From Dryocola sp. LX212 (lineage in GTDB: Bacteria; Pseudomonadota; Gammaproteobacteria; Enterobacterales; Enterobacteriaceae), in assembly GCA_041504365.1 (NCBI GenBank), contig CP167917.1:3100001-3164000 (forward strand): a stretch of 64,000 bases of DNA, read 5' to 3'. Position 1 is the first letter of the stretch. The number at the start of each line of letters is the position of its first letter. Shown here in pieces: positions 1-64,000 of the stretch. Below the pieces are notes generated by a model, which was not told where the DNA came from, did not search any database, and worked only from the letters and a program-made list of their open reading frames with translations. Position numbers and translations under genes: made by a program.

Positions 1-17
1 GGATTCAACCTTACCAT
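1..17 (-). CDS. cirA: CirA catecholate siderophore receptor, first codons only
   Basis: Reading leftwards, an ATG at 17 opens M-V-R-L-N-P before the window ends. E. coli CirA, the TonB-dependent catecholate siderophore and colicin I receptor, starts M-F-R-L-N-P and lies next to lysP in the same orientation, so this is probably the 5' end of cirA. A GGAG sits 9 bases before the ATG, and a Fur-box-like sequence lies about 130 bp upstream, as expected for an iron-repressed receptor. Only six residues are visible, so the call rests mainly on synteny. Confidence 0.65.
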
Positions 18-148
18 TCCTTTTCTCTCCATGAGGTAAATACAACAAAGTCTTACGTTGAATGCGCTCACATTCCTTGCTGCGCCATCCGCTACTTTGG
101 CGGGCGGCTGCGGTCGTGCTAAAAAACTGCCGACACCATAAATTAAGT

Positions 149-167
149 GATAATGATTATCAATTGA
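149..167 (-). promoter_or_regulatory. Putative Fur box upstream of cirA
   Basis: The sequence GATAATGATTATCAATTG is close to the Fur consensus GATAATGATAATCATTATC, with dyad symmetry around GATAATGATTATC. It lies upstream of the leftward cirA start and would repress it when iron is sufficient. The match is by eye; no weight-matrix score was computed. Confidence 0.65.
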
Positions 168-220
168 ATTGTTAAAATTTACTACGGAGGAGGAAGTGAT
201 GGCGAGAGGGTTAAAAAAAA

Positions 221-243
221 AGGGTGCGATAATCGCGCCCTTC
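221..243 (-). terminator. Leftward intrinsic terminator-like hairpin
   Basis: Arms AAGGGTGCGAT and ATCGCGCCCTT are followed, on the minus strand, by nine T residues (214-222). The leftward hairpin has one C-A mismatch. No minus-strand gene lies immediately upstream because the plus-strand effector module intervenes. Its core (GCGATAATCGCGC) recurs in the lysP terminator at 6722-6744, so it may be the ancestral terminator left behind when the module was inserted. Confidence 0.55.
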
Positions 244-394
244 CCTTTCTGAAAATCCTTTTGTATTCCTTTAAGGGAATTTTGGTTGCGGTCCGTACAG
301 TGTATGATGGGCAAATAACCACCATAAAAACAGGGTGAAGGCTTTCCGCACAGCCGGATGGGTCTCCCTCTGACAGGAAAAGGAATTCTTCTTT

Positions 395-3040
395 ATGAGC
401 AACGATAAGGGCTGCACCTTCTGCCGGCGTTACGGTTTACCTGTTTTACCGGTTCGTCCGGCGGTCATGGAAAAAGGCGACCGGCTACCGGTACTCCCGG
501 GTAGCATCACTGTGCCGGTGGTAGCGGAAGGCGGAGCGGGCTATACCGCCCGTCTGATGCGCCAGGGCTATCTCTATATTCTGGTAGAACGCTCACAGCG
601 CTGGATTAACTATTACGCGACCGGCGACGGTTATTTTTACCCGCTGCCCGAAGACGGCAGCGTACCGCCGCGCGTGGCAAACGACGAGATGAAACCCTGT
701 ATCACCCAGCCGGCAGAGCTGGCCACCGCGTCGCTGGTGACTTTACCGGTAAAACCGGCGGGTATGCTCAACGGGGTGTACTGGTTTGCCTGGTCAGAAG
801 AGCAGTGGACACCGGCGGTTCGCCAGCAGCATGAAGAGGTGACTTTCCGCCGCCGGTACATGCAGCCATTTGATATGGATGCGTGGCTTGCCAGCCACAG
901 CGGACAGCAGGCGCTACCGTTCAGCCAGCTCAGCAGCGTGGCAGAGTACAGTCCAGGGCTGCGCAGCAGCACCCTTAAAAACTGGACACCGTCTCCCCTC
1001 AAAACGATCAACGGCCACTCCCCTACCGACCTGCAGCAGGCTGCCGATACCCTTAACGCCGGTAACGGCGTGATTCTGGTGCTTTCTGATCCGGTCGGGA
1101 TAGCGACGGAGATTTCAGCGCTGGCACGTTACCGAATGCGGCAGGCCATTGCCATGGATCCGGCGCTGAGCCGGGGAATTGCGCTGCAGACCATGCTCGG
1201 CAGCGTTGAGCTGGCGATGCGTAATCATTTCTATCTGTCTGCGGAAACCGGCGATGCGCATGTTGAGCAGCGGATGCGCTACGGCTGGGACAGCCCGGCA
1301 GGACCGCATTTCCCGGCCCCGGTCGTGGCTGACCGGATGCACACGCTGAACGACGCAAGCCGGGCCGACCGGGTGGATGAGGCGTGGCAGAACGGCTATG
1401 AAAAATACATCGACCGGACACAGGAGCAGGCATTCAGCCAGACCCTGAAAGACTGGCTCACTGAGTACGATAACACGGTGGTGGTTCCCATTACTCGGAT
1501 GTATCTGACCTGGATACAGGGGCCGGTGATGGCCGATTACTTTGTGCAGCATTTTGACCCGGCCTGTGCGCACAGCGGCGGGCGCTATATTCAGACGGTG
1601 GCAAAAATACTGGCCGGGATGAATGACAAAGGTGGGGTAATTACCCATATCGACCAGCAGCTGAATCAGGCCCCGCTGACCCCGGAAAACTTTTTGCAGC
1701 GGGCAGCATTTTTTAACCATGACGGGTGGATAGCTCAGGTGAATGCACAGCTGAAAACCGGCGGCCCGGACTGGTGGCTGGGGATGAGCTGGGACCGTCT
1801 GGCTGACGGGGCCAAAGAGTACAGCGGCAACTATGCCAGTGCCATTCTGACGGGGCTGGAAAAACTCAGCCTGCTGTGGTCTGAGGCGATGATGAAATCA
1901 GTGGACCTGATGGTGAAGGGCACGCCGGTACGCTTTGCCATCGGGATACTGGCGATGCAGGGCAAGGCGTTCTCTGCGGTCAGTGTGCAGCCGGGGACGA
2001 AAAACTTTGTCGGGGCGATGACCCGCGGAATGGCCAGGATGCTGGAAATGAGCGGGAAAAGCGGCGGTCAGCTGTACAGCGCAATGCGTAAGCTGGCCGA
2101 GCGGCTGGTGAAAGACCTGCCGGACAGCGCGGGTGGGCAGATACAGCTGCCGCGCATCCTGGATGTGGCGGCGGCGAAAGCGCTGGCGGCACTGCCGGTC
2201 AAAGAACGGCTGGCGAAGCTCAGTACGGCAATGCTCACGGAGGATGAGCTGGCGCGGATGCTGTTCCCGAACTCACTGAATTCATCGGTGGCGAAGCTGA
2301 GCGGGATGAAACCCGGCACGCTGGCGACGGAGATGGCGGCAAAAGGCATGACGTTTGGCGGGACGGTGTTCTCGGCGTACTTCCAGTGGATGGTGCTGAG
2401 TTACGGTGTGAAAGAGAGCGGCCTGCCGGTTAAAGGGAAAGCGGCGACGGTGTTCGTGGCCAATGCCAGCATGGCGGTGGCGTCCACGGCGGAGGCGCTG
2501 AAGCTGGCGATGACGCCGCTGATGTCGTTGGAGCTGCCTTCGACCTTATCGGTAATCAGGAACGGTATGATGAAGGTTGTCGGAGCAGGGTTTTGGGGGC
2601 TATTAGGGTATGGCGGTGGACTGGTTTATACCTTTGTAGAGTTTGGGAATGGGGGGATAGATCTTTACAGTGGAAAAATGGGCACAGGTATTGCGCATCT
2701 GATTAATGCTCTCGGTGTTGGGATGATGACCGTGGGAGGGGGCAGCAGGATAACAATCGCGCTCATCTCCATTTTTGGGGTGTCGGATGCCGTTTTGGCG
2801 AGTTCTGTGGCGGCGTTCTTCCTGGGGCCGGCGGGGATATTTGTCGGAATGCTGCTGGTTCTGGGGGCCGGAGCCTGGCTGCTAAGCCATACCCGGAACG
2901 ATATACAGAACTGGCTGCTCAGCACGCAGTGGCGGCGGGTACCGCCGGGCGAGAGTGATATCCCGGCTATCTATCCGAATGCACGTATGGAAAAGGACGG
3001 CTATATGGCCCTGAACGCACAGGGAGGGAAACATGTTTAA
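395..3040 (+). CDS. VasX-like type VI secretion effector (BTH_I2691/VasX_N type)
   Basis: This 881-residue protein resembles large T6SS effectors with a VasX N-terminal region. It starts with a CxxC (C7, C10) followed by GLPVLPVRPAV and a short tyrosine-rich beta region (LMRQGYLYILVERS), typical of that family. Residues about 650-830 contain several long Gly/Ala/Val-rich hydrophobic stretches, as in VasX, which perturbs target inner membranes in a colicin-like way. There is no signal peptide, as expected for a T6SS cargo. The stop overlaps the start of the first DUF6708 gene by 8 bp, implying translational coupling to immunity. No VgrG, PAAR or core T6SS gene adjoins it. Membrane toxicity is inferred, not shown. 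Confidence 0.75.
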   Translation: MSNDKGCTFCRRYGLPVLPVRPAVMEKGDRLPVLPGSITVPVVAEGGAGYTARLMRQGYLYILVERSQRWINYYATGDGYFYPLPEDGSVPPRVANDEMKPCITQPAELATASLVTLPVKPAGMLNGVYWFAWSEEQWTPAVRQQHEEVTFRRRYMQPFDMDAWLASHSGQQALPFSQLSSVAEYSPGLRSSTLKNWTPSPLKTINGHSPTDLQQAADTLNAGNGVILVLSDPVGIATEISALARYRMRQAIAMDPALSRGIALQTMLGSVELAMRNHFYLSAETGDAHVEQRMRYGWDSPAGPHFPAPVVADRMHTLNDASRADRVDEAWQNGYEKYIDRTQEQAFSQTLKDWLTEYDNTVVVPITRMYLTWIQGPVMADYFVQHFDPACAHSGGRYIQTVAKILAGMNDKGGVITHIDQQLNQAPLTPENFLQRAAFFNHDGWIAQVNAQLKTGGPDWWLGMSWDRLADGAKEYSGNYASAILTGLEKLSLLWSEAMMKSVDLMVKGTPVRFAIGILAMQGKAFSAVSVQPGTKNFVGAMTRGMARMLEMSGKSGGQLYSAMRKLAERLVKDLPDSAGGQIQLPRILDVAAAKALAALPVKERLAKLSTAMLTEDELARMLFPNSLNSSVAKLSGMKPGTLATEMAAKGMTFGGTVFSAYFQWMVLSYGVKESGLPVKGKAATVFVANASMAVASTAEALKLAMTPLMSLELPSTLSVIRNGMMKVVGAGFWGLLGYGGGLVYTFVEFGNGGIDLYSGKMGTGIAHLINALGVGMMTVGGGSRITIALISIFGVSDAVLASSVAAFFLGPAGIFVGMLLVLGAGAWLLSHTRNDIQNWLLSTQWRRVPPGESDIPAIYPNARMEKDGYMALNAQGGKHV

Positions 3041-4124
3041 TCCTTTTAAGCGACTCCCTGTCGACCCGTCAAAGCGGTTCTATACGGGTTTTCGTCGGCT
3101 GAGTGATAAAAATGTCTCACGGATTTATTCGCAGAAAACAGGCGATCCGGATGTTCCAAGTGTATCCGGGTTTGACAGCGTGGTGCGACTGAACTCGACC
3201 TATCTGGAGCTGGTTGATCGGTCTTACAACTGGCGCGGGACGTGGACGCTGGCCGGGGTAATCTTTTTTTGCATGATTTTTGGTTCTTTTTGTTACAGCT
3301 TCATCGAAGTGATGATGGGATGGGATGGGTTCAGTTTTGGTATCTGGTTTGGAACCGTTTTAATCTGGGCTATCACATTACCTCTCTCTTTACTCACATA
3401 CCGAATGATGACCTCTGAGGTATTTTTCAGTACCTACTACCCGATCCGCTTTAACCGTAAAAACGGCATGGTGTATGTGTATCAGTCCGGTGGAACGGTG
3501 CTGTCCGTTCCGTGGCGGGATATCCACTTTGTCCTGACTTCAGCAAAGATGCCATTATCAACACAATGGACCATTGTGGGATGCCTTACGGGGGATGACG
3601 GGGACACTGTCACGGGGGCCATTCCTCTCCCGATCGATTTGAACTGGGATCCCGAAGACCTGACCATGTACTGGGAGTTTATCCGCTGCTATATGGAGGA
3701 GAGCGATGAGTATCTCCCGGATCTGGTCGATACCATTCCCTGGTGTCCCCCAGTTGAAAAACAGAAGGAAGGCTGGTTGTTCGGGCTGCTCTATCTCAGT
3801 AAACAGTTGTTCGGGCGGCTTGGTCTGCTGGTGAATGCACTGCAGTTGCCTATTTTCTTCGTACTCAGTTTTCCACGCTGGCTGGTGATGGCGACCAGTA
3901 AAATTCCGGTGTGGCCGGCGGAGGTGGTCGCGGCCTGTCAGCCGGCTGCAGACGATCCGGTCAACAAAGGAGCGGAACATAACCCCCCGCAGGTCTGGCG
4001 GCCAATGCTGGGGTTGCAGGGAAAAGCGCGCTATGCACAAAGCTTTGCAAGGGAACGCGTGGCAATGGACCGGATCGTTTCCCGGCTGAAAGAAAAATAC
4101 GGCAGGCAGGAGAAAACGGGTTGA
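3033..4124 (+). CDS. DUF6708-type membrane protein, putative immunity protein 1
   Basis: This 363-residue protein belongs to the DUF6708 group often found beside T6SS effectors. Two adjacent transmembrane segments (about 70-95 and 103-125) are followed by a conserved block with STYYPIRFNR and SVPWRDIHF (about 140-175), and a further hydrophobic stretch near 270-290. Its ATG overlaps the effector stop by 8 bp, and AGGGAGG provides the ribosome site. An immunity role is inferred from position, membrane location and amplification. The C-terminal 150 residues are almost identical to those of the next two copies, whereas the N-terminus and membrane segments differ. Confidence 0.7.
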   Translation: MFNPFKRLPVDPSKRFYTGFRRLSDKNVSRIYSQKTGDPDVPSVSGFDSVVRLNSTYLELVDRSYNWRGTWTLAGVIFFCMIFGSFCYSFIEVMMGWDGFSFGIWFGTVLIWAITLPLSLLTYRMMTSEVFFSTYYPIRFNRKNGMVYVYQSGGTVLSVPWRDIHFVLTSAKMPLSTQWTIVGCLTGDDGDTVTGAIPLPIDLNWDPEDLTMYWEFIRCYMEESDEYLPDLVDTIPWCPPVEKQKEGWLFGLLYLSKQLFGRLGLLVNALQLPIFFVLSFPRWLVMATSKIPVWPAEVVAACQPAADDPVNKGAEHNPPQVWRPMLGLQGKARYAQSFARERVAMDRIVSRLKEKYGRQEKTG

Positions 4125-4140
4125 GGGAATTTTTGTCAGG

Positions 4141-4251
4141 ATGCGGCGGATTCCGCCAGACGAAGAAGATATCCCGGCTATCTATCCGAATGCACGTATG
4201 GAAAAGGACGGCTATATGGCCCTGAACGCACAGGGAGGGAAACATGTTTAA
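4141..4251 (+). pseudogene. Orphan effector C-terminus, 36 codons (copy 1)
   Basis: An ATG-started 36-codon frame ends M-K-H-V-like exactly as the effector does and overlaps the next DUF6708 start by the same 8 bp. It reproduces the effector's last 36 residues with Trp replaced by Met at the first position and changes near the front (RRIPPDEED instead of RRVPPGESD). From 4168 into the first codons of the next gene the DNA is identical to 2957-3053. It is a remnant of an effector-end plus immunity duplication. Translation is possible, since GTCAGG precedes the ATG, but its only obvious use would be coupling. Confidence 0.8.
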
Positions 4252-5359
4252 TCCTTTTAAGCGATTCCCTGTCGACCCATCCTCAGGGCGGTTCTATAAG
4301 GGGTTTCTTCGTCTGAGTGATAAAGGGGGGCAGTTTGGATATAAAGGCGTTTCCCGGATTTATTCGCAGGAAAAAGGCGACCCGAATGTGAAAGGTATTT
4401 CTGGGTTTGACAGCGTGGTCCGGCTGAACTCGACCTATCTGGAGCTGGTTGATCGGTCCTACAACTGGCGCGGGACGTGGACGCTGGCCGGGGTAATCTT
4501 TTTTTGTATGTTCTTTGGTTTGTTTTGTTACGGCACCATCGGAGCGGTGCTGGGATGGGGGGGGTACAGTTTTGGCATCTGGTTTGCGGCTATTTTAACG
4601 TGGGTTATTACATTGCCGCTCTCTCTACTCACATACCGAATGATGACTTCTGAGGTGTTTTTCAGCACCTACTATCCGATCCGTTTTAACCGTAAAAATG
4701 GGATGGTGTATGTGTATCAGTCCGGCGGAACGGTGCTGTCCGTTCCGTGGCGGGATATCCACTTTGTCCTGACTTCAGTAAAGATGCGATTCTCAACGCA
4801 GTGGACCATTGTGGGGTGTACCACTGAAGAGGACGGGGACACGGTAGCGAAGGCGATCCCCCTTCCGATTGATTTGAGCCAGGGTCCTGAGGTCATACTC
4901 ATGTACTGGGAATTTATCCGCTGTTATATGGAAGAGGGGGATGAGTATCTCCCGGACCTGGTGGATACCATTCCCTGGTGCCCGCCGGTGGAAAAACAGA
5001 AGGAAGGCTGGCTGTTCGGGCTGCTCTATCTCAGTAAGCAGCTGTTCGGGCGGCTTGGTTTGTTTGTGAATGCACTGCAGCTCCCCATTTTCTTCGTGAT
5101 CAGCTTTCCGCGCTGGCTGGTGATGGCGACCAGTAAAATCCCGGTGTGGCCGGCGGAGGTGGTCGCGGCCTGTCAGCCGGCTGCAGACGATCCGGTCAAC
5201 AAAGGGGCGGAACATAACCCTCCGCAGGTGTGGCGGCCAATGCTGGGATTGCAGGGAAAAGCGCGCTATGCACAAAGCTTTGCCAGGGAGCGCGGGGCGA
5301 TGGACCGGATAGTTGCCCGCCTGAAAGAAAAATATGGCAGGCAGGAGAAAGCGGGTTGA
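4244..5359 (+). CDS. DUF6708-type membrane protein, putative immunity protein 2
   Basis: This 371-residue paralogue of the preceding gene has an insertion near residues 15-33 (SSGRF and a KGGQFGYKG segment). It keeps the paired transmembrane segments, the YYPIRFNR and PWRDIHF block and the nearly invariant C-terminus. Differences cluster in the loop between the membrane segments and around residues 190-215 (FSTQWTIVGCTTEEDGD). This patchwork is typical of immunity genes diversifying against variant toxins. It is co-directional with copies 1 and 3 and spaced by an effector-tail remnant. Confidence 0.68.
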   Translation: MFNPFKRFPVDPSSGRFYKGFLRLSDKGGQFGYKGVSRIYSQEKGDPNVKGISGFDSVVRLNSTYLELVDRSYNWRGTWTLAGVIFFCMFFGLFCYGTIGAVLGWGGYSFGIWFAAILTWVITLPLSLLTYRMMTSEVFFSTYYPIRFNRKNGMVYVYQSGGTVLSVPWRDIHFVLTSVKMRFSTQWTIVGCTTEEDGDTVAKAIPLPIDLSQGPEVILMYWEFIRCYMEEGDEYLPDLVDTIPWCPPVEKQKEGWLFGLLYLSKQLFGRLGLFVNALQLPIFFVISFPRWLVMATSKIPVWPAEVVAACQPAADDPVNKGAEHNPPQVWRPMLGLQGKARYAQSFARERGAMDRIVARLKEKYGRQEKAG

Positions 5360-5374
5360 AGGAATTTTGTCAGG

Positions 5375-5485
5375 ATGCGGCGGGTACCGCCGGGTGAGAG
5401 TGATATCCCGGCTATTTATCCGAATGAACGCATGGAAAAGGACGGCTATATGGCCCTGAACCCACAGAGAGGTACGCATGTTTAA
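5375..5485 (+). pseudogene. Orphan effector C-terminus, 36 codons (copy 2)
   Basis: This is a second 36-codon frame with the same architecture as 4141-4251: ATG in place of the effector's Trp codon, RRVPPGESDIPAIYPN conserved, and the stop overlapping the next DUF6708 ATG by 8 bp. Residue changes (NERMEKDGY, NPQRGTHV) mark it as a diverged copy. It keeps the effector's RRVPPGESD version, so the two remnants probably derive from different effector alleles or from independent duplications. Confidence 0.8.
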
Positions 5486-6566
5486 TCTCTTTAAACGGCT
5501 GCCTGCAGATCCGTCAAAACAGTTCGATAAAATGTTTCTCCTCCTCAGTGATAAGCGTATTTCCAGGATTTATTCGCAGAAAACGGGTGACCCGGATGTG
5601 AAAGGAATTTCCGGGTTCGACAGCGTGGTGCGGCTGAACTCGACCTATCTGGAGCTGGTTGATCGGAATTACAGATGGCGCGGTACATGGACGTTGGCCG
5701 GGGCTTTCTTTTTTTGTCTGGTATTTATTGGCACCTTTCTCTCATTGATAGTTCACATGCTCTGGGAGGGCGGATATCCGCTTCAGACCTGGATATATTT
5801 GATTGTGATCTGGTGCTTAATATCACTTCCGCTCTCATGGGTAACATACCGAATTATGGCCTCTGAGGCATTTTTCAGTACCTACTATCCCATCCGCTTT
5901 AACCGTATAAACAGGATGGTGTATGTCTATCAGTCCGGTGGAACGGTGCTGTCCGTTCCATGGCGGGATATTCACTTTGTTCTGACCGGTGGAAAGGTAT
6001 TCACAGCCACGGAATGGACCATTGTGGGCTGTATCACAGAGGATGATGGTGATGCAGTCATCGGGACATTTCCTCTTCCAATCAATTTAGACTGGGATCC
6101 CGAAGACCTGACCATGTACTGGGAGTTTATCCGCTGCTATATGGAAGAGAGGGATGAGTATCTCCCGGATCTGGTGGATACCATTCCCTGGTGCCCGCCG
6201 GTGGAAAAACAGAAGGAAGGCTGGTTGTTCGGGCTATTCTACCTCAGTAAGCAATACGGGCGGCTTGGTCTGCTGGTGAATGCGCTGCAGCTTCCCATTT
6301 TCTTCGTGATCAGCTTTCCGCGCTGGCTGGTGATGGCGACCAGTAAAATTCCGGTGTGGCCGGCGGAGGTGGTCGCGGCCTGTCAGCCGGCTGCAGACGA
6401 TCCGGTCAACAAAGGGGCGGAACATAACCCTCCGCAGGTGTGGCGGCCAATGCTGGGATTGCAAGGAAAAGCGCGCTATGCACAAAGCTTTGCCAGGGAG
6501 CGCGGGGCAATGGACCGGATAGTTGCCCGCCTGAAAGAAAAATACGGAAAGCCAGGGGAGCATTGA
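5478..6566 (+). CDS. DUF6708-type membrane protein, putative immunity protein 3
   Basis: This is a 362-residue third copy. The N-terminal 30 residues and both transmembrane segments (LAGAFFFCLVFIGTF and the following hydrophobic run) are the most diverged of the three. The central STYYPIRFNR block and the C-terminal 150 residues are almost unchanged, apart from loss of one residue in SKQYGRLG. It ends shortly before a REP element and the lysP terminator. As in copies 1 and 2, immunity is inferred. Confidence 0.68.
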   Translation: MFNLFKRLPADPSKQFDKMFLLLSDKRISRIYSQKTGDPDVKGISGFDSVVRLNSTYLELVDRNYRWRGTWTLAGAFFFCLVFIGTFLSLIVHMLWEGGYPLQTWIYLIVIWCLISLPLSWVTYRIMASEAFFSTYYPIRFNRINRMVYVYQSGGTVLSVPWRDIHFVLTGGKVFTATEWTIVGCITEDDGDAVIGTFPLPINLDWDPEDLTMYWEFIRCYMEERDEYLPDLVDTIPWCPPVEKQKEGWLFGLFYLSKQYGRLGLLVNALQLPIFFVISFPRWLVMATSKIPVWPAEVVAACQPAADDPVNKGAEHNPPQVWRPMLGLQGKARYAQSFARERGAMDRIVARLKEKYGKPGEH

Positions 6567-6667
6567 CTGACGTTACGCCCGATCAATAACCGAAAAGGAT
6601 CTCTTTAAGTTCTTTTTTATGTTGTGAAGCCGACGCCTTGAGCAACCATTTAAGCCTGACTTTTCCG

Positions 6668-6698
6668 TAGGCCGGATAAGCGCAGCGTCATCCGGCAC
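6668..6698. repeat. REP element
   Basis: The sequence begins GTAGGCCGGATAAGCGC and continues CAGCGTCATCCGGC. This is a classical enterobacterial REP/PU unit with inverted GCCGGAT and ATCCGGC arms, between the convergent third DUF6708 gene and lysP. Confidence 0.9.
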
Positions 6699-6721
6699 AA
6701 TGGTCATCCTACATAAAAACT

Positions 6722-6744
6722 AAGTGCGCGATAATCGCGCACTT
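6722..6744 (-). terminator. lysP intrinsic terminator
   Basis: Perfect 11-bp arms AAGTGCGCGAT and ATCGCGCACTT lie 16 bp beyond the lysP stop. They are followed on the minus strand by a T-rich tract (TTAGTTTTTA). It may also stop the convergent DUF6708 transcript. Confidence 0.8.
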
Positions 6745-6759
6745 TTCCACCTGTAAAGC

Positions 6760-8229
6760 TTATTTCTTAATGCTAGCCGGGAAGGTCATTTCGCTGTACT
6801 TCACGAAACGCGTGCCCTTCGTGATCCTGTAGCCGAACCAGATGGCCAGGAACAGCGGGATGCCGATATAGGTCGCCATGACGCCGCCCCAGTCGATGGT
6901 ATCGGCCAGGAATGCTTCGTAGTTCTGGCCCAGCGTGATGATCAGGCACAGCACGAAGGCGAACATTGGCCCCAGCGGGAAGAAGCCGGAGACGTACGGC
7001 AGATCTTTAATGTCGTAGCCCTGCTTCACGTAGCCGCGACGGAAACGGTAGTGGCTGATGGCAATGCCCAGCCAGGCAATGAACCCGGTCATCCCCGAGG
7101 TGTTAAGCAGCCACAGGTAAACGGTCTGGTTGCCGAACATGGAGGTCAGGAAGCACAGCGCGGCAATCACGGTGGTTGCATAGAGCGCGTTACGCGGTAC
7201 GCCGCCTTTAGAAAGCTTAGAGAAGATACGCGGCGCTTTGCCATCGCACGCCAGGGTGTAAAGCATACGGGTGGACGCATACATGCCGGAGTTGCCCGCA
7301 GACAGCACCGCGGTCAGGATCACGGCGTTCATGATTGCCGCCGCTGACAGCAGGCCAGCGTGCTGGAACACCAGAGTGAACGGGCTGACGCCGATGTCTT
7401 TCACGTCGTTACGCAGCAGGCTCGGATCGGTATAAGGAATGATCAGGCTGATAATCAGGATGGCGAACACGTAGAACAGCAGGATACGCCAGAATACCTG
7501 ACGCACCGCGCGGGGAATGTTCTTGCCGGGATCTTCAGACTCGCCCGCGGCAATACCAATCAGCTCGGTACCCTGGAAGGAGAAGCCGACTATCATCGCC
7601 ACGCCAATCATCGCCGAGAAGCCGCCCGCGAACGGCGCATCGCCAATCGACCAGTTGCTCCAGCCCGCAGGTTGCTCGCCTTTGAAAATGCCGAAGATCA
7701 TCAGCACGCCGACCACAATAAAGATGATGACGGTGGTCACTTTAATCAGTGAGAACCAGTATTCCGCTTCGCCAAAGCCTTTTACGGAGATGTAGTTGAG
7801 CAGGAACATGATGCCGAGGAACAGCGCGCTCCAGATCCAGCCAGGGGTGTCCGGGAACCAGTAGTTCATCACCAGCTGTGAGGCCACGAGGTCAACGGCG
7901 ATGGTCACCGCCCAGTTGTACCAGTAGTTCCAGCCCAGCGCGAAGCCGAAGCCTTCTTCTACGTACTGCTGACCATAGGTCGCAAAGGAGCCGGAGACCG
8001 GCATATACGCAGCCAGTTCGCCCAGGCTGGTCATCAGGAAGTAGACCATCAGGCCGATCAGCATGTAGGACAACAGCGCGCCGCCGGGGCCCGCCTGAGA
8101 AATGGTCGCCCCAGAGGCGACAAAAAGCCCCGTGCCGATGGAGCCGCCAATGGCGATCATCGTCAGGTGGCGCGCTTTTAGCTCACGACGTAAGCCAGGC
8201 GCTTGTGTGGTTTTATCTTGAGAAACCAT
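6760..8229 (-). CDS. lysP: Lysine-specific permease LysP
   Basis: LysP is an inner-membrane APC-superfamily amino acid transporter that imports lysine by proton symport; in E. coli it also inhibits the CadC acid sensor. The 489-residue length equals E. coli LysP. About twelve transmembrane helices and the N-terminal signature IGGSIGTGLFVASG are present. The ATG at 8229 (MVSQDKTTQ) is chosen over an in-frame start 93 bp upstream because it matches the E. coli N-terminus. It is monocistronic, with its own terminator downstream. Confidence 0.95.
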   Translation of the reverse strand: MVSQDKTTQAPGLRRELKARHLTMIAIGGSIGTGLFVASGATISQAGPGGALLSYMLIGLMVYFLMTSLGELAAYMPVSGSFATYGQQYVEEGFGFALGWNYWYNWAVTIAVDLVASQLVMNYWFPDTPGWIWSALFLGIMFLLNYISVKGFGEAEYWFSLIKVTTVIIFIVVGVLMIFGIFKGEQPAGWSNWSIGDAPFAGGFSAMIGVAMIVGFSFQGTELIGIAAGESEDPGKNIPRAVRQVFWRILLFYVFAILIISLIIPYTDPSLLRNDVKDIGVSPFTLVFQHAGLLSAAAIMNAVILTAVLSAGNSGMYASTRMLYTLACDGKAPRIFSKLSKGGVPRNALYATTVIAALCFLTSMFGNQTVYLWLLNTSGMTGFIAWLGIAISHYRFRRGYVKQGYDIKDLPYVSGFFPLGPMFAFVLCLIITLGQNYEAFLADTIDWGGVMATYIGIPLFLAIWFGYRITKGTRFVKYSEMTFPASIKK

Positions 8230-8679
8230 AGAATATTGCGGTCCATCCAAAAAATGAGGCGAGATTGTAGCAAAACAACCCGCGACATATAGCGTAAATG
8301 ACGGGTTATAAGAGAGCTTCATGATCGACGGCGGATTATAAGTAAAGCACTTATCGGTGGCTTTACCCGCATTTCTGGCTATCTTTTAGACAGCGGCCTC
8401 GCGCGGCTTCAGGGCTGTCTTATTTTTGACATCCTTTCCTGCTTATTCTGAGCCCGGTGCAATAAAGCGGATCGCAGCAAAGCCGCTGATATAACTTAGC
8501 AACGCCTGTTAATCCGATCGGATATATCCTGCTGATTTAGTTGGTAATGATAATTACTATGTTATTATCATACATTCATGACGTTAATCATTTCAGTCAC
8601 TCCGTGCGGTTTGATTGTTTGATGCTGTGCCCGCAGTTTGCGCAGCAGCGCCTGCCAGGCCTGGCCACTGAGGAAGATT
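8230..8679. other. Divergent intergenic region lysP / response regulator
   Basis: This gene-free stretch holds the leftward lysP leader and the rightward leader of the response regulator. It contains an interrupted dyad TGATAAT (8549-8555) and ATTATCA (8564-8570), within an A/T-rich patch that somewhat resembles a Fur site. AGGAAG at 8671 is the regulator's ribosome site. I see no RNA gene here. Confidence 0.5.
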
Positions 8680-9300
8680 ATGGACCACATCGTATATGTC
8701 GTTGATGATGACCAGTCGGTCAGGCAATCGATTGTCCGGCTGCTGGACTCGGCGGACTACAGCGCCGCTGATTTCGCCTCCGCCGACGCCTTTCTTGCCC
8801 ACCCCTTCGCCGACCTGCCCGGCTGCGTGATATTAGATATGCAGATGCCCGACAGGGACGGGCTTGAGGTAGTCGAGGCGCTGAAGGCCTGCGGGCGGGA
8901 AATGCCGATCATATTTCTCACCGGCTACGGCACCATTCCCCTCTCGGTGCAGGCGATGAAAGCCGGAGCCTGTGAGTTTCTGACCAAACCGGTCAACGCC
9001 GACGACCTGCTCCGCGCGGTGCAGGAAGCGCTGACGCTGGCGGCGGAAAACTCGGATCGGCTGCGGGATTTCCACAGCCTTAAGCAGCGCCATCTGACCC
9101 TCACCCCGCGCGAACAGGAGGTGCTGGCGCTGACGATTCAGGGGCTGCTGAACAAGCAGATTGCCGCCGAGCTGGGGGTAAGCGAAATCACGGTGAAGGT
9201 CCATCGCCGCAGGGTAATGGATAAAATGCAGGTGCGTTCGCTGGCTGAGTTAGTGCGCCACGCCGAACGCCTGAATATCAATAAAGCCAAAGCTTCCTGA
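8680..9300 (+). CDS. FixJ/NarL-type response regulator
   Basis: This 206-residue two-domain transcription factor has a receiver domain (about 1-120) with acidic pocket D9-D11, phosphoacceptor D53, T81 and K103. A LuxR-type helix-turn-helix follows (about 138-200: LTPREQEVLALTIQG, NKQIAAELGVSEITVKVHR). The FixJ/TtrR subfamily is suggested by the MPDRDG and LTGYG motifs. The ATG at 8680 follows AGGAAG; an upstream TTG frame lacks a ribosome site. No kinase adjoins it, and the only histidine kinase nearby is at 16128-21737, so that protein is the likely partner (inference). It probably controls the hydrolase operons next door. Confidence 0.85.
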   Translation: MDHIVYVVDDDQSVRQSIVRLLDSADYSAADFASADAFLAHPFADLPGCVILDMQMPDRDGLEVVEALKACGREMPIIFLTGYGTIPLSVQAMKAGACEFLTKPVNADDLLRAVQEALTLAAENSDRLRDFHSLKQRHLTLTPREQEVLALTIQGLLNKQIAAELGVSEITVKVHRRRVMDKMQVRSLAELVRHAERLNINKAKAS

Positions 9301-9319
9301 CCTCCCGTCGGCTGGAGTA

Positions 9320-9340
9320 GCAGGGCCGCGTGTGCCCTGC
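9320..9340. terminator. Hairpin between convergent regulator and hydrolase genes
   Basis: Arms GCAGGGC and GCCCTGC surround a 7-base loop midway between the two convergent stops. No strong T-tract follows on either strand, so terminator function is only plausible. Confidence 0.4.
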
Positions 9341-9351
9341 CCTCATTCTGA

Positions 9352-10173
9352 TTAACGCGCCTGCAGGAAGGCCAGCAGATCCTGATTAAGCTGCTCCTGG
9401 TGCGTCACCGCGAAGCCGTGCGGTGCATTCTCGTACACCTTCAGCTCCGCTCCGCGAATCGCCTCGGCCGCCGCCCTGCCCGTCGTCTCGAACGGCACGA
9501 TCTGATCGTGGCTGCCGTGGATCACCAGCGTCGGCACGTCTACTTTCGCCAGATCGTCGCGGAAGTCGGTTTCCGAGAACGCCGTGACGCAGTCAATCGT
9601 CCCCTTCAGGGAGGCCAGAAGCGCGATATTCAGCGTCTGGGTCAGCACGCCCTCGGACACCGTCTGGCCCGCGTTGGTGCCGTAAAACGGCGCGGCAAAG
9701 TCGCTGATAAACTGCGCGCGGTCTTTGCGTAACCCGTCGCGGATACCCTCGAACACCGAAAGGTCAACGCCGTTCGGGTTGGCGGCGCTTTTACCAAATA
9801 CCGGCGTCACCGCCCCCAGCAGTACCAGGCCCGCAAGGCGCTCGTTGCCGTAGCGGCCGATATAGCGCGCCACGTCCCCGCCGCCCATGGAGAAGCCGAC
9901 CAGCGTCACCTCACGCAGATCGAGCTGGGTGATGAGGTCGTTAATATCAGACGCGAAGGTATCATAGTCATAGCCCGTCCACGGCTGCTCTGAACGACCA
10001 AAGCCACGGCGGTCGAAGGCGATAACGCGGTAGCCCCGCTCGGCCAGATAGTTAAGCTGGCTGTCCCACATATCCGCATCCAGCGGCCAGCCGTGGCTGA
10101 ACAGCACCGGCTTTCCCGTTCCCCAGTCTTTGTAATAAATCTGCGTGCCGTCTTTGGTTTTGATGGTGCTCAT
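9352..10173 (-). CDS. Alpha/beta hydrolase (non-haem chloroperoxidase-like)
   Basis: This 273-residue serine hydrolase fits the cofactor-free haloperoxidase/arylesterase group. The nucleophile elbow GFSMGG places S95; D223 and H252 (PHGF) complete the triad, and HGWP at 27-30 forms the oxyanion-hole region. There is no signal peptide, so it is cytosolic. It is the last gene of a minus-strand operon with amidohydrolase, DoxX and MFS genes, 51 bp after the MFS stop. The substrate is unknown; an ester, lactone or peroxy acid is possible. The name chloroperoxidase is by family only. Confidence 0.85.
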   Translation of the reverse strand: MSTIKTKDGTQIYYKDWGTGKPVLFSHGWPLDADMWDSQLNYLAERGYRVIAFDRRGFGRSEQPWTGYDYDTFASDINDLITQLDLREVTLVGFSMGGGDVARYIGRYGNERLAGLVLLGAVTPVFGKSAANPNGVDLSVFEGIRDGLRKDRAQFISDFAAPFYGTNAGQTVSEGVLTQTLNIALLASLKGTIDCVTAFSETDFRDDLAKVDVPTLVIHGSHDQIVPFETTGRAAAEAIRGAELKVYENAPHGFAVTHQEQLNQDLLAFLQAR

Positions 10174-10224
10174 GGTGTACCCCTATGTTGGTGTGTGTTG
10201 TGAACAGGTCGGCGCCCCGGCGGA

Positions 10225-11853
10225 TCAGGCCGGAGCCACCAGATAACGAACCACGGGGCGAGCTTCGCCCTGGTGATAAAGCTGGACGCGGCGTTCAATC
10301 TTCCGGTCATTCATGGTGTAGCGTTCTTCCTGGCGCAGATGCTCAACCCACGAGCCGACCAGAAAGGTTTCGACAAAGATGCCCGGCTGCAGAATGTCCT
10401 CATACACCGACCAGCTCATTGCCCCGCCTCGCCGCCGCACGCGGCGCATATCCTGCATGCAGATCGTGAAGCCCCGGGCGTCCTCCGGCCTGATGAAGTA
10501 TTCGTAGCTCACCATCACCGGACCGCGATCCAGCCGGACGTCCAGCTCGATTGCGACCAGGTTATCGCTGCTGGCCTCAAGATTAAGATCCGGGTCTTTA
10601 TTCAGCCGCCAGCGAAGGACTGTGGCGCTGCCGAGCACCATGCCCAGGGCCGCCGCGCAAAGCGAAACCGCGATGCCGTAATGGGAGGCGATCTGGCCCC
10701 ACAGGGCGCTGCCCAGGGTCATCGACCCGAAGAAGACGGTGAGATAAACCGCCAGCGCGCGGGCCTTCACCCACTTAGCCGCGCTGCGCTGGGCGCCGAG
10801 GTTGAGCGTCGAGAGCACCGCAATCCAGGAAAAGCCGGTAAAAAACTCGCAGGCGTTAAGCAGCCAGAAATGCCGCACGAAGGCCAGAGCCAGCATGGTG
10901 GCGGCAAACGTCAGGCTTGCCAGTACCATCAGCCGGTCAGGATTAAAGTGCCTGCGCAAACGCGGCAGCATCACCGCGCCGAAAATCGCCCCCAGCCCGA
11001 TGGAAGCCAGCATGATGCCGTAGCCGCCGGGGCCAAGGCCCAGCTCGCGGCGGGCAACCAGCGGCAACAGCGCCCAGCCCGCGCTGCCAAACAGGAAAAA
11101 GGCGACGGTGCGGGCCAGCACGTTGCGCAATACCGGCGCGGCGTGAACATAGCGCACCCCGGCGCGGACGGCGGAGAAAAAGTTCTCCGCGGGCAGCCGC
11201 TGGACGGCGGGTTCAGTTTTCCAGCGGTACAGCACCCAGGCAACCCCCAGCACCGACACCGCGTTCAGGGCGAACACGACCCAGGCTCCGGCAAAAGAGA
11301 GGATCAGTCCGCCCAGCGCCGGGCCGATGGCACGGCTGATATTAATACCCAGCGAGTTCAGCGCGATGGCCGCACCCAAATCCTGCTTGCTCACCAGATC
11401 CGGCACAATCGCCTGAAAAGGCGGGGAGCTCATGGCCGCCCCGGTGCTCATCAGGAAGGCGGCGATCAGCAGTACGGCTGGCGTCACCAGCCCCGCCACC
11501 GACAGCAGCGTCAGCCCGACGGCGGCGATTAAGGTCCACAGCTGGGAAAACAGCAGGTATTTACGGCGGTCAACGATATCCGCCATCACCCCGGACGGCA
11601 GCGCGAAGAGAAACATTGGCAGGCTGCTGGCCGCCTGGATCATCGCCACGGACAGCGGGTCAGCGCTGAGCGTGAGCATCGTCCAGTTCATGCCCACATC
11701 GTTCATCCATGAACCGATGTTGGAGACGACGGTGGCTATCCACAGCATGCGGAACACCCGCTGGCGCAGCGGCTGCCAGGGGGAACCAGTCGCTGCGCCA
11801 GTCTCTTTCAGCGCCTCGGTGCTGACGTGGTGAACCTCATTTACCGTTGCCAT
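10225..11853 (-). CDS. MFS exporter with C-terminal ferredoxin-like domain
   Basis: This 542-residue transporter belongs to the MFS_3 (EntS-like) group. About twelve transmembrane helices occupy residues 25-410, with the loop motif GVMADIVDRRKYLL after helix 2. A soluble tail of about 120 residues (EASSDNLVAIELDVRLD to the end) resembles the cytoplasmic alpha/beta domain found in longer members. The ATG at 11853 is preceded by AGGAG; an upstream in-frame start is less likely. It overlaps the end of the doxX-like gene by 17 bp. Export of the pathway's substrate or product is inferred. EntS itself lacks such a tail and sits in the enterobactin locus. Confidence 0.8.
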   Translation of the reverse strand: MATVNEVHHVSTEALKETGAATGSPWQPLRQRVFRMLWIATVVSNIGSWMNDVGMNWTMLTLSADPLSVAMIQAASSLPMFLFALPSGVMADIVDRRKYLLFSQLWTLIAAVGLTLLSVAGLVTPAVLLIAAFLMSTGAAMSSPPFQAIVPDLVSKQDLGAAIALNSLGINISRAIGPALGGLILSFAGAWVVFALNAVSVLGVAWVLYRWKTEPAVQRLPAENFFSAVRAGVRYVHAAPVLRNVLARTVAFFLFGSAGWALLPLVARRELGLGPGGYGIMLASIGLGAIFGAVMLPRLRRHFNPDRLMVLASLTFAATMLALAFVRHFWLLNACEFFTGFSWIAVLSTLNLGAQRSAAKWVKARALAVYLTVFFGSMTLGSALWGQIASHYGIAVSLCAAALGMVLGSATVLRWRLNKDPDLNLEASSDNLVAIELDVRLDRGPVMVSYEYFIRPEDARGFTICMQDMRRVRRRGGAMSWSVYEDILQPGIFVETFLVGSWVEHLRQEERYTMNDRKIERRVQLYHQGEARPVVRYLVAPA

Positions 11854-12268
11854 ACCGCCACTCCTGTCGTCTGTCCGCGCCAATACGCCAGCCTCCCGGT
11901 CCGGTTAGCGCAAGCGTGGTAAAGATGATGAGCAGCAGCCAGCCGAACTGCCCTTCAGCAACGCTCCAGCCGGGGTGCACCACCAGCATCGCCACCAGCA
12001 GCACGGCGATAATCGGCAGGCAGGCCAGGCGCGCCCGGTAGCCGACGATAATAAACAGCGGGCAGATAACCTCGGCGAAAATAGCAGGCAGCAGGCTCAT
12101 GTACGGCCCCAGACCAAAGGGATCCTCTATGCGCGTCAGCTCTTCGCTGAAGTGAAACACCTTCGGCAGCCCGTGTACGTAAAGCAGCAGCAGGCTCCCC
12201 GCCAGGCGCAGGAAGAACAGCCCCAGGTCGATCCGGGGCGGGAAAGAGACGTTCGATGAACTCTTCAT
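11837..12268 (-). CDS. DoxX family membrane protein
   Basis: This 143-residue protein has four predicted transmembrane helices. The family pattern of RLAGSLLLLYVHGLPKVFHF near the N-terminus, FAEVICPLFIIVGYRARLA in the middle and VVHPGW afterwards is visible. DoxX proteins are membrane subunits or partners of oxidoreductases, often in thiol or quinone redox reactions. It starts 3 bp after the amidohydrolase stop and overlaps the MFS gene, so it is tightly co-transcribed. Its role here is unknown. Confidence 0.85.
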   Translation of the reverse strand: MKSSSNVSFPPRIDLGLFFLRLAGSLLLLYVHGLPKVFHFSEELTRIEDPFGLGPYMSLLPAIFAEVICPLFIIVGYRARLACLPIIAVLLVAMLVVHPGWSVAEGQFGWLLLIIFTTLALTGPGGWRIGADRRQEWRYGNGK

Positions 12269-12271
12269 GAT

Positions 12272-14146
12272 TTAAAACGCAAAGCAGCTGCAGCCAAGCG
12301 CGCCCCAGAATGCAGAATCATCCGCAACGGGTACCCCTGCGCCGCGGGCGAGATCGTGATTATGGGTATGCACGCCGCACGGACCGGAACAGTGGTGCGC
12401 CTGAGGCATCATGCCAGCCCGGGTGACGGCAGGCGGCGCGGCGCGATAGTGCCCCGGGACGTTAACCACCGGCGACCACTCCGGCAGGACCGGAATTGAC
12501 GGCGGCGACAGCGGCCCGAACGCACCGGCGGCATAGACAATATTGCCATCAACCACCGTAAGCACGGATTCGATGCCTTTGATCTCTTCTTCACGGACGC
12601 GGAAATAGTCCTGGCTGAGCACCGCCATGTCCGCCAGCTGCCCTTTTTTGATCTGCCCTTTTTTGCCCTGCTCGCTGGAGAACCACGCGCTGCCCTGGGT
12701 CCAGAGCATCAGCGCGGTCTCGCGATCCAGACGCGCGTTGACGTCATACATCTGCATGCCGCCGACGGTGCGGCCGGACACCAGCCAGTACAGCGCCGTC
12801 CAGGGGTTATAGCTTGCTACGCGGGTAGCATCCGTTCCCAGCCCGACCGGCACGCCGGTTTCCAGCATGCGGGCAACCGGCGGCGTGTGGCGGGTCGCTT
12901 CGATACCGTAACGTTCGGCGAAATATTCGCCCTGGAAGGCCATGCGGTGCTGGACGGCAATCCCCCCGCCCAGCTCCTTAATACGGTCGATATTTTTCTG
13001 GGTGACGGTCTCGGCGTGGTCAAAGAACCAGTGCAGGCCGTTAAACGGAATATCACGGTTAACCTTTTCAAACACGTCCAGCATGCGGCTGATGGATTCG
13101 TCGTAGGTGGCGTGCAGGCGGAACGGCCAGCGGTGTTCCACCAGATGGCGCACCACACGCTCCAGCTCGTCCTCCATGCCCGGAGCAAGATCCGGGCGCG
13201 GCTCCAGGAAATCCTCGAAGTCGGCGGCGGAAAAGACCAGCATTTCCCCCGCGCCGTTGTGGCGGAAGTAGTCGCTGCCCTGGCCCGGCGTCAGCATATC
13301 GGTCCACTTTTCAAAATCTTCCAGCTCGTGGCCCGGACGTTGAGTAAAGAGGTTATAGGCGATGCGCAGCGTCATCTGCTTCTTCTGATGAAGCTCGGCG
13401 ATGACCTCGTAATCTTCCGGGTAGTTCTGGAAGCCGCCGCCCGCGTCGATGGCGCTGGTCAGCCCCAGGCGGTTCAGCTCGCGCATAAACTGGCGGGTGG
13501 AGTTTATTTGCTGCTCCAGCGGCAGCTTCGGCCCTTTGGCTAAGGTGGAGTAAAGGATCATCGCGTTAGGGCGAGCAATCAGCATACCGGTCGGGTTGCC
13601 GTTGCCGTCGCGTTGGATCTCACCACCCGGCGGGTTAGGCGTGTCTTTGGTGTAGCCCACAACCTTTAGCGCTGCGCGGTTCAGCAGCGCGCGGTCATAG
13701 AGATGCAGAATGAAAACCGGCGTATCCGGCGCGGCCTCGTTAATTTCATCCAGCGTCGGCATGCGGCGCTCGGCAAACTGGAATTCCGTCCAGCCGCCCA
13801 CCACGCGAACCCACTGTGGCGAAGGCGTGCGCAACGCCTGCTCTTTCAGCATCCGCAGCGCGTCGGCCAGCGACGGCACGCCCTCCCAACGCAGCTCAAG
13901 GTTGTAATTCAGGCCGCCACGTATCAGGTGCAGGTGCGAATCGTTAAGCCCCGGAATGGCCGCGTGCCCCTTCAGGTCGACCACCTTCGTCCCTTCGTCG
14001 TGGTGCTGCATCACTTCGGCGGTGGTGCCCACCTCGATAAATTTTCCGTCGCGGATCGCCACCGCTTCCGCCAGCGGGTTTTCGCGGTCGACGGTGTGAA
14101 ACTGCCCGTTAACCAGAATTAAATCAGCTTTGCCCAGCGCAACCAT
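12272..14146 (-). CDS. YtcJ-like amidohydrolase
   Basis: This 624-residue enzyme is of the amidohydrolase_3 group (metal-dependent TIM-barrel hydrolases). The first metal motif HLH is at 71-73 (GLNDSHLHL); later metal-site candidates are HATYDES, the FDHAET segment and GLGTDATR. The ATG at 14146 has GGAGG 5 bases upstream. The last 45 residues form an unusual Cys/His-rich tail (QAHHCSGPCGVHTHNHD, then GCSCFAF) that could bind metal. It is the first gene of the four-gene minus-strand operon, read from the repeat-bearing divergent promoter. The substrate is unknown; an amide, formamide or cyclic imide is possible. Confidence 0.85.
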   Translation of the reverse strand: MVALGKADLILVNGQFHTVDRENPLAEAVAIRDGKFIEVGTTAEVMQHHDEGTKVVDLKGHAAIPGLNDSHLHLIRGGLNYNLELRWEGVPSLADALRMLKEQALRTPSPQWVRVVGGWTEFQFAERRMPTLDEINEAAPDTPVFILHLYDRALLNRAALKVVGYTKDTPNPPGGEIQRDGNGNPTGMLIARPNAMILYSTLAKGPKLPLEQQINSTRQFMRELNRLGLTSAIDAGGGFQNYPEDYEVIAELHQKKQMTLRIAYNLFTQRPGHELEDFEKWTDMLTPGQGSDYFRHNGAGEMLVFSAADFEDFLEPRPDLAPGMEDELERVVRHLVEHRWPFRLHATYDESISRMLDVFEKVNRDIPFNGLHWFFDHAETVTQKNIDRIKELGGGIAVQHRMAFQGEYFAERYGIEATRHTPPVARMLETGVPVGLGTDATRVASYNPWTALYWLVSGRTVGGMQMYDVNARLDRETALMLWTQGSAWFSSEQGKKGQIKKGQLADMAVLSQDYFRVREEEIKGIESVLTVVDGNIVYAAGAFGPLSPPSIPVLPEWSPVVNVPGHYRAAPPAVTRAGMMPQAHHCSGPCGVHTHNHDLARGAGVPVADDSAFWGALGCSCFAF

Positions 14147-14259
14147 ACATCCTCCACTTTCAGATTTCCGGTTCGGGCAGCCGCCCTCCCGGAGAAGAAT
14201 ACGGGCCACAACGGGCCACGTGAATGGAGGTGAGTATGTGAACGAGGGTCAAAAAAGAC

Positions 14260-14335
14260 TAGTTATACAAAGGGATAGTTATACCAAAGTATAGTTATAC
14301 CTGAGGATAGTTATACCATCAGATAATAGTTTTAC
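14260..14335. repeat. Array of five TAGTTATAC-type repeats, 16-bp period
   Basis: TAGTTATAC occurs at 14260, 14276, 14292 and 14308, exactly 16 bp apart. A fifth variant, TAGTTTTAC, starts at 14327. The array lies in the 312-bp gap between the divergent amidohydrolase and YcaC-like operons, which otherwise shows nothing. Regular same-strand repeats here look like a multi-site operator, plausibly for the FixJ-type regulator at 8680. A replication iteron is unlikely without a rep gene. Confidence 0.85.
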
Positions 14336-14458
14336 CCGGCTGGCCGGCCTACCATTCAGCCCGTCGATAGCCTTCATTCCCGGCGGCTGTCCCGGCTGTC
14401 GCTGCGCCAGAAGCGCGGCGGTTTTGTTACTTTTAACCTCATACCAACGGGTAATTTT

Positions 14459-15145
14459 ATGACAACCTCTAAGCTTGAAGTCCTCACGCCTGCCAACTGT
14501 CAGATGATTTTTATCGATCAGCAGCCTCAGATGGCCTTTGGCGTGCAGTCCATCGACCGCCAGGTGCTGAAAAACAACACCGTCGCCCTGGCGAAGGCCG
14601 CTAAGGTCTTTAATATTCCGACGATTATTACCACCGTTGAAACCGAGAGCTTCTCGGGCAATACCTATCCTGAGCTGCTGGACGTGTTCCCAGGCAAGGA
14701 TATCCTCGAGCGCACCTCCATGAACTCCTGGGACGACCAGAAGGTCCGCGACGCGCTGGCGGCAAACGGCAAGAAGAAAGTCGTGGTCTCCGGCCTGTGG
14801 ACGGAAGTGTGCAACAACAGCTTCGCCCTGTGCGCCATGCTGGAAGGCGACTATGAAATTTACATGGTGGCGGACGCTTCCGGCGGAACCTCCAAAGAAG
14901 CCCATGATTACGCCATGCAGCGCATGATCCAGGCTGGAGTGATCCCGGTAACCTGGCAGCAGGTAATGCTGGAGTGGCAGCGCGACTGGGCGCACAAAGA
15001 GACTTACAACGCCGTGATGGACATCGTTCGTGAACACTCCGGCGCTTACGGTATGGGCGTTGATTATGCCTATACCATGGTGCACAAAGCCCCTTCCCGC
15101 CAGAAGAGTGAGCACACCACTCTCGCTGCGGTAGCCGCGCGCTAA
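14459..15145 (+). CDS. Isochorismatase-like (YcaC family) hydrolase
   Basis: This 228-residue cysteine hydrolase has the YcaC layout: D20 in IFIDQQP, the ERTSMNSWDD segment near 84-93, and nucleophile C118 in SGLWTEVCNN. It is 20 residues longer than E. coli YcaC because of its C-terminus. There is no signal peptide, so it is cytosolic. It leads the plus-strand operon with two XapX genes and a receiver gene. Together with the divergent amidohydrolase this suggests stepwise hydrolysis of an amide or imide compound. The substrate is not inferable. Confidence 0.88.
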   Translation: MTTSKLEVLTPANCQMIFIDQQPQMAFGVQSIDRQVLKNNTVALAKAAKVFNIPTIITTVETESFSGNTYPELLDVFPGKDILERTSMNSWDDQKVRDALAANGKKKVVVSGLWTEVCNNSFALCAMLEGDYEIYMVADASGGTSKEAHDYAMQRMIQAGVIPVTWQQVMLEWQRDWAHKETYNAVMDIVREHSGAYGMGVDYAYTMVHKAPSRQKSEHTTLAAVAAR

Positions 15146-15198
15146 TCCGCTCCGCTGACCGGCAGCAAACCGGTCAGCCTGCCTTGTGGAGAAATAAG

Positions 15199-15417
15199 AT
15201 GAGTGCAGGACTGCTGTCCCTGTTCGCAGGCGTGGTAATTGGCCTGCTGTACGCCCTGCTGAAGGTCCGTTCACCGGCGCCGCCCGCCGTCGCTCTGGTC
15301 GGCCTGCTCGGCATGCTGGCCGGTGAGCATCTGACCGCAGAAATGCTCAGGCCCGCGCCAACCACGGCACAGCAAAGCTGTCAGCTGCCATCCGCCGCCT
15401 GCGCCGAAAAGAGGTAA
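15199..15417 (+). CDS. XapX (DUF1427) small membrane protein 1
   Basis: This 72-residue protein has two hydrophobic helices separated by KVRSPAPPAVALVGLLGML, the XapX signature (SPAPP, then a LLGML helix and a GE motif). The ATG at 15199 follows GGAGA. The C-terminus adds a short tail with two cysteines (QQSCQLPSAAC). The function of the family is unknown. It directly precedes a second XapX gene with no gap. Confidence 0.85.
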   Translation: MSAGLLSLFAGVVIGLLYALLKVRSPAPPAVALVGLLGMLAGEHLTAEMLRPAPTTAQQSCQLPSAACAEKR

Positions 15418-15696
15418 ATGATGAAGACATGGCTTGTTTCACTGGCCGTTGGCCTGCTGGCCGGCGCGCTTTACGCCGCGGCGGATATTCATTCACCGGC
15501 ACCGCCGGTTATCGCGCTGCTCGGCTTATTTGGCATGCTGGTTGGGGAACAAATTATCCCGATTGCCCGCAGGCTTCTCAGCCGCCAGCCGCTGACCCTC
15601 GCCTGGTTCCGCCACGAATGCGTGCCCAAAATCAGCGGTACCCCGCCGCCCGCAGTCGCCACGTCAGACGCCGAGGGCCGTAAGCTCCAGCGATGA
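15418..15696 (+). CDS. XapX (DUF1427) small membrane protein 2
   Basis: This 92-residue paralogue of the preceding gene has DIHSPAPPVIALLGLFGML matching the same signature and a longer soluble tail (about residues 50-92). It starts immediately after the first XapX stop; a second ATG one codon later is also possible. The stop overlaps the first possible ATG of the receiver gene. Tandem paralogues suggest a two-subunit membrane complex (inference). Confidence 0.85.
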   Translation: MMKTWLVSLAVGLLAGALYAAADIHSPAPPVIALLGLFGMLVGEQIIPIARRLLSRQPLTLAWFRHECVPKISGTPPPAVATSDAEGRKLQR

Positions 15697-15716
15697 CCGG
15701 TGAGAGGAATGACCCG

Positions 15717-16100
15717 ATGACGCTGCCGCAGCGTATTGCCATTGTCGATGACGAACCTTCCGTACGCAGCGGGTTGAGCAACCTGCTGCGGTCCGACGGC
15801 TATTCAACGGGCTGCTTTGCGTCCGCCGAGGCGCTGCTGGCCGATCCCGGCGCGCTGGCGGACGCCGCGCTGCTCGTGATTGATATCAAACTAAAAGGCA
15901 TGAGCGGCTTCGAACTCTTTAGCTACATAAAAACTCATGTCGCCTCCCCTCCGCCGGTCATTTTTATCTCCGGCCACGGCGACGAGCAGATGCAGCGGTA
16001 CGCTCTCGAGCAGGGCGCCGCTGCTTTTTTACGTAAGCCCATCGACATTGAGCAGCTGCTGAACCATATTCAGAACGAGCTAAGATCCGGCACAACATAA
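15717..16100 (+). CDS. Stand-alone CheY/FixJ-type receiver protein
   Basis: This 127-residue receiver domain has no output domain: acidic pocket D11-D12, phosphoacceptor D56, S85 in FISGHGD and K107 in FLRKP. The ATG at 15717 has GAGAGGA 8 bases upstream; an earlier ATG at 15693 overlaps the XapX stop but has no ribosome site. It is placed between the XapX genes and the giant kinase, 27 bp before the latter. It could be a phosphate sink, a phosphorelay intermediate or a partner modulating the kinase. Confidence 0.85.
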   Translation: MTLPQRIAIVDDEPSVRSGLSNLLRSDGYSTGCFASAEALLADPGALADAALLVIDIKLKGMSGFELFSYIKTHVASPPPVIFISGHGDEQMQRYALEQGAAAFLRKPIDIEQLLNHIQNELRSGTT

Positions 16101-16127
16101 TAAAAGCGCATCGCGTGAGAACCCCTA

Positions 16128-19100
16128 ATGCATAACAAGCCGACCCCATCCGACCGTGCCGTTCTTGCCGACCTTCAGGAAGGGCAGCTATTTTCCTTCA
16201 GGGACGACGTGATTTTTACGCCGCTTATCAGGGAGGGCAGCATCGCCTGGATGAACGGCAGGCACCCCTTTTCAGACGGGGCCTTTATTCTGGCGACCGC
16301 CGTAAGCGATGAGGCGGAGCCGGATGCAACCCAGCTGCTAAAAAATGAGTTTGCGCTGCGCCCCTGGCTGTCCAGCGCCTGGGCCGTGAAGCCCGCAGCC
16401 TGCACACAGTATCGTGGCCGCTACGCCCTGGTTTATCCGACCTTTACCTTCGAACCGCTGACGCGGGTGACAGGCCAGCCGATGAGCTGTATCGCCAGCT
16501 TCCTGGCGCTGGCCATCCGCATTTGCCATCCGCTGCGCCTGATGCACATGCGCAATCTGATCCACGGCGACATCAAGCCCGGCCATATCTTTCTCAACGG
16601 CGACACCGCCTGCCGCCTGGCGGGCTTCGGCCTGACCACCGGCACTTCCAAAGAGCTGAAGCAGGCCCGGCTCGCTTTTTCCGGCGGCACACTCGCCTAT
16701 ATGTCACCGGAACATACCAACCGCACCCAGAGGCCGGTGGACAGCCGCAGCGATCTTTATAGCCTCGGTATTGTGCTGTATGAGCTGCTGACGGGCACGC
16801 TGCCCTTCGACTTAAGCGCCGGGGGGCTGGCGGAGTGGGCACATCATCACATCGCCTCTGAACCCCGCCCGCCGCATCTGGTCAGAAACATGATTCCGGT
16901 GATGCTTTCCGGCATCATTCTGCGCCTGCTAGCCAAGTCGCCGGATAACCGTTACCAGACCGTGGATGGCCTGGTGGCGGATTTGCGCCGCTGTCAGGCC
17001 ACGCTCGACGAAAACAGTGACATTCCGCCCTTCACGCCGGGCTTACAGGATCTCTCCCCCGAGGTGCATCTCACCGACACCCTCTACACCGCGCATCCGC
17101 AGTCAAGGGAGCTGGTAGTGGCCTTCGACGAGGTTAATCAAAGCGGTAATCATCTGCTGGCGGCGATCGGCGGCCCGTCCGGGATCGGTAAATCATCCCT
17201 GATTGCCTCAGCCCTGAAGGAGCTGCAGAACAGGCATGCTCTGATTGCCATAGGCAAGGTCGATCAGTTTTCCGCCTCGCTGCCGTACGGCGTGCTGACT
17301 TCAGCATTCCGTTCTCTGACGCTCACCCTGCTTGGCCTGCCCGCTGAAGAAGTTGCGGTATGGAAGATGCGCCTCTCGCGCGCCCTTGAAGGTTACGAAG
17401 GGCTGGCGATTAATCTTGTTCCCGAGCTGGGGCTGCTGATTGACGCGAAGTCCCACCGCGCGCCCGATCCGCTGTCGACGGATGCCAGGGCGAGGTTTGA
17501 TCATATGGTACTCAACCTGGTCACTACCTTCGCCTCGCCGGGCTGCCCGCTGATTCTGCTGATAGACGATCTGCACTGGATTGACACCGCCAGCCTCCAC
17601 GTCCTGACGTTTATCCTGAAAAACAGCGCCGCACTGCCGCTGCTGATGGTCATTGCCCTGCGGGACGGCGCGGTGCCCGACAAGAGCGGGGTTTCCGGCG
17701 CGCTGGGCCAGCTGTCCGACGCCGCTCAGCGGCTAAAAACGATTACCCCAGCCCCGTTGTCGGTAAAGGCCATCGCCCGCTGGCTGGCGGATGTTTTCCA
17801 GCAGCGCTCGGCGGACACCCCGGACCTTGCCAGACTGATCCATGAGAAAACAGGCGGTAATCCGCTCTTTTTACATGAGTTCCTCAAGCGTATCGTGGAG
17901 GACGGGCTGGTTACCCACAGCAAATATCAGGGGAAATGGCACTACGATCTGGCGGCGATCCAGGCGCGTCACTACACCGAAAACGTCGTCAGCCTGGTGC
18001 TTCAGCAGCTGGAGAAAATGCCGCCAGAGACCCGCAGGCTGCTGGGAAGCCTGGCCTGCCTGGGCAGCCGGGGCGAGCTGGATACCGTCAGCCGCGTGCT
18101 GAGCATTTCCGATGCCGATATTCGCTATCAGCTGCATCCTGCCGTCACGGCGCAGCTGCTCACCCTGTCGACAGACGGCTGGGCCTTTACCCACGACAAA
18201 GTGCAGGAGGCGGCTTTCGCCCTGCTGGACAGCGCCGAAAAAGGGCGTCTGCATCTCACCACCGCCAGCATTATGGCGGAGGCTTCCCGTCTGGCCGCCG
18301 GCAACGAAATGCTGTTCCGCGCCATCCACCACGTCTCGGCGGCGATAGACTGCGTTCAGCCGCCCGCGCAGCGCAAAATGTTCCGGGAGCTGAGCATACT
18401 GGCGGCGCAGCGGGCCAGGCGGACCGGCGATTACCTGTCGGCGCTGCGCTATCTGCAGACCGCAAGAGCGCTGGAGGGCGGCGCTGCCGAAAACTCTGCC
18501 GACCTGCGGCTGGAGCTGGAGGAAGCCGAGTGCGAGTTTTTACTCGGCAACCTGACCGCCGCCCGCCAGCTTTGCGACCGGCTGCTGGGCTCGCCCGGCG
18601 GGATGACGGAGAAAGTCGCCGCCGCCAACCTGCTGGCAGAAATTCACATGCGTCAGTCCGACAACCGGCTGGCGCTGGAAACCACGCTGTGCTGGCTGTC
18701 CGTTTCCGGGATTTCCATTGACCGCTATCCTGATTCCAGCGGGTGCAACGCGGCCTGGGAGGCGCTCAACAATCGCATCGGCGATAACCCGGCGGCGGTG
18801 TTTGCCCATCTGCCGGAGATGGCCCATCCAGAAACGGAAGCGGTGATGAACCTGCTCTCCAGCGCCAGCATTTTCGCCAGCTTCAGCAACCCGCACCTGC
18901 ACTTCATGCTGCTGTGCCAGATGCTGCACCTAACGCTCGAGCGCGGCGTAACCGGGGCTTCAACCTCGGCGATGGGCTGGTTTGGCGTGCTGATTGGCGA
19001 ACGCTACGCCGAGTACCGGCTGGGGTTCAGGTATGCCCAGCAGGCCCGTGAATTAGTCGAGCGCCACGGCTTCAGCGCCTGCGAAGCCAAAACCCTGCTG

Positions 19101-21737
19101 CCGCTTGACCAGCTCAGCGTCTGGACGCAGCCGCTCTCCTACACCACCGAATGCGCCAAAGCCTGCTTTACGACGGCGGTCACCCACGGCGATTTAACCA
19201 TCGCCTCGTTTGCCGCCTGCCATCAGGTGATCAACTTTTTAAGCCGTGGCGATCATCTGGACAACGTGCTGACCAGCATCGAGCGCGGGCTGGCCTTCGT
19301 GCGCAAAACCCAGTTCCAGGACGTGGAGCGCATCCTGCTGCTGCAGCGCCACTACGTGGATTACCTCAGAAAACCGCCGGTGGGCAGTTGGGAAAGCGCG
19401 GAAGCGCTGCCGGACAGCCTGCTGCCCGTGGCGCCCGAACAGGCTCCGCAGCAGATGTCGACGCTGATCTTCTGGTTCTGGCTGTACCGGGGCATGGCGC
19501 ACTTCATCTCCGGCAGCTACCCGCAGGCGCAGAACGCGCTGGACCAGGCTGCGTCTTTCGCCTGGTCGGCTCCCGGACACATCCACCAGCTGGATCTGCA
19601 CCTCTACAGCGCGCTGACCCTCACCGTTCAGCTGACGCCGGAAACCTTCACCGCGAAACACCGGCGCAGGCTGGAAACCCACCATCATAAGATTGCCCTC
19701 TGGGCGCGCATCAACCCCGAGACGTTTGCCGATAAAGAAGCGCTGGTCTACGCGGAGATTGTCCGTCTTGACGGCATGAACAGCATTGCTCTGGAGCAAT
19801 ACGAAAAAGCCGTGCAGCTCTCCCGTGAAGCGGGATTCAACCCTGGTAACGCGCTGGCGCACGAGCTTGCCGGGCGCTTTGCCTCAAGCTGCGGCTACCA
19901 CACGGCGGCGGACGCGCATTTTCGCGGCGCGATGGCGGCCTGGGGGCGTATCGGCGCGCAGGCGAAGGTGAACCAGCTCATGCTGGCTTATCCCCACCTG
20001 GTTTCCGTAGCACCAGCAACCCCCTACGACACCATCGCCTTCGCCCAGAACGAAGAGATTCGCGATCTGCAAAGCGTGATCAAAGCCTCCCGCGCCCTCT
20101 CGGAAGAAATTAATCTGGAACGCTTAATTGAGATCCTGATGACCATGCTGCTGGAGCGTGCTGGCGCGCAGCGCGGGCTGCTGATTCGAGTACTGGACAA
20201 CAACATTCCCCAGGTAGAAGCGAGCGCGCTGACCAGCAGCGACGGCGTGCGGGTGCGCATCCTCAGAAACATGCCGATGGCGAGCGATCTGCCGCTGTCG
20301 GTGCTGGCGGCGGTGATCCGTACCGGACAGGAGATCCGAACCGGAAAACCTGAAGAGTTCAGCCCCTTCTCGCAGGACCCTTACCTGGTGACCTCCGGCG
20401 CAGCCGTGCTGTGCGTGCCGATGTTTAAGGGCGCACGGCTGGTCGGCGTGCTCTACCTGGAAAATCGCCTGATGCCCGAGGTCTTTACCGCCGAGCACTC
20501 TAAGGTCGTCAGCCTGCTCGGGGCGCACGCCGCCGTCTCTCTTGAAACGGCCCGGCTGTATGCCGAGCTGCTGGAGGAGAACATCCAGCGCCGCCGGGTG
20601 GAAAAAGAGCTGCGCGCAAGCCAGACCTCGCTGATGCTCGGGGAGCAGATCAGCCATACCGGCAGCTGGCGCTGGGAGATTGAGCAGGATCTGATGTTTA
20701 TGTCCGAAGAATACGCCCGAATCCTCGGCCTGCCGGAGAAGCAGAAGATGATTTCAATGGCGGAATTTCTGACCTTCGTCCACCCGGACGACTATCTGCG
20801 CGTCAGCGAAGTGGTCACCGACGGAGTGCGTGACGGGCTGACGCTACACGCTGAATTCCGTATTATTAGTACTCAAGGAAGCGTGCGCTACATTCTGGGC
20901 ATCGGCAGTCCGGTAGGGGTGGGTACCGAGATCTACGAATATTACGGCACCATCACCGATATCACCACGCAGCGGCAGGCGGAAGATGCCGTCAGGGTGG
21001 CCCAGGCGGAGCTGGCCCGGGTATCCCGCGCGACCACAGTCGGCCAGCTAACCTCTTCCATCGCCCATGAAATTAATCAGCCGCTAATGTCGATCGTTTC
21101 AAACGCGGGGGCCAGCCTGCGCTGGCTGAATCACGACCCGATAAGGCACGACAATATTCGCGCCGGGCTTGAGGAAATCGTCGCGGAAGGCCAGCGCGCA
21201 GGGGAGATTATCCGCAGCATCCAGGCCTTGACGCGCAAGCGGGAGTCCCATTTCTGCCGCATCGATCTGCACTACCTGGTGCGCCATATTATGACGCTGT
21301 CGCGCAGCGAGATTGAACAAAGAAGAGTGGCCGTGGAGTACGAACTGAAGGCCGACAAGCGCTTTATTCTTGCCGACAGCGTGCAGATCCAGCAGGTGCT
21401 CATCAACCTGGTGATCAACGCCGTTGAAGCGATGGCCGATGTCTCTGACCGCCCCCGCACGCTGCGCATAGTCACCAATAACCCCGATGAAGGCTCGGTA
21501 GCCCTGCACGTTACGGACAACGGCACGGGCCTGCCTCCTGAAGTCCGGGAGCGAGTTTTTGACTCGTTTTACACCACTAAGGCGCAGGGCATGGGGATGG
21601 GGCTAACGATCAGCCATTCCATTATCGAACGGCACCACGGCAGGCTGACGGCGCAGCCGAACGCGCCCCACGGCAGCTGCTTCAGCTTCACGCTGCCGAC
21701 TGCGGAGCGTGAGGCTTTACCGGACGCTGTCCCTTAG
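16128..21737 (+). CDS. Ser/Thr kinase-like / AAA ATPase / GAF / PAS / histidine kinase
   Basis: This 1869-residue cytosolic sensor has, in order: a protein-kinase-like domain (about 1-285) with HGDIKPGH (H146, D148); an AAA module (about 325-620) with Walker A K355 and Walker B D480-D481; a long helical, TPR-like region (about 640-1290); GAF (about 1310-1480); PAS (about 1505-1620); and HisKA with H1647 (SIAHEINQPL) plus HATPase_c (DNG at 1797, GMGMGL). The expected DFG is GFG (166-168), so Ser/Thr kinase activity is doubtful; I recall the same change in relatives. No transmembrane segment or receiver is present. It is the last gene of the plus-strand operon. Confidence 0.88.
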   Translation: MHNKPTPSDRAVLADLQEGQLFSFRDDVIFTPLIREGSIAWMNGRHPFSDGAFILATAVSDEAEPDATQLLKNEFALRPWLSSAWAVKPAACTQYRGRYALVYPTFTFEPLTRVTGQPMSCIASFLALAIRICHPLRLMHMRNLIHGDIKPGHIFLNGDTACRLAGFGLTTGTSKELKQARLAFSGGTLAYMSPEHTNRTQRPVDSRSDLYSLGIVLYELLTGTLPFDLSAGGLAEWAHHHIASEPRPPHLVRNMIPVMLSGIILRLLAKSPDNRYQTVDGLVADLRRCQATLDENSDIPPFTPGLQDLSPEVHLTDTLYTAHPQSRELVVAFDEVNQSGNHLLAAIGGPSGIGKSSLIASALKELQNRHALIAIGKVDQFSASLPYGVLTSAFRSLTLTLLGLPAEEVAVWKMRLSRALEGYEGLAINLVPELGLLIDAKSHRAPDPLSTDARARFDHMVLNLVTTFASPGCPLILLIDDLHWIDTASLHVLTFILKNSAALPLLMVIALRDGAVPDKSGVSGALGQLSDAAQRLKTITPAPLSVKAIARWLADVFQQRSADTPDLARLIHEKTGGNPLFLHEFLKRIVEDGLVTHSKYQGKWHYDLAAIQARHYTENVVSLVLQQLEKMPPETRRLLGSLACLGSRGELDTVSRVLSISDADIRYQLHPAVTAQLLTLSTDGWAFTHDKVQEAAFALLDSAEKGRLHLTTASIMAEASRLAAGNEMLFRAIHHVSAAIDCVQPPAQRKMFRELSILAAQRARRTGDYLSALRYLQTARALEGGAAENSADLRLELEEAECEFLLGNLTAARQLCDRLLGSPGGMTEKVAAANLLAEIHMRQSDNRLALETTLCWLSVSGISIDRYPDSSGCNAAWEALNNRIGDNPAAVFAHLPEMAHPETEAVMNLLSSASIFASFSNPHLHFMLLCQMLHLTLERGVTGASTSAMGWFGVLIGERYAEYRLGFRYAQQARELVERHGFSACEAKTLLPLDQLSVWTQPLSYTTECAKACFTTAVTHGDLTIASFAACHQVINFLSRGDHLDNVLTSIERGLAFVRKTQFQDVERILLLQRHYVDYLRKPPVGSWESAEALPDSLLPVAPEQAPQQMSTLIFWFWLYRGMAHFISGSYPQAQNALDQAASFAWSAPGHIHQLDLHLYSALTLTVQLTPETFTAKHRRRLETHHHKIALWARINPETFADKEALVYAEIVRLDGMNSIALEQYEKAVQLSREAGFNPGNALAHELAGRFASSCGYHTAADAHFRGAMAAWGRIGAQAKVNQLMLAYPHLVSVAPATPYDTIAFAQNEEIRDLQSVIKASRALSEEINLERLIEILMTMLLERAGAQRGLLIRVLDNNIPQVEASALTSSDGVRVRILRNMPMASDLPLSVLAAVIRTGQEIRTGKPEEFSPFSQDPYLVTSGAAVLCVPMFKGARLVGVLYLENRLMPEVFTAEHSKVVSLLGAHAAVSLETARLYAELLEENIQRRRVEKELRASQTSLMLGEQISHTGSWRWEIEQDLMFMSEEYARILGLPEKQKMISMAEFLTFVHPDDYLRVSEVVTDGVRDGLTLHAEFRIISTQGSVRYILGIGSPVGVGTEIYEYYGTITDITTQRQAEDAVRVAQAELARVSRATTVGQLTSSIAHEINQPLMSIVSNAGASLRWLNHDPIRHDNIRAGLEEIVAEGQRAGEIIRSIQALTRKRESHFCRIDLHYLVRHIMTLSRSEIEQRRVAVEYELKADKRFILADSVQIQQVLINLVINAVEAMADVSDRPRTLRIVTNNPDEGSVALHVTDNGTGLPPEVRERVFDSFYTTKAQGMGMGLTISHSIIERHHGRLTAQPNAPHGSCFSFTLPTAEREALPDAVP

Positions 21738-21820
21738 TCACAACTCACCCGGATCATACGTCAGGGTGGGATCTGTTAATCTGCAGGTATTCCGTTCACC
21801 CGTTCGTCTGGCTATCTCTG

Positions 21821-22355
21821 CTGCCGTTGCGAACGGTGAACGTGCCAGGGGATTTACGCCAATCCCCTGGCGACCCCGGCGCCCGGCAAATAAATCGCCG
21901 CTGAAGCGGTAAACTCCGGTTTTTACCCAACATGCAGGGTCGTTCGCGATTCGTTCCAGACGATCGCTCTCTCACGTTGTTCCCGACAACGTGACCCTGC
22001 CTGAAGGGCAAAAACCGGAGCGATTTAAGCCGGGAACAGGGTGTCGCTTTAAGCCAGAAATAACATCAGAAATAGCATCGCTTTGAAACCTACAGCGACA
22101 CCGGAGATAAGTCATTCATGAAAGTTAAAGCGAGGGTGTTGGGTCCGGCTTAAATCGCCTCCATTTTTGGCTTCATGGCCGGGTCCAGCCGTCGGGAACG
22201 GCTGGAGGTTGTGATCGTCGGGAACGAATCGCAACCGACCCGGACAGGGAGCCAAAAATGGAGGTTTACCGCCGCAGGTGGCGATTTATTGCCGGGAGTC
22301 GGGAGCCCAGAGGGTGTGACGGCGAACACCCTCTGGACGTTCACCGGTTCGGCAG
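21821..22355. repeat. Inverted pair of structured palindromic repeats
   Basis: Two related units of about 215 bp face each other. The left has stem arms 21914-21928 and 22006-22020 (CTCCGGTTTTTACCC, one mismatch) plus a side hairpin CCAGGGGATT / AATCCCCTGG (21845-21870). The right has perfect arms 22158-22172 and 22250-22264 (CCTCCATTTTTGGCT) plus a side hairpin CCAGAGGGTGT / ACACCCTCTGG (22307-22336). Both contain GCGATTCGTTCC-GACGATC and GTTCCCGAC cores, in opposite orientation, and end in CTGCCG-GAACGGTGAACG-type sequence. Stems differ between copies yet stay paired, which implies selected structure. I do not recognise the family. The rest of the 21738-22455 gap holds nothing else. Confidence 0.8.
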
Positions 22356-22455
22356 CAACATATGCCACCTGACGCAGAGTGAACGGAACCTTCTCGATCT
22401 CGCCAGTAACTGTTTCAAAGATCTGTATAAGAAAGAGCGCAGGACGAGAGCTGAA

Positions 22456-23322
22456 CTATTCTTCGCAATAGCGCAAAAAACGCTGCAAAGCATTAGAGAT
22501 ATGCTTCTGACGATGATGAATGCGGTAAAGCGTGCGCTTAAGTTTGGGCAGTGGCACCTCAACCTCCACCAGCGAGCCGGTTTCCAGCTGCTCCTGGATG
22601 ACCCGGCGGGACAAACAGCTGATGCCAAGGCCGTGACGCACCGCATGTTTGATGGCCTCTGAATTGCCCAGCTCCATACCCAGATGGAACTGCGGCAAAT
22701 GGGAAAGCAGCAGGTAGTCGACGATTTCACGCGTGCCGGAGCCTTTCTCACGTAGGATCCACTGCTGGTTCGCCAGCGACTCGAGGGTCACAGGCTCTTT
22801 TAGCAATGGGGCTGAGGGTGCCGCAAAGACGACCAGCTCATCCTCAAGCCAGGGTTCGGTGACCAGTTCGGTCATATGGCTTGGGCCTTCGATAAGGCCG
22901 ATATCGACGCGGAAATCTGCCACTGCGTTGATCACGTCCTGGCTGTTACCAACGCTCATCTCCAGCGGCAACGCCGGAAAATCACGGCGATAGCGGGCGA
23001 TCATCTCCGGCAGAATGTAGTTGCCGATGGTGCTGCTGGCGTAGACGCGAATCGCACCGTTGGCCTCGCGGAAGAGCTGTTCTATTTCTCCGGCCTGCTC
23101 AAGCAGGCCCACCACGCGCGGGTAGAGCAGCCTTCCGTGCTCGTTCACCACCAGCCGCTTGCCCACGCGGTCAAACAGCTGAACGCCGAGCTGCCCTTCC
23201 AGATCTGCCAGCGCCGCGCTGACGGCGGACTGCGACAGGGCCAGCATCTGCGAGGCCTGGGTGGTTGAACCGCTTTTTAATACCTCAGCAAAAACTTCTA
23301 ACTGCCGCAGCGTGATGTGCAT
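22456..23322 (-). CDS. yeiE: LysR-type regulator YeiE
   Basis: This 288-residue LysR-type regulator has an N-terminal winged HTH ([39 protein letters not shown]) and a two-lobed effector domain. It is closely similar to E. coli YeiE (293 residues), which controls yeiH and has been linked to sulfite sensing and iron homeostasis. The ATG at 23322 (MHITLRQ) matches E. coli. It is divergent from yeiH across 103 bp that carry a perfect palindrome, its likely operator. Confidence 0.93.
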
Positions 23323-23348
23323 TGCATTTCGCCTTAACACTTATTTCG

Positions 23349-23372
23349 ATTGATTATAAATATATAATCAAT
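23349..23372. promoter_or_regulatory. Perfect 10-bp palindrome, likely YeiE operator
   Basis: ATTGATTATA and TATAATCAAT are exact inverted repeats separated by AATA, centred in the yeiE-yeiH intergenic region. LysR-type proteins typically bind such AT-rich dyads between themselves and a divergent target. Binding by YeiE is inferred. Confidence 0.65.
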
Positions 23373-23425
23373 TTTATTTTTAAACCAGCCCGCCCTATCC
23401 TTTTGCCATCACAAAGGAGAAGGTT

Positions 23426-24475
23426 ATGACTGCACACACTGTTCCCGCACCGCGTCACACTCTGTGGCATTTCCTGCCAGGGCTGGCGCTGACTGGTGTT
23501 ATTACCGCGTTTGCGCTGTGGATGGGCAATATCCCATCTGTTGCCGGGCTGGGGCTGGGCGCGCTGACGCTCGCTATTTTATGCGGTATGGTCATCGGCA
23601 ATACCCTGTACCCAAAAATCTGGCAGCAGTGCGACGGCGGCGTGCTGTTCGCCAAGCAGCACCTGCTGCGCCTGGGGATTATTCTTTATGGCTTCCGCCT
23701 GACGTTTTCGCAAATCGCCGACGTCGGCGCCAGCGGTATCATCATCGACATTCTGACCCTAACCAGCACCTTTACCCTCGCCTGCTGGCTTGGACAGAAG
23801 GTGTTTGGGCTGGATAAACAAACCAGCTGGCTGATTGGTGCGGGCAGCAGCATCTGCGGTGCGGCAGCGATTCTGGCCACCGAACCCGTAGTCAAAGCCG
23901 AGGCCAGCAAAGTCACCGTGGCCGTAGCGACCGTCGTTATCTTCGGCACGCTGGCAATATTCCTGTACCCAATGATTTATCCGTTTGTCACCCAGTGGTT
24001 TACGCCTGAAACCTTCGGGATTTACACCGGATCGACCATGCATGAAGTTGCGCAGGTTGTTGCGGCGGGCCACGCCATCAGCCCGGAAACGGAGAACGCG
24101 GCGGTGATCGCCAAAATGCTGCGCGTCATGATGCTGGCACCGTTCCTGATTTTCCTTGCGGCTCGCGTTAAGCAACTTGCTCCGGCTGGTGCAGCACAGG
24201 CGAGCAAAATCACCATCCCGTGGTTTGCCGTTCTGTTCATTGTGGTCGCCATGTTTAACTCTTTCCACCTGCTTCCCGTAAGCCTTGTGAACGCGCTGGT
24301 TACCCTTGATACCTTCCTGCTGGCGATGGCGATGGCGGCGCTGGGCCTGACTACCCACATTGGCGCACTGAAGAAAGCCGGGGTGCGTCCTCTGCTGATG
24401 GCACTGGTGCTGTTCATCTGGCTGATCGTCGGCGGCGCGGCCATTAACCTGGGCATCCACCATTTAATGGCCTGA
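23426..24475 (+). CDS. yeiH: UPF0324 inner-membrane protein YeiH
   Basis: This 349-residue protein has about ten hydrophobic helices and family motifs such as LRLGIILYGFRLTF, GAGSSICGAAAI and STMHEVAQVVAAG. UPF0324/YeiH proteins are putative sulfate/sulfite-type exporters activated by YeiE; transport is inferred from the family. AAAGGAGAAGG precedes the ATG. It is divergent from yeiE and upstream of nfo, as in E. coli. Confidence 0.92.
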   Translation: MTAHTVPAPRHTLWHFLPGLALTGVITAFALWMGNIPSVAGLGLGALTLAILCGMVIGNTLYPKIWQQCDGGVLFAKQHLLRLGIILYGFRLTFSQIADVGASGIIIDILTLTSTFTLACWLGQKVFGLDKQTSWLIGAGSSICGAAAILATEPVVKAEASKVTVAVATVVIFGTLAIFLYPMIYPFVTQWFTPETFGIYTGSTMHEVAQVVAAGHAISPETENAAVIAKMLRVMMLAPFLIFLAARVKQLAPAGAAQASKITIPWFAVLFIVVAMFNSFHLLPVSLVNALVTLDTFLLAMAMAALGLTTHIGALKKAGVRPLLMALVLFIWLIVGGAAINLGIHHLMA

Positions 24476-24547
24476 GCAGAGAAATTTCCCCTTTAACCCG
24501 CTATCATTGCGTTTTCCCGGTAGCGGGTTTTGACAGGAGAAACAAAG

Positions 24548-25405
24548 ATGAAGTTTATTGGAGCGCACGTCAGCGCCTCGGGCGGATTAGAAAACGCCGC
24601 CATTCGCGCCCACGAACTGGACGCTACCGCTTTTGCCCTGTTTACCAAAAACCAGCGTCAATGGCGGGCCGCACCGCTCACCGATGAAGTCATCAGCAAC
24701 TTCAGGCGCGCCTGCGAAAAGTACAACTACGGGCCGGGCCAGATCCTGCCTCACGACAGCTATCTGATTAACCTGGGCCATCCGGTTGAAGAGGCGCTGG
24801 AAAAATCCCGCGAGGCCTTTCTGGATGAGATGCAGCGCTGCGAACAGCTCGGGCTGACGCTGCTGAACTTCCATCCCGGCAGCCACCTGAAGCAAATTCC
24901 TGAAGAAGAGTGCCTGGCGAAAATCGCCCAGTCCATCAACATCGCGCTGGATAAAACCAAAGACGTGGTGGCGGTTATCGAAAACACCGCGGGCCAGGGC
25001 AGCAATCTGGGCTTCCGCTTTGAGCATCTGGCGGCGATTATCGACGGCGTGGAGGACAAATCCCGCGTTGGCGTCTGCATTGACACCTGCCACGCGTTCG
25101 CGGCGGGCTACGATCTGCGGACCGAAGAGGACTGCGAGAAAACGTTCAGCGAATTCGAGCGCATCGTCGGCTTCCAGTATTTACGCGGCATGCACCTGAA
25201 CGACGCCAAAAGCGAATTCGGCAGCCGGGTTGACCGCCACAACAGTCTGGGAGAAGGCAATATCGGTCATACGCCTTTTGCCTGGCTAATGCGCGACAGC
25301 CGCTTCGACGGCATCCCGCTGATTCTGGAAACGACCAATCCGGATATCTGGGCCGAAGAGATCGCCTGGCTGAAAGCCCAGCAGCATGAAGCTGCGGTGG
25401 CGTAA
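24548..25405 (+). CDS. nfo: Endonuclease IV
   Basis: This 285-residue AP endonuclease cleaves 5' to abasic sites and removes 3'-blocking groups in base excision repair. It has the same length as E. coli Nfo. The trinuclear zinc ligands are visible in [37 protein letters not shown] and LILETTNP. The ATG at 24548 ([13 protein letters not shown]), preceded by AGGAGA, is preferred over one 18 bp upstream. It lies 72 bp after yeiH. In E. coli expression is SoxRS-induced; I did not identify a soxbox. Confidence 0.96.
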
Positions 25406-25440
25406 CTTTTTTGCGGCGGATACGCTCGCCCAACTTATCT

Positions 25441-25474
25441 CGTAGGGCGGATAAGCGACAGCGTCATCCGCCGG
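25441..25474. repeat. REP element
   Basis: CGTAGGGCGGATAAGCG followed by CAGCGTCATCCGCCGG has inverted GGCGGAT / ATCCGCC arms and is related to the unit at 6668. It separates nfo from the convergent dehydratase-like gene. Confidence 0.88.
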
Positions 25475-25480
25475 TACCTT

Positions 25481-26308
25481 TCAGGCAAACTTCACTAACC
25501 GCTCGCTTAAATTCTCTTCCAGCCACCGCAGCGACTCAAACCCTGCTTTTGCAACCCTGCCCGGCTCTGCCAGCTGATACTCATCGTTAAAAATCTCCAG
25601 CGACCATGGCCCGCGATAACCTTTGTCCACCAGCGTTCTGGCAAACTCCAGCACGGGCAGATCGCCCATGCCCGGCACGCAGCGGTAGTGACGGCTCCAT
25701 TCCAGCACGTCCAGATCCTTGCGCGGTGCATCCGCTAACTGCACAAAAAAGATCTTCTCCAGCGGTATGTTTATCAGGTTGAGTTCATCCCCCAGCGCCA
25801 GCACGTGGAAGCTGTCCAGCACCAGTCCCAGCGATGCGCTATTAACGGCTTTGACACGGTCCCACGACTGCTGATATCGGTTGACATGCCTGCCCCAGGC
25901 CAGCGCCTCATAGCCCACTTTCACACCGTGCTGGCAGGCCAGTTCGGCTATTTTTCCCAGGTCGTGTATCTGCTTATCCCGGCTCGCGTCACACTGCTCA
26001 TCTACGTTGCTGCACAGTAATAGCTTTTCGCAGCCCAGCTGATTCATCGTGTCGAATGTTCTGCGCGCCCGCTCGAGGTTTTCCGCCAGCTTCGCATCCG
26101 GCACTCCCTCGAAGTTACGAAACGGCTGGTACAGCAGGATCTGTAATCCCAGACTGCTGGCGAGCTTCGCAATGTCACGTGCGCTTCCCTGCCAGGCCTG
26201 GAGATCCGGCTCAAAGATTTCCACGCCGCTAAAGCCCGCACGGGCTATCGCGTGGAGTTTTTCAGGTAACGTACCGGCAAGACAAACGGTGGCTATTGAA
26301 CGCTGCAT
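25481..26308 (-). CDS. 3-dehydroshikimate dehydratase-like TIM-barrel protein
   Basis: This 275-residue sugar-phosphate isomerase/epimerase (AP endonuclease 2) family protein starts MQRSIATVCLAGTLPEKL and has GFSGVEIFEPDL and YQPFRNFEG, recalling the N-terminal half of QuiC/AsbF-type 3-dehydroshikimate dehydratases. Metal-ligand candidates are E in VEIFE, YEALAW, LDSFH and EIFND. It is much shorter than QuiC fusions, which carry a second dioxygenase-like domain. The ATG at 26308 with GAGGA is preferred over an upstream start. E. coli has yeiI/nupX genes here instead. The activity is a family guess. Confidence 0.72.
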   Translation of the reverse strand: MQRSIATVCLAGTLPEKLHAIARAGFSGVEIFEPDLQAWQGSARDIAKLASSLGLQILLYQPFRNFEGVPDAKLAENLERARRTFDTMNQLGCEKLLLCSNVDEQCDASRDKQIHDLGKIAELACQHGVKVGYEALAWGRHVNRYQQSWDRVKAVNSASLGLVLDSFHVLALGDELNLINIPLEKIFFVQLADAPRKDLDVLEWSRHYRCVPGMGDLPVLEFARTLVDKGYRGPWSLEIFNDEYQLAEPGRVAKAGFESLRWLEENLSERLVKFA

Positions 26309-26345
26309 ACTTTCCTCGGGAACCGTGTGGGAGAGCTTTAATCTT

Positions 26346-26361
26346 TGAACCAACTGGTTCA
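26346..26361. promoter_or_regulatory. Palindrome TGAACCA-AC-TGGTTCA upstream of the dehydratase-like gene
   Basis: Seven-base inverted arms with a 2-bp spacer lie 38 bp upstream of the 26308 start, where an operator would overlap the transcript start. The regulator is unknown and no regulator gene adjoins it. Confidence 0.5.
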
Positions 26362-26423
26362 TTTGGCAACATTTGGGTAACAAATGGGGTTGTAAGCGGG
26401 GCTTGCCAGAAATGGAAAGTGAA

Positions 26424-26451
26424 AACGCCCCCGGTTTTCCCCGGAGGCGTT
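26424..26451 (-). terminator. fruBKA operon terminator
   Basis: On the minus strand AACGCCTCCGG pairs with CCGGGGGCGTT across a GGAAAA-type loop, followed by TTTTC, 28 bp after the fruA stop. Confidence 0.75.
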
Positions 26452-26478
26452 CAGATAAACTGCTTGATTTTACGAATA

Positions 26479-28173
26479 TTAAGCTGTTTTAACAGCCAGC
26501 TCGGCGTCCGGAAGTTTCAGGAAGGCGTAAGACAAACCTGCCAGCAGCGTACCCGCCACAATCGCAATCAGATAGCCCAGCACCGGCGTAATCGCACCCG
26601 GAATCAGCAGAACGAACAGGCCACCGTGTGGCGCCATCAGCTTCGCGCCAACCGCCATGGAGATAGCGCCTGTTACCGCACCGCCCACGATACAGCAAGG
26701 CAGCACGCGCATCGGGTCACGGGCCGCGAACGGAATCGCCCCTTCGGTGATGAAGCACAGGCCCAGCACCAGCGCCGCTTTGCCGCCTTCCTGCTCGGAT
26801 TTAGCGAACTTACGACGGGCAACCAGCGTCGCCAGGCCCAGCGCCAGCGGTGGCACCATGCCTGCCGCCATGATGGCCGCCATGGGTGCGTAGGTCTGGG
26901 TGCTCAGCAGGCCAACCCCGAAGGCGTAGGCCGCTTTGTTCACCGGGCCGCCCATATCGGTACACATCATACCGCCGAGGATCGCGCCAAGCAGAACCGC
27001 GTTTGCGGTGCCCATGGTCTGCAGCCAGTGGGTCAGGCCTTCGAGGATTTTCGCAACCGGCGTACCGATCAGGTAGATCATCGCCAGGCCAACTACCAGG
27101 CTGGAAATCAGCGGGATGATCAGGATAGGTTTCAGCGCTTCCATGCTTGGCGGCAGCTTCAGCTTAGTGCTGATCGCTTTCGCCACGTAGCCCGCAAGGA
27201 AACCGGCAATGATCCCGCCGATGAAACCCGCGCCGGTGCTGACGGCCAGCATACCGCCGATTAGGCCCGGCGTCAGGCCAGGACGGTCAGCGATGGAAAA
27301 CGCGATATAACCCGCCAGTACCGGGACCATCAGCGCAAAGGCGGAGCCGCCGCCGATCTGCATCAGCGCAGCAGCCAGCGTGCCCGGCTCTTTAAACGCT
27401 TCGATACCAAAGGCGAAGGAGAGCGCGATGCACAGGCCGCCCGCAACAACCATCGGCAGCATGTAAGACACACCGGTCAGCAGGTGACGGTATGCCCCGG
27501 CCCCCTCTTTCTTACCTTCTTTTGCAGACGCGGCGCTCTGGCCTTTGGCTTCAAAGATGGTCGCTTCGGTCTGCGCCTTATCCAGCTCCTGGGCCGTTTT
27601 CTTCAGCGCAAGGCCGGTGGAAGTACGGTACATCGGCTTGCCGGCAAACTTCGCCAGATCCACTTCGATGTCAGCCGCCACGATCACCAGATCGGCCTCA
27701 GCCACCTCTTCCGGCGTGATGGCGTTGCCCGCACCTACGGAACCACGCGTTTCCACCTTCACCCACCAGCCGCGTTTTTTCGCTTCGGTTTCGATGGCTT
27801 CCGCCGCCATAAAGGTGTGCGCTACGCCAGTTGGGCAGGCGGTTACGGCGACAATGCGTTTTGGCCCTTTTGCCGCCGCAGACGGTGCGGCAGCGGCAAC
27901 AGGGGCGGTATACGGCTTAGCTTTGCCTTTTGCTTCGCTCAGAAACAGCTCAGGATGCAGCACCGCACGATCGATATCGCCCAGGAAGACATTTTTGCCG
28001 TTCAGAGCGGTGTCAGCAGGGACGGAGGTGCCCACCACGATAGCCAGTTCGGCCTCGTTCGGGTTGTCGATAATAGTCAGATGCGCTTTCGGTGCCGCAG
28101 CGCTCAGCAGGGTTTTCGCGAGGTAAGCGCGCGCCTGGCCAAGCGTAGGATCGATAATCAGCAGCGTTTTCAT
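26479..28173 (-). CDS. fruA: PTS fructose transporter subunit IIBC FruA
   Basis: This 564-residue inner-membrane protein imports and phosphorylates fructose to fructose 1-phosphate. A degenerate IIB' domain (about 1-90) precedes the active IIB domain with phospho-Cys113 (TACPTGVAHT). The IIC membrane domain (about 225-560, ten or so helices) ends the protein. Length and order match E. coli FruA. It is the last gene of fruBKA, 16 bp after fruK. Confidence 0.96.
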   Translation of the reverse strand: MKTLLIIDPTLGQARAYLAKTLLSAAAPKAHLTIIDNPNEAELAIVVGTSVPADTALNGKNVFLGDIDRAVLHPELFLSEAKGKAKPYTAPVAAAAPSAAAKGPKRIVAVTACPTGVAHTFMAAEAIETEAKKRGWWVKVETRGSVGAGNAITPEEVAEADLVIVAADIEVDLAKFAGKPMYRTSTGLALKKTAQELDKAQTEATIFEAKGQSAASAKEGKKEGAGAYRHLLTGVSYMLPMVVAGGLCIALSFAFGIEAFKEPGTLAAALMQIGGGSAFALMVPVLAGYIAFSIADRPGLTPGLIGGMLAVSTGAGFIGGIIAGFLAGYVAKAISTKLKLPPSMEALKPILIIPLISSLVVGLAMIYLIGTPVAKILEGLTHWLQTMGTANAVLLGAILGGMMCTDMGGPVNKAAYAFGVGLLSTQTYAPMAAIMAAGMVPPLALGLATLVARRKFAKSEQEGGKAALVLGLCFITEGAIPFAARDPMRVLPCCIVGGAVTGAISMAVGAKLMAPHGGLFVLLIPGAITPVLGYLIAIVAGTLLAGLSYAFLKLPDAELAVKTA

Positions 28174-28189
28174 TGTTCCTCTCCTGCCG

Positions 28190-29128
28190 TTAGTTAAAGG
28201 GTTGCAGATCGACGCGGGCCATCATGGCAGCCAGCTGGGTGCGATCCGTAATGCCAACGTTGCTCTGGCTCACCGCCAGTGCCGCAACGGCCGTTGCCAG
28301 GCGCAGGGTATGCTCGCTGGATTCACGCATCAGCAGGCCATAAATCAGGCCGCCAACCATGGAATCTCCGGCGCCCACGGTGCTGACAACTTCGCAGGCA
28401 GGCGGTTTCGCAATCCATTCGCCCGACGCGTTCACCCACAGCGCGCCTTCGGCACCCAGGGAGATAACAACGTGTGCGATGCCCTGCTCGCGCAAGGCGT
28501 GCGCGGCTTCGATCACGTCTTTCATTTCAGGAAGCTTGCGGCCAGCCCAGATTTCCAGCTCGCGGCGGTTTGGTTTGACCAGCCACGGCGCGGCCTTCAG
28601 CCCGGCTACCAGCGCCTCACGGCTGCTGTCAAAGATGATGCACGGACACTGGCTGCGAAGACGGGTCATCCAGTCGGTGAATGCTTCCGGCGTCACGCCC
28701 GCAGGCAGGCTGCCGCTGACGCAGACCATGTCGAACTGGCCCAGCCAGCTCAGAGAATCGGCAACGAAGCGCTCCCAGTCGGACGGCGTCACTTCAAAGC
28801 CGGAGAAGTTAAAGTCGGTGACTTCCCCGTCCTTCTCGGTCAGCTTGACGTTGATGCGGGTACGGCCCTGCACCACCTGAAAACGGTTGGCGATACCCAG
28901 CTCGCTGAACAGCTGCTGGAAGCCGTCCTGGTTATCTTTTCCCAGGAAACCGCCCACGGTAACGTCAATGCCCAGGTCTTTGAGAACTTTGGCGACGTTA
29001 ATGCCTTTACCGGCGGCATGCAGCCCGGTTGTGCGAACCAGGTTCACTTCACCGCGTTCAACTTCCGGGGTGTAGCCAACCAGGTCATAGGCCGGGTTCA
29101 GCGTAATTGTTGCAACACGTCTGGTCAT
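28190..29128 (-). CDS. fruK: 1-phosphofructokinase FruK
   Basis: This 312-residue PfkB-family kinase converts fructose 1-phosphate to fructose 1,6-bisphosphate. It shows the N-terminal TLNPAYD motif, [10 protein letters not shown] and the catalytic GAGDSMVGG near residue 250. Its start overlaps the fruB stop by 4 bp. Same length as the E. coli protein. Confidence 0.96.
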
Positions 29129-30258
29129 GCGGCCCCCTCGCCCAGACCGGCGGCGATAGCCTCGCCGATAGCCTGTAATGCCTGTTGTGCGTCATCGCCC
29201 TGTGCAGTAAAGCGCAGGCGGTGGCCTTTTTTCACGCCCAGCGCGACAACTTTCATCAGGCTGCGGCCGTTAGCGGGTTTACCGGAACCGTCGAGGTTGG
29301 TCACGGTGATATCACTGCTGAACTGCTTGATGGTATTTACCAGCATCGTACCCGGACGGGCATGCAGGCCGTGTTCGTTGCGGATGGTGAACTCTTCCGT
29401 CAGCACGTTTTCAGCCGGTGCGGCATCGCTGGTCAGCAGCGTCAGCAAAGTCGGCGCATCCGCGTTCAGCAGGTGCTCTGCTTTATTGTTGATCAGCAGA
29501 TCGCTAAGGCGATTCAGTACCTGCAGCGGCTGGTCGTCGGCGACGGCTACGGTCATCAGCATGGAGACCGGCTCGCCTTCCGCTTCAAAAGCAGCGGACG
29601 GACGGCTGATAGCCACCGCGCTGGCAAGGTTGCCTTCGGTACTGTCGCTCAGCCAGATACCCTGACCGAGATACAGCGGCCTGTTAGAAACGACGTTGCT
29701 GACAAAGGAGGCATCCGCCGCGCCAGCCTGTTTGATACGGCCAGCGTTCAGCGCCTGCAATGTCATGAGATCGCTGGCGGTGACGTCCAGCGCCAGCAGG
29801 GAGTTGTCAAACAGCAGCGCGGCGCTTTGTTTTTCCCCCATCAGCAGGGCACGCACTTCTTCTGCGGTCGAAGCGGTGCGCAGCTGTTCAGCAACGGCGT
29901 CATCGCTTAATACATGCGTCAGCTGACGCAGCAACCCAAGGTGTTCGTCGGAGCTGGCGGCAATACCGATGGCCACATAGGCTTTCTGCCCTTCCGCCCA
30001 CTCAATGCCCTGCGGGAACTGGAAGACCTGAACGCCGGTTTTCAGCACCAGCTCGCGGGTATCCGTCGTGCCATGTGGGATGGCGATGCCATTGCCCAGA
30101 TACGTTGCGGTCTGCTGCTCACGCGCAAGCATGCCGTCGACGTAGCCTTCGGCCACGTTACCCGCCTGCACAAGTGCAGCGGCAACCTGACGGATGGCCT
30201 CTTCTTTACTCCCGGCGCTTTGGCCAGGATGGATGTCCTGAACAGATAACTGGAACAT
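29125..30258 (-). CDS. fruB: PTS fructose IIA-HPr fusion protein FruB
   Basis: This 377-residue phosphocarrier (DTP) has an N-terminal IIA domain with H62 (AIPHGTT), a central linker domain and a C-terminal FPr/HPr domain with the phospho-His in [10 protein letters not shown] near residue 300. It relays phosphate from enzyme I to FruA. It is the first gene of the operon; two Cra-type sites lie upstream. Confidence 0.96.
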
Positions 30259-30272
30259 GGATCCTCTCTTCT

Positions 30273-30293
30273 GCTGAATTGAAACGATTCAGC
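30273..30293. promoter_or_regulatory. Cra (FruR) operator, proximal
   Basis: GCTGAATTGAAACGATTCAGC is an imperfect palindrome containing TGAAACGATTCA, a Cra-type core, just upstream of fruB. E. coli fruB has two Cra operators in the same region. Fructose 1-phosphate releases Cra and induces the operon. Confidence 0.8.
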
Positions 30294-30343
30294 TGTTATG
30301 AGAAAAAAAGCGCCCTCTGGTGTGACAATGGCAACAAGACGAC

Positions 30344-30359
30344 GCTGAAACGTTTCAAT
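30344..30359. promoter_or_regulatory. Cra (FruR) operator, distal
   Basis: GCTGAAACGTTTCAAT matches the canonical Cra half-palindrome exactly by eye. It lies 85 bp upstream of fruB. Confidence 0.88.
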
Positions 30360-30624
30360 GAGTGTGTGTATTTCCCGCAAACCAGGCAAGCACTGTTGCA
30401 ATTTTTTTACTGGAATTTTGAGGTTACGCACATTTTTATGCTCACCAAAACGTCAGAGCTGAAATAAAGCCCGGCTTCTTTTAAGCTTCAGCAAACTTCA
30501 GCTTTAGCCAAACTTAATCAGAACGCCGTTTTGACTTTTTGTGTCCCTTTTGATTTGAAGCGCTGTTTATTCGCTCACAAGGCGCGTAAACTCCGCGCGT
30601 TAATTCATCAACGACCCTGACCCC

Positions 30625-31806
30625 ATGCAAAACACCCCAGTGGCCGCGGCCCGCAAGCCCCTCGATCTGACGTCATCCGCCTTCTTGATTGTAGCTTTTT
30701 TAACCGGCATTGCAGGCGCGCTGCAAACGCCTACCCTGAGCCTGTTTCTGACGACGGAGGTCCACGTCCGTCCGGCGCTGGTTGGCTTCTTTTTTACCGG
30801 CAGCGCGGTTATCGGCATTCTGGTCAGCCAGTTCCTGGCGGGACGTTCCGACCGTAAAGGGGATCGCAAGGCGCTGATTTTTGTCTGCTGCCTGCTCGGC
30901 GCACTGGCCTGCCTGCTGTTTGCATGGAACCGCAACTACTTTGTTTTGCTGTTCGTTGGGGTGTTCCTGAGCAGCTTCGGCTCTACCGCGAACCCCCAGA
31001 TGTTCGCCCTGGCCCGGGAGCACGCGGACCGCACCGGCCGCGAAGCCGTGATGTTCAGCTCGATTTTACGCGCGCAGGTTTCCCTGGCCTGGGTTATCGG
31101 CCCGCCAGTCGCCTACGCGCTGTCGCTGGGTTTTGGCTTTACGACCATGTACCTGAGCGCCGCCTTTGCCTTTGTGGTCTGCAGCCTGATGGTCTGGCTA
31201 TTTCTGCCATCGATGCGTAAAGCGCCCGTTGCCGCTACCGGCAAGCTGGAAGCCCCACGCCGCAACCGCCGCGACGCGCTGCTGCTGTTCGTGGCCTGCA
31301 CCATGATGTGGGGCTGCAACAGCCTGTACATCATTAATATGCCGCTCTATATCATTAACGAGCTGCATCTGCCGGAGAAGCTGGCGGGGGTGATGATGGG
31401 AACGGCGGCGGGCCTTGAAATCCCCACCATGCTGATTGCGGGCTACTACGCAAAACGCTTTGGTAAACGCTTCCTGATGCGTATCTCGCTGGTCGCGGGC
31501 CTGCTGTTCTATATCGGCATGCTGACGCTGCACAACGAGATGCTGCTGCTGGCGCTACAGCTGCTGAACGCGATTTTCATCGGCATTCTGGCGGGGATTG
31601 GCATGCTCTACTTCCAGGATTTGATGCCGGGACAGGCGGGTGCGGCCACTACGCTGTATACCAACACCACGCGCGTGGGCTGGATAATCGCCGGCTCCAT
31701 GGCCGGGGTGGTGGCTGAAATCTGGAGCTATCACACCGTGTTCTTTATTGCGCTGGGCATGGTGGTCATTACGGCTTACTGCCTGCTGCGCATTAAAGAC
31801 GTTTAG
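30625..31806 (+). CDS. setB: Sugar efflux transporter SetB
   Basis: This 393-residue MFS protein of the SET family exports glucosides and lactose-like sugars. It is closely similar to E. coli Set[32 protein letters not shown], and the C-terminal CLLRIKDV. About twelve transmembrane helices are present. Divergent from fruB, and its stop overlaps the convergent yeiW stop. Confidence 0.93.
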
Positions 31807-32057
31807 GGGGCCGTTGCGGCCTCAAGCCAGATAAGATAATCCATCGCCTGCGCCCGCGTCGTGCCGCACATTTCGCGGCAGGCCTGCAGGCTCGCGCAAA
31901 CCTTTGGCCTCAGCGGCGAAAGAAAGATTTTGCAGCGCATATCGTCGCCGAGCTGAGCGCAGGGAGTATTTGCCGGTTTGCCGTTGGGCATGCCGGGTAT
32001 CGGGCTGGATACGGAAGGTGCGGTGCAGCAGGCGCCGCAATCAGGACGACAGTCCAT
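31803..32057 (-). CDS. yeiW: Cysteine-cluster protein YeiW
   Basis: This 84-residue YkgJ-type protein has eight cysteines in the family arrangement ([31 protein letters not shown]), probably a metal or Fe-S site. The ATG at 32057 (MDCRPDC) matches E. coli; a TTG two codons upstream is less likely. Function is unknown. Convergent with setB, divergent from efpL. Confidence 0.9.
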
Positions 32058-32229
32058 CAGCAATACTCCGGTGGGCTGGCTAAGTGAGCGGACTGTAGCA
32101 GCCCCGCTCCGCCTTTACTACGCACATTTATACTTTGTCTCAGCAGCGATGAAATCCGCTTGCCTGAACTGCCCCTCGCGAGTAATTTGTCGCAATATTT
32201 TCGCCTCTCAAATTTTACAGGAAACACCG

Positions 32230-32802
32230 ATGGCAAGAGCTAACGAAATCAAAAAGGGTATGGTCCTTAACCACAACGGCAAGCTGCTGATTGTTAAAGA
32301 TATCGATATCCAGTCACCGAGCGCACGCGGCGCGGCTACCCTTTATAAGATGCGTTTTTCCGACGTCCGTACCGGGCAGAAGGTGGAAGAGCGTTTCAAA
32401 GGTGACGATATCGTCGATACCATTACCCTGACCCGTCGTTTCGTTGATTTCTCTTATATCGACGGCAACGAATACGTGTTCATGGATAAAGAAGATTACA
32501 CGCCGTACATCTTCACCAAAGACCAGATCGAAGATGAGCTGCAGTTCATCCCGGAAGGCGGCATGCCTGACATGCAGGTGCTGACCTGGGACGGCCAGCT
32601 GCTGGCGCTGGAGCTGCCGCAGACCGTGGATCTGGAAATCGTTGAAACCGCCCCTGGCATCAAAGGCGCGTCAGCAAGCTCCCGCACCAAGCCCGCCACT
32701 ATGTCCACCGGCCTGGTGATTCAGGTGCCGGAATACATGGTGACCGGCGAGAAGATCCGCATTCATATCGCTGAGAAGCGCTCTATGGGCCGTGCTGACT
32801 AA
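32230..32802 (+). CDS. efpL: Elongation factor P-like protein EfpL (YeiP)
   Basis: This 190-residue EF-P paralogue relieves ribosome stalling at proline-rich and related motifs. It has three beta-barrel domains: N-terminal KOW-like ([20 protein letters not shown]), OB middle and C-terminal OB ([19 protein letters not shown]). Length equals E. coli YeiP. The ATG at 32230 with ACAGGAAACACCG is clear; an upstream in-frame extension of 84 codons is not credible. The usual EF-P lysine is replaced in the loop near SPSARG. Confidence 0.95.
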
Positions 32803-32848
32803 TTAGTTAAATGTTGGATAGTGCAGGTTTATCCGACCTGCAACCAAA

Positions 32849-32875
32849 AAAAACGCGCCCTCTGGCGCGTTTTTT
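32849..32875 (+). terminator. efpL terminator (bidirectional)
   Basis: AAACGCGCC pairs with GGCGCGTTT around CTCT, with A-tract before and T-tract after. It serves efpL and probably the convergent uxuA. Confidence 0.88.
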
Positions 32876-32890
32876 ATATCTGCGTTGAGC

Positions 32891-34084
32891 TTATTTCAGC
32901 AGGTCCGGGAACATAATCTGCTTCAGCGCCAGCTCTACGCCGCGCACCTCTGCCAGCCCTTTCAGGCGGCCAATCGCCGAATAGCCCGGGTTGGTTTTCT
33001 TGTGCAGATCGTCCAGCATCTGGTGGCCGTGATCGGGGCGCATCGGAATCGGGCGTAAATCACCGCTCGCCTTACGGCGCTGCTCCTCCGTCAGAATCGC
33101 CTTCACTACCGCAACCATATCCACATCGCCCTGCAGGTGCGCGCCTTCATGGAAGGTTTTTGGGTTATCTTCACGGCAGGTGGCGCGCAGATGGGTGAAG
33201 TGAATGCGGTCGCCGAATGTTTCTATCATGCGGACCAGGTCGTTATCCGCACGCACGCCGTAGGAGCCGGTACACATGGTAAAGCCATTGTTGATGCTGT
33301 CTACGGTCTCTTTCAGCCACTGCATATCTTCGATGGTAGAGACAATGCGCGGCAGGCCGAGAATCGGGCGCGGCGGATCGTCCGGATGCACGGCCAGGCG
33401 TACGCCCACTTCATCAGCCACGGCTACAATAGCGCGCAGGAAATAAGCCATGTTTTCACGCAGCTGCTCTTTGTTAATACCGTCGTATTCTGCAAGGCGG
33501 GCGCGGAACTGAGCCAGCGTGTAGCCCTCTTCCGCTCCCGGCAGCCCCGCGATGATGTTGCGGGTCAGCTTCTCAATTTCGGCTTCGGACATGTTATTGA
33601 AGTAGTCCTGCGCCTGGCGCTGCTCTTCTTCGCTGTAGTCTGCCTCGGCGCCTTTGCGCTTCAGGATGTGCAGCTCAAACGCCGCGAAGGCAATCTGGTC
33701 AAAACGCAGCGCTCGGGAGCCGTCCGGCAGCTCATATTCCAGGTCGGTACGCGTCCAGTCCAGAATAGGCATAAAGTTGTAGCAGACGGTATCAATGCCG
33801 CATTCAGCAAGGTTGCGGATGCTCTGCTGATAGCTGGCGATATGTTTGTCATAGTCGCCGCTGTGGGTCTTTATCTCTTCGTGAACAGGAATGCTTTCCA
33901 CCACGGACCAGGTCAGCCCTTTTGCCGCAAGCTCAGCCTGACGCTGCTTTATTTCCGCCACCGGCCACACTTCGCCGTTTGGGATGTGGTGCAAAGCGGT
34001 GACCACGCCGGTTGCGCCCGCCTGGCGCACGTCGTCCAGTGATACAGGGTCTTTCGGGCCATACCAACGCCAGGTTTGTTCCAT
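32891..34084 (-). CDS. uxuA: Mannonate dehydratase UxuA
   Basis: This 397-residue TIM-barrel enzyme dehydrates D-mannonate to 2-dehydro-3-deoxygluconate in glucuronate breakdown. Family motifs include [32 protein letters not shown] and MRPDHGHQ. In E. coli uxuA sits elsewhere with uxuB; here it is divergent from yeiQ, an UxuB homologue. Sites such as GTCATACCAA and GTATGAC in the 210-bp divergent gap resemble UxuR/ExuR half-sites (weak). Confidence 0.94.
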
Positions 34085-34294
34085 TGCCAGTTCCTCAGTT
34101 AAAAGATGTCATACCAATTCAAGTCGTTTTGTATGACGACTACCATACCGCAAAGCGGCAAATCGTCAATTTACAGCACCACATTGGTTGATCAAGCTCA
34201 CATTAAAGGGATAAAGGCAGCACACCAATTTAATTTGCTGTCATATAACTTTACACTGAAATTGTTATCATTACGTTAATCAGGATTTGCATTT

Positions 34295-35755
34295 ATGAAT
34301 ACAATTGCTTCCGTCACCCTGCCCGAAGGCGTCGGGCAGCCGGGCTACGATCGCCGGGCCCTCAAAACCCGCATCGTCCATTTCGGCTTCGGCGCGTTTC
34401 ACCGGGCGCACCAGGCGCTGCTTACCGACCGGGTTCTTAACGCTCAGGGCGGTGACTGGGGGATCTGCGAGATCAGCCTGTTTAGCGGCGATAAGCTGAT
34501 GAGCGCCCTGCGTGCGCAGGATCACCTCTATACCGTGCTGGAGAAAGGGCCAGAAGGTAACCGGGCAATTATTGTCGGCGCGGTTAAAGAATGCCTGAAT
34601 GCAAAGCTCGACGGCATGGAAGCAATTATTGAAAAATTCTGCGAGCCGCAGGTCGCTATTGTCTCGCTGACCGTGACGGAAAAGGGCTACTGCATCGATC
34701 CGGCCACGGGCAAGCTGGACGCCGCTAACGAACGCATCATGCACGACCTGCAAAATCCTGCTGAACCTCACTCTGCCCCCGGCATTCTGGTGGAAGCCCT
34801 TAACCGCCGCCGTGAGCGCGGCCTGCCTCCGTTTACCGTTCTCTCCTGCGATAACATCCCGGACAACGGTCATGTGGTACGAAACGCCGTCATCGGCATG
34901 GCGGAAAAGCGCAGCCAGCCGCTGGCCGACTGGGTACGCGAATTCGTAACCTTCCCGAGCACGATGGTTGACCGCATCGTGCCTGCCGCGACGGCAGAGT
35001 CTTTGCAGGAAATTACGGACGCACTGGGCGTGGAAGATCCCTGCGCGATTTCAGGCGAGCCGTTTATCCAGTGGGTAATTGAAGATAATTTCATTGCCGG
35101 ACGCCCGGACTGGGAAGTGGCTGGCGTGGAGATGGTAGACGACGTGATGCCCTGGGAGCAGATGAAGCTGCGCATGCTCAACGGCAGCCACTCGTTCCTG
35201 GCGTACCTTGGGTATCTGGCGGGCTACCAGCATATTAATGAGTGCATGGCTGATGAGCATTTCAAACGTGCCGCCCATCAGCTGATGATGCATGAGCAGG
35301 CTCCCACCCTGCGCGTCAAAGGCATTGACCTCGGGCAGTATGCCTGCAGCCTTCTTGAGCGCTTCGCTAACCCCGCCCTGCAGCACCGCACCTGGCAAAT
35401 CGCCATGGACGGCAGCCAGAAGCTTCCGCAGCGTATGCTGGAAAGCGTACGCTGGCATCTGCAAAACGGCGATGAGTGGCCCTGTCTGGCTTTAGCAATT
35501 GCGGGCTGGATGCGCTACGTCAGCGGCGTGGATGATTCCGGTAACGCCATTGATATCCGTGACCCGCTGGCGCAGAAGATCAAAGGTCTGGTAGAGCAAA
35601 GTTCAGAAAATGAACGGGTTGCCGCCCTGCTGAGCCTGAGTGAAATCTTTGGTAACGATCTTCCTAAAGACGAACACTTTGTGCAAAGCGTGAGTGCCGC
35701 CTGGGAAAAACTGCGTATTAACGGCGCAAAACAGGCGGTAGCGGACCTGCTGTAA
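34295..35755 (+). CDS. yeiQ: Mannitol dehydrogenase-family oxidoreductase YeiQ
   Basis: This 486-residue NAD-dependent polyol/uronate dehydrogenase is closely similar to E. coli YeiQ and related to fructuronate reductase UxuB. The N-terminal Rossmann segment is RIVHFGFGAFHRAHQA; catalytic-region motifs include MVDRIVPAAT and KLRMLNGSHSFLAYLG. It is divergent from uxuA; together they would cover fructuronate to KDG if YeiQ reduces fructuronate (inference). Confidence 0.92.
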   Translation: MNTIASVTLPEGVGQPGYDRRALKTRIVHFGFGAFHRAHQALLTDRVLNAQGGDWGICEISLFSGDKLMSALRAQDHLYTVLEKGPEGNRAIIVGAVKECLNAKLDGMEAIIEKFCEPQVAIVSLTVTEKGYCIDPATGKLDAANERIMHDLQNPAEPHSAPGILVEALNRRRERGLPPFTVLSCDNIPDNGHVVRNAVIGMAEKRSQPLADWVREFVTFPSTMVDRIVPAATAESLQEITDALGVEDPCAISGEPFIQWVIEDNFIAGRPDWEVAGVEMVDDVMPWEQMKLRMLNGSHSFLAYLGYLAGYQHINECMADEHFKRAAHQLMMHEQAPTLRVKGIDLGQYACSLLERFANPALQHRTWQIAMDGSQKLPQRMLESVRWHLQNGDEWPCLALAIAGWMRYVSGVDDSGNAIDIRDPLAQKIKGLVEQSSENERVAALLSLSEIFGNDLPKDEHFVQSVSAAWEKLRINGAKQAVADLL

Positions 35756-35773
35756 TTAACGATCCGTGTCGTT

Positions 35774-35806
35774 AAAACGGCCCTGTTCCGCCGCAGGCCG
35801 TTTTTA
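35774..35806 (+). terminator. yeiQ terminator
   Basis: AAAACGGCC and GGCCGTTTTT flank a 14-base loop, 18 bp after the yeiQ stop. Confidence 0.82.
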
Positions 35807-35869
35807 TACTTCTATTTTTTGCCAATGTTGTTCAGGATACGGACTGAATTTTACTCCGCCGGAGCGACT

Positions 35870-36850
35870 GTGACCAAAACCAATCTGATAACCGGTTTTC
35901 TCGGCAGCGGGAAAACCACCACCATCCTGCATCTGCTGGCCCATAAGCCCGCTGAAGAAAAATGGGCCGTGTTGGTCAATGAGTTTGGCGAGGTAGGCAT
36001 AGATGGCGCGCTGCTTGCCGATAGCGGCGCGCTGCTTAAGGAGATCCCCGGCGGCTGCATGTGCTGCGTGAACGGGCTGCCTATGCAGGTTGGGCTTAAT
36101 ACGCTGCTGCGCCAGGGTAAACCGGATCGTCTGCTCATTGAGCCAACCGGCCTGGGCCATCCAAAACAGATTATTGATATGCTGACCGCCGAGGTTTACC
36201 AGCCCTGGATTGACCTGCGGGCGACGCTCTGCCTGCTGGATGCGCGCCAGCTGCTCGACGAGCGCAGCATTAATAATGACAACTTCCGTGACCAGCTTGC
36301 CGCCGCGGATATTATCATCGCCAACAAAAGCGATCGGGCCTGCGACGAGAGCCAACTGGCACTGTCCCGCTGGCGGAAAGAGTTTGCTAACGGGCGCGAA
36401 ATTATCCCCGCACAAAATGGCCGGATTGATATCAACCTGCTGGATAATCCTCGCCAGAACCTGCGGGAACTTCCTGACAGCCCGGAGCATAGCCATACTC
36501 ACGCGGCCAGCTGTGGTCTGGCTGCGCTGAATCTGCCCGGCCACCAGCGCTGGAGACGCAGCATTAATAGCGGTCAGGGATATGTAGCCTGCGGTTGGAT
36601 TTTTGATGAAGAGACCGTTTTCGATACCGTAGGTATTATGGAATGGGCCCGTCTGGCACCGGTCAGCCGTGTAAAAGGCGTACTGCGCATTGCCGAGGGA
36701 CTGGTACGCATCAATCGCCAGGGTGAAGATCTACATATTGAAACGCAAAACGTTTCGCCCCCCGACAGCCGTATCGAATTAATAAATGATAAGGATACGG
36801 ACTGGAACGCCTTGCAAACCACGCTGTTAAGGCTACGTTTAAGTTCGTGA
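35870..36850 (+). CDS. yeiR: COG0523 zinc-binding GTPase YeiR
   Basis: This 326-residue G3E GTPase, a putative zinc metallochaperone, has Walker A GFLGSGKTT (9-17), the metal-binding CMCC motif (C63, C65, C66), the G4 motif NKSD and a C-terminal CobW domain with a histidine cluster (HSHTH). E. coli YeiR starts MTRTNLITGF; here the equivalent codon is GTG at 35870 with GGAG 5 bases upstream, so that start is chosen over an upstream ATG. Probably co-transcribed with lpxT. Confidence 0.93.
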   Translation: MTKTNLITGFLGSGKTTTILHLLAHKPAEEKWAVLVNEFGEVGIDGALLADSGALLKEIPGGCMCCVNGLPMQVGLNTLLRQGKPDRLLIEPTGLGHPKQIIDMLTAEVYQPWIDLRATLCLLDARQLLDERSINNDNFRDQLAAADIIIANKSDRACDESQLALSRWRKEFANGREIIPAQNGRIDINLLDNPRQNLRELPDSPEHSHTHAASCGLAALNLPGHQRWRRSINSGQGYVACGWIFDEETVFDTVGIMEWARLAPVSRVKGVLRIAEGLVRINRQGEDLHIETQNVSPPDSRIELINDKDTDWNALQTTLLRLRLSS

Positions 36851-36890
36851 GTCTACCCTCCCGAGTCGATATAAGATTTTGAAAAAACGC

Positions 36891-37598
36891 ATGATGAAAA
36901 TACGCTTACCCCTCATTTTATTGCTCAACGCACTAGGCCTGGCGCTGTTCTTTAGCTGGTACCTGCCTGAAAACCACGGATTCTGGTTTAGCCTGGACGC
37001 CAGAATTTTCCATTTCTTTAATAATGGGTTGGTTAAGAGCCACGCTTACGTTGTGCTACTGGCCATTACTAACAACCGCGTCTTCGACGGTATCTCCCTG
37101 CTGGCGATGGGCGCGCTGTTCTCCTGGCTCTGGTGGCATGAGACCCCATATGGGCGTCGTCGCCTGGTAATAATGGGCGTCGTGCTGCTGCTGTGCGCTG
37201 TGGTCATTAATCAGTTAGGCCACCTGATCCCGGTATCGCACGTCAGCCCCACGCTCTATTTTCCGGATATTCACCGGGTGAGCGAACTGCTGCATTTCCC
37301 GACTAAAGATGCCTCGAAAGATAGTTTCCCCGGCGATCACGGTTTAATGCTGCTTATTTTTACCGGCTTCGTCCTGCGTTATTTTGGTCAAAAAGCGTTC
37401 TTTATTGCGCTGCTTATTTTCTTTGTTTTTGCCTCGCCGCGCATAATGATCGGCGCACACTGGTTTACCGATGTGTATGTTGGGTCGCTTTCAATCGCGC
37501 TGATTGGCCTGCCCTGGGCGCTATTAACCCCACTCAGCGATGGGTTAATAAACCTCCTCGACCGCTATCTTCCCGGCAAAAATAAAACAATTGCGTAA
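36891..37598 (+). CDS. lpxT: Lipid A 1-diphosphate synthase LpxT
   Basis: This PAP2-family inner-membrane enzyme transfers phosphate from undecaprenyl diphosphate to lipid A on the periplasmic face. It has about six helices and the phosphatase motifs KDASKDSFPGDHG (near 140) and GAHWFTDVYVG (near 190). The start is uncertain: ATG at 36891 or 36894, with a TTG at 36879. About 235 residues, matching E. coli LpxT (YeiU). 40 bp after yeiR. Confidence 0.92.
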   Translation: MMKIRLPLILLLNALGLALFFSWYLPENHGFWFSLDARIFHFFNNGLVKSHAYVVLLAITNNRVFDGISLLAMGALFSWLWWHETPYGRRRLVIMGVVLLLCAVVINQLGHLIPVSHVSPTLYFPDIHRVSELLHFPTKDASKDSFPGDHGLMLLIFTGFVLRYFGQKAFFIALLIFFVFASPRIMIGAHWFTDVYVGSLSIALIGLPWALLTPLSDGLINLLDRYLPGKNKTIA

Positions 37599-38020
37599 CA
37601 TAAATCAAACATGACATAACGCAAACTATCAGGGATCCCTAAAGCATCCCTGATAGTTTTCTTTCCCCCCACCTTTTTGAGTATTATTTAACCTTTCTCT
37701 TTCCCCTGTGAAATGAAGAATCTGCGCATTTTAACGGCACATCTGGCTAACATTTATGCAAATTGAATTTTCTTCTTATAACATCACAATTTCTTATAAA
37801 AAAAGTGGCAAAAGCACTCGCCATGCCTGATTCAATGGGGTAATCTTCAATACGTTTTGCGCTGGCAACCCAATTATTCCCTTGTGAATTAAAATGTGCG
37901 TCAAGCCACATTTCTGTTCAGTAGTAATTGTTTCAAAGCGCACAGCTAATTAGTCTCGTCACGTTGGTAATTTTGTATAACGATTCGTATCGTTAAGGAC
38001 ATCAAGGGATAATAAACAAA
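37599..38020. other. lpxT-mepS intergenic region
   Basis: After the lpxT terminator the 360-bp AT-rich leader of mepS shows no ORF. A palindrome AACGAT-TCGT-ATCGTT at 37979-37994 sits 27 bp before the mepS start and could be an operator or a leader hairpin. AAGGGA supplies the ribosome site. Confidence 0.45.
37623..37662 (+). terminator. lpxT terminator
   Basis: AAACTATCAGGGA pairs perfectly with TCCCTGATAGTTT, followed by TTCTTT. Confidence 0.88.
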
Positions 38021-38587
38021 ATGGTCAAATCTCAGCCTATCTTGAGATATATCTTGCGGGCTATCCCCGCCGTTGCTGTGGCAGTAATGCTGTCAGCATG
38101 TAGTTCCACTAACACCGCAAATATGCATTCTGAGACGCATGCAGTCAGCAATAAAAATGGTTTTTTACTGCAAGCCTCTCAGGATGAATTCGAAGAGATG
38201 GTCCGTAATGTTGATGTGAAATCACGTCTCATGGATCAATATGCCAGCTGGAAAGGTGTGCGTTACCGCCTGGGTGGCAGCACCAAAAAAGGCATCGACT
38301 GTTCCGCTTTTGTGCAGCGAACTTTCCGTGACCAGTTCGGTGTAGAGTTGCCACGTTCAACTTCTGAACAGCAGGACATGGGGAAATCCGTGTCGCGCAG
38401 CAAACTTCGCACCGGCGATTTAGTGCTGTTCCGTGCAGGCTCTACGGGCCGTCACGTTGGCATTTATATTGGGAATAACCAGTTTGTTCATGCTTCCACC
38501 AGCAGCGGTGTAATGATCTCTAACATGGACGAGCCCTACTGGAATAAGCGCTATAACGAAGCGCGTCGTGTCTTAAGCCGTAGCTAG
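38021..38587 (+). CDS. mepS: Murein DD-endopeptidase MepS (Spr)
   Basis: This 188-residue outer-membrane lipoprotein cleaves D-Ala-mDAP cross-links to allow cell-wall growth. A signal peptide ends at lipobox LSAC (C27). The NlpC/P60 domain has C94 (GIDCSAF), H145 (GRHVGIY) and H157 (FVHAS) as catalytic residues. In E. coli it is degraded by NlpI-Prc. Length matches E. coli Spr. Monocistronic, with its own terminator. Confidence 0.96.
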
Positions 38588-38640
38588 TTGTTCTCGCAGT
38601 TAAACCCCTTGGCTGCCTGACGAGACGAGATAAACAAATA

Positions 38641-38664
38641 AAACGCTGCCCCGGCAGCGTTTTA
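38641..38664 (+). terminator. mepS terminator
   Basis: AAACGCTGCC and GGCAGCGTTT arms around CC, followed by TATTT. Confidence 0.88.
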
Positions 38665-38827
38665 TTTCCAGCCCCCTTTTATGTTCCTCTCCTGAGCCCC
38701 CTCCTTTCATGCACAAAAACTATGGTTTCCTGGCGAAACTATATGACTCACCGGTGGCTTTTGCGCTATAGTCAGAAAAAATCTCATATAAACCATGCGT
38801 CTCTTGCGTCAGCAGGAACATTTCACC

Positions 38828-40414
38828 ATGCCTTCAAAAAAAATTTTTGTGCGCTATTTTTCCAGCCCACGGCAAATTACTTCCTTCAGCATTTTATTTG
38901 CCCTATTGAGCGCTTTGCTCTTCGGCGGGATAACCAGCCTTGTTCTGCATAACAAGCGCGAGGCCAGCTACGACGTGCTGGCAAAGGACATTCGAGGCTA
39001 CCTAAGAAGTTTCTTTCACGACCTTTCGGCTACCGCAGAGGGCATTCAGCCGCTGACCGTCGCTGACTGCAGGCTGGTCACCGGCGAACTCACCTCAAGG
39101 GCTGCCTTCAACGTCAACGTACGCGCGTTTCTGCTGATTAATAACGGTATCGCCTATTGTTCGTCCGCCACCGGATCAATGAGTATGGCGATGAAAGCGC
39201 TGGTGCCCGACATCGATTTAAATAAAAAAATCGACCTGTCGATCATGAGCGGCACACCGATGATGCCGGGAAAACCGACCATTGCGGCCTGGTTTCGCAA
39301 TCCGGTCGTCGAGGGGCGCGGTGTATTCACCACGCTGAACGTTAACCTGACCCCTTACCTGCTGTTTACGGCACGTCAGAGCCAGGTCATGTCGATGGCG
39401 ATAGTGATAGGGGACAAAGCGCTCTCCACCCTCTCTCCGGAGGTGCAGTCCACCGCTTCGCTTCCCCAGGATCCTACCCGTATCGCCAGCCTGAAAGACT
39501 ATCCGCTCAGCATCTATATCTACGGCACCGCCTGGCCGTTGGCAGATATCCAGCTCTCCCTTCTGGCGGGGCTGATTTTTGGTCTGCTGAGCGGCGTGAT
39601 GTGCGGCTATTTCCTCTCCGTCCGTATGCGGCCGGGAAAAGAGATCCTGATGGGCATCAAACGCGAGCAGTTCCACGTGGTCTATCAGCCGGTTGTTGAT
39701 GCTAAAGGATTAGAGATGCAGGGCATCGAGGCGCTGATGCGCTGGCAGCACCCAACCGCCGGGATGATCCCACCAGATGCCTTTATCGCCTTTGCCGAAG
39801 CCCAGCAGCTTATCGTCCCGCTGACCCGCCATCTCTTTGCGCTCGTTGCGCGGGATGCGCAGGAACTGCAAAACATCTGTCCGCCGGGCGCAAAGCTGGG
39901 CATCAATCTCGCTCCGAGCCATCTTCACGCCCCGTCATTTAAAGAAGACATTCTTAATTTTGCCGCCTCGCTGCCGCCGCACCACTTCCAGATCGTTTTT
40001 GAAATCACCGAGCGCGATATGCTGAAGGAAAAAGAGGCGATGGGGATTTTCGCCTGGCTGCACGAGCAGGGCTTTGAGCTGGCGGTGGATGACTTCGGCA
40101 CCGGGCATAGCGCGCTGATCTATCTGGAACGCTTCACCCTTGACTATCTGAAAATTGACCGTGGGTTTGTTAACTCTATCGGCATGGAGACGGTCACCGC
40201 GCCGGTGTTGGACGCAGTGCTGACGCTGGCCAGACGCCTGAATATGGCAACAGTGGCAGAAGGCGTCGAAACGCCGGAACAGGCCAAATGGCTAATCGAC
40301 CGGGGCGTGAATTACCTGCAGGGCTATTACTTCAGCCGACCGCTAACGTTACAGCAGCTCATCAGCTGGCATCAGGCCGGACACGACCACCCATTGCTGA
40401 AAAACGCGCATTAA
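38828..40414 (+). CDS. pdeN: Cyclic-di-GMP phosphodiesterase PdeN (Rtn)
   Basis: This 528-residue inner-membrane protein has an N-terminal transmembrane helix, a CSS-motif periplasmic sensor domain (YCSSATGSM near 110), a second helix near 240-260, and a cytoplasmic EAL domain (IEALMRW, ITERDML, DDFGTGHSAL, KIDRGFV, EGVET). It hydrolyses c-di-GMP to pGpG; the CSS sensor is redox-controlled in E. coli relatives. The ATG at 38828, after AGGAAC, is preferred over an upstream start at 38795. Confidence 0.93.
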   Translation: MPSKKIFVRYFSSPRQITSFSILFALLSALLFGGITSLVLHNKREASYDVLAKDIRGYLRSFFHDLSATAEGIQPLTVADCRLVTGELTSRAAFNVNVRAFLLINNGIAYCSSATGSMSMAMKALVPDIDLNKKIDLSIMSGTPMMPGKPTIAAWFRNPVVEGRGVFTTLNVNLTPYLLFTARQSQVMSMAIVIGDKALSTLSPEVQSTASLPQDPTRIASLKDYPLSIYIYGTAWPLADIQLSLLAGLIFGLLSGVMCGYFLSVRMRPGKEILMGIKREQFHVVYQPVVDAKGLEMQGIEALMRWQHPTAGMIPPDAFIAFAEAQQLIVPLTRHLFALVARDAQELQNICPPGAKLGINLAPSHLHAPSFKEDILNFAASLPPHHFQIVFEITERDMLKEKEAMGIFAWLHEQGFELAVDDFGTGHSALIYLERFTLDYLKIDRGFVNSIGMETVTAPVLDAVLTLARRLNMATVAEGVETPEQAKWLIDRGVNYLQGYYFSRPLTLQQLISWHQAGHDHPLLKNAH

Positions 40415-40479
40415 TTTCACAATCCGCGCCGTCTAACTTATGATTTAGCATCATGGTGTTAAAAGGATTGACCAGATTG

Positions 40480-42288
40480 ATGTTTGCGCGCGCCGTCCTG
40501 TTACTTTGCCTCAGCCTGTTTGCCGCCCAGAGCCTGGCGGAGAACATCAAAGAGAGCTACTCCTTTGCCGTGCTCGGTGAGCCAAAGTATGCCATTAACT
40601 TCACCCATTTCGATTACGTGAACCCGGCTGCCCCTAAAGGCGGAAACATTACGCTGTCGGCAATTGGCACCTTTGATAACTTCAACCGCTACGCGCTGCG
40701 CGGCAATCCGGGCGTCCGTACAGAGACGCTTTATGACTCCCTGTTCACCACCTCGGACGACGAGCCGGGCAGCTACTACCCGTTGGTCGGCGAGATGGCG
40801 CGCTATCCGGACAATTTTGCCTGGGCCGAAATCGAAATTAATCCTCTCGCCCGCTTTCACGACGGCTCACCCATTACCGCCAAAGACGTTGCCTTCACCT
40901 TTACTAAATTTATGACCGAAGGGGTGCCGCAGTTTCGACTCATCTACAAAGGGGCAAAGGTGAAAGCCATCGCCCCGCTGACGGTTCGTATTGAGCTGGC
41001 TCAGCCGAGCAAAGAGCGGATGCTCGGCCTGTTTTCCCTTCCTGTTTTTCCGGAAAAATTCTGGAAAAATCATAAGCTGAGCGACCCGCTTCCGAGACCA
41101 CCGCTTGCCAGCGGCCCCTATAAAATCACCGCCTGGCGTATGGGCCAGTACATCACCTATTCGCGGGTGAAAGACTACTGGGCGGCGAATCTGCCGGTTA
41201 ACCGTGGGCGCTGGAACTTCGACTCCATTCGCTACGATTACTACCTTGACGATAACGTCGCCTTTGAGGCGTTCAAGGCCGGGGCCTTTGATTTTCGCGC
41301 CGAGAGTTCAGCAAAGAACTGGGCCACCCGCTATATCGGCAAAAATTTCTTCAGTCATTTTATCGTGAAAGAAGAAGTGAAAAACGATGCCGCCCAGGAC
41401 GCGCGCTGGCTGGCGTTTAATATCCAGCGCCCGTTGTTTGCTGACCGTAAGGTGCGCGAAGCCGTTAGCCTGGCCTTCGATTTTGAATGGATGAATAAGG
41501 CGCTGTTTTACGGTGCCTACAGCCGCGCCGACAGCTACTTCCAGAATACGGAGTATGCGGCGCGCGGCTACCCGGACGCCGACGAGCTGACCCTGCTTGC
41601 CCCGATGAAAAAAGATCTGCCTCCTGAGGTGTTCACGACCATCTATACCCCTCCCAAATCCAAAGGGGACGGTTTCGATCGCGGAAACCTGCTGAAAGCG
41701 CTGAATCTGTTAAAGGAGACGGGCTGGGAGCTAAAAAACCAGACGCTGGTCAATACCAAAACCGGCAAACCGTTCAACTTTGAACTTTTAATTGGTACGA
41801 CGGGCAACACCCAATGGGTATTACCGTTCCAGCACAATCTTGAGCGGCTCGGGATAACAATGGAGATTCGCCAGGTAGATAACTCCCAGCTTACCAACCG
41901 CCTGCGCAACAGGGATTACGACATGATGCCGACGCTCTACAGCGCCATGCCCTACCCGAGCGCCGACGTGCAGATCTCCTGGGCTTCTGAATATGTGGAT
42001 TCAACATACAACGCGCCGGGCGTGAAAAATCCGATAATCGACAGGCTTGTCGGGGAGATCATCGCCAATCAGGGTGACAAGAAAAAGCTGCTGCCGTTGG
42101 GCAGGGCCCTGGATCGCGTGCTGACATGGAACTTCTATATGATCCCGATGTGGTACATGACCGCCGACCGTTTCGCCTGGTGGAACAAATTCTCTAAACC
42201 GGCAGTTCACCCGCTCTACACTTCGGGATTCGATACCTGGTGGTATGACGTCAACAAGGCCGCGCAGCTGCCGGCACAGCGGCGCTGA
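40480..42288 (+). CDS. yejA: Microcin C/peptide ABC transporter binding protein YejA
   Basis: This protein of about 602 residues is a periplasmic solute-binding protein of the SBP_bac_5 type. In E. coli YejABEF imports microcin C and peptides. A Sec signal peptide ([20 protein letters not shown]) starts at 40480, aligning with the E. coli N-terminus; an ATG at 40453 would add nine residues and cannot be excluded. Conserved segments include [16 protein letters not shown] and [13 protein letters not shown]. First gene of yejABEF. Confidence 0.93.
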
Positions 42289-42296
42289 GGGGTATC

Positions 42297-43394
42297 GTGG
42301 GAAATTATCTTTTAAGACGGCTGCTGCTGATCGTCCCCACCCTGTGGGCGATTATCACCATCAACTTTTTTATCGTGCAGATTGCACCGGGCGGCCCGGT
42401 GGATCAGGCGATAGCCGCGATTCAGTTCGGCCACGGCTCCGGTATTCCCGGCGTCAGCACGGACGCTATGGGCAGCGGTCACGCCAGGGTGGGGGTGGCG
42501 AACGCCACGGATAACCAGTACCGCGGCGCACGCGGGCTGGACCCGGAGGTCATCGCGGAAATTACCCATCGCTACGGCTTCGATAAACCGCTGCACGAGC
42601 GCTATTTCAAAATGCTCGGGGACTACGTACGCTTTGATTTTGGCGATAGCCTGTTCCGCAGCGCTTCAGTGCTGCACCTCATCAAAGAGAGCCTGCCGGT
42701 GTCGATATCCCTCGGCCTGTGGAGCACGCTGATTATCTATCTGGTGTCGATTCCGCTGGGCATTCGCAAGGCCATCAGCAACGGCAGCCACTTCGACGTC
42801 TGGAGCAGCACCTTAATCATCATCGGTTATGCTATCCCGGCATTCTTGTTCGCCATTCTGCTGATTGTGCTGTTCGCGGGCGGCAGCTATCTGGACTGGT
42901 TCCCGCTGCGCGGGCTTGTTTCTACCAATTTCGATACCCTGCCGTGGTATGGAAAAATTACTGATTATCTGTGGCATATCACCCTGCCGGTGCTGGCTAC
43001 CGTTGTAGGTGGATTCGCCACGTTAACGATGCTGACCAAAAACTCGTTTCTGGACGAGATCCGCAAACAGTACGTGGTCACCGCGCGGGCCAAAGGGCTG
43101 GATGAGAAAAAAATCCTTTATCGCCACGTTTTCCGTAACGCCATGCTGCTGGTGATCGCCGGATTTCCGGCCACGTTTATCAGCATGTTTTTCACCGGCT
43201 CGGTGCTTATCGAGGTGATCTTCTCGTTAAACGGGCTCGGCCTGCTGGGCTATGACTCCACTATTTCCCGGGACTATCCGGTGATGTTCGGCACGCTCTA
43301 TATCTTTACGCTGATTGGCCTGCTGCTGAATATCCTCAGCGATATCACCTATACCTTTGTTGACCCGCGTATCGATTTTGAGGGGCGAGGATGA
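42297..43394 (+). CDS. yejB: Microcin C ABC transporter permease YejB
   Basis: This 365-residue inner-membrane permease (BPD_transp_1) has the EAA-type loop region [22 protein letters not shown] before the last helices. The start is GTG at 42297 (M-G-N-Y-L-L-R-R), matching E. coli MGAYLIRR. 8 bp after yejA and overlapping yejE by 4 bp. Confidence 0.95.
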
Positions 43395-44416
43395 GCCGTT
43401 TAAGCCTGATTAATCAGGCTCGCTGGGCGCGGTTTCGCCAGAACCGCCGCGGCTACTGGTCGCTGTGGATCTTCGCCATTCTGTTTGTCCTGAGCCTCTG
43501 CTCCGAGCTGGTGGCCAACGATCGCCCTTTGTTTGTACACTATCAGGATCGTTTCTATTTCCCGGCGTTGGTTAATTACAGCGAAAGCGACTTTGGCGGG
43601 CCGCTGGCAACTGCGGCGGATTATCAGGATCCGTGGCTTGCCGGACATCTGAGCCGGGATGGCTGGACGCTTTGGGCTCCGATTCGCTTTGGCGCGAACG
43701 CTATTAACTATGCCACTCCCGTTCCCTTCCCCTCCCCACCGAGCGCTCAAAACTGGCTGGGTACCGATGCAAACGGCGGCGACGTGCTGGCGCGGCTGCT
43801 GTACGGCACGCGAATCTCCATCTTGTTTGGCCTGATGCTGACGCTCTTCTCAAGCGTGATTGGCGTGCTGGCCGGGGCGGTACAGGGCTATTACGGCGGG
43901 CGGGTCGACCTTTGGGGGCAGCGCTTTATCGAAGTGTGGTCGGGCATGCCGACTCTGTTTCTTATCATCCTGCTGTCGAGCGTGGTCCAGCCCAGCTTCT
44001 GGTGGCTGCTGGGCATCACGGTGCTGTTCGGCTGGATGAGCCTTGTGGGCGTCGTGCGCGCTGAATTCCTGCGCACCCGTAATTTTGACTATATTCGTGC
44101 CGCCCAGGCGATGGGGGTCAGCGACGGGGCAATCATCACCCGCCACATGCTGCCGAACGCCATGGTCGCCACCCTGACTTTTTTACCGTTTATCCTCTGC
44201 GGCTCGATAACCACGCTGACGTCGCTGGATTTCCTGGGCTTCGGTCTGCCGATGGGCTCGCCGTCGCTGGGCGAACTGTTACTGCAGGGCAAAAATAACC
44301 TGCAGGCTCCGTGGCTGGGCATTACCGCCTTTGTGTATCTGTCTATCCTGTTAACGTTATTGATTTTTATTGGCGAAGCGGTGCGTGACGCCTTTGACCC
44401 GAGTAAGGCGCGCTGA
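43391..44416 (+). CDS. yejE: Microcin C ABC transporter permease YejE
   Basis: This 341-residue second permease subunit has an N-terminal helix, a periplasmic loop and a five-helix BPD_transp_1 domain with [26 protein letters not shown]. Overlaps yejB by 4 bp and leaves a single base before yejF. Acts with YejB and YejF. Confidence 0.95.
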
Positions 44417-44417
44417 C

Positions 44418-46007
44418 ATGACTTCCCCACTGCTTTCCATTAATAACCTCTCCATCGCCTTCTGCCAGGGGACGGAAACCCGTCTGGTGGTTGACGATCT
44501 TTCCCTGCAAATAGAGGCCGGAGAGACGCTGGCGCTGGTGGGTGAATCCGGTTCGGGCAAAAGCGTGACGGCGCTTTCCGTGCTGCGCCTGCTCCCCTCG
44601 CCCCCCGCAGTCTACCCCGACGGTGAAATCTGTTTTAAAGGACAGGAGCTGTTAAAGGCACCGGAACGCACGCTGCGGGGAATTCGCGGAAATAAAATCG
44701 CGATGATTTTTCAGGAGCCGATGGTGTCGCTTAACCCGCTGCACAGCATCGAAAAACAGCTCTATGAAGTGCTGTCGTTACACCGGGGCATGCGTCGTGA
44801 AGCTGCCAGGGCGGAAATGCTGACCTGTCTGGACCGGGTGGGTATCCGTCATGCGGCCTCTCGACTGAAAGATTTTCCTCATCAGCTCTCCGGCGGCGAG
44901 CGCCAGCGCGTCATGATTGCCATGGCGCTGCTGACGCGCCCGGAGCTGCTGATTGCCGACGAGCCAACGACCGCGCTGGACGTCACCGTTCAGGCGCAAA
45001 TATTACAGCTGCTGAAAGAGCTGAAGCAGGAGCTAAATATGGGCCTGCTTTTTATCACTCACAACCTCAGCATCGTCAGGCAGCTCGCGGATACTATCGC
45101 TGTGATGCGCAACGGTAAGTGCGTGGAACAGAATAACGCCGCTGCCCTGCTCCAGTCACCGCAGCATGCTTATACGCAACAGCTGCTGGCAGCGGAACCC
45201 AGCGGCGAGCCGTGGCCTCTGGATGCAAATCTGCCGCCATTATTAAAAGTTGAGTCTCTGGAAGTCGCCTTCCCCATCCGCCGCGGTCTGCTAAAGAAAA
45301 CGGTCGGCTATCATTACGGCATTAAAGGACTGAGTTTTACGCTGAGACCAGGCGAGTGCATCGGTCTGGTTGGGGAATCCGGATCGGGGAAAAGTACTAC
45401 CGGCCTGGCGCTGCTGCGGCTGATCCACTCCAGCGGCACCATCTGGTTTGACGGCCATCCTCTGCATGAACTTAACCGCAAAAAGCTCCTGCCGCTGCGC
45501 CACCGTATTCAGGTGGTATTTCAGGATCCGAATTCAGCGCTAAACCCACGTCTGGATGTGCTGCAAATTATTGAGGAAGGGCTGCGCGTTCATCACCCGG
45601 ATCTCAGCGCGGTCGAACGCGAGAAACGGGTTGTTGCGGCAATGGCGGAAGTAGGTCTGGATCCCGAATCCCGCCACCGTTACCCGGCGGAGTTTTCAGG
45701 CGGCCAGCGGCAGCGGATCGCCATCGCCCGGGCACTGATCCTGCAGCCCCAGCTGATCGTTCTCGATGAACCCACCTCGTCACTGGACAGATCCGTCCAG
45801 GCGCAAATTCTGGCGCTGCTTAAATCATTACAGGAAAAGCATCAGCTGGCGTATATCTTCATCAGCCATGATTTGAAGGTAGTGAAATCGCTGTGTCATC
45901 AGGTGATCGTGCTTCGGCAGGGAGAAGTGGTCGAGCAGGGAGAGTGTCAGAAGGTCTTTGCCGCGCCGCAGGCAGAGTACACCCGCCAGCTACTGACGCT
46001 GGCCTGA
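44418..46007 (+). CDS. yejF: Microcin C ABC transporter ATPase YejF
   Basis: This 529-residue duplicated ABC ATPase has two nucleotide-binding domains, each with Walker A (GESGSGKS), a signature (LSGGERQR in the first, FSGGQRQR in the second) and Walker B (LLIADEP, LIVLDEP). Same length as E. coli YejF. The ATG at 44418 ([13 protein letters not shown]) is preferred over an upstream frame inside yejE. Last gene of the operon. Confidence 0.95.
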
Positions 46008-46017
46008 AGCCGCGGCG

Positions 46018-46362
46018 TCAAAACGGATTAGTGCTGGAGAAAGATTCTGCAATGGCGACACCGAAGTTTTTAAGTCGGCAGGTTGCTGCAGGTTCATCCT
46101 GACGATCCACAAACAGGCAGGGTTCACCTTCACATTCAACCACCGAGCAGGCGACTTCGATATCGCTTAACGCCTGGCTAAGTTTGTGCATGATAGGCCA
46201 CGCCTCTTCGCCATCTTCGCTAAGTAATTTCAGGCCAATGAGACAGTTTTCGGCCTGCTGAGCATTTTGCGGAATCGGTTCAACTTTCGAACCTGCAAAA
46301 CCCGCCGACCAGCGATAACTCTGCGGTAAGCGATGAATGATAGAAAGCTGTAACGTATTCAA
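46018..46362 (-). CDS. yejG: YejG family protein
   Basis: This protein is 114 residues if started at TTG 46362 (M-N-T-L-Q-L-S-I), which aligns codon for codon with E. coli YejG (MTSLQLSI) and has GGGGA 8 bases upstream. An ATG 24 bp earlier gives an eight-residue extension. YejG has been linked to aminoglycoside tolerance in E. coli, but its mechanism is unknown. Conserved block VHRLPQ-like, [18 protein letters not shown]. Convergent with yejF. Confidence 0.88.
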
Positions 46363-46700
46363 AATCGTGTCCCCGGGAAAACTCATACAATATATTGCTC
46401 AAATAATTTACATAAAGGTTAACACATTGTTGCTAAAATGAGTGTAAACAACCTGTAAACCGCTTACATCCGCTGTAGTTTTTTGTTTATTTTTAACTTC
46501 CAGACGCTTTTTTGTGCGCCAGCGCACGCGTTTCGGCGCTATATGTAACGCTTTCTGGGATCTAACTCAACCTTTTTAACTACAATGCTGTGACTTTTTG
46601 TTGCAGCAGTGTTTACATTCCATAAACAAATTGTAGGCCTGTGAGGGGAAATTTTGTTGATTTGGATTAACAAAGGGGCATACGTTATGCCCCTTTCAGA
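46363..46700. other. yejG-bcr intergenic region
   Basis: AT-rich leader of yejG and 3' region of bcr. Apart from the bcr terminator at 46672-46696 I see no gene, small RNA or clear operator. Confidence 0.5.
46672..46696 (-). terminator. bcr terminator
   Basis: AAAGGGGCATA pairs with TATGCCCCTTT, 4 bp beyond the bcr stop. On the minus strand it is followed by TTAATCC-type sequence rather than a long T-tract. Confidence 0.7.
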
Positions 46701-47900
46701 TTATGCCGATGTTTTATTACGGGGACGGCTTGCGTAGAGATAGAAAAGGATTGAGCAGGTGGCGCAGACGGCAATGGACCAGATCATTGGCCACGCGGTG
46801 CTGAATGTTGCGACAGAGAGTAGCGCTCCGGTGAATGCGCCAATGCCAAAACGAAATGTCCCGGCCAGCGACGATGCCGTACCCGCCATATGGGGAAACT
46901 CGTCAAGAATGACCGCCATCGCATTAGACGACACCATCGACACACAGCCGACAAATGCCGCAACGCCCAGCACCAGCGCCCAGAACCCGAAGTCAAACTG
47001 CGTACTGATAACCAACCAGATGGCCATTGCGAACTGCACATATAGCCCCGTTCGGAACATTGCGAGCGCGCCGACGCGACGTACGAACCGACTGTTAATC
47101 ATCGTCATGACAAACAGGAAGACGATATTAATCGCGAAGTAGTAGCCAAAGTGCTGCGGCGCTACGTGGTTAAGCTCAATGTAAACGAACGGCCCGGCGC
47201 TTAAAAACGAGAACATCCCCGCAAAGCTGAAGCCACTCGCCAGCATATAGCTCAGCACGCGCTTGTGGCGGAACAGCGTGGCGAAGTTGCCGATTGTGGT
47301 GCGCAGATGGAATTTCTGGCGATGTTCAGCGGGCAGGGTTTCGTGGATGAGGAAGAAAATCATCGCCGAAGCCAGCAGCGCTGCGATAGCCAGGATCCAG
47401 AAAATAGCGTGCCAGCTGAACCACACCAGCACCGCACCGCCCACCATAGGCGCGACCAGCGGAGCAATGGTGGTGATCAGCATGACGAACGACATCATGC
47501 GGGAGAACTCTTCTTTCGGATAGATATCGCGCATTAAGGCGTTGATCACCACGCTCGCCGCCGCTGCGGACAAACCGTGCAGGAAGCGCATGAAGATCAG
47601 ATGGTCGATTGTCTGGGAGAGCGCGCAGGCAATCGCCGCGGCGGCAAACACCAGCGTACCACCCAGCACCACCGGCTTGCGCCCAATGCTGTCAGCCATC
47701 GGGCCGTAGAATAGCTGGCCGATGGCAAAGCCAAGTATGTAAGTACTTAGCGTCATTTGCGCGCTGCCCGCAGGCACACCAAATTCAGAGGCGATAACCG
47801 GCAGCGCCGGCAGGTACATATCAATCGACAGCGGCATTAACATGGCCAGCAGGCCAAGAATCACCACGATACCGACTGACGAGTTCTGCTTGATACTCAA
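46701..47900 (-). CDS. bcr: Bicyclomycin resistance MFS transporter Bcr
   Basis: This 399-residue DHA1-family drug/proton antiporter exports bicyclomycin, sulfathiazole and some peptides. About twelve transmembrane helices and the motif-A loop [16 protein letters not shown] are present. N-terminal [19 protein letters not shown] matches E. coli Bcr. 15 bp after rsuA in the same direction, the usual rsuA-bcr pair. Confidence 0.95.
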
Positions 47901-47915
47901 CGGTAACTCCCGAAT

Positions 47916-48623
47916 TTAGCTTTTTGGCATGCCGACGCTGGCAATTTCTTCTGCGGTTAACAGACGGTATTCGCCCGGTTCCAGATCGTCATCCAGTCGG
48001 ATGCCGCCGATACGCTCGCGGTGCAGACCAATCACGCGATTCCCCACCGCCGCAAACATACGCTTGACCTGGTGGTAGCGCCCTTCGCTGATGGTCAGGC
48101 GCACTTCGGTCGGAGTGATCACTTCAAGGGTAGCGGGCTTTGTCAGGTCTTTTTCATTATGTAGCTGAACGCCCTGCGTAAATTGCTCTGCCGTGTCATC
48201 GGAAACCGGGGATTCCAAGGTGACCAGATAGGTTTTCTCGCAGTGGTGACGCGGCGAGGTGATGCGGTGCGACCACTGGCCGTCATCGGTCATCAGCACC
48301 AGGCCGGTGGTGTCGATATCCAGGCGTCCTGCAGCGTGTAACTTATAGGCGACGGGTACATCGAGGAAATAAAGCACGGTTGGGTGATCGGGGTCTTCCG
48401 TTGAGCACACATATCCCTGCGGCTTGTTGAGCATAAAATAGCGTGGGCCGTTTTGCTGGTTCAGCGGATTGCCGTCAAACTCAACCTGGTGTTCAGGGCG
48501 CAGTTTGAAAGAGGCGTCACGCACAATTTCACCGTCGATAGTGATACGTTGAGCGCGGATTTCACGGCCAGCAATGGCACGACTTACGTCCAGTTGCTGA
48601 GAGATAAATTTATCGAGTCGCAT
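47916..48623 (-). CDS. rsuA: 16S rRNA pseudouridine(516) synthase RsuA
   Basis: This 235-residue enzyme isomerises U516 of 16S rRNA. An N-terminal S4 RNA-binding domain ([15 protein letters not shown]) precedes the catalytic domain with nucleophile D102 (GRLDIDTTG). The tail is four residues longer than E. coli RsuA. Divergent from radD. Confidence 0.96.
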
Positions 48624-48823
48624 TAAGTCTTGCCTGTGTCATGGAGGTACCGGCATCAATCGCCGGCCGGACCTTACCGCCCGTTTTTGAGGCCAAAATC
48701 GTTTGCCTGTTAATTAGTTTGCCAGTATAGCGGGATAGAAAACTCTCTCAAGCTAAAACCCCGTTTCATGCCATAATCGCCGCTGAAGCATTCAATGAAC
48801 CAATCAATGAAGCCAGATTTCTG

Positions 48824-50584
48824 ATGTCCTTTACTCTACGCCCGTACCAGCAAGAAGCGGTGGATGCCACCCTCGCCCATTTTCGCAAGCACCTTGAGCC
48901 TGCTGTTATCGTGCTGCCTACCGGCGCAGGCAAAAGCCTGGTGATCGCCGAGCTGGCGCGAATTGCCCGTGGACGCGTGTTGGTACTTGCTCATGTCAAA
49001 GAGCTGGTTGCCCAGAATCATGCAAAATATCGCGCGCTGGGGCTTGAGGCCGATATCTTTGCCGCCGGTCTGTCGCGTAAAGAGAGCCGCGGCAAAGTGG
49101 TTTTCGGCAGCGTTCAGTCCGTAGCGCGAAATCTCGACCAGTTTCACGGTGAGTTTTCGCTGCTGATCGTGGACGAATGCCACCGCATCGGCGAGTCCGA
49201 CGACAGCCAGTATCAGCAAATACTTTCTCACCTGCGAACCGCCAATCCAAAGCTGCGCCTGCTTGGGCTGACCGCAACGCCCTATCGTCTTGGCAAAGGC
49301 TGGATTTATCACTTTCATTATCACGGCATGGTGCGCGGCGATGAAAAAGCGCTGTTTCGCGACTGCATCTACGAGCTGCCGCTGCGCTATATGATTAAAA
49401 ACGGTTATCTGACGCCGCCTGAGCGGCTGGACATGCCTGTTGTGCAGTATGATTTCAGCCGCCTGGAGGCCCAATCCAACGGCTTATTCAGCGAAGCCGA
49501 TCTTAACCGCGAGCTAAAACAGCAAAAGCGCATCACGCCCCATATCATCAGCCAGATTGTAGAATTTGCCGCCCAGCGGCGTGGCGTGATGATTTTTGCC
49601 GCCACCGTTGAACACGCGAAGGAAATAACCGCCCTGCTGCCCGCAACCGACGCCGCGCTGATCACCGCAGACACGCCCGGCCCGGTTCGGGATACGTTGA
49701 TAGAAGCTTTCAAACAGCAGCAGTTCCGCTATCTGGTCAACGTGGCGGTGCTGACCACCGGTTTTGATGCACCCCATGTGGATTTGATTGCCATCCTACG
49801 ACCAACGGAATCAGTAAGTCTTTACCAACAGATCGTGGGGCGCGGGCTGCGCCTGTCGCCTGGTAAAACCGACTGCCTGATTCTGGACTATGCCGGTAAC
49901 CCGCACGATCTCTTTACCCCGGAAGTTGGCAACGCGAAAGGAAAAAGTGACAACGTGCCGGTGCAGGTTTTTTGCCCTTCCTGCGGCTTTGCCAATACTT
50001 TCTGGGGCAAAACCACCGTCGACGGCACCCTCATTGAGCATTTTGGCCGCCGCTGTCAGGGCTGGTTTGAAGATGACGAAGGGCATCGCGAGCAGTGCGA
50101 TTACCGCTTCCGCTTCAAAAATTGCCCGCAGTGCAATGCGGAGAACGATATTGCCGCCCGCCGCTGCCACACCTGTGACCATGTGCTGGTCGACCCGGAC
50201 GACATGCTGAAGGCGGCGCTGAAGCTGAAAGATGCGCTGGTCCTGCGCTGCAGCGGTATGGCGCTGCTGCAGGGCGGCGATGCGAAAGGCGACTGGCTGA
50301 AAATCATCTATTATGACGAGGACGGAGCGGATGTAAGCGAGCGCTTCCGTCTGCACACCCCGGCCCAGCGCATGGCCTTCGAGCAGCTGTTTATCCGCCC
50401 TCACAGCCGCGCACCGGGCGTCCCCTTGCGCTGGATAACGGCGGCTGACGTTGTCACCCAGCAGGCGCTCCTGCGCCATCCTGATTTTGTCGTCGCCCGT
50501 AAAAACGGCAACTTCTGGAACGTTCGGGAAAAGGTATTCGACTACGAAGGGCGCTACCGTCGGGCAAATGAATTGCGCGGTTAA
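48824..50584 (+). CDS. radD: DNA repair helicase RadD (YejH)
   Basis: This 586-residue superfamily 2 ATPase aids double-strand-break repair and recombination. Motifs: Walker A PTGAGKS (K37), DECH box, [12 protein letters not shown] and motif [12 protein letters not shown]-terminal zinc-finger region (about 385-455) has paired cysteines (CPSCGF, NCPQCN, RCHTC). Length matches E. coli RadD. Confidence 0.95.
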
Positions 50585-50609
50585 TGGCGATACGCATTGC
50601 CCATCCGGC

Positions 50610-50709
50610 CAGATATGGCTATAATGCCGCCCGCTTTTGCATCCGCAAAGCAGATAACTTACCTGTTGCTGGGTCGCCTGTAGCAGGCTTATTTAGAGAG
50701 AAACATTTA
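50610..50709 (+). promoter_or_regulatory. L25 autoregulatory leader (rplY 5' UTR)
   Basis: The 100 bases before rplY include TTTGCATCCGCAAAGC and GCTGGGTCGCCTGTAGCAGGC, which can form two small hairpins. The E. coli rplY leader is bound by L25 for autogenous repression, and the enterobacterial leader is conserved. Assigned from position and hairpin potential, not by model search. Confidence 0.55.
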
Positions 50710-50994
50710 ATGTTTACTATCAATGTTGAAGAACGCAAAGAGCAGGGCAAGGGTGCGAGCCGCCGCCTGCGTGCAGCAAACAAATTCCCAGCTATTATCT
50801 ACGGTGGCAAAGAAGCTGCAATCTCTATCGAACTGGACCACGACTCCGTAATGAACCTGCAAACTAAGCCAGGTTTCTACGAAGAAGTTCTGACTCTGGT
50901 TGTTAACGGTAAAGAAGTAAAAGTGAAGGTTCAGGCTGTTCAGCGTCACCCGTTCAAGCCAAAACTGTCTCACATCGACTTCGTTCGCGCTTAA
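50710..50994 (+). CDS. rplY: 50S ribosomal protein L25
   Basis: This 94-residue 5S rRNA-binding protein of the large subunit has the same length and sequence pattern as E. coli L25 ([36 protein letters not shown]). The ATG at 50710 follows AGAGAGAAAC; the upstream in-frame extension to 50584 runs through the leader and is rejected. Confidence 0.97.
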
Positions 50995-51011
50995 TCGCGA
51001 ATCAGGCTCGA

Positions 51012-51037
51012 AAAAAACCCGCTTCGGCGGGTTTTTT
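51012..51037 (+). terminator. rplY terminator (bidirectional)
   Basis: AAAAAACCCGC, TTCG tetraloop, GCGGGTTTTTT. It can also end the convergent toxin-antitoxin transcript. Confidence 0.93.
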
Positions 51038-51040
51038 GCT

Positions 51041-51331
51041 TTAAGCCGCTGCGGTTTCGCAGATTTCAATACTGCTAATATGCATCCCAACGGCAGCCAT
51101 GATGGTAATAAGCCTGTCGACACTAAACAGCTGTATTTTTCCACGCATCAGTTCAGATACGCGAGGCTGGCTAAGCCCCAGCACTTCTGCGGCCTCCGCC
51201 TGGCTAAGTTCTTTACGCTCAATCCAGTTCTGTAAGGCCTGCATAAGCTGCGCACGCACCTTCATGTTTTCTGCTTGCTCGGGGGTGTCACTGATGGCAT
51301 CCCAGACGCTGTCGAAGGTCTGAATTTTCAT
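51041..51331 (-). CDS. XRE-family antitoxin (HigA-like)
   Basis: This 96-residue protein has an HTH domain in the middle (LSQAEAAEVLGLSQPRVSELMRG, about 42-64) and an N-terminal helical extension. It overlaps the toxin stop by 4 bp in toxin-first order, as in HigBA-type modules. It would neutralise the toxin and, with it, repress the operon at the palindrome upstream. Confidence 0.85.
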   Translation of the reverse strand: MKIQTFDSVWDAISDTPEQAENMKVRAQLMQALQNWIERKELSQAEAAEVLGLSQPRVSELMRGKIQLFSVDRLITIMAAVGMHISSIEICETAAA

Positions 51332-51660
51332 TTATTTCTCTCCACAAGCAGCGCACGAAATCGCTGCGCCGCCAGCTCAACATCTTTGCCACGAGTGGTT
51401 TGAGTTTTCTTCTGAAAACAGTGAAGCACGTACACCGCTTCTTCAAACTTCGCGACATACATTACGCGATAAATCCCCTGCTCATCCCTGATGCGTATCT
51501 CCTTTACTCCCGGTCCTACAGCGGTAAAGGGCCGCCAGTCATCGGGATCAAAACCATGCTGTACTTTATCAAGCTGATACCCGGCCTCTTTTCTTGCATC
51601 CATTGGAAACTGCCGCAAATCTGCAAGGCTTGTATCAATGAAACTGACTGGCTTAGGCAT
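51328..51660 (-). CDS. RelE/HigB-type toxin (Gp49-like)
   Basis: This 110-residue protein is of the phage-derived Gp49/HigB group: KEIRIRDEQGIYRVMYVAKFEEAVYVLHCFQKKTQ is the conserved beta-sheet core, split here as EIRIRDEQGIYRVMY and VLHCFQKKTQ. Such toxins cleave mRNA on the ribosome. The ATG at 51660 has GGAG 5 bases upstream; a GTG two codons earlier is less likely. First gene of the module. Confidence 0.85.
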   Translation of the reverse strand: MPKPVSFIDTSLADLRQFPMDARKEAGYQLDKVQHGFDPDDWRPFTAVGPGVKEIRIRDEQGIYRVMYVAKFEEAVYVLHCFQKKTQTTRGKDVELAAQRFRALLVERNK

Positions 51661-51672
51661 TATCACTCCATG

Positions 51673-51691
51673 ATATACGCAATTTCGTATA
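51673..51691. promoter_or_regulatory. Palindromic operator of the toxin-antitoxin module
   Basis: TATACG (51674-51679) and CGTATA (51686-51691) are separated by CAATTT, 13 bp before the toxin start, over the expected promoter. Typical position for antitoxin autoregulation. Confidence 0.65.
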
Positions 51692-51727
51692 AATGATAAT
51701 AGCGATCTGATATTTGGCCTGCCAGAT

Positions 51728-51753
51728 AAAAAAGCCCGCTACGGATAGCGGGC
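51728..51753 (-). terminator. yejK terminator
   Basis: On the minus strand GCCCGCT pairs with AGCGGGC, followed by TTTTTTA, 39 bp after the yejK stop. Confidence 0.85.
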
Positions 51754-51792
51754 CTCAGGATATGCGGGAGCGATTCCAGAATTCGAACGCTG

Positions 51793-52800
51793 TTACTTGC
51801 CTGAACTGCGGCGCTGGAGCTGATCGCGCAGGTTTGGTGGGGTGCCTTTGATGGTCAGGGTGTCAGTAGCCGGATCCCAGAAGATGCGCTCACCGAGCAG
51901 CATGGCGTCGAAGTTAATCGTTAAGCCACCGCCGCTGCCGGCATATTTGGTCAGTTGGCGCAGGGTGCTGCGATCCGCCGGGAAGCTCTCTTCCAGCTCG
52001 TAGCCTTTTTCCGCGGTGAACTGCTGGAAGTTTTTGTCATCGACGGCCCACGGCAGCTCATCCGCCAGGGACGACAGCTCGATTTCTTCACCGGCCTGCA
52101 GCTGCTCGTTGCAGTAGGCGTATACCTGCTGGCGAGCCGTCTGGCGCTCATTCTTGTCCAGCTGCGCTTCGTTGGTGAAGTCATCCAGCGCCTGTAGCAG
52201 GCCTTTGTTCTGCGCTTTGGCATTCAGCCCTTCGCTGGCGCCGAGGAAATCCATGAAGAAATCGGATACCTTACGGCCGACGCGCCCTCTGAGGAAGGTC
52301 AGGTAACGGGTGGATTCAGGATTCGTTTCCCATTCGGTCAGATCGACCCTTGCCACGATATCGGCGTGGTTGATATCCAGATAGTGCGTGGAGCTGATAT
52401 CCAGCTCTTCGTTGACGCGCATGCTGCTCAGGTTGTTGAGCACCGCCACCAGAAGATACTCCACGGCCAGGTAACGATAGTGGCAGAACAGGACGATACC
52501 GCCATCCGCAAAGGGATATTTTGCCAGTTCATCACGCAGACGACCGGTCGCCGCACGGCTAAAGGCAAGGAAATCCTCATCCCCTCTGCGCTGTGAACGT
52601 AGTGCTTCTGCCAGTTCACTCTCTTCGCTGAACAGGCCGTAAGCTTTATTTTTGGCGCTATACACACGGTGCAGCTCAGCCATCATCTCTTCTACGGCAC
52701 CGTTAGTTGCCAGCAGGGAATCGCGCAGCACCACTTCAAGCGTCTCTTCGCCACGCTTGATAAGCTGATGCAGGGCAATCTGGTTGATATCCAGACTCAT
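51793..52800 (-). CDS. yejK: Nucleoid-associated protein YejK (NdpA)
   Basis: This 335-residue nucleoid-associated protein of the YejK/NdpA family has the same length as in E. coli, where it associates with spermidine nucleoids and topoisomerase. Motifs: [19 protein letters not shown] near the start and [19 protein letters not shown] in the middle. Divergent from yejL. Confidence 0.95.
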
Positions 52801-52936
52801 GTTAAACTCTCCTTTTAGACCGGGCGGTATTCAACCACTGCCGGCAGCCTTGTGCAACAGAAGATAAAAATGCAGAAAAAAAGGCGCTGCTACGGTAAGA
52901 TGACGCCCTTTCCTGAACATAACCGATTCTGAATTT

Positions 52937-53164
52937 ATGCCACAAATATCCCGTTATAGTGATGAACAAGTAGAAGAGCTGTTGGCCGAGCTGGCTGGCG
53001 TGCTGGAAAAACACCATGCGCCTACCGATCTTTCCCTGATGGTTCTGGGAAATATGGTCACCAACCTTATCAACACCAGTGTGGCTTCGGCCCAGCGCCG
53101 CACGCTGGCTCAGTCCTTCGCGCAGGCGCTGCAAGCCTCCGTGAGTGAAGACAAAGCTCATTAA
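52937..53164 (+). CDS. yejL: UPF0352 protein YejL
   Basis: This 75-residue small protein of unknown function matches E. coli YejL in length and sequence ([19 protein letters not shown]). 19 bp before yejM and probably co-transcribed with it. Confidence 0.93.
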
Positions 53165-53183
53165 GGGATTATAGCTACGAGTT

Positions 53184-54947
53184 ATGGTGACTAACCGTCA
53201 GCGCTACCGCGAAAAAGTTTCCCAGATGGTCAGTTGGGGACACTGGTTCGCCCTGTTTAATATCCTGCTGGCCACGCTGCTGGGTAGCCGCTATTTGTTC
53301 GTCGCCGACTGGCCAACGACGCTGACCGGGCGCATCTTCTCGTACCTGAGCGTTATTGGTCACTTTAGCTTTGTGGTATTTGCGGCGTATCTGCTACTAC
53401 TCTTCCCGCTGACCTTTGTCGTCATGTCGCAGCGGCTAATGCGCTTCCTGTCGGTGGCTTTTGCCACGGCGGGCCTGACGCTGCTGCTTATCGACAGCGA
53501 AGTCTTTACCCGTTTCCACCTCCATCTCAACCCTGTTGTCTGGGAACTGGTGATTAATCCCGATCGGAGCGAAATGGCGCGCGACTGGCAGCTTATGTTT
53601 ATCAGCGTGCCGGTGATCCTGCTGATTGAGATGCTGTTTGCGACCTGGAGCTGGCAGAAGCTGCGCAGCCTGGGACGGCGCAGACACTTTGCCAGACCGC
53701 TCGTGGCCCTGTTCTTTGTGGCCTTCTTCAGCAGCCATATTTTGTACATCTGGGCGGATGCGAATTTCTATCGCCCGATCACTATGCAGCGCGCAAACCT
53801 GCCGCTGTCCTATCCGATGACGGCCCGTCGCTTCCTCGAGAAGCACGGCCTGCTGGATGCAAAAGAGTACCAGCGTCGTCTCGTTGAGCAGGGTAATCCG
53901 GAGGCGGTATCGGTACAGTACCCACTGAGCAACCTGCAGTTCAGCGATATGGGTACCGGACATAACGTGCTGCTGATTACCGTTGATGGCCTGAACGCCT
54001 CGCGCATAGCCAAAGACCTGCCTTCCCTTAATCAGTTCGCCCAGAGCAACGTGAACTTCACGCAGCACATGAGCGCGGGTAACGGGACGGATAACGGCAT
54101 CTTCGGCCTGTTCTACGGTATTTCACCGGCCTATATGGACGGTGTGCTTTCCGCCCGCATTCCGGCCGCGCTGATCACCGCGCTTAACCAGCAGGGCTAT
54201 CAGCTCGGCCTGTTCGCATCTGACGGGTTTAACTCGTCCATGTATCGTCAGGCGCTGCTCTCTGACTTCTCTTTACCGTCGGCCAAAAGCCAGTCGGACA
54301 GCGAAACCGCCTCGCAGTGGATCAACTGGCTGAACCAGTACGCATCCGAAGACAACCGCTGGTTCTCCTGGATTGCCTTTAACGGCACCAGCATTACCGA
54401 CGACAGCAATCAGCAGGCCTTCACCCGCCGCTATGCCCGCGCGGCCCATAATGTGGATGCACAGATTCAGCGGGTGCTGGACGGCCTGAAGGCCACCGGC
54501 AAGCTCGAGAATACCGTGGTGATCATCACCGCCGGTCATGGCGTGCCGCTAGGCAGCGACAGGGACTCCTTCGCCTGGTCACGTTCACGTATTCAGGTCC
54601 CGCTGGTCATTCACTGGCCAGGCACGCCGGCACAAATCGTCGGCAAGCTGACCGATCATCAGGATATTATGACGACCCTGATGCAGCGTCTGCTGCATGT
54701 TAAAACCCCGCCGAATGAGTATTCGCAGGGTGAAGATTTGTTTGCCGCCACCCGTCGTAATAACTGGGTAGTGGGTGCGGATAACAACAGCCTGGCGGTG
54801 ACTATGCCGCAGATGACTCTGGTACTGGATAATAACGGTAACTACCGCATCTATGATTTGCAGGGCGAGCGCGTGGAGGAGACTAAGCCGCAGCTGGGGC
54901 TTCTGCTTCAGGTTCTGACGGATGAGAAGCGCTTCATCGCTAACTGA
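53184..54947 (+). CDS. yejM: LPS-sensing regulator YejM (PbgA/LapC)
   Basis: This 587-residue inner-membrane protein senses periplasmic lipid A and restrains LapB-FtsH degradation of LpxC. Five N-terminal transmembrane helices (about 20-190) are followed by a basic linker region and a periplasmic hydrolase-like (sulfatase-fold) domain from about 245 (LLITVDGLNASRIAKDL, SAGNGTDNGIFGL). Length within one residue of E. coli. Essential or nearly so in E. coli. Confidence 0.95.
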   Translation: MVTNRQRYREKVSQMVSWGHWFALFNILLATLLGSRYLFVADWPTTLTGRIFSYLSVIGHFSFVVFAAYLLLLFPLTFVVMSQRLMRFLSVAFATAGLTLLLIDSEVFTRFHLHLNPVVWELVINPDRSEMARDWQLMFISVPVILLIEMLFATWSWQKLRSLGRRRHFARPLVALFFVAFFSSHILYIWADANFYRPITMQRANLPLSYPMTARRFLEKHGLLDAKEYQRRLVEQGNPEAVSVQYPLSNLQFSDMGTGHNVLLITVDGLNASRIAKDLPSLNQFAQSNVNFTQHMSAGNGTDNGIFGLFYGISPAYMDGVLSARIPAALITALNQQGYQLGLFASDGFNSSMYRQALLSDFSLPSAKSQSDSETASQWINWLNQYASEDNRWFSWIAFNGTSITDDSNQQAFTRRYARAAHNVDAQIQRVLDGLKATGKLENTVVIITAGHGVPLGSDRDSFAWSRSRIQVPLVIHWPGTPAQIVGKLTDHQDIMTTLMQRLLHVKTPPNEYSQGEDLFAATRRNNWVVGADNNSLAVTMPQMTLVLDNNGNYRIYDLQGERVEETKPQLGLLLQVLTDEKRFIAN

Positions 54948-55024
54948 TTGTCTATTTATAAGGCACTTAGCATGGCATCATCTTGCAATGACCGACAAAA
55001 GCGGTAATATTTTTACCCAGTTGT

Positions 55025-55101
55025 CGGCACGTAGCGCAGCCTGGTAGCGCATCGTCATGGGGTGGCGAGGGTCGAGAGTTCGAATCTCTCCGTGCCGACC
55101 A
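55025..55101 (+). tRNA. proL: tRNA-Pro (anticodon GGG)
   Basis: 77-nt cloverleaf with encoded CCA: acceptor CGGCACG pairs with CGTGCCG, anticodon stem TCGTC / GGCGA, loop ATGGGGT with anticodon GGG, T-arm GAGAG-TTCGAAT-CTCTC. Reads CCC/CCU codons. Downstream of yejM, as proL is in E. coli. The flanking 54948-55283 gap otherwise holds only its terminator. Confidence 0.97.
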
Positions 55102-55118
55102 AATCTTTTATCCAGGAC

Positions 55119-55149
55119 AAAGGGTTAATCGAAAGATTAGCCCTTTTTC
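55119..55149 (+). terminator. tRNA-Pro terminator
   Basis: AAGGGTTAATC, GAAA loop, GATTAGCCCTT with one G-U pair, then TTTCTTTTTC. Confidence 0.85.
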
Positions 55150-55283
55150 TTTTTCTGCAGCCCCTTGCCCACAGCGGCCTCCTTCCTCGCTCAGGCTAGA
55201 TTTGTGGCTTAGACCCCTTCCCTGTGCACCGCTCTAAACCGTACTATTAATGTTCAATTCCATCATGGAGCGGAGGAAATTGA

Positions 55284-55844
55284 ATGCCGGTAGATGAAAG
55301 CATAGAACCCACATCAGGTACGCGGATCCAACCCGGAGGGGTAAGACAGCTGACGACAGGAGAAATAGCCTTAGCAAAAAACTTATACGGTTATAGCATT
55401 AAATACAGCCAGGTTTGGGTACACAGAGAAAGCTATCTGCCCTTTAATTTGCAGCCTGTCGACGTTGCAATGAGTCCGAACGGCGAGATGTGGTTCAGAG
55501 AAGAGACCTACTCCCCGGACTTTTCTTTAGAATTCAAAATCGATAAAAAACACAGATTTATGCATGAGATGATGCATGTCTGGCAATCCCACAAAGGTAT
55601 GTTCGTCAGAACCAGGGGACTATTCTCACGTTTCGCCGATTACACTTACAGCCTGGATAAAGCTGATTTACTTCACTATGGATTAGAGCAGCAGGCTTCG
55701 ATAGTCAGTGATTATTGGCTCTTGCTTAACATGGGTTTTGAAGGGAGAAAAGGATTATATGATTATCGAGATTACGATCCTCATGAGTCGATATATTCTC
55801 TGATAGCCAGATACAAGGCAGTATTAAAAGGATTTCCCGGATGA
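55284..55844 (+). CDS. Zinc metallopeptidase, putative type VI effector
   Basis: This 186-residue protein has the zinc protease signature HEMMHVWQ (H94, E95, H98), with E135 a candidate third ligand. The N-terminal segment LTTGEIALAKNLYGYSIKYSQVWVH followed by LQPVDVAMSPNGEMWF resembles peptidase domains found at VgrG and Rhs C-termini (shown here only in pieces: LTTGEIALAKNLYG, VDVAMSPNGEMWF). No signal peptide. AGGAGG precedes... the closest is CGGAGGAAA before the ATG. It overlaps a lipoprotein gene and precedes hcp, so delivery by Hcp is likely. Cleavage target unknown. Confidence 0.75.
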   Translation: MPVDESIEPTSGTRIQPGGVRQLTTGEIALAKNLYGYSIKYSQVWVHRESYLPFNLQPVDVAMSPNGEMWFREETYSPDFSLEFKIDKKHRFMHEMMHVWQSHKGMFVRTRGLFSRFADYTYSLDKADLLHYGLEQQASIVSDYWLLLNMGFEGRKGLYDYRDYDPHESIYSLIARYKAVLKGFPG

Positions 55845-56185
55845 AACGACTAATTATTTTACTATCATTCCTGCTGTCAGGCTGTCCGGGCGGAAACCCG
55901 CCCCCTCATCCAAGAGCTACGTTCATTGATGGTGAACATCTTTGCTTCAGTTTAGATAGCAAAGATGTGCTCGATTATTATCGCATTGAATCAAATGAAA
56001 ATATAAAAAATAGCCTGATAACATATGAAGATGACTTACATCTTTCTTACCCCAATGATTGTATAAGTTTCAAATGGCGCTACGGATATTCGTATGCCAT
56101 TACGTATAGCCTAAATAACAACAAATATGTGCATGAATTTTTTATAGATAACAATGGACGTTTAACCCATCTGGGAGATTTATAA
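55841..56185 (+). CDS. Putative type VI immunity lipoprotein
   Basis: This 114-residue protein starts with a lipoprotein signal (MKRLIILLSFLLSGC, C15) and a proline-rich linker (GGNPPPHP), then a small beta-rich domain with two further cysteines (HLCFSL, NDCISF). It overlaps the metalloprotease gene by 4 bp and touches hcp by one base. Noticeably more AT-rich than its neighbours, suggesting separate acquisition. A periplasmic immunity role against the metalloprotease is inferred from context. Confidence 0.72.
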   Translation: MKRLIILLSFLLSGCPGGNPPPHPRATFIDGEHLCFSLDSKDVLDYYRIESNENIKNSLITYEDDLHLSYPNDCISFKWRYGYSYAITYSLNNNKYVHEFFIDNNGRLTHLGDL

Positions 56186-56685
56186 TGTCATTACCCGCGT
56201 ATTTATTTCTTTACGATGAAAAAGGCATGCTAGTCAAGGGCAACTGCACGGCCCCTGGCAGGGAGGGCGCTATCGAAGTGATGAACAGCAGCTATGGGAT
56301 TAAACTCGGTGTGGACAGCTGCACCGGTAACATGACGGGCGCCCGGCAGCACGATCCCTTTGTTATTCATAAACAGCTTGATAAAGTCAGCCCCTGGCTT
56401 GCCGTCGCCGCTTGCGAATCAAAAAGGCTGCAGAAAGCGGTAATCCACTATTATGAGATCGTAGACGCCGGAATAGAAACCGAGGTTTATCGGGTGACGT
56501 TAGAAAGCGTTGTCATCGCCTCTTTAGATTTCAGCCACGTTTATTACCCCGGCAGTACAGCACCGAATATGCATGAAGTGGTTGGTTTCAGATCCAGAGG
56601 AATTGAGTGGAACTACCTTAAAGGCAATATTAAATATGATGATGCCTGGATAAAACTTCAAAACAGGGAGCAGAACAATCCATAA
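56185..56685 (+). CDS. Hcp-family type VI tube protein
   Basis: This 166-residue protein has the Hcp pattern: MSLPAYLFLYDEKG, a GARQHDPFVIHKQLDKVSPWL segment (here GARQHDPF, IHKQLDKVSP), YRVTLESVVIASLDF and a C-terminal GIEWNYLKGNIKYDDAW. Hcp hexamers stack into the tube and carry small effectors in the lumen. Orphan copy: no tss core genes nearby. Probably carries the upstream metalloprotease. ATG overlaps the preceding stop (TAATG). Confidence 0.88.
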   Translation: MSLPAYLFLYDEKGMLVKGNCTAPGREGAIEVMNSSYGIKLGVDSCTGNMTGARQHDPFVIHKQLDKVSPWLAVAACESKRLQKAVIHYYEIVDAGIETEVYRVTLESVVIASLDFSHVYYPGSTAPNMHEVVGFRSRGIEWNYLKGNIKYDDAWIKLQNREQNNP

Positions 56686-56689
56686 CTGA

Positions 56690-56714
56690 AAGGGGCGTTA
56701 AGCCCAAGCCCCTT
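56690..56714. terminator. Bidirectional terminator-like hairpin between hcp and mgtE
   Basis: AAGGGGC and GCCCCTT arms between the convergent stops; no long T-tract on either side. Confidence 0.55.
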
Positions 56715-56737
56715 GCGTTTAATTAACAGATGTTGCA

Positions 56738-58165
56738 TCAAAGCAGGAAAATTGTCGCCAGTCCGAGAAATATAAAGAAGCCGCCGGTATCCGTCAGGGC
56801 GGTGATCATCACGCTGGAACCTACCGCCGGATCTTTTCCGAGCCTGGTCATGATCATGGGGATCAGCACGCCCATTAATGCCGCGACCAGCAGGTTTAAA
56901 ACCATCGCCAGCGTCATCACCCCACCCAGTGCGGGATCGTCATACAATAGCCAGGTGACGGTGCCCATTACCCCACCCCAGACAATCCCGTTGATCAGCG
57001 CCACGCCCAGCTCGCGAAAAACTAAAAACGAGTAGTTACCCGCCTGGATATGCTGCAGGGCCAGCGCGCGAACAATCATGGTAATGGTTTGGTTGCCAGT
57101 GTTGCCACCGATCCCCGCCACAATCGGCATTAGCGAGGCCAGGGCCACCAGCTGCGAGATGGTATGTTCGAACATCCCGATGACGCGCGAGGCAACGAAC
57201 GCCGTGCAAAGGTTTATCGCCAGCCATGCCCAGCGCGCTTTAACCGCCTTGCTCACCGGTGCAAAAACATCTTCTTCCGCGCTTAAGCCACCCATGCGGC
57301 GTAAATCGCTATCCGTTTCCTCATAAACTACGTCAATGATTTCATCGATGGTAAGGCGACCCATCAGCCTGCCCGCAGCGTCGATGACGGCGGCGCTGAT
57401 AAGGTTATCCCTTTCAAAGGTGCGGGCCGCAGTCTCGTCGTGATCTTCGGGGGCAAAGCACGTCGGGTTATCATCCATCACCTTCAGTACAGGTGTTTCA
57501 GGGGAGTGAAGCAGGATGGTGGTCAGACCCAGTTCGCCCAACAGCGTCTTGTCGCGGCTGGTGACAAACAGTTTATCGGTGTTTTCCGGCACCCTGCCAC
57601 GCAGGCGGAGATAACGCTGAACAACGCCCAGCGTAACGTCGGCACGTACGGTTATCACCTCAAAGTCCATGATCGCGCCGACGCTGTGCTTGTCGTAGTG
57701 CAGGACTTTCCGCACCTGGGTGCGTGAATCCTGAGGTAGCGTAGACAGCAGGCGCCCCATCAGGTCACGGGGGAGATACTGCGCAAGATAGATCTGGTCG
57801 TCGATATCGAGCGGGGCCAGCGCTCTCAGCAGCTCTTTATCGCTCATATCTTCGATAAGGTCGTCCCAGACGGTTTCTGACGCTTCAATCAGTACCGGTC
57901 CGCGCTTGCTTTCTTTGACCAGGCTCCACAGCGCGTCACGCTCTTCGCTGGGCAGCGCTTCGAGCACGTCCGCAAGGTCAGGGGCCGGCAGCCGGGTAAC
58001 CAGTTCGACAAGTTCGTTAATATCCTGCTCTGGCGTTTGCGCATCGGGCGAAGGTAAACGCCCGAGAAGGCCGCTGGCGACGGCTTTATTGGTGAGAAGG
58101 ATCTGGAGGATTCGGGCGCGATCTTCGGCGCGCTCTCTGGTGCTGTACTTAGGCGTGGCTGACAT
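56738..58165 (-). CDS. mgtE: Magnesium transporter MgtE
   Basis: This 475-residue Mg2+ channel has an N-terminal helical domain (about 30-150), tandem CBS domains (about 155-285) that gate by cytosolic Mg2+, and five transmembrane helices (about 305-475) with the pore motif MPIVAGIGGNTGNQ. The ATG at 58165 (MSATPKYS) is preferred over an upstream start. E. coli K-12 lacks mgtE. Convergent with the T6 operon. Confidence 0.93.
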   Translation of the reverse strand: MSATPKYSTRERAEDRARILQILLTNKAVASGLLGRLPSPDAQTPEQDINELVELVTRLPAPDLADVLEALPSEERDALWSLVKESKRGPVLIEASETVWDDLIEDMSDKELLRALAPLDIDDQIYLAQYLPRDLMGRLLSTLPQDSRTQVRKVLHYDKHSVGAIMDFEVITVRADVTLGVVQRYLRLRGRVPENTDKLFVTSRDKTLLGELGLTTILLHSPETPVLKVMDDNPTCFAPEDHDETAARTFERDNLISAAVIDAAGRLMGRLTIDEIIDVVYEETDSDLRRMGGLSAEEDVFAPVSKAVKARWAWLAINLCTAFVASRVIGMFEHTISQLVALASLMPIVAGIGGNTGNQTITMIVRALALQHIQAGNYSFLVFRELGVALINGIVWGGVMGTVTWLLYDDPALGGVMTLAMVLNLLVAALMGVLIPMIMTRLGKDPAVGSSVMITALTDTGGFFIFLGLATIFLL

Positions 58166-58223
58166 CTTGCGTTTTTCCCTGATAACGACGACGTTAGTTA
58201 TAGCTTTAAGCCGCCCAGAAAAC

Positions 58224-58253
58224 AAAAAACCAGCCTTTAACAGCTGGTTTTTT
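58224..58253 (-). terminator. yojI terminator
   Basis: AAAAAACCAGC and GCTGGTTTTTT arms just beyond the yojI stop, giving a T-tract on either strand. Confidence 0.88.
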
Positions 58254-58258
58254 AATAT

Positions 58259-59905
58259 TTAACTTCCCGTTCTGGCTACCGCATCCCGGGATGCGCTGTC
58301 ACGTTCGTGCCCGGTCAGTTCGCTAAGCTGCCCTTTACGCATCTCCAGCAGGCGATCGGCGTGGATAAAGTAGTGGTCGTCGTGGCTGATGGCGAAAATC
58401 GTTTTGCCCATCTGCTGCATCAGCGGCAGCAGCTCCTGGTAAAACTCCCGGCGGAAGTGGGGATCCTGATCGGCGGCCCACTCGTCGAGCAGGATAATGT
58501 CCCGCTCTTCTGCCAGCGCCAACAGCAACGCCACGCGTTTTTTCTGCCCTTTGGAGAGCTTCAGATTGAGGATGGTGCTGTTGTCCAGCTCCAGCTTTTC
58601 GCTCATTTTCAGGCGTTCAAGCCAGCTGGCAACCAGCTCGGGCTTAGCCTGTGCACCCTGCTGCCCCAGCAGCCGGTCGAACAGCCAGACGTCGGTAAAG
58701 ACCGCGGAGAAGAGCTTGCGGTAGTCGTCCATACTGCCGGCGTCGATCTGCCTGCCGTCGAGGTAAATCGCGCCGGAAACCGGGTGATAAAGGCCGGTCA
58801 ACAGCATCGCCAGCGTCGATTTTCCGCTGCCGTTGCCGCCAATCAGGAAGATGAGTTCGCCGCGTTCAATCTTCAGATTCAGCGGCCCGACGGAAAAGGC
58901 GTTGTCGCCATATTTAAAGACGACGTCGCGCATCTCCAGCGTCTGCCACTGCCCCGCTTCTTTAGAGCGAGGGAAAGTCGCGTCGTAAGGGGCGAGCTCA
59001 AATTTTTTCAACTTGTTGAACGCCACCTGTGCGCTTAGCAGCGTCGGCAGCGCACCAACGGCGGAAAGCATCGGCGTACGCAGGAAAAGCAGCGTCAGCG
59101 AGAAGGTCGCAGCGACGTTAGTATCCGACCAGCCGAGGCTATTAGCCATCCAGAACACCAGGCCAATCACGCCCAGCATCATAATATTTGACCAGTTAAC
59201 GGCGCTCAGGTGGAAGGTGTCGGCGCGAATAATATGGCTGCGGTAATCGCTGGCGTGAGGAACATAGGTATCTTCGTAAAGGCGTTCAGCACGCTCGCGG
59301 TTCAGCGCCAGCTCTTTACGGCCTTCGATAACCGTCTGGTAATCGTTATAAAGCTGATCCTCGATGTCGCGCAACCTGGCGAGATGCTTATAGACGCGGG
59401 CCACCAGCACGAAGCCGCCGAAAATCGTAATCGCCACCCAGACGGCGGTCACCGCCAGCATTTTTGGCGAGAGCCACGCCAGATACGCGGCAGAACCGAA
59501 GGTCAAAATGATCCCCTGCACCAGCTCGGGCAAGCGCACGAAGGCGATGGTGATGTTACGCACGTCACTGGTCAGGCCCGCTAGCAGCGCAGCGCTGCCA
59601 AGCTGCTCAACGCGCTCGACGTGGGTGTCCATCAGGCGCTTAATGAATTCACTGCGCAGGCGGTAGACGAAATGGTGGCCGAGCGTGGTAAGCGCCAGCT
59701 GCGAGCCAAGCGTTACCGCCATCAGAAGCAGCAGCAGACCGAGGAACTCGGGGAGTACCGACAGAGAAATATCCGGGGTTTCAATCAGCCGCTGGTTGAT
59801 AAAGGCAATCAGGCCGATGCCCAGCGCGGCGCTGGCGAGGCTCAGGACCATCACCATGATAAATGGCCAGCGGTACTGCCGGTAAACTACGCGTAAAAGT
59901 TCCAT
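58259..59905 (-). CDS. yojI: ABC exporter YojI (microcin J25 efflux)
   Basis: This 548-residue fused permease-ATPase has six transmembrane helices (about 1-300) and one nucleotide-binding domain with Walker [10 protein letters not shown], signature LSKGQKKR and Walker B IILLDEW. In E. coli YojI exports microcin J25 with TolC. The ATG at 59905 aligns with E. coli MELL; a GTG one codon earlier is also possible. Confidence 0.94.
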
Positions 59906-59979
59906 CACTCACTACCCGAAAACAAAAACAGCGAGCAGTTTAAACGGCAACGCGTCCACAGCAAGAATAATTCTTATTT

Positions 59980-60630
59980 TTATTCGCTTTTTGATGTACT
60001 GCGAAAGGTGAGGTTGTACCGGACCTCGCCCGTGGCAGCATGTTGTCCCGGCTTGAGCGGTAAAATACCGTGGTAAAACAGGCGTGACGCCCCGCCCCAG
60101 ACTACAACGTCGCCGTGCTCCAGCATTACTCTTTGAAGGGGATCGTTACGTTTCAGTCCGCCAAACTGAAAAACTGCGGGCAGGCCGAGCGAAACGGAAA
60201 CGATGGGCTGCTGCAGGTTCGGCTCGTCCTTATCCTGGTGCAGCGACAGCTTCGCCCCGGGGACATAGCGGTTGATAAGACAGGCATCTGGTGAGAAGCC
60301 GGGATAGCCTGCTGCGGCAGAAGCGGCATCGGACAATGCCCGGAAAACCTGTGGCATAGCGGGCCAGCGTTTTCCGGTAAGTGGGTCGTCCGGGGAATAG
60401 AGGTAGCCGTACCGATCAGTCGTCCAGCCTCTCTCGCCGCAGTTAGTCATCGCCACTGACATGGTATAGCCGCCCGGCGTGACCATCTGGCGAAACGGTG
60501 AGCGCCGGGCAACGTCCGCAATCTGCGCAATTAGCTCGTCTGCCTGAGAGCGGGCGAATCGCCGCAGGATCATGGCTCCGTCCGCCAGCGGCTCCTGCCA
60601 GGGAGATTCATCCGCAAAGAGATCCAACAT
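59980..60630 (-). CDS. alkB: DNA dealkylase AlkB
   Basis: This 216-residue Fe(II)/2-oxoglutarate dioxygenase repairs 1-methyladenine and 3-methylcytosine. Iron ligands H131, D133 (LHQDKDEP) and H187 (FYHGI) fall at the same numbers as in E. coli AlkB. Its start overlaps the ada stop by one base; the two form the adaptive-response operon. Confidence 0.96.
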   Translation of the reverse strand: MLDLFADESPWQEPLADGAMILRRFARSQADELIAQIADVARRSPFRQMVTPGGYTMSVAMTNCGERGWTTDRYGYLYSPDDPLTGKRWPAMPQVFRALSDAASAAAGYPGFSPDACLINRYVPGAKLSLHQDKDEPNLQQPIVSVSLGLPAVFQFGGLKRNDPLQRVMLEHGDVVVWGGASRLFYHGILPLKPGQHAATGEVRYNLTFRSTSKSE

Positions 60631-61700
60631 TATTCTTTCCTCTGCTGCGCTTCCAGATCAAGAAGCAGCTGCTTGCGCTCAACGCCCCAGCGATAACCGG
60701 AAAGCGCGCCGTCGTTGCGCACAACACGATGGCAGGGGATAACGACGGCCAGCCGGTTTGCGGCACAGGCCCCCGCCACTGCCCTGATCGCTTTCGGATT
60801 ACCCATTCGTTCGGCAATCTGCCGGTAGCTGACCGTTTCGCCCACCGGAATAGCCCGCAGCGTCTGCCAGACCTGCCGCTGGAATGCCGTACCCTGGATA
60901 TCAAGGGGCAATTCGAATGCCCGGCCAGGATGGTCAAGATAGCTCACCACGCCTGCGACACGCTTCGCAAACGCCTCGTTGCCCGCTGCCACGGTAGCCT
61001 GCGGAAACAGCGACTCCAGTTCGGCAATTAATTCTTCTGGCGCGTTACCTAACAGTATGGCGCAAATCCCCCGCTCGCTCTCGGCAACCAGAAACTCGCC
61101 CAGCTGGCAGGTGCCCACAACAAACTGGATGGTCGCGCTTTTGCCGCCCTGGCGATACTGACGAGCCGTCATGCCCAGCGTGGTATCGGCCTGTTGATAG
61201 AAACCGCTGCCCGACTGAAAACCAGCGTCATAGGCGGCCTGGGTAACGGTATCACTTTTCGTAAGCTGCTCGCGCAGCCGCCGGGCGCGCAGCGCCTTTT
61301 GCCAGGCGGAGGGGGTCACGCCGACGATACTTTTAAAGATGCGATGGAAATGAAAAGGGCTCATTGCCATGCTGGCAGCCACGGCTTCAAGCGTCAGGCT
61401 CTCCGGGCTGGCCTCCATGATGCGGCACGCCTGCATGATGCGTTCCACACGCTGCTGATCCGGGGCGAGCTTATCCGGTTGGCAGCGTTTGCAGGGGCGA
61501 AAACCTGCCGCTGATGCCGCGTCAGGACTCTGGAAAAAAAGCACATTTTTGCGCAGCGGATGACGCGCGGTACAGGAAGGACGGCAGAAAATACCGGTCG
61601 TCCTGACGGCAAAAACAAACTCACCGTCAGCCTGGCCATCTCGGGTTTCCACGGCCTGCCAGCGGCGCTCATCAGCGGTAACGTCATTCTTCGTTTTCAT
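60630..61700 (-). CDS. ada: Ada methyltransferase and transcriptional activator
   Basis: This 356-residue protein has three parts: an N-terminal phosphotriester repair domain with zinc cysteines C39, C43, C70 and C73 (C39 is the methyl acceptor switch); an AraC-type HTH (about 85-180); and a C-terminal O6-methylguanine methyltransferase with C323 (IPCHRVV). When methylated it activates ada-alkB. An Ada-box match lies upstream at 61769-61781. Confidence 0.96.
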   Translation of the reverse strand: MKTKNDVTADERRWQAVETRDGQADGEFVFAVRTTGIFCRPSCTARHPLRKNVLFFQSPDAASAAGFRPCKRCQPDKLAPDQQRVERIMQACRIMEASPESLTLEAVAASMAMSPFHFHRIFKSIVGVTPSAWQKALRARRLREQLTKSDTVTQAAYDAGFQSGSGFYQQADTTLGMTARQYRQGGKSATIQFVVGTCQLGEFLVAESERGICAILLGNAPEELIAELESLFPQATVAAGNEAFAKRVAGVVSYLDHPGRAFELPLDIQGTAFQRQVWQTLRAIPVGETVSYRQIAERMGNPKAIRAVAGACAANRLAVVIPCHRVVRNDGALSGYRWGVERKQLLLDLEAQQRKE

Positions 61701-61768
61701 GACCTGCTCCTCTGTTTGCTGTCACAGGATGACTTTGCCACGCTTGCAGGGACGGAAAACCCACATTC

Positions 61769-61781
61769 TTGCTTTCTAATT
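61769..61781 (-). promoter_or_regulatory. Ada box of the ada-alkB promoter
   Basis: On the minus strand AATTAGAAAGCAA fits AATT-N5-GCAA, as in E. coli ada (AATTAAAGCGCAA). It sits 69 bases upstream of the ada ATG and abuts the apbE stop codon. Confidence 0.68.
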
Positions 61782-62822
61782 CTACTCGCCCAGCAGGAAG
61801 GTTTTAAACTGCGGCGACATCCAGGTAGAGAAACCGTCGCCCTCTTTAGTAATAAGGTAGACCGCCAGGCCCTCATTCTGGGCAACCTGCTTCGCTTTTT
61901 CCGTACCGAGGACCATCAGCCCCGTGTCCCAACCGTCGGCTTCCAGCGCCGTAGTGGCGATAACCGTGGCGGATACCAGCCTGTGCTGGATAGGTGCCCC
62001 GGTCGTCGGGTCGATAACGTGCGACAAGCGTTTGCCATCCAGCTCGTAGTAATTGCGGTAGCTGCCCGAGGTGCTGATCCCGTGACCGTTCAGATCGACC
62101 ACCGCCTGTACGGCGTTTTCCCGGTCGGTCGGTTTCTGAATCGCCACGCGCCAGGCCTTGCCGTCCGGGTTAGTGCCACGCGTCACCACCGCTCCACCGA
62201 CGGAAACCAGATAGCGGCCAATGCCGTTTTGCTCCATCAGGCGCGCCAGGTGGTCTGCAGCGTACCCCTCCCCTACGGTTGAGAGATCGACATACAGACC
62301 CGGCAGATTTTTTTGCAGCCACTGCTCGCCTGCCTGATTAATCACTTTCAGGTGCTGCAGGCCGGTCAGTGCCCTTGCCGCGGCAATCTGAGCTTGGTCC
62401 GGCGTCTTCACCGGCTGTTTATCCGGGCCGAACCCCCACAGGTTAACCAGCGGACCAACCGTAATATCCATTGCGCCATCGGTTTTCGCGCCAATTCGCA
62501 GCGAGAGCGTCACGATGTCGCTCATCCCTTCGCTGACCCGGTAAGGTTCGGTACTGCGGGACTGGTTAAAACGCGACAGCGCGGAATCTGATTTATAAGT
62601 CGACAGCAGGCGGTCGTCGGCGTCCAGCTGAGCCTGAATTTTCGCGCGTAGCTCGCTCTGGCGGGTTTTATCGACGCCTGCCAGGCTGGCACGCCAGAAG
62701 GTGCCCATGGTTTTACCTTCCAGCACCATACCCGTGCTTTCTTTGGCTGGCTGATTATCGCACCCGGCAAGTACAAGAAGTGCCACGGCGAACAGGCCAC
62801 GGCGAAGCAATTGTCGTTCCAT
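61782..62822 (-). CDS. apbE: FAD:protein FMN transferase ApbE
   Basis: This 346-residue lipoprotein attaches FMN to threonines of Na+-NQR/Rnf-type flavoproteins in the periplasm. A signal peptide ends at lipobox VLAGC (C21). Family motifs: GKTMGTFWRAS, KTDGAMDITVGPLVNLWGFG, VDLSTVGEGYAADHL and SHVIDPTTGAP. The ATG at 62822 is preferred over an upstream frame of 40 codons. Between ada and ompC, as in E. coli. Confidence 0.95.
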   Translation of the reverse strand: MERQLLRRGLFAVALLVLAGCDNQPAKESTGMVLEGKTMGTFWRASLAGVDKTRQSELRAKIQAQLDADDRLLSTYKSDSALSRFNQSRSTEPYRVSEGMSDIVTLSLRIGAKTDGAMDITVGPLVNLWGFGPDKQPVKTPDQAQIAAARALTGLQHLKVINQAGEQWLQKNLPGLYVDLSTVGEGYAADHLARLMEQNGIGRYLVSVGGAVVTRGTNPDGKAWRVAIQKPTDRENAVQAVVDLNGHGISTSGSYRNYYELDGKRLSHVIDPTTGAPIQHRLVSATVIATTALEADGWDTGLMVLGTEKAKQVAQNEGLAVYLITKEGDGFSTWMSPQFKTFLLGE

Positions 62823-62915
62823 TGGTGTCTTTCTCCAGTTCTGAGGCGCAAGAGTATACCAAAAGGGGAAAGGGATGAGGCAAAGCGGAAGTTTTGTTGA
62901 GCTTACAGAAAGAAC

Positions 62916-62937
62916 AAAGGCGCCCTGAGGCGCCTTT
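62916..62937 (-). terminator. ompC terminator
   Basis: AAAGGCGCC, CTGA loop, GGCGCCTTT; on the minus strand followed by GTTCTTTCT, 18 bp after the ompC stop. Confidence 0.85.
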
Positions 62938-62954
62938 GACAACGAATGTCGGAC

Positions 62955-64000
62955 TTAGAACTGGTAAACCAGACCCAGTGCAACGATATCGTCGGTACCT
63001 ATGCTAGAAGCGCGGGTGAAATCGTTTTCGTCCAGCAGGTTGATTTTGTAATCAACATAGGTGGACATGTTTTTGTTGAAGTAGTAAGTCGCGCCAACAT
63101 CAACATATTTCAGCAGGTCCTGATCGCCGTAACCTTCGATGTCCTTACCTTTGGACTGCAGGTAAGCCACGGAAGGACGCAGACCGAAGTCAAACTGGTA
63201 CTGAGCAACAACTTCGAAGTTCTGTGCTTTGTTAGCAAAGCCCAGGTCGCCTGCGCGAGTTGCGTTGTAGGTCTGAGTGAACTGAGTTGCCAGGTAAACG
63301 TTGTTCGCGTCGTATTTCACGCCGCCGGTGTAAGTTTCAGCACGGTCACCTTCGCCAAGCAGCATTTCATTCTGGTCAGTCGTACGCTTGGAGCTGGCGA
63401 TTGCAGAACCTACGCTAAAGCCTTCGCCCAGATCGTAAGTCAGGGAGCCGCCGAAGCCGTCACCGTTCTGACGCTGTGCGCCACGGCCGTTGTTGGTCGC
63501 GCCGCCGCCTTCACCAGATGGACTGCCGTTTTTACCCTGGTACTGAAGAGCAAAGTTCAGGCCGTCAACCAGACCGAAGAAGTCGGTGTTACGGTAAGTA
63601 GCAACGCCGTTAGCACGGGATTGCAGGAAGTTGTCGGCACCGTATGTATCGCCGCCGAACTCTGGCAGAACATCGGTCCAGGAAGTTACGTCGTAAACAA
63701 CGCCGTAGTTACGACCGTAGTCGAAAGAGCCGTAGTCAGCAAAGCGCAGACCAGCAAACGCCAGACGAGTCCAGGAGTTGTTTTCGCTTTCAGCGCTGTT
63801 GCCCTGAATCTGGTATTCCCACTGACCGTAACCGGTCAGCTGGTCGTTTACCTGAGTTTCGCCTTTGAAGCCCAGACGCATATAAGTCTGGTCGCCGTCT
63901 GCGCCGTCGTCATCAGAGAAGTAGTGCAGGCCATCAACTTTACCGTACAGATCTAATTTGTTGCCGTCTTTGTTATAAATTTCGGCCGCATGAGCGGTGC
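62955..64000 (-). CDS. ompC: Outer-membrane porin OmpC (5' end missing)
   Basis: This trimeric general porin is visible from the last residues of its signal peptide (TAHA, then mature [19 protein letters not shown]) to the C-terminal YQF. Sixteen beta strands are expected. The L3 constriction motif [13 protein letters not shown] and C-terminal LGLVYQF are OmpC-like. Loop regions ([28 protein letters not shown]) differ from E. coli, as is usual for surface loops. The frame runs past the right edge. Confidence 0.93.

Follow-up and report, generated by a model that had tools for sequence, protein, structure and literature searches.

Foldback transposons consist mostly of two long inverted arms, and the smaller repeats RU-1 (ERIC), RU-2 and RU-3 share with MITEs a non-coding, intergenic, inverted-repeat organization that is multicopy and foldable. 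The three RU families are 127, 168, and 103 bp long, respectively, and carry TA duplications according to the accessible text of their description (PMC2759123). TwoAYGGAY (RF01731, clan CL00106) appeared in a 2010 list of candidate RNAs (PMC2864571), and CsrA was subsequently put forward as its binding protein (PMC4333381); the accessible parts of the literature that names it report no functional test, and searches of it, some of them narrow in their terms, found no description of TwoAYGGAY as a paired mobile element.

The element analyzed here belongs to the genome of Dryocola sp. LX212 and lies within a 64,000-nucleotide stretch of contig CP167917.1 (the whole stretch is referred to as the window). 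It has the features listed above for the RU repeats and MITEs but is about 550–710 bp long and has two structured arms, and it resembles foldback transposons in being mostly two long inverted arms, although the arms in the window are just 70% alike and each has its own internal fold. With TwoAYGGAY it shares a long stem with two adjacent hairpins and GGA loops, whereas the loops of the window arms read UCGGGAA and UCUGGAA instead of AYGGAY (GGA itself is retained) and the arms occur in inverted pairs of a mobile element, a point on which the RF01731 literature is silent in its accessible parts. The element is very probably a mobile relative of TwoAYGGAY, its mobile nature and its family relationship being well supported, and the new observation is that relatives of this known candidate RNA occur as the halves of a dispersed mobile element.

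Extent and Organization of the Element

An alignment of 10 loci from the same genome delimits an element of 711 bp at positions 21727–22437 of the window, with a sharp change to unrelated flanks beyond both checked ends. The earlier note had described an inverted pair of structured units at 21821–22355, which is the right place but too narrow an extent. The left outer end (21727–21746, plus strand, CTGTCCCTTAGTCACAACTC) was located with the pattern CTGTCTCTTAGTCACAACTC, which occurs with up to two mismatches at six places in the genome and is present in 6 out of 149 genomes. The right outer end is inverted (22418–22437, minus strand, inner limit approximate) and reads CTCTTTCTTATACAGATCTT in the window copy and CTGTCTCTTATATAG... 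in better preserved copies. A scan of the open reading frame (ORF) context of the window copy (locus L017) found no long ORF in the element.

The left arm (type A, 21790–22038, plus strand) carries its GGA loops on the minus strand, and the right arm (type B, 22141–22388, minus strand) carries them on the plus strand. A covariance model built from 10 arms of this genome and of genomes G002 and G024 (model R1) matches a core in the left arm at 21874–22036 on the minus strand (191.1 bits, E = 3.2e-40) and in the right arm at 22142–22304 on the plus strand (153.5 bits, E = 6.2e-32), scores that are to be read with other copies from the same genome included in the model. In the left arm, the loops of hairpin B (GTCTGGAAC, 21953–21961) and hairpin A (GTCGGGAAC, 21979–21987) are given in minus-strand reading; in the right arm, the loops of hairpin A (22191–22199) and hairpin B (22217–22225) both read GTCGGGAAC on the plus strand. 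The arm folds place an outer hairpin C at 21844–21871 in the left arm (GCCAGGGGATT...AATCCCCTGGC, plus strand) and at 22307–22336 in the right arm (CCAGAGGGTGT...ACACCCTCTGG, plus strand). A central spacer (22037–22141) separates the two arm cores, and no sigma-70-like promoter site was found in 21600–22600, the spacer included.

The upstream kinase gene terminates inside the left end of the element, with its stop codon at 21735–21737 (plus strand). This gene (16128–21737, plus strand) encodes a hybrid protein of 1869 amino acids with protein kinase, AAA, GAF, PAS, and histidine kinase domains, and its two C-terminal residues (VP), a portion of the codon before them and the stop codon are supplied by the left end of the element.

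Copies, Empty Sites, and Outer Ends

The genome contains 16 matches to the element at 10 loci, as full or partial copies. Cedecea sulfonylureivorans, a close species whose counterpart of the upstream kinase is 97% identical, carries the window locus without the element (empty site L057). Compared with this site, which has CACCGGATG, the left flank of the window copy ends in TACCGGACG (21718–21726) and the right flank starts with CGCAGGACG (22438–22446), a degenerate target duplication with six out of nine positions equal. At locus L022 the element is inserted between CCAGTGCG and CCTGTGCG, an 8-bp duplication with one mismatch, and the sister genome G002 shows an unbroken terminator-like hairpin, TCTCCCCCTGTACGGGGGAGA, at the corresponding site (L222). 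Target duplications at L018 and L021 could not be defined, the flanks being too diverged, and L023 showed no clear duplication either. Several further copies are bordered, as judged by eye, by flanks resembling CCCTCTCCC on one side and GGGAGAGGG on the other, which suggests a preference for terminator-like hairpins as targets; the window copy itself sits outside one. Being multicopy, having empty sites (L057 and L222) and containing no transposase gene, the element is MITE-like. The suggestion in the earlier note of a structured RNA or DNA element that is possibly mobile is supported by covariation (see below), by dispersed copies, and by the lack of the element at this site in a sister species.

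Some loci contain the core without the outer ends (L018 in the same genome, and L029, L037, and L052 of G024), and over 566 bases the cores of L018 and of the window copy share 99.6% identity; core and outer ends have therefore probably been exchanged. A search of plasmids gave a single weak match, which lay in a record of chromosome size, and a search of phages gave none. At L025 (2002–2233, same genome) about 70 extra bases with small palindromes interrupt an arm at GATTCGTT; the same interruption at GATTCGTT is apparently present at L044 (G002), and L024 has the same junction.

The outer ends of the copies (CTGTCTCTTAG... and CTGTCTCTTATATAG...), like a repeat end in genome G106 (CTGTCTCTTATACACATCT), resemble the ends of Tn5/IS50. 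The element differs from Tn5/IS50 in that its cleanest duplication is 8 bp (L022) and in that no transposase domain of the Tn5 type was found among the same-genus genomes. The domain search was confined to the Tn5-type domain PF02281, which was found in none of six same-genus genomes and in 1 out of 30 genomes with a match below the cut-off. At four G106 and G175 loci, the starts of the ORFs were inspected by eye and none was obviously a transposase.

Fold and Covariation of the Two Arms

A repeat search identified two oppositely oriented units in the element, with inverted arms at 21914–21941/21993–22020 and 22158–22185/22237–22264, and the loop cores (GACGATC among them) and stem pairs quoted in the earlier note are present. 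The arms are alignable over about 250 bases counted inward from the element ends, and the consensus fold of 10 arms is a long stem of 55 pairs in total that bears two adjacent hairpins. When the two window arms are compared over these 55 model pairs, in an alignment fitted to the covariance model and hence biased toward pairing, 39 pairs are the same, 11 are changed on both sides and still paired, four are changed on one side, and one is broken in the right arm. Re-dealing the 3′ letters yields a mean of 0.5 two-sided paired changes, and none of 2000 re-dealings reaches 11, in agreement with the covariation within one locus that had been proposed. In alignments made from sequence only, changes on both sides occur in 22 out of 55 pairs of the consensus fold for the 10 arms and in 20 out of 31 pairs for 16 diverse arms. 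Paired changes are also seen by eye in hairpin C among the copies of the same genome. RNA folding of the arms gave z-scores of -8.1 and -8.3 against dinucleotide shuffles (200 each), and DNA folding of 21780–22400 gave a z-score of -19 (20 dinucleotide shuffles).

Relationship to TwoAYGGAY

The RF01731 model has no match in the window at the gathering threshold, none in 21740–22420 at E-values up to 5, and none in the genome at E = 0.01 under stricter filters. The full Rfam search of the window returned nothing but a tRNA and a ribosomal leader, both outside the element, and the relaxed search of 21740–22420 gave two chance-level matches. A profile seeded with the two window arms nonetheless retrieved 46 different units from the 41 loci supplied to it, one of which is the E. 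coli locus L125. RF01731 itself exceeds the gathering score in two relatives of the window arms, L030 and L038, with the matches on the opposite strand from the end-inward arm alignment; it matches L125 over its full length (E = 0.0027, below gathering) and also L041, L046, and L032, all below gathering.

Among 149 genomes of the family, R1 matches 28 at E = 0.01 (the own genome and same-genus genomes counted), which is beyond chance matches, and RF01731 matches 25 (12 of them over the cut-off) and none of 14 control genomes; nine genomes are matched by both models and 44 by either. In G102, R1 recovers all ten of the places matched by RF01731, each in the same orientation. A second covariance model built from 16 diverse arms (R2) gave 135 matches in 74 out of the 77 loci searched (L152 and other overlapping loci excluded), among them 26 out of 29 loci that had been fetched with RF01731. 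The matches of R1 in G102 and of R2 in the RF01731-fetched loci support homology of the window arms to RF01731 through intermediates, and these matches indicate that the arms belong to the same superfamily, as an outlying branch that is not filed as RF01731. The earlier note had called the element unrecognized, which holds insofar as the window arms fall outside the RF01731 model but not insofar as they are distantly related to a candidate RNA that is already catalogued; likewise, assignment to a known repeat family succeeds in part, the arms joining the RF01731 superfamily while not being matched by its model.

Arm Pairing, Lineages, and Gene Context

A total of 61 pairs of neighboring units less than 600 bp apart were found; their GGA strands point outward in 44, inward in 10, and the same way in seven, counts that, like the context counts below, are not independent (L132 equals L182, L020 and L036 appear orthologous, and the copies within the Dryocola sp. 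LX212 genome are near-identical). Nine out of ten inward pairs lie inside arrays (e.g., in G016) and one is isolated (L142). Among the RF01731 matches listed, which are independent of R1 and R2, pairs less than 600 bp apart include at least eight outward, no inward, and at least five same-way pairs; both same-way pairs of G114 have units on the opposite strand between them according to R2 (L144).

The left arm of the window is 83% identical to one arm of L052 (G024) and 77% identical to one arm of L160 (G099), compared with 70% for its own partner, and the corresponding values for the right arm against the second arms of L052 and L160 are 78% and 73%. The same arm-to-arm pattern was found for L164/L170 and L132/L140. 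Judged from these identities, the A and B arms are largely separate lineages that are recognizable across genera, with the exception of L037 (G024), which has two A-like arms. Since arms match their counterparts better than each other, the pair seems to travel as a unit.

The context of the elements was assessed from ORFs rather than annotation, and 9 out of 74 clusters without two neighboring ORFs were excluded. The remaining 65 clusters are flanked by convergent ORFs in 31 cases, tandem ORFs in 33 cases, and divergent ORFs in one case, and 64 out of 65 lie 3′ of at least one ORF. The elements avoid shared promoter regions, through target choice (terminators) or through selection. Single units beside tandem ORFs follow the sense of the genes in 9 out of 15 cases (by eye), and no clear preference of orientation is seen.

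GGA Loops and CsrA

A minimum of two GGA-containing hairpin loops was found in 47 out of 59 nonredundant units compared with 43 out of 590 shuffles, and at least one in 58 out of 59 units compared with 1 out of 59 reverse strands. These units, which were also used for the fold and pair tests, are 130–185 bases long (7 out of 135 were dropped, then near-identical ones), and the loop counts are partly circular in that R1 and R2 were trained on units with GGA loops, the RF01731-fetched loci being less affected. With a filter of 130–250 bases (131 out of 135 units kept, 61 nonredundant), the motif CANGGANG occurs in 49 out of 61 units and in none of 61 reverse strands; nine units, including arms of the Dryocola sp. 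LX212 genome, have UCGGGAA in its place and three have neither. The window arms lack CANGGANG and have loops UCGGGAA and UCUGGAA. The letters of the GGA are conserved at 0.93, 0.98, and 0.90 in one loop and 0.93, 0.74, and 0.89 in the other.

In the accessible parts of a SELEX study of CsrA, the consensus is RUACARGGAUGU, the core of which, CARGGAUG, fits CANGGANG, and in most of the selected hairpins no more than four pairs were contiguous, fewer than in the stems of the element (PMC7652899). The Dryocola sp. LX212 genome contains a csrA gene. Binding of the arms by CsrA is suggested by these loops as a tentative possibility, and it would be less certain for the loops in the window than for relatives of the AYGGAY type. 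The arms resemble CsrB, CsrC, RsmY, and RsmZ in that one strand forms hairpins whose loops contain GGA, and the element differs from these RNAs in that an arm mostly has two clear GGA hairpins, in being multicopy, and in that no promoter was found.

Selection on RNA or DNA and Alternative Explanations

Strand tests did not show selection on RNA. Folding energy was better on the GGA strand in 52 out of 59 units, but shuffles gave an equal asymmetry (-6.1 versus -5.7 kcal/mol), which is therefore explained by composition, and model-fitted alignments (G-U versus A-C 55 to 17, and 57 to 31 at less than 80% identity) were set aside because these alignments lean to the model. The stems resemble near-perfect Watson–Crick palindromes, a form that suits maintenance as DNA too. 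RF01731 might then be a DNA repeat, its stems being maintained in single-stranded or cruciform DNA through selection or repair, for example by way of a transposition or recombination enzyme that recognizes the hairpins and the GGA loop in DNA; we regard this as possible but not probable. G-U pairs are indeed few in the GGA-strand folds (63 out of 2404 standard pairs, 2.6%) compared with RNase P (324 out of 3299, 9.8%), and wobble pairs are, contrary to expectation, more common in the opposite-strand folds (128 out of 2254, 5.7%); the folds of the RNase P reverse strand, however, are also rich in wobble pairs (266 out of 2841, 9.4%), which makes the wobble percentage a weak test. For pairs predicted on both strands, G-U shows no clear excess over A-C (15 to 13 in six groups covering 51 out of 95 units, smaller groups being omitted) compared with 26 to 7 for RNase P by the same method (30 of the 40 genes found; Fisher p = 0.055), but these unbiased-pair counts are small and exclude G-U-rich pairs by design, and two other alignments (A2 and A3) favor G-U by 9 to 5 and 6 to 4. 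The conservation of the arms as long inverted repeats and the absence of a recognizable promoter in 21600–22600 also suit selection on DNA, whereas the GGA loops on one strand, of the ANGGAN type, fit a known RNA-binding protein, and no candidate for the enzyme was found.

A neutral selfish repeat with a functionless fold, in which stem covariation results from template switching (quasipalindrome correction), is rather unlikely. It would account for the nearly pure Watson–Crick stems and for the paired changes in hairpin C, but the GGA loop letters are well conserved beyond what stem correction provides (several stem columns are equally conserved), and the arms of one element have not been homogenized, the A and B lineages persisting across genera apart from the two A-like arms of L037. 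A locus-specific sRNA gene or a cis-regulatory RNA of the neighboring kinase or LysR gene is very improbable: the strong arm folds would suit it, but the arm unit recurs with differing surroundings, at 10 loci of the genome and in many other genomes, and the empty site in the sister species contradicts it.

A Possible Mode of Action

The explanation that we favor on balance is a non-autonomous, MITE-like foldback repeat with TwoAYGGAY-related arms that would be mobilized by a transposase in trans and would give rise to a CsrA-binding read-through RNA. The element consists of two long inverted arms, each a structured TwoAYGGAY-related unit of about 250 bases, around a short spacer; in this lineage the arm pair is bounded by Tn5-like outer ends, and its insertions lie downstream of genes, in many cases within terminator-like hairpins. 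It would have spread by means of a transposase supplied in trans, for which no candidate was found. As the GGA strands read outward, read-through transcription from either flank would place GGA loops on two adjacent hairpins of exactly one arm, and the arms being mirrored, each transcript would carry one GGA-loop arm and one UCC-loop arm. The RNA of the GGA arm may bind CsrA and could thereby act as a small decoy or as a site in a 3′ UTR.

A broader proposal, that a selfish foldback family serves as a mobile CsrA decoy across the Enterobacteriaceae which tunes or taxes this global regulator, TwoAYGGAY being half of the element and the mirrored arms ensuring that read-through RNA presents one pair of CsrA-type hairpins whatever the site and orientation of insertion, is speculative and probably goes too far. 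The occurrence of TwoAYGGAY relatives as halves of a mobile element explains the scatter of this family, provides many natural copies and empty sites for comparison, and opens the proposed CsrA binding to direct tests. Should CsrA bind, new post-transcriptional sites would arise from mobile repeats; otherwise, what was filed as an RNA under RF01731 may be a DNA repeat.

Related Units in Other Genomes

The window query matches 51 out of 5426 E. coli genomes; counts obtained with L125 as query are inflated by a BIME-like repeat in that query and were not used. L125 (558–811, E. coli MS8345, between asmA and yegH) is a single TwoAYGGAY-type unit between convergent genes that adjoins this BIME-like repeat, and many other E. 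coli seem to retain just part of the stretch. In G016, arrays of alternating units extend over about 3 kb (L032, L046, and L175) and resemble repeated paired elements. G106 contains a 157-bp repeat with Tn5-like ends at two places (L232 and L237), with CTGTCTCTTATACACATCT at one end. At L232 this repeat lies within a terminator-like hairpin with CCTTGGGG on both flanks, and at L237 its flanks are inverted copies of each other.
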